Positions 1 through 23,258 of a stretch of DNA of 23,258 nt are shown piece after piece. The notes under the pieces were generated by a model. That model worked only from the letters and a program-made list of their open reading frames with translations, made no database searches and was not told the origin of the DNA. The stretch's first letter is position 1. Each line of letters starts with the position of its first letter. Position numbers and translations under genes: made by a program. The stretch covers positions 1 to 23,258 of IMG/VR virus record IMGVR_UViG_3300045258_000176; one strand, 5' to 3'. The stretch is from a virus.

Positions 1-239
1 GGGTACGTCTTGAAGCTGTTGGCGGTGTGCGGGATGCAGTACTGGAACTTGCAGCCCAGCGACCACGTTGTCGGGGTGCCGGCCACTGACATCACAGCGA
101 CCATGAACGTGACGACATCGAACTCGGTGCCGGGCTCCATCTGGTTGGTCGGCTGGAACCGCGGGATCGGTGAGTCCGACCCCATGACGAATCCTGCAGC
201 GTCAGACGGCAGGAGCTGCTGACCGAACTGGGTACTCAT
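1..239 (-). CDS. Partial gene of unknown function in the tail gene cluster (N-terminal 79 residues)
   Basis: The minus-strand frame opens with ATG at 239-237 and runs off the window edge without a stop. The visible N-terminus begins MSTQFGQQLLPSDAAGFVMG and continues with a stretch rich in Pro, Thr and Val. There is no signal peptide or membrane segment, and I do not recognise a domain. The start overlaps the stop of the upstream gene as ATGA (239-236), and no Shine-Dalgarno sequence is visible, so translation probably depends on coupling to the upstream gene. Being last in a run of tail and adsorption genes, it is most likely another virion or tail component, but that rests on context alone. 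Confidence 0.7.
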   Translation of the reverse strand, partial: MSTQFGQQLLPSDAAGFVMGSDSPIPRFQPTNQMEPGTEFDVVTFMVAVMSVAGTPTTWSLGCKFQYCIPHTANSFKTY

Positions 240-1174
240 GCCGGCACGTCGTTCTGGGTGACACAGATCCCGGCGAAGATGGCCACCGCTGGGTAGGTCG
301 TCGAGTGCTGCCGGGCGACCGCCAGCCCGCAGTTGAACCCGCCGCGGAAGTCACGGGTCCGGTTCTGAGCGATCTCATCAGGGGTAGACCCCTGCAGCTG
401 GTAGAGAGCGCAAGCTCCGGTCGCCGGTGTCAGGTACGACATGTCGGCGTGGAAGTGGTTCATCTGCACCTCGTAGTAGGCGCCGAGCCCGCCGTTGGCG
501 CCGCGGTCGAACGTCAAGCGCATGTAGTTGACGTTCATCTTCTCTTCGTTCTCACCGGTCGCCGTGTTCGCTGAACCGGAGACGGTCTTGACGCCACCAC
601 CGATGGACGGAGGCAAGTTGGCCGGGTCGTACCCCGGCGGGAGCCCGGTGTTGAACTCCAAGATCGGGTCCTGCGACAACGTCCAGTCAGGATCTGATCG
701 GTCGGCGTAGTACAGCACCGGGAAATTGCGTGACGTGTTGTCGTGGCGCTGCATGTCGAACATGATCGAGAAGGTGCTCCACGACGGATACGAGTTGATC
801 TGCCCACCGGAGCGGACGGCGACGTACGCCGACAGCGACACGATCGATGACTCCGACGTCCCGTAGGACCCCATCCGGCGGAACGCCCCACACGAGTTGA
901 GGTTGCCAGCGGCGTCGGTGGCCTCATAGGGCTTCTCGGCGGTCGACATCATCAGGCCACGGGACCCGATCGAGTTCTCCGACGACAACGACACCCCGAG
1001 GCGTTGCGCCCCGGCAGTGAAGTGGGTGGCCCAGCCATCGTGGCCCTGGGAGAAGTCAGAGGCGTACACCACCCGGCCACGGCTCTTCAGACGCCCACCC
1101 TCATCGGACAGGATGTCGAAGTCGGTGTGCTTCGGTCGCAGCGGTGTCGCTCCGAAGATCTGCTGGAACGCCAT
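236..1174 (-). CDS. Putative minor tail / adsorption protein, beta-sandwich-like, 312 aa
   Basis: This is a complete gene with ATG at 1174 and TGA at 236. A purine-rich GAAGGGA lies about nine bases upstream of the start. The protein starts MAFQQIFGATPLRPKHTDFD and then carries a long Ser/Gly/Tyr-rich region containing DFSQGHDGW, SFSIMFDMQRHDN and YMRLTFDRGANGGLG. These alternating hydrophobic strands look like the beta-sandwich (concanavalin/LamG-like) folds used in phage minor tail proteins. The opening resembles actinophage minor tail proteins I have seen (FKQIFG followed by DFD), possibly the DUF6772 type, but that is recollection rather than a search result. It lies in the fibre and tailspike gene run, so a role in adsorption or tail-tip decoration is inferred. 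Confidence 0.75.
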   Translation of the reverse strand: MAFQQIFGATPLRPKHTDFDILSDEGGRLKSRGRVVYASDFSQGHDGWATHFTAGAQRLGVSLSSENSIGSRGLMMSTAEKPYEATDAAGNLNSCGAFRRMGSYGTSESSIVSLSAYVAVRSGGQINSYPSWSTFSIMFDMQRHDNTSRNFPVLYYADRSDPDWTLSQDPILEFNTGLPPGYDPANLPPSIGGGVKTVSGSANTATGENEEKMNVNYMRLTFDRGANGGLGAYYEVQMNHFHADMSYLTPATGACALYQLQGSTPDEIAQNRTRDFRGGFNCGLAVARQHSTTYPAVAIFAGICVTQNDVPA

Positions 1175-1678
1175 CTAGAAGGTCCCTTCGTAGAGGATCA
1201 GGCCGCCGTCGGCGGTCGGCTGCATCCAGTAGTTGACCCCGGACCCGACCGGCGGAGTCGGCTGAGTACGGGAGCACACGAAGTTCCCACCTCCCGCCTC
1301 ACGCATCGCTGCGAGCGCCGTCTGCGACGGTCCACCATCGGCGCGGGCGGCGGTCAGCTTGATCGGGCGTCCAGCACCGTCGGTCACCGCTGTCACGGTG
1401 TCGTCACCGATGCTGTAGGTGCCGATGATGGAATCGTTGATGGCGTTGATCGCCGTCTGTGACGGGCCACCGTCGGCCCGGGCCGCAGTCAGCTTGAGCG
1501 GCCGGCCAGAGTCATCGCTGATCGTCGTCACGGTGTCGTCCGTGATCGAGTACGTCCCATAGGTGACGCCAGTGCCGATAGGCCCTTGAATGCCCTGAGG
1601 ACCCTGAGGACCCTGCTCTCCAACGAGGATCGTCTCCCACACACTGGTGGTGGGGTTCTTCTGCTTGATGACGGTCAT
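1175..1678 (-). CDS. Tail-associated protein with collagen-like stretch and tandem 45-residue repeat, 167 aa
   Basis: ATG at 1678 is preceded by a GAGG ribosome-binding site and overlaps the upstream stop (ATGA, 1678-1675). TAG at 1175 directly abuts the next start at 1174. Residues 20-37 form a short collagen-like run of Gly-X-Y triplets (GEQGPQGPQGIQGPIG). Residues 41-85 and 86-130 are two adjacent copies of one 45-residue unit with the shared core KLTAARADGGPSQTA and the shared beginning GTYSI.DDTVT. The C-terminus (NYWMQPTADGGLILYEGTF) resembles the closing strands of short phage fibre proteins. Collagen-like triplets in phage fibres usually mediate trimerisation, so a small trimeric fibre or fibre-associated protein is the likely role. 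This is family knowledge plus context, not a proven function. Confidence 0.8.
   Translation of the reverse strand: MTVIKQKNPTTSVWETILVGEQGPQGPQGIQGPIGTGVTYGTYSITDDTVTTISDDSGRPLKLTAARADGGPSQTAINAINDSIIGTYSIGDDTVTAVTDGAGRPIKLTAARADGGPSQTALAAMREAGGGNFVCSRTQPTPPVGSGVNYWMQPTADGGLILYEGTF
1289..1558 (-). repeat. Two tandem 135-nt coding repeats
   Basis: The blocks at 1424-1558 and 1289-1423 encode residues 41-85 and 86-130 of the 167-residue protein. They align without gaps at protein level and share most bases, for example the segments encoding KLTAARADGGPSQTA. This looks like an in-frame duplication of one module in a fibre protein. Confidence 0.85.
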
Positions 1679-2442
1679 GGCACCCTCGGTTGGATGATCG
1701 TGTTGCCGGCGGTCACTGTCGATGTAACGAGCCCACCGACAGCTGCTGTGAACTGACTGGAGATGTTAGCGTTGGCGTCGTCCTCGCTCAGGTCGAGCAC
1801 GGTGGTGCCGGCGATGCCGTTCTTCAGGATCACCCGGTAGATCCTCCCGGTGTATGGGTTCGCCGATCCAGTGGTGACGTCACCAACCTGCCAGCGGGTG
1901 GTGACAGCTGGATTGAACGCTGCGCCGACAGGAGTCAGCGTGCGGGTGGTGCCGAGCTGCGTCCAGGTGCCGGGGACCGTCGGACTGTCAGCAGCGGTGT
2001 AGAAGGTGACGAGAGCGGTGGAGGCGACGTAGGTGGTGCGCACCCAGCCGGGAGTGCTGCCGGTGAACGGCACGACGACCGAACTGAGGTTGGTGCCGGT
2101 CTGCAGCGAGATGCCATCGACCGACGCCACGAACGCCAAGAACCCATCGAGTCGGATGCGGAAGGTGAACGACCGGACGCCCGAAGCGCCGTATCGACTC
2201 AGGAACGCTGCGTAGTTGGCGTTCGACCCGGCCGCCCAACCGGTAGGCGCCGCCCGAACCATGATGTCGATGTCGCCCGGCGACGCCACCGGTGTGGCGG
2301 ACAGGTAGTTGAGGCCCACACCGGGGAACACCAGCTTGGCGGCGAGCGGCGTCGACGTCCACACCGTCGTGGCTCCGGCGCAGACCTTCACCAAGGGTGT
2401 AGATCCGGCGGCGATCTTGGGGAGGGTGTTCAGTACAGGCAT
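1675..2442 (-). CDS. Putative LamG-like tail/adsorption protein, 255 aa
   Basis: The frame is open back to about 2700, but the natural start is ATG at 2442, which forms a TGATG overlap with the tailspike stop. The extra upstream residues are Arg/His-rich shadow sequence. No Shine-Dalgarno is visible, consistent with translational coupling. After a Val/Thr/Pro-rich N-terminus (residues 1-50), residues about 55-215 form a jelly-roll-like domain with strands such as SFTFRIRLDGFLAF and PGWVRTTYVAS. The same domain type, including GT.WTQLGTT, occurs near the C-terminus of the adjacent tailspike (residues about 1109-1265), so the two are probably paralogous carbohydrate-binding or structural modules. 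Residues 212-220 (GTTVLDLSE) close the domain. The likely role is a minor tail or receptor-binding accessory protein. Confidence 0.8.
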   Translation of the reverse strand: MPVLNTLPKIAAGSTPLVKVCAGATTVWTSTPLAAKLVFPGVGLNYLSATPVASPGDIDIMVRAAPTGWAAGSNANYAAFLSRYGASGVRSFTFRIRLDGFLAFVASVDGISLQTGTNLSSVVVPFTGSTPGWVRTTYVASTALVTFYTAADSPTVPGTWTQLGTTRTLTPVGAAFNPAVTTRWQVGDVTTGSANPYTGRIYRVILKNGIAGTTVLDLSEDDANANISSQFTAAVGGLVTSTVTAGNTIIQPRVP

Positions 2443-5400
2443 CAGCCGGTGATCGCATAGAGGGTGTTGGGGTCCTTGGTGACGATGGCGTCGTACTGGA
2501 CCTGGGTGCCGGTCCACATCAGCCACGCCGTCGCCAGGGTCGAGCCGAGCCCGAGATTCTGCATCGCTACTGCAGCGGACACAGCGGTCGGCTTGGCGAT
2601 CGGCGTGGTGCCGTAGAACCCTGCCGTGTACCCGGTGTGAGCGAGTGACCCCTTGATCCCCAGTGGCCCGCCGAATGACGCTGATCCGTTGAGCGTCCAC
2701 ACCTTGCCGTAGATGTCCTTGTAGGACGGTGTCGGGATCGAGGGGTCGTAGACACAGACCTCGGTGCCGCCGACAACGCCGGCTGCACCGATGCCGGAAC
2801 GCACCGACAGGTTCGAGGCGCGCCCGGCGAACCGCTGCTGCGTACCGTTGGTGATGCCCGACAGAGTGACCGCAACGCCGGTGGCGGCCCGTGTGACAGC
2901 CCCGGCAGTGGTGATGGTGGTACCCAGCTGGGTCCAGGTGGTGCCGTCGGGAGATGTCCAGAACCGCACGTCGTTGCCGCTCGCACCGTTGTCGACGTCA
3001 TGGGTGAACGCCACCCACAACCAGTCACCGTCGTTGACGACCACAGAGGCGGTCGACGTCTTGCTGGCGGTGGCGGTGCCATCGACCGAGTAGGTGAGCG
3101 TCAGGGCACCAACCGTGCTGAGGCTGAACGACCAGTTCCGCAGGTTGCCGGTCGGCATGTACTGCGAGACGATGGTCTGGGTGGCCGCCGGCGTCCAGTC
3201 AGCAGCGGCGACCCGGGCCACGACACAAAGGTCACCGGTGATGGCTGGCGAGGTAGCGGCACTGATGCCGACGTAGTCGTTGGTGACACCGGAGAAGGAC
3301 ACCCAGGTGGGGCCGGTGGACAGGCCGCCGGCCGTGAGGGCTGTGCCCTGGTTGAGGTCAGGCAGCCCGGCGTTGCCGACCATCACCAGGCGAGTGATGT
3401 TCTGGATCCCAAGGACACCGGCGCCGAAGCGGGAGTTGCCGGTGACGACGACATCCTCGATCGTGGCGCCGCCGGCGGGCTGGTCGACGGACAGCAGGTA
3501 GTTCAGCGCACTGGGGGAGGTGTTGCCACTGATGGTGATCGCCTTGGCGATACCGGAGGTCGGGATGATCCGCACACCGTTGCCGTTGATCGAGCACCCG
3601 CTGATACAGATGCCGAAGGTGCCGGTGAAGTCAGTGCCAGTGTTCTCGATGACGATCTGGTCGATGTTGTTGGAGTACATCGTCACACCGGTGATATTGG
3701 CGTTCTGGCAGTCCTTCATGTAGATGCCGTAGCGGGTGCCGGACGACTGCAGGCTGGCGCTGTCGGAGAACCCACCGACCATCGAGAAGTACCCGTTGCG
3801 GTTCAGGTAGATGTTGGCGATCCCTGATCCCTGGGCGCGGGCGTTGACCAGCTGCCAGGACGCAGTCGAGTCGGAGTACAGGCCGTAGTCGCGCCCGGCG
3901 GTCTGGGTGTGGATCATCCAGTTATCACTGCAGCCGGTGGATCGCACACCGATGCGGCCCGATCCGATGTAGCACCGCTCGATGTAGGTGGCGGCCGAGC
4001 TGGCGAGCAGGTCGACGCCGACATCGAAGGAGAGGATGTAACAGTCAGCGATGATCTGGTCAATGACCTTGTCGATCGAGATGCCGACAGACGTGGTCGC
4101 CGTGCCCAGGGTGCCGTTGTACGTGAGCCTGATGCCTTCGATGTGCCCACGGCAGTTGTTGATCTGCGTCGCCGGGGCGATGCGGATGCAGACGCCTTCA
4201 CCGGTGTAGCGGATGTTGGTGCCAGTGATCGATGTTGTGTACGGGTTGTTGCCGACTCCCTGCCACACCGTGTACGGGGACTTGTTGATTGTCGCTGCCA
4301 CCACGTAGCGGCCAGCCGGGAAGTAGAGAACCCCGCCTGTGGCGATAGCGTTGTCGGCGGCCTGGATCGCAGCGGTGTCGTCAGTGGTGCCGTCACCCTT
4401 GGCGCCGTAGTCCTTGACGTTGATCGAGCCGTTCGTCGTCCCGGGTGGGCCCTGAGCGCTTTCCAGCAGAGACGTTCCGAGACCGAGAGCTTCAAGAGCG
4501 GTCTTCGGCGATACCCCCGTCGGCCGGAGAGCCGGAGCGGTCCCGAAGAACCCCAGCTTGGCGCCACCGTGGGACACACCGCCATCGCCGGCGTAGCTGA
4601 TGTCCTCGACGTTGATCCGACCGTCGTTGGTGGCCTGCGTGACCAGGACCTGAGCCGACGTGGTGATGGCGCCGGCCATGCGCCCGGAGATGCGCACGTC
4701 GCTGATGTGCTCGTTCGAAGAGATCCCGAGGTGCACGAACTCAGCGGCCGAAGCGTACGGGCTGTGGATCGTGATCCGCGACGACGGTGTGCCCGGAGCC
4801 ACGGTGCCGCGCATCCTGAAGGCAGAGTTGTTGATGTTGTAGAACTTGTCGCCATCAACGACGATGTCGGTCGTCGTCCCGAGACCACCGGTCACGCTGT
4901 GCGGGGAGATGTAGATGCCGTTCTTGCCGGCCAGCTGGCTGGAGCCGTCCCACACGTTGTCGACGAACGTGGCCGACGTGTTGTAGTTGCCCTGGAACAA
5001 GGCGCCGTGGCCGGTGAACCCCATGAAGTGGTTGTCGGCGAAGTACGCCCGCACCAACGGCGCCGAGCAGTAGATGCCGTCGTCAGCCGACGTGGACCCG
5101 GGCTTGCCGATCCGCCGGAACGTGGCGCCGATCACGGTCAAGTCGGTGCCGCCGGGGCCGTTGCCGCCGTTCCAGGTGATGAAGTCGTCACCGACGTTCA
5201 GACCTCGCCCGTAGTTGGGAGCATGCGAGCCGATCTCGGAGCACTCGAAGTAGCCACCGAGGACGGAGATCTTGCGCCCCCGGAGCGAGAGACCATCGTT
5301 ACCGCCCATCGACTGACAGTCATTGAAGATGACGCTCTCGCACCCGGCGTGGGTGCCCATCGAACCGGTGTAGCTCTCGATCGAGATGAACCCGTTGACC

Positions 5401-6563
5401 GAGATGTCACGGGAGATCGGCACCGAGAACCCGCCGTTGACATCGAGCCCGTGCCGGCACCGCTTCGACTGGCCGCCGTTGACCGACACCATCTCACCGG
5501 AGATCGAGATGCCGTACCCGGTGTCACCCTGCAGGTTGCCGCAGTTGTACACGTAGCAGTTGTCGACCGTCCCGAACCGCACGTGGCGCAGGTCGATGCC
5601 GCCCCACTCCGCCGTCTCGACCGTCAAATCACTGATCCTGAAGTTGTCGACACAGAAGAGCGCCAGGCCGGAGCGGGTGCCGGAGTAGTCGAAGGAGGCG
5701 GGATCGAAGTAGATCTTGCCGCCCTTCCAGGTGCAGTTCTTGAGCTGGGTGTACTTGGTGAAGTCCTTGGACGTCGCCGCCGTGTACGAGTCGCGCAGCG
5801 GGCGGCCCAAGGTGAGCACGTTGCCGGAGATCCCAGTGACCTCGATGTACTCGCTGTGGCAGTACCCCGCACGCTCATCGGTCCAGACATCGGTCGACCA
5901 CAACCCGAGTAGGTCACCGACGTTGATCCCGGCGACAGAGGTCATCGTGATCGTCTCGGAATCAGCCGGTGCGTTGGCGGCCAAGTGGACGTTGGAGAGC
6001 GTGACGAAGGAACCGAGGAACCGGAACGCCGGGTGTGTGTTCGGTGACACTGCCGAGGCGTCGAGGATCGCCGCCGGGTCCATCTCGATGTTGACGTTGC
6101 TGGCGCGGACCTGGATCTCGGTCGTGATCCGGTACCGGCCGGGAGGGAAGTAGACGGTGCCGCCTGCGACACCAACAGCGTTGATGGCGTCCTGGATGGC
6201 CTTGTTGTCGGTCGTCGTGCCGTCGCCCTTGGCGCCGAAGTCGCGCACGTCCTTGTAGGGGAGCGGCTGGGTGAGCACGACCGTCGAGGCGCCGGTGATC
6301 GTGGTGTCGGCCCACAGCTGATCGTCGTCGGCCGGCGGGGTCGAACCGATGAGGATGCCGGGCGGACCGGGCATGGTCCCGGCGCCCTCGACGGTGGTGT
6401 CGGCCCACAGGATGGTGGTGTCGTCGGGAGGCGTGGCCTGGATGACGATGCCGGCGGCCTCGTCGATCAGGCCCTCCAACTCCAGCAGGTAGTTGTTGAG
6501 GTCGGTGCCCCACGGGTCCTGCCCGATGTGGGGAGGATCGAGTTCGGTGGGGTCAGTGCTCAC
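2442..6563 (-). CDS. Giant tailspike with two pectate-lyase-type beta-helix modules, 1373 aa
   Basis: Translation begins at GTG 6563, with a strong AGGAGG five bases upstream, and overlaps the previous stop as GTGA. Residues 1-100 form an N-terminal region with a possible virion-attachment helix (residues 18-35, WGTDLNNYLLELEGLIDE) and two copies of a TPP.DD..LWADTT unit. A pectate_lyase_3-type parallel beta-helix starts near residue 103 with DFGAKGDGTTTDNKAIQDAI and runs to about 665. A short FFGTAPALRPTGVS cassette follows, then a second beta-helix begins near residue 715 with DYGAKGDGTTDDTAAIQ. Residues about 1109-1265 are LamG-like, and a second cassette (FYGTTPIAKPTAVS) sits at 1316-1329. 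In this family such beta-helices bind or cleave cell-surface polysaccharides. Catalytic residues cannot be assigned by eye, so enzymatic activity is unproven. The likely role is host adsorption at the tail tip. Confidence 0.93.
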   Translation of the reverse strand: MSTDPTELDPPHIGQDPWGTDLNNYLLELEGLIDEAAGIVIQATPPDDTTILWADTTVEGAGTMPGPPGILIGSTPPADDDQLWADTTITGASTVVLTQPLPYKDVRDFGAKGDGTTTDNKAIQDAINAVGVAGGTVYFPPGRYRITTEIQVRASNVNIEMDPAAILDASAVSPNTHPAFRFLGSFVTLSNVHLAANAPADSETITMTSVAGINVGDLLGLWSTDVWTDERAGYCHSEYIEVTGISGNVLTLGRPLRDSYTAATSKDFTKYTQLKNCTWKGGKIYFDPASFDYSGTRSGLALFCVDNFRISDLTVETAEWGGIDLRHVRFGTVDNCYVYNCGNLQGDTGYGISISGEMVSVNGGQSKRCRHGLDVNGGFSVPISRDISVNGFISIESYTGSMGTHAGCESVIFNDCQSMGGNDGLSLRGRKISVLGGYFECSEIGSHAPNYGRGLNVGDDFITWNGGNGPGGTDLTVIGATFRRIGKPGSTSADDGIYCSAPLVRAYFADNHFMGFTGHGALFQGNYNTSATFVDNVWDGSSQLAGKNGIYISPHSVTGGLGTTTDIVVDGDKFYNINNSAFRMRGTVAPGTPSSRITIHSPYASAAEFVHLGISSNEHISDVRISGRMAGAITTSAQVLVTQATNDGRINVEDISYAGDGGVSHGGAKLGFFGTAPALRPTGVSPKTALEALGLGTSLLESAQGPPGTTNGSINVKDYGAKGDGTTDDTAAIQAADNAIATGGVLYFPAGRYVVAATINKSPYTVWQGVGNNPYTTSITGTNIRYTGEGVCIRIAPATQINNCRGHIEGIRLTYNGTLGTATTSVGISIDKVIDQIIADCYILSFDVGVDLLASSAATYIERCYIGSGRIGVRSTGCSDNWMIHTQTAGRDYGLYSDSTASWQLVNARAQGSGIANIYLNRNGYFSMVGGFSDSASLQSSGTRYGIYMKDCQNANITGVTMYSNNIDQIVIENTGTDFTGTFGICISGCSINGNGVRIIPTSGIAKAITISGNTSPSALNYLLSVDQPAGGATIEDVVVTGNSRFGAGVLGIQNITRLVMVGNAGLPDLNQGTALTAGGLSTGPTWVSFSGVTNDYVGISAATSPAITGDLCVVARVAAADWTPAATQTIVSQYMPTGNLRNWSFSLSTVGALTLTYSVDGTATASKTSTASVVVNDGDWLWVAFTHDVDNGASGNDVRFWTSPDGTTWTQLGTTITTAGAVTRAATGVAVTLSGITNGTQQRFAGRASNLSVRSGIGAAGVVGGTEVCVYDPSIPTPSYKDIYGKVWTLNGSASFGGPLGIKGSLAHTGYTAGFYGTTPIAKPTAVSAAVAMQNLGLGSTLATAWLMWTGTQVQYDAIVTKDPNTLYAITG

Positions 6564-6895
6564 TGCGCCCTCCTCTGCTTGAGTAGGTCGTTGTGGGCGC
6601 TCTTGGCGGCGCGCCGGACGTGGGTCTTCATCTTCGCCGGCGTGATCCCGTGCATGACCTCGGTGTTGACCGTGCGGTAGAACGACCCGGTCTCGTCCTT
6701 CTCGTCGTGCGGACCGTGCGTGGTCCGCACCAACCAGTCACTACTGTTGACCTGCTCGGCCTGCGCCCGCACAGCGTGGGGCTCGTGCGCCTGGCGGTCA
6801 GTGAGGTTGACCTCGGCGAACACCCGAGCACGACCGGTGTTGTAGTCCTTGGACTGCTGCTCGTGGAGGTTGTCTTGGTCAGGGTGTCGAGGCAT
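6560..6895 (-). CDS. Small charged protein of unknown function, 111 aa
   Basis: The start is taken as ATG at 6895, which forms TGATG with the upstream stop. The frame is open further upstream, but that part is His/Gly-rich shadow sequence. The protein is hydrophilic and rich in His, Arg, Lys and Gln, beginning MPRHPDQDNLHEQQSKDYNT and ending AHNDLLKQRRAQ. The basic C-terminal half contains KMKTHVRRAAKSAHNDLLKQ. It has no signal peptide or membrane segment, and I recognise no family. It is wedged between two genes sharing an N-terminal attachment motif (the 147-residue protein and the tailspike), which suggests a tail accessory or chaperone role by context only. Confidence 0.7.
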   Translation of the reverse strand: MPRHPDQDNLHEQQSKDYNTGRARVFAEVNLTDRQAHEPHAVRAQAEQVNSSDWLVRTTHGPHDEKDETGSFYRTVNTEVMHGITPAKMKTHVRRAAKSAHNDLLKQRRAQ

Positions 6896-7338
6896 CACAC
6901 CACCAGTGCTACGAGGAAGGCGACGTTGATCTTGGCCTGGCCCGTGGTGGGCAACGTGCCGCTGCCCGACACCCACACCACCGGGATCTGAGCGTTGGTG
7001 GTACCGATGACTGACGGGCCAGTCACATCGAACCTGTGGATGATGGCGGCGTTGTCCCAGTCACTGATGCGGACCTTCGCCCCGATGGTGATGATCTGCA
7101 ACACCGGTGTACGGTCGGCACCGTCGACGTCGAGCTTGCGCAGGTCGATCAGCGTGGCCAGTGCCGGGTTGGCGTTGTTGAACCGCAGCTCGCCGGCGCC
7201 TGCTGGAGGGGCAGCGTTGCTGAACTTCCACGCATAGCTGTTGTAGACGTAGTCGGGCCTGGCCTCCAACTCCTCGATCCGCTCCTCCAAGCTCACCAGG
7301 TAGGCATTGAGGTGATCACCCCAGATGTCGGCGCTCAC
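6895..7338 (-). CDS. Putative short tail fibre/attachment protein, 147 aa
   Basis: GTG at 7338 is chosen as the start. It overlaps the upstream stop as GTGA and has GAGGA six bases upstream, whereas the longer open frame adds only Arg-rich shadow residues. Residues 6-23 (WGDHLNAYLVSLEERIEE) match the N-terminus of the tailspike at 10 of 18 positions and look like an amphipathic, possibly coiled-coil, attachment segment. Residues about 34-147 are beta-rich (VLQIITIGAKVRISDW, AQIPVVWVSGSG) and end with the hydrophobic tail KINVAFLVALVV. That arrangement of anchor then compact beta domain suits a short fibre or decorating protein docked to the same site as the tailspike. Function is inferred from the shared motif and position. 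Confidence 0.75.
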   Translation of the reverse strand: MSADIWGDHLNAYLVSLEERIEELEARPDYVYNSYAWKFSNAAPPAGAGELRFNNANPALATLIDLRKLDVDGADRTPVLQIITIGAKVRISDWDNAAIIHRFDVTGPSVIGTTNAQIPVVWVSGSGTLPTTGQAKINVAFLVALVV

Positions 7339-8183
7339 GGCTCGTCCTCGGGATGCCAGGCCTCGGGTGTCTCGGCGAACCCGGTGACCACCCGGGCCGG
7401 GATGAAGTCGTCGGGCGGCGTGGTCGGCAGGTTCGTCGGGTTGGGCGGAAAGAGCCTGGTCGGACGCGAGGCGTCGTCCCATTCACGGGACTTGTAGACG
7501 GGCACCAGGCGACCGGTGGTGCGGCTGATGCGGCGGAGGTGGAACATCTCGGCCTTGTCCAGGCCGACGCCCAGCATCGCTGCCTTGGACTTGTACTTGT
7601 TGACCAGTCCGTTGGGTGAGAAGAGGAGGTCTTCCAGCTGGTGGAAGCGCTGGGTCGCTGGCACCGACACGGCCTCGGGGGTGGAGATGTCGATGTCGCG
7701 GGAGAACTCGATCAGCTGCGACCACAGGGCCTCGACGGCGGAGCCGAGGGAGATGGCGTCGGCCTCGACGTCGGGTATGGCCGACAGCACGAAGTCGGGT
7801 CGGTGGTACTGATGTTCAGCGACGGTGTTCTCGACGAAGAACACGAGGTCCTCGTCGGTGACCCACGTGTAGTAGTAACCCTCGACGTTGACGTAGGAGC
7901 CGGCCGGGAACCCACCGGTGATCGGCGCCGAGATCCGCAGCAGACCGTTGCGCTCGTCGAGCTGGTAGCTGAACACGGTGCTGGACGCTGTGCCGTTGGG
8001 GCGCCCCTCGTACACCGTCGTGCCGGCAACAGCGGTGACGTAGAGCCCGGCCGGGGAGACGTTGGGGTGCGGCAGCTGGAACGTGCGCGACCCGTCCTGG
8101 CGCGACACGGTGGACTGGAAGAAGCGCTTGTGGTCACGCATGTACGTGCGGGACGTTCCCATCAGCGACTCGATGCTGGGCAT
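7335..8183 (-). CDS. Putative virion structural protein, unrecognised, 282 aa
   Basis: ATG at 8183 overlaps the preceding small gene's stop (TGATG) and has GGGAGG four bases upstream. The N-terminal half is beta-rich and aromatic (AGLYVTAVAGTTVYEG, GSYVNVEGYYYTWVTDEDL). The middle is helical and acidic (EADAISLGSAVEALWSQLIEFS). The C-terminal part carries basic helices (LEDLLFSPNGLVNKYKSKAAM) and a Pro-rich tail. There is no signal peptide or TM segment. The mixed beta and helical layout and its place between the collar protein and the tailspike would fit a neck, tail-tube or fibre-connector protein, but I do not recognise the family. Confidence 0.75.
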   Translation of the reverse strand: MPSIESLMGTSRTYMRDHKRFFQSTVSRQDGSRTFQLPHPNVSPAGLYVTAVAGTTVYEGRPNGTASSTVFSYQLDERNGLLRISAPITGGFPAGSYVNVEGYYYTWVTDEDLVFFVENTVAEHQYHRPDFVLSAIPDVEADAISLGSAVEALWSQLIEFSRDIDISTPEAVSVPATQRFHQLEDLLFSPNGLVNKYKSKAAMLGVGLDKAEMFHLRRISRTTGRLVPVYKSREWDDASRPTRLFPPNPTNLPTTPPDDFIPARVVTGFAETPEAWHPEDEP

Positions 8184-8353
8184 CAGTCCTCCCAGATGAA
8201 CAGTGAGGAGAACTGGGTGAGGTCGACCAGGTTGCGTGGCGTGCCGGCGGTGTCAACGACATCGTCGATGGGATCGTCGTCACCCTGGGCCGAGGTCGGC
8301 ATCGTCGTACCGGGTGTCATCTGCTCCATCGACCAGAAGCGATCCTCGGCCAC
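8183..8353 (-). CDS. Small acidic protein, 56 aa
   Basis: The frame begins GTG at 8353 and ends TGA at 8183. A perfect AGGAGG lies at 8363-8358, four bases upstream, overlapping the stop of the collar gene (TAG at 8364-8362). The stop overlaps the next start as TGATG. The translation begins MAEDRFWSMEQMTPGTTMPT, has an Asp-rich middle (GDDDPIDDVVD) and ends FSSLFIWED. The precise fit between neighbours, strong ribosome-binding site and matched overlaps argue strongly that it is translated. There is no recognisable domain. Small acidic proteins in this position can be assembly chaperones or connectors, but that is speculation. Confidence 0.75.
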   Translation of the reverse strand: MAEDRFWSMEQMTPGTTMPTSAQGDDDPIDDVVDTAGTPRNLVDLTQFSSLFIWED

Positions 8354-8361
8354 GATCCCTC

Positions 8362-9780
8362 CTACAACTTCACGTACAGGTTGACCGCATGCGTCGGCTG
8401 GTACATCGAGATCGGCGTCCCGGCGCCGGTGTTGCCGATCGTGATGCCGGTGCCGGCGTACTTGTTGAAGTCCGGCGGCTCGGTGTAGACGTGCTCCAGG
8501 GGCTCGTTGGAAGGCACCGGGTGGCGGTTGTTGTGGAACTGCCAGGGGCGGATGTAGGCGTACGGCCCGGCCTGCGGGTGCATGTGCCCGGGGTCGTTGA
8601 GGGGGTGGGTGTGTGGCGGCAGGTTGGCCACCGAGATGGCGACGCTGGGATCGCCGACGGACCCGAAGAGCCCGAGCCCGGCGCCGGCGTAGGCCAACGT
8701 CATGCCGCGCAGGTCGGGCATCCTGACCTGACCGCCCTGCGATCCGTAGCGCGACCCGATCAGCGCTGCCAGCTGCGCCGTGTCACCTGAGGTGTTGATC
8801 CACTGGCCCACCGGGGCGATGAACCCGACCGGCGCCGACGTGGCCAGCGAATGGACAAGGGCCCCCGTCGGAAGCGACGACTCGGAGGCGTTGTAGACCC
8901 TGAACGACTGCCAGTTCGATGTCGTGCCATCACCGTCGCCCTTCTGCCACATGCCGGTGCTCGACCCACCCTGGGCACGGTCGACATAGGTGTCGCCCTT
9001 GCGCCCAACGACATTGCCGTTGGGGTTCCCGGTGCCGAACTTGAGGTTGTCGGCGTACAGCTGGCCCTCACCGTTGATGTAGGCCAGCTCGTTCGCTGCG
9101 GTCCCCTGGACCTGGAGGAGCTTCTGGGTCGCAGGGTTGTTCGCCCGCGCTCGCAGGACGAGTACGGACAGCGTCTCGTCGACCGCCTTCAGCACCAAGC
9201 TCGTGGCCCACTCCATGGCCGCTGCAGCTGTCCGGCGGAGCTTGCTGTCGGTCCACGAGAGAGTACCGTCGGCAGCGATGTTGAGGGACCCACTCGGGCC
9301 AACGGTCGAAACTACAGTGTCGGTGTTGGTGTCGTAGACCCGCGAGAAGCTCGACGGCATCGACGGGGCCTTGAGGATGATGTGCCCACCGAGCACCGAC
9401 GTCGAGCCCGGCGGGACGTAGACAGCACCGAGCGGGGCGAAGGTGTCGAAGTCGAACTTGTTGAACAGGGCGTTGGGCGAGGACGCACCGGCGATGTTGA
9501 CCAGCACGCCCTGGTTGGAGACGGCGATGAGATCAAAGCGGGCGTTACCGCCACCGTTGGCGACTGTGACGGTGGCGGCGTTGAACCGCACTGGTGCATC
9601 GCGGATGAGGGCGATGCCGGCAGCGACCTGAACCGAAGGCCCCGGCGTACCAAGAGCGGTGACCTCACCGCCGCTGACGACACCCGTGCGCCGGTTGCCG
9701 AGCGCCTGGAAGTCGAAGTCGTCAGGCTCGGCCTGATCGAGGTACGCAACGTCGGGAGCGTTCGGAACGCTGTACTTCAA
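8362..9780 (-). CDS. Tail collar-domain fibre protein, 472 aa
   Basis: I place the start at TTG 9780 (LKYSVPNAPDVAYLDQAEPD), four bases after the previous stop. GGAGAG lies seven bases upstream, and the alternative ATG at 9843 would add 21 shadow residues overlapping the upstream gene by 59 bases. Residues 30-140 form an N-terminal domain (GVVSGGEVTALGTPGPSVQV, then LGAVYVPPGSTSVLGGHIIL) typical of phage tail proteins that dock to the virion. Residues about 315-365 carry the phage tail collar signature: PVGQWINTSGD followed by MPDLRGMTLAYAG. The C-terminus has the matching LPPHTHPLNDPGHMHP motif (387-402) and ends YQPTHAVNLYVKL. Collar-domain proteins form short fibres whose His-rich HxH motifs can bind metal ions along the shaft. 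The likely role is in receptor contact. Confidence 0.88.
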   Translation of the reverse strand: MKYSVPNAPDVAYLDQAEPDDFDFQALGNRRTGVVSGGEVTALGTPGPSVQVAAGIALIRDAPVRFNAATVTVANGGGNARFDLIAVSNQGVLVNIAGASSPNALFNKFDFDTFAPLGAVYVPPGSTSVLGGHIILKAPSMPSSFSRVYDTNTDTVVSTVGPSGSLNIAADGTLSWTDSKLRRTAAAAMEWATSLVLKAVDETLSVLVLRARANNPATQKLLQVQGTAANELAYINGEGQLYADNLKFGTGNPNGNVVGRKGDTYVDRAQGGSSTGMWQKGDGDGTTSNWQSFRVYNASESSLPTGALVHSLATSAPVGFIAPVGQWINTSGDTAQLAALIGSRYGSQGGQVRMPDLRGMTLAYAGAGLGLFGSVGDPSVAISVANLPPHTHPLNDPGHMHPQAGPYAYIRPWQFHNNRHPVPSNEPLEHVYTEPPDFNKYAGTGITIGNTGAGTPISMYQPTHAVNLYVKL

Positions 9781-9784
9781 CGGG

Positions 9785-10063
9785 TCACTCTCCGTCCGGC
9801 TCCACCCTGGTCCCGTATCCGTTCTCGACCATGAAGTCGACATCGCTCGCCGGCAGCTCCTGAACTACACCGGCGCTGAAGTTGTACGACGCCCCTGACG
9901 GCAGGGTCAGGATCGCTGACTGGGTGGCTTGCACCATCTGCAGCTCCGAGGGCGCCTCAGGATCGGGCCCGTGAGCGCCCTCCTCCGCCGGCGGATCGAC
10001 GACGCGATCGGGCTCCTCGACGTCCTGCGCCTCTGGTTCCTCGGCGGCCTTCTTGGTTGCCAT
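9785..10063 (-). CDS. Small acidic protein of the head/tail junction region, 92 aa
   Basis: ATG at 10063 has AGGAGAG five bases upstream. Residues 1-40 are a low-complexity, Glu/Pro/Asp-rich tail (EEPEAQDVEEPDRVVDPPAE). Residues 43-90 form a compact beta-like domain (AILTLPSGASYNFSAGVVQE, then DVDFMVENGYGTRVEP). The protein has no membrane segment or signal. Its gene lies two genes downstream of the capsid gene, where phages often encode decoration, head-completion or connector proteins. The terminal phrase about a residue-level gatekeeper is typical of short head proteins I have seen, but I cannot name the family. A head decoration or joining role is a guess. Confidence 0.7.
   Translation of the reverse strand: MATKKAAEEPEAQDVEEPDRVVDPPAEEGAHGPDPEAPSELQMVQATQSAILTLPSGASYNFSAGVVQELPASDVDFMVENGYGTRVEPDGE
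9788..9793 (-). promoter_or_regulatory. Ribosome-binding site supporting a TTG start
   Basis: GGAGAG lies seven bases before TTG 9780 and ends immediately before the upstream stop codon. It decides the start of the collar-domain gene in favour of TTG over an upstream ATG at 9843. Confidence 0.55.
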
Positions 10064-10076
10064 CAGAACTCTCCTC

Positions 10077-10487
10077 TCACATCTGGGACTCGGCGAGCTG
10101 ATCGACCAGGAGGCCGCGCTCGTGGAGGTAGCGGTAGATGTCGGCGGGCACCCGATAGCGCCTGTTCTTCTTCAACTCGATCGGGCGCTCGGTGCCGCCG
10201 TAGTAGACGGGCCCGATGTCGGTGTGCACACGGACGATGTGCGTATCGGCTTCCGGGTCGAGGATCTCGACACCGAGGTCGACGATCGCATCAACCGTCT
10301 CGACGTTGCGCAGTACGTGGTCGCGGTGGAGCGACGCTGTCGTGGTCAGCACTTCACCGTGCTCCAGGTCATCGAAGGAGATGTCGTCATCGGCGCCGGG
10401 GTCGTAGTCGTCGACCAGGTGCGGATCGATCGGCGCCTCCACCTCGCCGACTTCGGTGATCGGGACCGGGGGCTTGGGATTGGCCAT
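10077..10487 (-). CDS. Putative head-associated protein, 136 aa
   Basis: ATG at 10487 is preceded by AAGGA, and the TGA at 10077 lies 13 bases before the next start. The first half is very acidic (VDDYDPGADDDISFDDLEHG). The second half is a compact basic-aromatic domain with IRVHTDIGPVYYGGTERPIE-like strands (here IVRVHTDIGPVYYGG) and the helix ADIYRYLHERGLLVDQL. It is the first gene after the capsid gene and its hairpin. By position it may be a head-completion, adaptor or decoration protein. No family is recognised, so this is positional inference only. Confidence 0.7.
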   Translation of the reverse strand: MANPKPPVPITEVGEVEAPIDPHLVDDYDPGADDDISFDDLEHGEVLTTTASLHRDHVLRNVETVDAIVDLGVEILDPEADTHIVRVHTDIGPVYYGGTERPIELKKNRRYRVPADIYRYLHERGLLVDQLAESQM

Positions 10488-10550
10488 GAAGTGTCCTTGT
10501 GGTCGGTGTGTACGTAGGCGAACACCACGGTAGTCCGCCCCCCGTCAGTG

Positions 10551-10591
10551 GCGTTGGAACGCAACGAGGGGGCCCCGGCGGACCCCCTCGT
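10551..10591 (-). terminator. Hairpin terminator after the major capsid gene
   Basis: In the 122-base gap after the capsid stop, arms at 10564-10572 and 10583-10591 form a perfect 9-bp GC-rich stem (ACGAGGGGG with CCCCCTCGT) around a 10-base loop. A second small hairpin (GCGTT GG AACGC) follows at 10551-10562. No U-tract follows, so it could be an actinobacterial-type terminator, an attenuator that keeps capsid mRNA more abundant than downstream genes, or an mRNA-stabilising element. The gap otherwise shows no gene. Confidence 0.55.
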
Positions 10592-10609
10592 CGTGCGCTT
10601 GAACGGCGC

Positions 10610-11743
10610 TCAGTTCGAGACCATCGACACCACGGCCTGAGGCGTGATCGCCCCGAAGCCGTAGATCGAGTACCACGCCAGAGCGTGCTCACGCCCGAAG
10701 TCGAGCACGCCACCGTCGCGCAGCTCGACCGGCAGGGAGATCGCATGACCGAAGGCGTTGTCGCCGATCATGATCCCGTAGTACTCATCGAAGCCAGCTC
10801 CGATAGAAGCCTTCTTGACCTGCGTCGTCTCGATGAACACAACGTCATTGAGTCTGCCGATCTCACCGAGCATGAAGTTCCCGGGAGCGGCGTACTTCGA
10901 CACCTCGATGAACTCGGGCGTGTCCCGCAGCGCACGGCTCTGGTGCGGGTGCAGGAAGGAGACGTAGGTCTCACCGAGACGAGGGATGTTCAGCGACGCC
11001 AACATCTCCACAGCGTCCTTGACGGTGTACGTCGTGAACTTGTAGGCCTCCTTGCCAGCCGTGCCGTCAGCGGCATCGATGGCTGCCTGGTTCGGGGCCT
11101 TGGTGCCTGGGTCGTAGATGTTGGTCGAAGGACCCTGGTACGGAGCAGCGAGCCGGTAGCCGAAGGCCACGTTGCCCGCCGCCGCCAGCAGCGTGTTGCG
11201 GGCCTGGATGTCCATCGACTGTGCCATGTGGCGGCCGAGGAGCCGGGAGCCCGACGCCATGATGTCGTCGAACGACGCATGGAGCAGCAGCTCCGACACG
11301 GCGATGGCGTAGCCCTGCTCACCGACACTGATGCGGTACTGGAAGGCCGACAGGGCCTTCGTCGTCATACGCACACCTTCAGTGAGTGCCGCACCAGCAA
11401 CCTGATCGACGGGAAGGTTGTTGTACTTCATGAAGTTCACGGTCAGGCCGGGCTGGACGCCCAGCTCAGTCTTCTTGACCGCGAACTGCTCGAAGCGAAG
11501 GATCGGCATCGCCTCGAAGAGGATCTCCTTCGACCAGATGGCCTGGATCGCCGGCGTCATCGCCGTTGAACCAGTGATGGCGGTGCCCTGCGGGTAGCCG
11601 TCGGTCACCATCCCGCTCGGAGCGGGGGCGGCCTGGACGCCGAGGAAGGCACCTCCAGTGGGGACGGCAGCGGGGTTGTTCCCCCCGGACACGCCTGAGT
11701 ACAGGTTCCCAGTGCCCGAGACGGCACCCGAGATGTCGGGCAT
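10610..11743 (-). CDS. Major capsid protein, N4-gp56 type, 377 aa
   Basis: ATG at 11743 has a strong AGGAGG five bases upstream, as expected for the most abundant virion protein. The first 60 residues are a Gly/Ala/Pro-rich arm. The core begins near residue 66 with IQAIWSKEILFEAMPILRFE, then PGLTVNFMKYNNL (98-110), a Leu-rich helix around 149-190 (SELLLHASFDD, ARNTLLAAAGNVAFG), YVSFLHPHQSRALRD (260-274), FIETTQ (303-308) and the C-terminal YGFGAITPQAVV. These match the N4-gp56 family of HK97-fold capsid proteins as I know it. About 415 such subunits per T=7 shell is typical, though the triangulation here is unknown. No prohead protease gene is visible, and the scaffold gene lies directly upstream. 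Confidence 0.9.
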   Translation of the reverse strand: MPDISGAVSGTGNLYSGVSGGNNPAAVPTGGAFLGVQAAPAPSGMVTDGYPQGTAITGSTAMTPAIQAIWSKEILFEAMPILRFEQFAVKKTELGVQPGLTVNFMKYNNLPVDQVAGAALTEGVRMTTKALSAFQYRISVGEQGYAIAVSELLLHASFDDIMASGSRLLGRHMAQSMDIQARNTLLAAAGNVAFGYRLAAPYQGPSTNIYDPGTKAPNQAAIDAADGTAGKEAYKFTTYTVKDAVEMLASLNIPRLGETYVSFLHPHQSRALRDTPEFIEVSKYAAPGNFMLGEIGRLNDVVFIETTQVKKASIGAGFDEYYGIMIGDNAFGHAISLPVELRDGGVLDFGREHALAWYSIYGFGAITPQAVVSMVSN

Positions 11744-11779
11744 TGGCTCCTCCTATGGAGTGATTGTGGAAGAAGCTGC

Positions 11780-12640
11780 TCAGCGCCCGCTGTAGAACTG
11801 GCGCTTGGCTGCTTCACGGAGTTGAGCCTGATGCTGTGCGTATACCTGGGGCGTCATCGCCCGGATCTGTTCGGCTGTGAAGCTCTGCTGTTGTGGAACG
11901 ACGTCCGCTGGCCCCCCCATGGGAGCCGTCACACCCGCACCTCTCATGCCGGTGTAGGACTGCTGCTGGACGGCTTGGACATCATTGACGATGGAGTTTG
12001 TGCGCTCCACCATCGCGACGATAGCCGCATCGATCTCCTCGGGGCTGTTGCCGGACACGAAGTCGAGCAGCTGCGGCATGATCTGTGACCCGAACTCGCG
12101 CAGCTTGTCGGAGCGGTACTGGAGGAGGGAGCCGAGGCGGCGCTCCTGCTCCAACATCGCCTCGGCCGCCTGGCGCTCCTCCTCCAGCTGGCGGAAGCGC
12201 TCCTGAGTCGTGGCCTCCATCGTCTCCAGACGAGTACGGAGGTCCATCTCCTCCAGCTCCTTCGCCTTGCGAGCGTCCTCGGCTGCCTGCTCAGCGGCCT
12301 TCTGGGCGTCGAGGGCGGCCTGGCGCTCGGAGGCCAGGGTGTCGAACTGCTGCTCCATGGCGTTGAGGCGGTTGTAGAGCTTGGACTTCTCCTGCTCACG
12401 GGCCGCTTCGAGGTCGGCGGCGGTGAACATCACGGCGTTGTTGCCGGTGGACACCGGGACCTGCTGCGGCGGAGTCTGGGTGCCGTTGCCAGTGCGACGC
12501 GACGAGATCGCCGGCTGCTGGACGCCGGAGATGAAGCCGTCGCCGGTCTCACCGGTGACGAGGGCGGGGTCGATGGTGTTGTTCCCGACGAGAGGGTCGA
12601 CGGTGACGGAGTTGGGGTCGTGGGCGGGAGCGTTTGACAT
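11780..12640 (-). CDS. Putative capsid scaffolding protein, coiled-coil, 286 aa
   Basis: The gene runs ATG 12640 to TGA 11780 and sits between the portal and the capsid genes, the classical location of a scaffold. Residues 74-172 are a long, highly charged helix with heptad character (EKSKLYNRLNAMEQQFDTL, then RLETMEATTQERFRQLEEER). The N-terminus (1-70) is Pro/Thr/Gly-rich and disordered, and the C-terminus (SFTAEQIRAMTPQVYAQHQA) ends in a basic helix, KRQFYSGR, which could contact the capsid protein. No catalytic motif of a protease is seen. The ribosome-binding site is weak (AGGACA about 12 bases upstream). Scaffold is inferred from composition and position. Confidence 0.8.
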   Translation of the reverse strand: MSNAPAHDPNSVTVDPLVGNNTIDPALVTGETGDGFISGVQQPAISSRRTGNGTQTPPQQVPVSTGNNAVMFTAADLEAAREQEKSKLYNRLNAMEQQFDTLASERQAALDAQKAAEQAAEDARKAKELEEMDLRTRLETMEATTQERFRQLEEERQAAEAMLEQERRLGSLLQYRSDKLREFGSQIMPQLLDFVSGNSPEEIDAAIVAMVERTNSIVNDVQAVQQQSYTGMRGAGVTAPMGGPADVVPQQQSFTAEQIRAMTPQVYAQHQAQLREAAKRQFYSGR

Positions 12641-12670
12641 GGTGGTGGGTGTCCTGTGTGAGCGTGTGGG

Positions 12671-14362
12671 CTAGGTCGCCCTGGTGTTCTCTGGGTTGCG
12701 GTACTGGGCCAACTTGCCTCCGTAGGCCCGTTCGACGAGATCGGCGGCCATGGCCTGGATCTCCGGGGTGACCATCGGGCCCGGCAGAGACGGGCCCTGG
12801 GCGGCGGTGGAGGTGACCGACCCGCCCTCATCATCAGGCGGCACGATGCCGCCCTCGGGAGCGCCGGGTATGACGCCGGTGACGAGCTGCACGGCAGCAG
12901 CGATGGCGCTGGTGAGCATCGACAGAGCGCCGGCGTCCTTGGCGTCCTCGACCTGCTCGGCGGCAATCTCGTCGAGCTTCTCCCGCGGCATGTCCTCGCC
13001 GAGGTCGCGCAGCGCGCCCTCCTTGGACTCCAGCCCGAGGCCCATCTTGGCCTGGATCTCGTTGAGCTTGACGAGGATGTCGACCGGCAGCGGGGGCGGC
13101 CAGTGGATCGAGGTCTCGTAGGTGTTGGGGTCCGCCGGGTCGAGCACCATCGGCTGACCGGCCTCGGGCCGCGCCGACTCCATCGGGTTGTACTGCAGGA
13201 CCACCGGCTCCTTCTGGGCCAGGGTCAGGATGATCAGTTCATTGATCTTGCGGAACAGCTTCGACAGGTTCGTCGTCTTGCGGTCGTAGCGGTTCATCAG
13301 CGGCTGGTACTGGATGTGCAGTGCCACACCGCTGGTGTTGCTGATCGGCTGCATCTGGCCGAGCGCCTGCTCGGGCACTCCGGTCATCTCGTGCATCGCA
13401 CGTTTGATGTAGTCCATGTACGCCAGCGGGCCGTTCAGCTCGACGAGCCCCTGGAGGTTGGTCATCGACGCTTCCTTCGGCAGCGTGATGACGCGGCTGG
13501 CGCCCTTCTCGATGTTGGACAGCTTGGCGCCCACAACGACGGTGAGGGGAGCAGCGTGGTAGTTGATGATGTCGGATACTTCGAGAGCCTTCTCGTTCAG
13601 CTCCCGGTTGAGGGGTATGACACTGTCGATGTCAGGCAGGCCCCACGGTGATCCAGGTACAACGATGTTGGGCTGATAGGCGATGGGTATGACCCCGAGC
13701 GGGTTCGGGCGCGCATCGATCAGGCGGTCATTGACGAACTCCTGGATCTCAATGTCGGTGATCAGCTCGGTGTACGTGTAGACCTGGCGCTCACCTGTCG
13801 GCGCCGTGTTCCAGAACCTGTACTTCATCTTGAAGGCGATCATCCGTTGACGGTCGTGCGGATGCCACTGCGGGAAGCACTGTGCTGCATTGAGCGGGAT
13901 GATGCGGACACGTCCCGGATGGAGGCGGCCGGCTGGATCGACGAAGGGGTCCTCGTACGCCACCTTGACGAACATGTCGCCGCTCACACCACCGTGGACA
14001 CCGATCTCCCACAGCACAGCGTCCTTGTCGTTGTCCTGCTCCCACACCCGGTTGAGCGCCGGCAGGATGATCGACTGCGTCGCCGCTGGGCAGCGGAAGC
14101 CGATGCCCTTGCCGAGCGTGAAGCTGGTGATGTAGTCGCTGAGCGCCCGCACGTAGTTGAAGCTGAACTGCGGTTCGCCGATCTCGCGCATGTGGCTCTG
14201 CATGTGCCCGAGGTAGTGCGCCCAGTACAGGGCGTAGCGGCTCAGGCGCGGTCCGTGGACCTCGAACTCCTCGTCCGCCAGCTCGACCAGACCGAGCGGC
14301 GAGACCTGGATCGTGAGGTCACCGGAAGCGGCTCTGTAGCTGGGCGGATGGAAGGACAGCAC
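12671..14362 (-). CDS. Portal protein, SPP1 gp6-like, 563 aa
   Basis: The portal forms the dodecameric ring at the capsid vertex through which DNA is packaged and ejected. Characteristic stretches are GSPWGLPDIDSVIPLNRELN (237-256), SDIINYHAAPLTVVVGAKLS (263-282) and MTGVPEQALGQMQPISNTSG (326-345), all typical of the gp6-like portals of high-GC Gram-positive phages. The last 100 residues are an acidic then Pro/Gly-rich tail. The start is GTG at 14362. Its ribosome-binding site is weak (AGGACTAGG, over 10 bases upstream), so the exact N-terminus is less certain. It is followed 30 bases later by the scaffold gene. Confidence 0.92.
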   Translation of the reverse strand: MLSFHPPSYRAASGDLTIQVSPLGLVELADEEFEVHGPRLSRYALYWAHYLGHMQSHMREIGEPQFSFNYVRALSDYITSFTLGKGIGFRCPAATQSIILPALNRVWEQDNDKDAVLWEIGVHGGVSGDMFVKVAYEDPFVDPAGRLHPGRVRIIPLNAAQCFPQWHPHDRQRMIAFKMKYRFWNTAPTGERQVYTYTELITDIEIQEFVNDRLIDARPNPLGVIPIAYQPNIVVPGSPWGLPDIDSVIPLNRELNEKALEVSDIINYHAAPLTVVVGAKLSNIEKGASRVITLPKEASMTNLQGLVELNGPLAYMDYIKRAMHEMTGVPEQALGQMQPISNTSGVALHIQYQPLMNRYDRKTTNLSKLFRKINELIILTLAQKEPVVLQYNPMESARPEAGQPMVLDPADPNTYETSIHWPPPLPVDILVKLNEIQAKMGLGLESKEGALRDLGEDMPREKLDEIAAEQVEDAKDAGALSMLTSAIAAAVQLVTGVIPGAPEGGIVPPDDEGGSVTSTAAQGPSLPGPMVTPEIQAMAADLVERAYGGKLAQYRNPENTRAT

Positions 14363-14420
14363 GCAGGCGGAGCCTAGTCCTGGACCTTTCCGCTACGTGA
14401 GACACGCACCGGAGGTGTGC

Positions 14421-14615
14421 TTACAGCACCATCCACGCGAGAGCCATGCAGGCCAGACCGACGGAGACCACCGTGGCCCACAACGCACGGGGCTGGATCG
14501 CCCATGCCACCACCGCCCCGATGATGAACAGGATGAAGGCGACCAAGAACATCACATCGGCGAAGTCGCCGTTGCCAGTCCAGATGCCGTCGCTGGTGGC
14601 CAGTAGTGAGGTCAT
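14421..14615 (-). CDS. Two-TM small membrane protein, holin-like in size, 64 aa
   Basis: I use ATG 14615 (MTSLLATSDGIW) because AAGGAG lies five bases upstream. An ATG at 14633 overlaps the previous stop as ATGA but has no ribosome-binding site. Residues 18-39 (FADVMFLVAFILFIIGAVVAW) and 44-64 (ALWATVVSVGLACMALAWMVL) are two hydrophobic helices joined by a short QPR turn. This two-TM layout is compatible with a holin, but no endolysin is adjacent, and small membrane proteins are common in such phages. The lysis role is only a possibility. TAA ends it at 14421, 58 bases before the portal start. Confidence 0.75.
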   Translation of the reverse strand: MTSLLATSDGIWTGNGDFADVMFLVAFILFIIGAVVAWAIQPRALWATVVSVGLACMALAWMVL

Positions 14616-14620
14616 GGGGG

Positions 14621-14626
14621 CTCCTT
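14621..14626 (-). promoter_or_regulatory. Ribosome-binding site of the two-TM protein
   Basis: AAGGAG lies five bases before ATG 14615, and selects that ATG over the one at 14633. Confidence 0.6.
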
Positions 14627-14629
14627 GGT

Positions 14630-16435
14630 TCATCGACGCTGTTGGTCGTAGCTGACCTGCGCCCGGAGGATCGCCCGGCGCTTGCTGAACTCGTCGGGCG
14701 CTACCGCAGCCGCCCGGGCGTGGAAGTCGGCGAGGTCGGCGTGTGCGGTCTCCGGCGTCGCCACATGGGGGGAGGTGCGCTCAGTCGCCTTCGGGATCAT
14801 TCGGACGCTGTCGGTGTCGAGTGGGTTGTTGTAGCCACGAGAGAACATGCCAGGTGTCTCGATGCGAGACACCGACGGCTCGGCGGTGGAGCCGCGGAAC
14901 TCCTTCTCGCCAGCCAACGTGCCCGAGGTCAGGCGGGCGATCCGCGAGCCGGCCGTCCCTGCGTTGCCCTTGGTGTTCGCAGCGTTGTCCAGCATCTGCT
15001 GGACCGAGCCGGCGACCTGACCGCGCCCGTGGACCCAGGTCATCTCCTGCATCATCACCGGCGGGATGTTGGTCTGCGACTCGTGCTCGCGGGCCTGGAC
15101 GGCGCCCTGCTGTACAGCGGCGAGCGCCGCCATGCCCCACGCTGCGCCAGGCGTCATCGCCTTGCCGCCGGCCTCCTTGGCCGCAGCGGGGCTCATGAAC
15201 GTGGAGCCCTTCGTACTGGCGTGGGTGGTGGCCGTCTGCGAGCCGGCCATCTTCGCCGGCGACGGAGCACCGGGCATGTCGTGCATCTCCTGGCCCGACA
15301 GCAGCCCCGACATCCAGGTGTCGGGGACCGCCATGCCCTTCTCGCCGAGGATCTTGTGGTGGTAGGCGGGGTCGGTCGGGTCGTTCCCGCCCTTCATCAG
15401 GCCGTAGAGGTCGACGCGGTCCATCACGCCGTGCATCTTCTCGGACTGTCCGACCCACGGGTTGTCCTTGTCCCGAGCCCGGTCCAGGCGGACGCGACGC
15501 GCCTCGTCCTGGTCACCGAAACGCATCTCGTACTCGTGGTGCAGCGGGGTGTCGGGCTTCGACTCCTTGATCACGTTGGTGTAGAGGTGGACCTTGGCGG
15601 CCTTCATCTTCTCAACGGCGTTGTAGTCGCCGCGCACCGTTGCGAACCCCTCCCGGCGGTTGGTCCCGGCGTTGCGGAAGCCCTCGACGTCGAAGTCGGA
15701 AGCGACGGCGATCTTCTTCTTGTTGCCCGAGGCCGTCGCCGCCTGCATGTCCTCAGGAGTCATCGACGAGATCGTGCGACGTGCTCCGGCCTGCATGACG
15801 AGGCGGGGCTTGACGCCCTGCTTCTCCTGCTCCTCGCTGACCGACGTGTGGATGTCCTCGGTCGCTCGGATCTGGCGCTTGTTCTTGACGGCGTCAGCCA
15901 TCGACGACAGGGCCCGGAACTCGCTGTCGGGGTCGTTCTGCGGGCTCATCGCGCCGCTGGCGTCGGCGAGCTGGTTCGGGTCCATCCCGTGCTTCTCGGC
16001 AACACCGGTGATGCGGCGGTTGTGGCCGAAGTACCACGCCGGGTCGGGCCGGTTCTCGGTGTCGGCCATCATCCGGTCCCAGTGGGTGGCGATGTTGCTC
16101 GCCGCCTTCTCGACAGTGACGTCCTCGTCCGTCAGTCGAGCGATGATCCCGGGGTCGAGCGCCGTCTTCTTCTGTTCACCCTTCTTGTTCTTCGAGGTGG
16201 CCAGCTCGGTCTCCCGCGTCTTCCAGTTCGACATCGATGCCCGGAACCCCTCGCGCACGACCGCCTGGGAGGTCTCCGACATCTCGTGCAACATCGGTGG
16301 CATGTGCCGAGCGCCGGTGCCGTAGTCGATCTCGGCCTGGGAGGGCTGCGGCTTCGGGGCCGGCGCGGCCTTGGGCTTCTTCTTGCGGCCGCCGCGCTTC
16401 GCCTGGCTGGCGTTGATCATCTCGTCAGCGGCCAT
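14630..16435 (-). CDS. 601-aa protein with a possible DUF7178/HhH-like helical domain
   Basis: The frame remains open to 16807, but ATG 16435 has GAAGGTGA upstream, and sequence before it lies antisense to the zinc-finger gene. Residues 11-35 are a Lys/Pro-rich linker. Residues 133-165 (AWYFGHNRRITGVAEKHGMD followed by ASGAMSPQND), 325-335 (NPWVGQ), 368-379 (MAVPDTWMSGLL) and 456-471 (IPPVMMQEMTWVHGRG) recall a phage-specific pattern of Trp-Tyr, then 'AxSP', then a conserved Asp/Trp block, then a C-terminal 'QxxTW' motif, as in DUF7178-type proteins that resemble helix-hairpin-helix glycosylases. This is a memory-based resemblance and I could not verify it. The rest is polar, Met/Lys/Asp-rich. 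Position just upstream of the portal suggests a virion or packaging-associated function, unproven. Confidence 0.8.
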   Translation of the reverse strand: MAADEMINASQAKRGGRKKKPKAAPAPKPQPSQAEIDYGTGARHMPPMLHEMSETSQAVVREGFRASMSNWKTRETELATSKNKKGEQKKTALDPGIIARLTDEDVTVEKAASNIATHWDRMMADTENRPDPAWYFGHNRRITGVAEKHGMDPNQLADASGAMSPQNDPDSEFRALSSMADAVKNKRQIRATEDIHTSVSEEQEKQGVKPRLVMQAGARRTISSMTPEDMQAATASGNKKKIAVASDFDVEGFRNAGTNRREGFATVRGDYNAVEKMKAAKVHLYTNVIKESKPDTPLHHEYEMRFGDQDEARRVRLDRARDKDNPWVGQSEKMHGVMDRVDLYGLMKGGNDPTDPAYHHKILGEKGMAVPDTWMSGLLSGQEMHDMPGAPSPAKMAGSQTATTHASTKGSTFMSPAAAKEAGGKAMTPGAAWGMAALAAVQQGAVQAREHESQTNIPPVMMQEMTWVHGRGQVAGSVQQMLDNAANTKGNAGTAGSRIARLTSGTLAGEKEFRGSTAEPSVSRIETPGMFSRGYNNPLDTDSVRMIPKATERTSPHVATPETAHADLADFHARAAAVAPDEFSKRRAILRAQVSYDQQRR

Positions 16436-16452
16436 CTTGTTCACCTTCGCTG

Positions 16453-16458
16453 TAGATT
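16453..16458 (+). promoter_or_regulatory. Possible -10 element for a leaderless zinc-finger transcript
   Basis: TAGATT fits the actinobacterial TAnnnT -10 pattern and lies six bases before ATG 16465, so the transcript could start at or near the ATG. No good -35 is visible, and the intergenic gap is only 29 bases. The call is weak. Confidence 0.25.
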
Positions 16459-16464
16459 GGGGGC

Positions 16465-17256
16465 ATGACACCGGCAGAGATGACCATGGACGAGTGCGGG
16501 GAGCTGCTGCGATACGTCCGTGGGGCGGAGTTCTCAGACGAAGCCCGCAGCAAGCTGTACCGGTTCCTGCACGAGCGGGGCTGGTTGCCACCGGAAGAGC
16601 GGGCAGCGGCTCTGGCCGTCGCGCAACGTCGTTGGGATGCTCGATCGAAGTACGCCAAGATGGGAAGCCGGGCGTACTGCGACCTGTGCGGTGAGCGCTC
16701 CATCGGCGTCCGAAGGAGTGGAGGAAGCTCCTGCCGAGCGCACTGGGACCTGGAGCAGACAACTCCGGTGTTCGACGCAGCGACCGGGTTCCCGCTATCG
16801 TCATCAACGGTGAGCCGAGAATTGAACGACGAACAGATCAAGGCGAAGCATCGTGCCCAGTTCGCTCCCAAGTACTGCGTGTACTGCGGAGCGACCGCTA
16901 CCTGCCTCGCCAAGGGAGGATTCTGGGCCTGCGACGAACACAGGACGGAGCCCAAGCCGGTCGAGCGCATCCTACGCCCCCACTTCATGTGGACCTGGAA
17001 GAGCGGTCACCGCTGCGAGGTCTGTGACCGGCCAGCTACCGGCATCCATCAGCGCAACGGCAAGGACGTCGGCTACTTCTGCCAGAAGCACTTCCCTGTC
17101 GGGGTACCGACCTACAGCAGCGGTCCTGTCTGCCAGGACTGCGGAGAAGAGGCCACCGTGCTCGATCGCGCCGGCGTGTGGCGCTGCGACGCTCATCGTC
17201 TCGTCACCCAGTCGAACATTCCACCGAGCACGTTGCCGGAGACGACTGCCTCGTAG
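16465..17256 (+). CDS. Four-zinc-knuckle protein on the opposite strand, 263 aa
   Basis: This plus-strand gene interrupts the minus-strand late region. Residues 1-60 are an Arg/Glu-rich helical N-terminus. Four modules of type CxxC-X14-CxxH follow: C72/C75/C90/H93, C138/C141/C156/H159, C184/C187/C206/H209 (spacer 18) and C223/C226/C241/H244. The pattern strongly implies four zinc-binding sites. Such knuckles bind nucleic acid or protein, but I do not recognise the family. Its ATG sits 29 bases from the divergent start at 16435, with only a weak GGGG ribosome-binding site, so a leaderless or downstream start (ATG at 16480, the sixth codon) is possible. The 3' end overlaps the convergent gene by 64 bases. 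The isolated opposite orientation suggests an independently expressed 'moron'-type gene. Confidence 0.88.
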   Translation: MTPAEMTMDECGELLRYVRGAEFSDEARSKLYRFLHERGWLPPEERAAALAVAQRRWDARSKYAKMGSRAYCDLCGERSIGVRRSGGSSCRAHWDLEQTTPVFDAATGFPLSSSTVSRELNDEQIKAKHRAQFAPKYCVYCGATATCLAKGGFWACDEHRTEPKPVERILRPHFMWTWKSGHRCEVCDRPATGIHQRNGKDVGYFCQKHFPVGVPTYSSGPVCQDCGEEATVLDRAGVWRCDAHRLVTQSNIPPSTLPETTAS

Positions 17257-17756
17257 GACCTCGGATCAGAGCGAAGCGCCTTGCGGTAGTCCGCGACACC
17301 CGCCTCCGGTGTGATCCGCCGCGTCGAGAACGGATTGTCGTGCTGGGTGTACTCGGTGGGCTTGTGCCCGATCTCCCCGAAGGCCATCTCGTTGCGCTTC
17401 AACGTCAACGAGCTGGCGTCCATCTTGGTCTCCGGTGACCGGGTCAAAGCGTTGCTGACGTCTAGGTCCACCTGTGAGGCGGGCGTGCGCTGCTCGTCGT
17501 GCCAAGCTCCCAACGCTGTGTCCCCAGACGCCAGGGCAGCTCGGTTGCTGCGCATGAAGCTGACGATCGGCCGCCCACTGATCGGCGAGTCGTGCGATGC
17601 CCCTGTAGAACCAGGCACGCCACCAACCATGTAGCTGTCGGTAACCTGCTCGATCTCCCCTTGAGCATTGGGCTTCGGACGCACAGAGAAGCCACCTCCC
17701 GGAGCGTTGGCTCTCTCGGCGAGAGCCCCGAACTGCTCCTTGCTGAAGGTGGCCAT
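17193..17756 (-). CDS. Unrecognised protein, 187 aa
   Basis: ATG 17756 has GAGG seven bases upstream, and TGA at 17193 lies inside the 3' end of the convergent zinc-finger gene. The protein begins MATFSKEQFGALAERANAPG and is Gly/Ser/Asp-rich with no membrane segment. It includes YMVGGVPGSTGASHDSP (42-58), KMDASSLTLKRNEMAFGEIG and a basic, Arg-rich stretch, PFSTRRITPEAG. The C-terminus (EAVVSGNVLGGMFDWVTRR) is hydrophobic then basic. I see no catalytic motif. Its neighbours are similar unrecognised proteins, so a virion-internal or packaging accessory role is a contextual guess. Confidence 0.75.
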   Translation of the reverse strand: MATFSKEQFGALAERANAPGGGFSVRPKPNAQGEIEQVTDSYMVGGVPGSTGASHDSPISGRPIVSFMRSNRAALASGDTALGAWHDEQRTPASQVDLDVSNALTRSPETKMDASSLTLKRNEMAFGEIGHKPTEYTQHDNPFSTRRITPEAGVADYRKALRSDPRSYEAVVSGNVLGGMFDWVTRR

Positions 17757-17765
17757 CTCGACGCC

Positions 17766-17936
17766 TCAGTACAGCCAGGCTTCGGAGGTGGCGTCGTAGA
17801 GCCCCTGCATGAACGATGCATTGCGACTGGTGCCGGGATCGGGCCCCTCGGGCGCCGGGCCGAGGAACGGCACGTCGATCGGGATGTCGCCGACCTCTTC
17901 GCCGGGGGCGATCTGGCTGGACGTGGGTGCTGGCAT
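17766..17936 (-). CDS. Small acidic, Pro-rich protein, 56 aa
   Basis: ATG 17936 is preceded by GAGGAG with a seven-base spacer and is the favoured start; the in-frame ATG 17942 overlaps the upstream stop as ATGA, but the same GAGGAG is then only one base away. The protein begins MPAPTSSQIAPGEEVGDIPI, is rich in Pro and acidic residues, and ends with the aromatic segment SFMQGLYDATSEAWLY. It is packed between two real genes, with nine bases to the next start. Function is unknown. Confidence 0.72.
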   Translation of the reverse strand: MPAPTSSQIAPGEEVGDIPIDVPFLGPAPEGPDPGTSRNASFMQGLYDATSEAWLY

Positions 17937-17938
17937 GG

Positions 17939-18703
17939 TCATGCTCCTCTACTGCGGCCTCGGCCGCCGAATCTGTAACTGGGCACCGTCATTGATCCAC
18001 CGACCTTGCCGCCGAGCACCCGGGCGAGGACCTGGTTCATCATGGATGAGGACTGCTCACGCTGGGCGATGTCGCCGATGCGGTCATTGACGATGCCGCT
18101 ATGAGCACTGGCGGCCGGCGAAGCGGTCCCCGGGAAGGGACTGGCGGGGCCGACGGGCTTCTTGAAGTCCACGATCACCTTGTTCCGCTCGTAGAAGTCC
18201 TGAGGGGTGGGAGGGAAGGTCGAGGACCGCTCGCGCCCGCTGCTGCCGGGGCGAGGCGGCGGGATCACCAGCCCGCCACCGCCGGGGAACCACTTCGCCG
18301 CCTCAGCTCTGCCCTCCGGGGTACGCGTGTCGATCTCGCTGGGGGCGGCGCCCGCCTGTTGGGCGATCTCGTTGGGATCATCGCCGTACTCGGCGCGGTT
18401 CCACTCCTTGCGCTGGATGGTGGTGTCCCGCTGCTCCTTGACCCGATTGTTCACCGCACCGAGAGCGGCGGTGAAGAGGCCGCGCTGGTTCATCGCCGCC
18501 ATGGCGAGGCCGGCGTGCTCGGAGGTACCGGGCGTCATCGCGTTCTGGATGGCGCGGTTGACGTTGGCCGCTGGCATCCCGGGAGCAGCTGGCGGCCGGG
18601 TCCCCCACGGGATCTCGTTGAACCCTCGGGCGAACCCGCGCCCGTACACCGGGGGTGTGTACGTGCTGTGACGCGGATACGCACTGCTCGGGTTGTACGG
18701 CAT
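17939..18703 (-). CDS. Unrecognised Pro/Gly-rich protein, 254 aa
   Basis: ATG 18703 opens the gene 10 bases after the previous stop, with only a weak ribosome-binding site (GAAG). The N-terminus (MPYNPSSAYPRHSTYTPPVY) is Tyr/Pro-rich. Residues about 50-115 are helical (NRAIQNAMTPGTSEHAGLA, then NRVKEQRDTTIQRKEWNRA). Further on are a Gly/Pro-rich linker (FPGGGGLVIPPPRPG), a short helical segment (PQDFYERNKVIVDFKKPVG) and a basic C-terminus, YRFGGRGRSRGA. This linear layout of disordered and helical pieces is typical of internal virion proteins or connectors, but no family is recognised. Confidence 0.75.
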   Translation of the reverse strand: MPYNPSSAYPRHSTYTPPVYGRGFARGFNEIPWGTRPPAAPGMPAANVNRAIQNAMTPGTSEHAGLAMAAMNQRGLFTAALGAVNNRVKEQRDTTIQRKEWNRAEYGDDPNEIAQQAGAAPSEIDTRTPEGRAEAAKWFPGGGGLVIPPPRPGSSGRERSSTFPPTPQDFYERNKVIVDFKKPVGPASPFPGTASPAASAHSGIVNDRIGDIAQREQSSSMMNQVLARVLGGKVGGSMTVPSYRFGGRGRSRGA

Positions 18704-18713
18704 CGTTGTACTT

Positions 18714-19118
18714 CTAGTCGCGCACGATCGTCGGCGACGGCCGGTTCATCCGGTGCGTCAACGGGTTCACGACCATCTCGTAGGCCGGCGGGCCCTGGCC
18801 GGCGCCGGCGCCCGCCACGAAGTCACTGAGCATGCCGGGAGCCTCGATCCAGGCGGCAGAGCCGATGTGGGCCCGCTCCTTCATCGTCTCGTCAGCGTGC
18901 TTGTACAGCATCTCGCTGTTGTTGTGGTTGTGCCGCGTCGGCGCACTGGTGGTGTCCATGTAGGCACCTCGGGCGAAGTCCGACGGCACGTCGGTGTCGG
19001 TGGCGACACCCTCCTCGAACCGCAGCGGGCCACGCTCGCCGGGCCGCGACGGCGCCATCATGCGGTCGAAGCGCTGCGGGAACCGCTCCGGGTACGGGTT
19101 CTGCGGTGCAATGGTCAT
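18714..19118 (-). CDS. Unrecognised protein near the terminase, 134 aa
   Basis: ATG 19118 is chosen because AAGGAG lies six bases upstream. The frame is open upstream to an ATG at 19211, inside the palindrome discussed below, which lacks a ribosome-binding site. The translation begins MTIAPQNPYPERFPQRFDRM. The C-terminal half has KERAHIGSAAWIEAPGMLSD (about residues 81-100) and ends NPLTHRMNRPSPTIVRD. I recall similar 'ER..IGSA.W.EAP..L..F' segments in small proteins encoded near actinophage terminase and portal genes, though their function is unknown to me. Because it is the first minus-strand gene after the regulatory region, its promoter probably also serves the downstream structural genes. 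Confidence 0.75.
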   Translation of the reverse strand: MTIAPQNPYPERFPQRFDRMMAPSRPGERGPLRFEEGVATDTDVPSDFARGAYMDTTSAPTRHNHNNSEMLYKHADETMKERAHIGSAAWIEAPGMLSDFVAGAGAGQGPPAYEMVVNPLTHRMNRPSPTIVRD

Positions 19119-19124
19119 GTACGG

Positions 19125-19130
19125 CTCCTT
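19125..19130 (-). promoter_or_regulatory. Ribosome-binding site selecting ATG 19118
   Basis: AAGGAG lies six bases before ATG 19118. It is the main reason to prefer this start over ATG 19211. Confidence 0.6.
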
Positions 19131-19193
19131 GACCTGGGCTGGATGCCAAGAAGCGTAGTCCTGGGCCTTCAGCGGCCGCAGACGCGGGTGTTG

Positions 19194-19220
19194 TTCATAG
19201 TTGACGTACATCGACGTCAA
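19194..19220 (-). promoter_or_regulatory. Possible promoter toward the structural genes
   Basis: On the minus strand, TTGACG (19220-19215) is followed after 15 bases by TATGAA (19199-19194). The -35 is one half of the palindrome at 19201-19220. The short spacer makes this a weak prediction, but a promoter is needed here because the upstream hairpin at 20643-20683 would isolate these genes from the terminase transcript. Confidence 0.35.
19201..19220. promoter_or_regulatory. Operator-like palindrome TTGACGT-N6-ACGTCAA
   Basis: The site has two perfect 7-bp inverted half-sites separated by six bases. It is in the 176-base divergent gap, directly upstream of the helix-turn-helix genes, and each half-site can serve as a TTGACG -35 for one direction. 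This is the typical arrangement for an autoregulated divergent operator bound by a dimeric HTH protein. The binder is inferred, with the adjacent 282-residue protein as first candidate. Confidence 0.6.
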
Positions 19221-19232
19221 CGGTGGTACTCT
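19201..19232 (+). promoter_or_regulatory. Candidate promoter of the HTH cassette
   Basis: TTGACG (19201-19206) and TACTCT (19227-19232), with a TGG extended -10 at 19224-19226, face the regulatory genes. The 20-base spacer is long, so the extended -10 may matter more than the -35. The start site is predicted near 19239. Confidence 0.45.
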
Positions 19233-19235
19233 CGG

Positions 19236-19269
19236 GATCCCCCGCCACCCGGCAAGACAGCGGGGGATC
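19236..19269 (+). promoter_or_regulatory. Perfect 10-bp leader stem-loop before the HTH cassette
   Basis: Arms GATCCCCCGC (19236-19245) and GCGGGGGATC (19260-19269) pair perfectly around a 14-base loop. The element ends eight bases before the AAGGAG ribosome-binding site (19278-19283) of the first HTH gene. It might act as an attenuator, an RNA-stability element or a second protein-binding site. If transcription starts at 19239 the RNA would lack the first three stem bases, leaving about seven pairs. Confidence 0.6.
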
Positions 19270-19294
19270 ATCAACCGAAGGAGACCAAGGCTAC

Positions 19295-20143
19295 ATGCCC
19301 TCAACCATCAACATCCCGCGCTCGATCGCGGCCGCACAGGCGAAGCTCACCGAACTCGGTGAGATCTCCACGGCGACGGAGTGGCACCGAGCCGCCATCG
19401 TCGCCGCCTACGTCCAACCTGCCACTCATGGTGGGCGGCCGGACCGAGCAAGTTCGGATCTGAACTTGCTCACCGCCGCATCCTTCGCGGCACTCGGCAT
19501 CGTCGGCTTGTCAAGCACCGGCACCGTGCTGATCTACGCCAAGGCGTGGCTCGACCGCTTCGATCGACCTAAGCCCGGCGGCAAGATCACACTGCCAGAC
19601 GATCCGTGGCCACCGACTCGCCCCGAGTCGCTCGGCAGCCGAGTCTCCACCGATCCCGAACGTGCCGTAGCGCAGGTCATCGAGAAGCACGGCCTCAACG
19701 CCATCATCACTGCTGTCGTCGAACAAGCCCCCGAAGCCGTCGCCAAGGCCGTCGCCAACGACGATGAAGCCGACGTGGCCGTGAGCCAGGCCCGCCTCAC
19801 CCGCAACATCAACCGACCTGGCGCCGCCGAGATGCGCGACCGCAACGACGCTCGCGAGAAGCGGATGGACGACGCCATCGCCGACTCCACCACCCAACTG
19901 GAGCGCACCGGGCTCGCCGAGCACGAGGGCAACATCCACCTGCGACAGGCAGCGATGCACCTCGCCAAAGCGGCGGCCGAGTTCGACCGCAACCCGGTCC
20001 TCAGTGATGAGCAGCAGGGGCGCTGCGATGAGGCCATGACCCACATCGAGCACTACGTCCGCCTGCTCCACGGGGACGGTGAGTGGACCGGCAACGACGA
20101 TGACTTCCTGCGCAGCCTCGGCATCGAGGGAGTGGCGTCATGA
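19295..20143 (+). CDS. Putative helix-turn-helix regulator, 282 aa
   Basis: ATG 19295 is chosen; AAGGAG lies 11 bases upstream, and the longer open frame would run through the leader stem-loop. Residues 59-88 (TAASFAALGIVGLSSTGTVL followed by YAKAWLDRF) read as a helix-turn-helix with the turn at GIVGLSS. Residues 100-110 are a Pro-rich linker and residues 120-260 are helical and charged, with an Ala-rich segment (LRQAAMHLAKAAAEFDRN), probably for oligomerisation. The stop overlaps the next gene's start as ATGA (20140-20143), so the two are translated together. Layout resembles phage regulators or partition-like DNA-binding proteins; its binding site may be the palindrome upstream. Role in regulation is inferred. 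Confidence 0.82.
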   Translation: MPSTINIPRSIAAAQAKLTELGEISTATEWHRAAIVAAYVQPATHGGRPDRASSDLNLLTAASFAALGIVGLSSTGTVLIYAKAWLDRFDRPKPGGKITLPDDPWPPTRPESLGSRVSTDPERAVAQVIEKHGLNAIITAVVEQAPEAVAKAVANDDEADVAVSQARLTRNINRPGAAEMRDRNDAREKRMDDAIADSTTQLERTGLAEHEGNIHLRQAAMHLAKAAAEFDRNPVLSDEQQGRCDEAMTHIEHYVRLLHGDGEWTGNDDDFLRSLGIEGVAS

Positions 20144-20634
20144 GCTACTGGGCACAGCAGGTCGACGATGCCATCGACGCATTGCTGGTGAAGGACCCGA
20201 AGATGGTGCAGTTCACTCGCACTGACATTTCCAAGCAGCTACAGATCCCGAGAGCCCAAGCCAGCCAGGCCTTAAGCCTGCACCGGCGGTATCAACAGCG
20301 CAGTGGTACCAAGCACATCGTCGTGGGGCGCGGAAGCGGACGAGCAGCGATCTGGCTGCTGCTCAGCGGCAAGGGAGCGACCAACCGGGCGCTGACGATG
20401 GGCCACGCCCAGCACGTCGCCAACGACCTCGCCCGCCGTGCCAAGTCGGACATCATCCATGAGCTGGAGCCGGCGATGGTGGCCCACCCGATCATCCAGG
20501 CTGTGATGGCGGGGATGACGATGAACATCGAGCAGTCGGTGCTCACGGCCGCTCGCACCATCGAGGCGATGACGGCGGTATGGGAGCAGCAGGCGCACCA
20601 GAAGGCCGACCTGCGAGGCGTGGTCGCCGTCTGA
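20140..20634 (+). CDS. Putative winged-HTH protein, 164 aa
   Basis: The gene is translationally coupled to the preceding HTH gene through ATGA and ends at TGA 20634. Residues 25-52 (FTRTDISKQLQIPRAQASQA followed by LSLHRRYQ) form a clear helix-turn-helix, and residues 58-77 (TKHIVVGRGSGRAAIWLLLS) read as a beta wing. The C-terminal half is helical (HAQHVANDLARRAKSDIIHE), compatible with dimerisation. Codon positions are strongly biased in this frame, and composition is protein-like, unlike the antisense terminase extension over the same bases. It is probably the partner or second regulator of the 282-residue protein. A 15-bp hairpin follows 8 bases after the stop. The antisense relation to the terminase reading frame is discussed separately. 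Confidence 0.82.
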   Translation: MSYWAQQVDDAIDALLVKDPKMVQFTRTDISKQLQIPRAQASQALSLHRRYQQRSGTKHIVVGRGSGRAAIWLLLSGKGATNRALTMGHAQHVANDLARRAKSDIIHELEPAMVAHPIIQAVMAGMTMNIEQSVLTAARTIEAMTAVWEQQAHQKADLRGVVAV

Positions 20635-22304
20635 TCACGGGTGCCGCTAGCTCCTCCGAGAGAGATGAGGAGGAGCGAGCGGCGAGCCCGGCGGCCGTAC
20701 AACGGCTGTGTGCTCACCTCGGCCGTCTCGATCACATCGTCAACGGTCATGAAGCATGCGCACGCCAAGCTATCGGGGTAGTCATCAAAGGCGTCGCGGA
20801 CGTCGGGCGCCGCCGCCAACAGGTAGTTCCCCTGGAACTTGATCTCCAGGTCGGTCATCTGCTGTGTGAAGCGCTTGTAGCTGCGCAGACGTCGGGTCTT
20901 CGCCGAGGCCGGGAAGATGATCGCCTGGCGCTCGATCAGCGTCTTGAGGTGCTTCCACCGCTCGGACTGGTTCTTGCTGTCGCTGGTCAGCCCGCGCACC
21001 TCGACGTGGGGCATCAGCAACTGCAGGCGTTCAGCGACGTTGCTGCCCATGCCCTGAGCGTCAACACCGATGCGCAGGACGTTGTAGCCCTGCAGGAACC
21101 TCATGATCTCGTAGTACTGGCGCTCCCACGGCTTGTTCGTCAACTCCATCCAGTTGAGGATGCGATGCTCAAAGAAGCCGAAGCTGTCAGGGCGGGCCCA
21201 ATCGACCCACACGACCGTCACAACGGTGCTGTCGTGGGTGCGGGCCGGATCGACGCCAACTACAACAGGACTGTCCGGGTGCCAGAAGGTCGGCTGGATC
21301 CCGAACTGGACGTCGCCCAGGTTCATCAGCACATCCTCGGTGACGAACATGCCCTCTTCGAGGATCCACTTGATGTTGTAGCTCATCTGGAAGAAGTCGG
21401 AGTCCTCGCCGAAGCGGGCCTTCTCACGAGCGATGTACTTCTTGTAGTCAGCGTTGTAGCGGCAGACGTACTTGTAGTTGAACTCGAAGTGGTTCCGCCG
21501 GCCGCCGCGAGTCTGGCGCCGCTTGTTCGAGGTGCAGGTCTTCTGGAACAGGCTCTTCACCCGGTTCGGGGTGCCGGTCATCACCCTGGAGCCGTTGTAG
21601 AACGCCAACGTCGGTGCGATCTTGCGGTTGATCACTTCCTCGTCGATGTCCTGGGCCTCGTCCATCAGCACGAAGTGGTAGCTCTTGGACTCGATCTTGG
21701 CCCGGGCGTTGGCGGTCTGCATGCGACACAGCGAGCCGCTCTTGCGCAGCGAAACGACCTTGGCCTTGCCGCCGGTGCGCGTCGTGCGCTCGTCGATCTC
21801 GGGGTCGAGGAACAGCTTGCGGGCCTTCTCCGACGTCAGCCAGTCGTGGACACGTCCCCACACCGTCTCTGCCTGGCCCTCAGTGGGAGCGAACACACCG
21901 ACCCAGAACCCGTCGACGAACTTCTTCAGCAGGTCCGGGTAGGCCTTGGCCAGGCGCGGCAGCAGCACCATCAGGCCGGCGATGACGATCGACAACGTCT
22001 CTGACTTTCCTGACTGCCGCGACTGCAGCACGGTGATCTCCTCGGAGTCACCGATGATGATCGACTCGACGATGCGGTAGGCCACCTCCCGCTGGTACGG
22101 GAACAGCGTGCGCCCGGTCAGGTCCTCGCTGAACACGATGATCTTGAGGACCATCTCGTGCACGAACTGGGCGTCGTCCTCGTCCAGCTCGATGTAGTCG
22201 GCCTCGGCGTCCTCGGCCTCGGGGAACTCCTCATCGAAGGTGATCTTCGGCGCCGGCGGCTCCTCATCGTCCAGCTCGATGATCTCGATCGTGGGCGTCG
22301 ACAT
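20292..22304 (-). CDS. terL: Terminase large subunit; frame extended beyond the normal C-terminus
   Basis: The terminase packages DNA into the procapsid using an ATPase and a nuclease. Visible motifs are Walker A SRQSGKSE (95-102), Walker B FVLMDEAQ (211-218), TGTPNR (243-248) and a RNase H-like nuclease with D352 (GVDPARTHDST), D415 (GVDAQGMG) and D508/D511 (FDDYPDSLA). ATG 22304 has AGGA upstream. Recognisable protein ends near residue 540 (STQPLYGRRA), at about 20685. The open frame then continues 130 residues to TGA 20292; this tail is Trp/Cys/Met-rich and lies antisense to the 164-residue HTH gene for 343 bases. It looks like shadow sequence. A lost stop or a single-base frameshift is possible, so the true end may be near 20650-20685. 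Confidence 0.9.
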   Translation of the reverse strand: MSTPTIEIIELDDEEPPAPKITFDEEFPEAEDAEADYIELDEDDAQFVHEMVLKIIVFSEDLTGRTLFPYQREVAYRIVESIIIGDSEEITVLQSRQSGKSETLSIVIAGLMVLLPRLAKAYPDLLKKFVDGFWVGVFAPTEGQAETVWGRVHDWLTSEKARKLFLDPEIDERTTRTGGKAKVVSLRKSGSLCRMQTANARAKIESKSYHFVLMDEAQDIDEEVINRKIAPTLAFYNGSRVMTGTPNRVKSLFQKTCTSNKRRQTRGGRRNHFEFNYKYVCRYNADYKKYIAREKARFGEDSDFFQMSYNIKWILEEGMFVTEDVLMNLGDVQFGIQPTFWHPDSPVVVGVDPARTHDSTVVTVVWVDWARPDSFGFFEHRILNWMELTNKPWERQYYEIMRFLQGYNVLRIGVDAQGMGSNVAERLQLLMPHVEVRGLTSDSKNQSERWKHLKTLIERQAIIFPASAKTRRLRSYKRFTQQMTDLEIKFQGNYLLAAAPDVRDAFDDYPDSLACACFMTVDDVIETAEVSTQPLYGRRARRSLLLISLGGASGTRDQTATTPRRSAFWCACCSHTAVIASMVRAAVSTDCSMFIVIPAITAWMIGWATIAGSSSWMMSDLARRARSLATCWAWPIVSARLVAPLPLSSSQIAARPLPRPTTMCLVPLRC
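20643..20683. terminator. Bidirectional hairpin between HTH cassette and terminase
   Basis: Arms at 20643-20657 and 20669-20683 pair at 14 of 15 positions (one A-G mismatch at 20649/20677) around an 11-base loop. It begins nine bases after the plus-strand stop and directly adjoins the end of the recognisable terminase sequence. No U-tract follows on either side, so it would act as a GC-rich, actinobacterial-type terminator for both converging transcripts. Confidence 0.7.
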
Positions 22305-22313
22305 GGGCGGATC

Positions 22314-22568
22314 CTAGGACCGGTTGATCAGCACAGACAGGAGCCCGTGGAGCACCTCGGTCTGGCGGCGGGCCTCGTGCAGCTGCGTGTCGTCGACCTG
22401 ATGCGCAGCGTAGGAGCCGACCTGCACGGCGATCGTGGAGCTGACCGCCTCGCACCACGTCAGCAGCTCGCTGGTGGCCATCATCTCGGCGCGCTCGACC
22501 GCCTTGCGGGTGTTCTCCTCGTGGCCGAGCTGACTGTCGGCGTCACGACGGGTCAGGAAGCGACCCAT
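22314..22568 (-). CDS. Small helical protein upstream of terminase, 84 aa
   Basis: ATG 22568 has GGAGG a few bases upstream, overlaps the previous gene by 16 bases, and the TAG at 22314 is nine bases before the terminase start. The translation starts MGRFLTRRDADSQLGHEENT and is almost entirely helical and charged (RKAVERAEMMATSELLTWCE, then TQLHEARRQTEVLHGLLSVL). The place directly before the large terminase is where a small terminase subunit often sits, but no DNA-binding motif is obvious and the protein is short. I would treat a small-terminase assignment as untested. Confidence 0.72.
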   Translation of the reverse strand: MGRFLTRRDADSQLGHEENTRKAVERAEMMATSELLTWCEAVSSTIAVQVGSYAAHQVDDTQLHEARRQTEVLHGLLSVLINRS

Positions 22569-22975
22569 TCGACCTCCCCGTCGCGGTGCACCACGGCGGT
22601 CAGGGCGTTGGTGCGAGTGTCGATGAACGCCGTCACCAGCTCGGGCTCGACGACGTCGAACACCACATCGAGGGTCTCATCGAGGCCCTCGAACACCGAG
22701 GCGTCGAGGTGCTGGTCGAAGCCGGCGTCGAACTCACCCCAGTCGAAGTCGTCCTCGGCGGTGGCGACGTCCATCCCCGGGCGGCAGGTCCCGAAGCGCA
22801 GTGAGTACGGGCCCAGCGTGAGGGCCACACCGGACCCGTACCAGTACGGAGCGTAGATCTGGCGCATCCAGGCCTTTGCGACGATCCTGGGGCGTTCTAG
22901 GGGGCTCTCAGCCAACGTCAGGGCCTGCCACCGCCCTGCCATGCACCACAGGCGGCCGAACCAGACCTTGTGCAT
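22553..22975 (-). CDS. Unrecognised protein, 140 aa
   Basis: ATG 22975 forms TGATG with the upstream stop and replaces a longer open frame whose extra 39 residues are Arg/Gly/Ala shadow. The N-terminal third is basic and aromatic (MHKVWFGRLWCMAGRWQALT, then WMRQIYAPYWYGSG). The C-terminal half is acidic (AEDDFDWGEFDAGFDQHLDA) and ends with beta-like strands (ELVTAFIDTRTNALTAVVHR). It has no signal peptide. No family is recognised. As part of the gene group just upstream of the terminase, it may have an early-to-late or packaging-related function, but the sequence gives no direct clue. Confidence 0.72.
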   Translation of the reverse strand: MHKVWFGRLWCMAGRWQALTLAESPLERPRIVAKAWMRQIYAPYWYGSGVALTLGPYSLRFGTCRPGMDVATAEDDFDWGEFDAGFDQHLDASVFEGLDETLDVVFDVVEPELVTAFIDTRTNALTAVVHRDGEVEWVAS

Positions 22976-23258
22976 CAGCCCCTCCGCCCGTAGCGACCTT
23001 CGAGGATGCCGTGGCGCTGAGCGTGCTCCATCGCTGCTCGGATGTGCGGCTCCGGCCCCTCTGGCCCGGACTCCTCGTCCGGGAGACCCCACTCCTTGGG
23101 GTTGGCGCGCAGCGCCACATTGCCGGGGTGCCCCTCGATACCGGTGTACGGCAGCGGGTGGCGGCCGGCAGAGTCGTAGGCGTGCGTCTCGTCGTGGGCG
23201 AAGTAGTGAGTGTCGTCACCCTGAACGGCACCGAAGTGAAGGTCGGGGCGCAGACGTT
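22975..23258 (-). CDS. Partial gene, C-terminal about 93 residues, unknown function
   Basis: The frame is open from the window edge to TGA 22977-22975, overlapping the next start as TGATG. The visible part includes RLRPDLHFGAVQGDDTHYFA, the His/Asp-rich segment HDETHAYDSAGRHPLPYTG and the C-terminal helix AAMEHAQRHGILEGRYGRRG. I do not recognise it. The start lies outside the window. Codon-position GC bias in this frame and the precise overlap with the next gene support it as real. Confidence 0.65.
   Translation of the reverse strand, partial: RLRPDLHFGAVQGDDTHYFAHDETHAYDSAGRHPLPYTGIEGHPGNVALRANPKEWGLPDEESGPEGPEPHIRAAMEHAQRHGILEGRYGRRG

Follow-up and report, generated by a model that had tools for sequence, protein, structure and literature searches.

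A plus-strand gene pair between terminase and 'down'

The window analyzed here is a 23,258-base uncultured virus record (IMGVR_UViG_3300045258_000176), a fragment whose minus strand carries the terminase, a conserved small gene ('down'), and portal, scaffold-like, major capsid, and tail-type genes. The terminase large subunit (20292–22304, minus strand) was recognized by Pfam and PHROG terminase matches, with homology that stops near 20679. The first gene downstream of it, 'down' (18714–19118, minus strand), belongs to a family widespread in uncultured phages, with 587 relatives among the first 599 pattern hits listed. Among cultured phages, the BRock group of Streptomyces phages comes closest to the window phage (terminase identity 45–46%), and sequence comparison indicates that it is Borockvirus-related. 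BRock has been described as a virulent myovirus lacking predicted lysogeny genes (PMC7453282), and no integrase was seen in the window fragment. Borockvirus-type phages (BRock, Alone3, LuckySocke, GiJojo, and pSt2308) share the gene order terminase, 'down', portal, scaffold, and capsid with the window; however, they carry no cassette, and only 46 nt separate their terminase from the next annotated gene.

At this position in the window lie two plus-strand genes: g1 (19295–20143, 282 aa), with an N-terminal domain of ~110 residues and a variable helical C-terminus, and g2 (20140–20634, 164 aa), with an HTH-like N-terminus in a weak model and a helical C-terminus. The stop of g1 and the start of g2 overlap in ATGA (20140–20143), as the preliminary description had reported, and a putative ribosome-binding site of g1, AAGGAG, was read from the sequence at 19278–19283 (plus strand). 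Scored by codon log-odds against the phage's own genes, g1 and g2 reached +0.30 and +0.26 bits per codon, compared with 0.46 for 'down' and 0.67 for terminase, and the competing antisense frames that were scored came out negative. Both genes look like genuine coding sequence. Their codon fit is lower than that of 'down' and terminase but their GC is similar, and in base composition the cassette does not stand out clearly as foreign to the phage.

Queries with g1 and g2 returned no significant match in phages, plasmids, viral and genome contigs, PDB, Pfam, PHROGs, NCBIfam, or PADLOC, and a search of the whole records of 30 relatives found nothing. Neither protein matched a ParB or initiator family or, in Pfam, NCBIfam, and PADLOC, a known toxin or antitoxin family; hits to DUF6192, DUF7437, and CpcE were weak and were judged to be due to chance. 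The preliminary description had called both genes HTH genes. No HTH domain family was significant for either of them in Pfam, NCBIfam, or PHROG, and this part of the claim now has to be put more cautiously: g2 gave an HTH-like model (helices at residues 3–18, 27–34, and 38–55; pLDDT ~60), whose Foldseek matches were mostly HTH proteins but non-significant (E > 0.8), and g1 contains a conserved HTH-looking motif recognized by eye. The structure models of both proteins, made from single sequences, were poor, and fold matches were not taken as proof. Taking the g2 model and the conserved g1 motif together, the two proteins most likely bind DNA.

Three sequence elements flank the genes. A palindrome at 19200–19221 (GTTGACGT-ACATCG-ACGTCAAC) consists of perfect 8-bp arms around an N6 spacer; the preliminary description had placed it in the divergent region at 19201–19220. 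It is followed on the plus strand by an extended -10-like box, TGGTACTCT (19224–19232), and by a 5′ leader stem-loop with a perfect 10-bp stem (19236–19269), also reported previously. The box conforms to TGnTAnnnT, a form found just twice on the plus strand of the window and never on the minus strand, and relatives conserve a box of the same type in the gap that follows terminase; a search with the sigma-70 consensus gave no hit for the cassette promoter. Relative to a predicted transcript start near 19239, the palindrome spans about −39 to −18, over the -35 region of the promoter predicted for the cassette itself, and is a candidate operator. It occurs once in the window and in no other locus examined, neither in phage relatives nor in other carriers of the cassette genes, and no iterated sites lie near the window copy of the cassette. 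In 2000 dinucleotide-preserving shuffles of the 176-bp intergenic region, one such structure appeared in 3% and two in 0.05% (1/2000); a chance origin of palindrome and leader stem-loop together is unlikely. The positions of these elements suit self-regulation, with the palindrome most likely acting in repression of the predicted cassette promoter.

After the last stop codon, a hairpin at 20643–20683 (14 of 15 bp paired, one mismatch; z = −3.5 on both strands) closes the unit. The preliminary description, which had noted this hairpin, also had it stop transcripts arriving from the terminase side. Such a role is doubtful: the hairpin has a T-run on neither strand and lies within the extended terminase frame, which runs through it to 20292, and minus-strand termination there would leave the terminase message without an in-frame stop codon, which would speak against a stop for terminase transcripts. 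The promoter and terminator assignments made here are sequence matches, and an Rfam search of 18600–21000 was empty.

The extension of the terminase frame was examined by comparison with the nearest relative, L006, in which terminase stops at ...YGRRASR*. The window lacks that stop codon, and the frame stays open to 20292, so that its last ~132 codons (20292–20690) run antisense through the hairpin and g2. Since these codons scored −0.35 bits per codon, a genuine C-terminal tail was rejected. Stops are present nearby in another frame, and a small indel or an assembly error is possible.

The terminase/'down' boundary in relatives

Across 78 relatives, which have 36 distinct gap sequences, the spacing from terminase to 'down' is 24–132 nt and includes no gene; L037 was left out of these loci for a negative gap value judged to be an artefact. 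Homology of the window to its nearest relatives breaks at about 19180–19187 and at 20678. On this comparison, the cassette is an insertion that separates two genes lying next to each other in relatives. At the same boundary, L006 (3968–4683) carries a 153-aa gene flanked by hairpins, L007 (1698–2190) a 138-aa gene with a weak resemblance to 2H phosphoesterases, and L012 (1–1909) genes of 204 and 403 aa. These are the three closest relatives, and other genes at the same spot mark it as an insertion site with varied cargo in the closest clade. The preliminary description had suggested seeing whether relatives keep the cassette at the same position; neither the 78 loci nor these three do.

The gap also contains a -10-like box of the head-gene operon, GGACTACGCT (19152–19161, minus strand), which is kept in relatives lacking the cassette. 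The window holds only three matches to a box of this type, all on the minus strand: this one, one before the portal gene (14371–14380), and one before the gene at 10077–10487 (10527–10536). A promoter-like box was present in 31 of the 36 distinct gaps. TGnTAnnnT occurred in 29 of 36, against 2.75 expected from mononucleotide shuffles, which preserve base composition only, and the relatives in this count are not independent of one another. Two GC-rich gaps have GAACTACGCT in its place, as do L006 and L037, and the L012 gap has GAACTACAGT; in GC-rich members the box takes the form RACTACnnT. No -35 box was conserved across the gaps. As the box is present in relatives with neither cassette nor palindrome, the predicted head-gene promoter is ancestral and should not need the cassette, and the sequences indicate that its box is older than the insertion. 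A conserved head-gene promoter-like box is thereby uncovered in a large, almost uncharacterised phage group. In L037, L049, and L069, and before the window portal gene, the box lies very near the start codon, and transcripts could be leaderless.

Recurrence of the unit in unrelated phages

Homologues of g1 were first recovered with a degenerate DNA pattern that encodes ATEWxRAA, and then with an alignment. The pattern identified homologues in four viral contigs and the alignment ten loci, partly on the same contigs; scans of the collections used short peptide patterns, which miss distant relatives. The loci (L158/L164, L096/L165, L166, L167, L168, L169–L172, and L173) belong to unrelated uncultured phages. 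Their N-terminal domains share 38–62% identity with that of the window, with 18 positions invariant among the eight longer sequences, and the pattern ATEW.RAA.V.A ... F...GI.GL.S..TV..Y...W is common to them and the window.

In L164, L165, L166, L167, and L169 (L166 and L167 being near-identical), g1 is followed by a small gene with an HTH-like start. The partners are 142–167 aa long, the L165 copy being cut off, and the ATGA overlap of the pair is found in L164 and L165. The window and all three of the other loci that were folded, L164, L166, and L169, have a strong hairpin after g2; the L165 sequence ends before this point. That unrelated phages hold a comparable gene pair, likewise closed by a hairpin, strengthens the earlier description of the cassette as self-contained. 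The window g2 occupies the same slot as the other g2 proteins, and homology with them was not demonstrable (hhalign E 0.44). A shared palindrome was sought in the other carriers of the unit and none was found.

The pair lies on the strand opposite to its neighbours in L164, L165, and L169, near replication initiator-, helicase-, and primase-like genes, some of which were named by eye, and in L166/L167 the unit precedes a helicase-like gene. L164 and L165 have the same 103-aa gene with the pair on different sides of it, which fits movement as a unit. By way of the g1 homologue in L135, we also found Rhodococcus phage Finch gp167 (38%, E 8e-9), which has the g1-type N-terminal domain; unlike the window pair, it is a 120-aa hypothetical protein within a codirectional run of small genes.

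On the minus strand of L164, the product of a gene at 3640–5226 resembles, by eye, a Ro60/TROVE protein. Beside it, the segment 5230–5796 (minus strand) contains tandem weak Y-RNA-like matches (Deinococcus_Y_RNA, E 0.012–0.27, below the gathering score).

Possible functions of the cassette

The preliminary description proposed a switch of late transcription, in which g1 and g2 bind the palindrome and control a divergent head-gene promoter that is made dependent on them by a hairpin blocking terminase transcripts. The palindrome does lie ~65 bp upstream of the predicted start of 'down' and the head operon, within the range where activators can act, and unrelated carriers likewise hold the unit on the strand opposite to, and beside, an operon. 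However, relatives without the cassette have the ancestral head promoter box, and the palindrome is absent from all other loci examined. For these reasons a late switch appears unlikely, and among the readings considered here we rank it lowest. Against it also stand the hairpin, which has no T-run and is read through by the terminase frame, and the portal gene and the gene at 10077–10487, each of which is preceded by a box of this type. Absence of the palindrome from relatives that keep the genes had been named beforehand as an observation that would refute the switch; the other carriers of the cassette genes, among the loci examined, do lack it. A local effect of the cassette on the head promoter is conceivable.

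Other readings of what the pair acts on are chiefly replication control and the exclusion of rivals. As a replication-control or partition unit, g1–g2 would belong with the replication genes of donor phages and bind origin- or centromere-like sites, the window holding a stray copy. We give this a low probability: the proximity of the unit to initiator, helicase, and primase-like genes in L164, L165, and L169, and to the helicase-like gene in L166/L167, is consistent with it, but the proteins match no ParB or initiator family, the window copy has no iterated sites nearby, and it sits among virion genes. A toxin–antitoxin-like or superinfection-exclusion pair, with overlapping genes and a self-repressed promoter, would shield the infected cell from rivals. 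The ATGA-overlap operon with a palindrome over the -35 region has this layout and occupies an insertion site of variable cargo; nevertheless, PADLOC, Pfam, and NCBIfam gave no match, both proteins exceed the size of a typical antitoxin/toxin pair, and BRock, the nearest cultured relative, was described without predicted lysogeny genes (PMC7453282), leaving this reading doubtful, with a rather slim chance. It is also possible, at a similarly low probability to replication control, that g1–g2 represent a new family of DNA-binding regulators which act in pairs, move together, and control the adjoining operon, namely replication operons in most carriers and the head operon here. Should such control of adjacent operons be real, the pair would amount to a mobile regulator able to rewire gene expression in phages.

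We consider it probable that the locus holds a recently acquired, moron-like, self-regulated two-gene cassette of an undescribed family, encoding a DNA-binding pair and inserted backwards at the terminase/head-gene boundary. The cassette would have entered on the opposite strand, bringing with it a predicted promoter, the leader stem-loop, the two genes coupled by ATGA, and the hairpin at the end; binding of g1/g2 to the palindrome over the -35 region would repress the cassette promoter. The sequences show the insertion, the layout of the unit, the recurrence of g1 with a small partner in other phages, and the ancestral state of the head-promoter box. That the promoter is active, that the proteins bind DNA and regulate their own genes, and that they affect the host or competing phages in any way is what we infer. 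We take the definition of a moron from lambdoid phages (PMC1524935). Like the lambdoid elements, the cassette is short and splits two genes that relatives keep side by side; morons have their own promoter and terminator, differ from the phage in base composition, and are expressed from the prophage, and the cassette has promoter-like and terminator-like signals, its hairpin being without a T-run. It differs from them in comprising two coupled genes of an undescribed family whose composition is not clearly foreign.

The divergent repressor modules of temperate phages are CI/Cro-type regions. The cassette resembles these in lying on the opposite strand and in having a candidate operator where two predicted promoters diverge; in contrast to them, it has no repressor family match and sits in a block of virion genes. 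It is a recurrent two-gene unit without a database family, for which the proposed autoregulation makes a sharp prediction, binding to a single 22-bp site.

A second plus-strand gene lies within the late block of the window (16465–17256). Its 263-aa product contains several CxxC pairs and is zinc-ribbon-like, and its codon score is near zero. Family matches, and relatives beyond L012, were sought without result; the L012 homologue is 52% identical and lies on the same relative strand.
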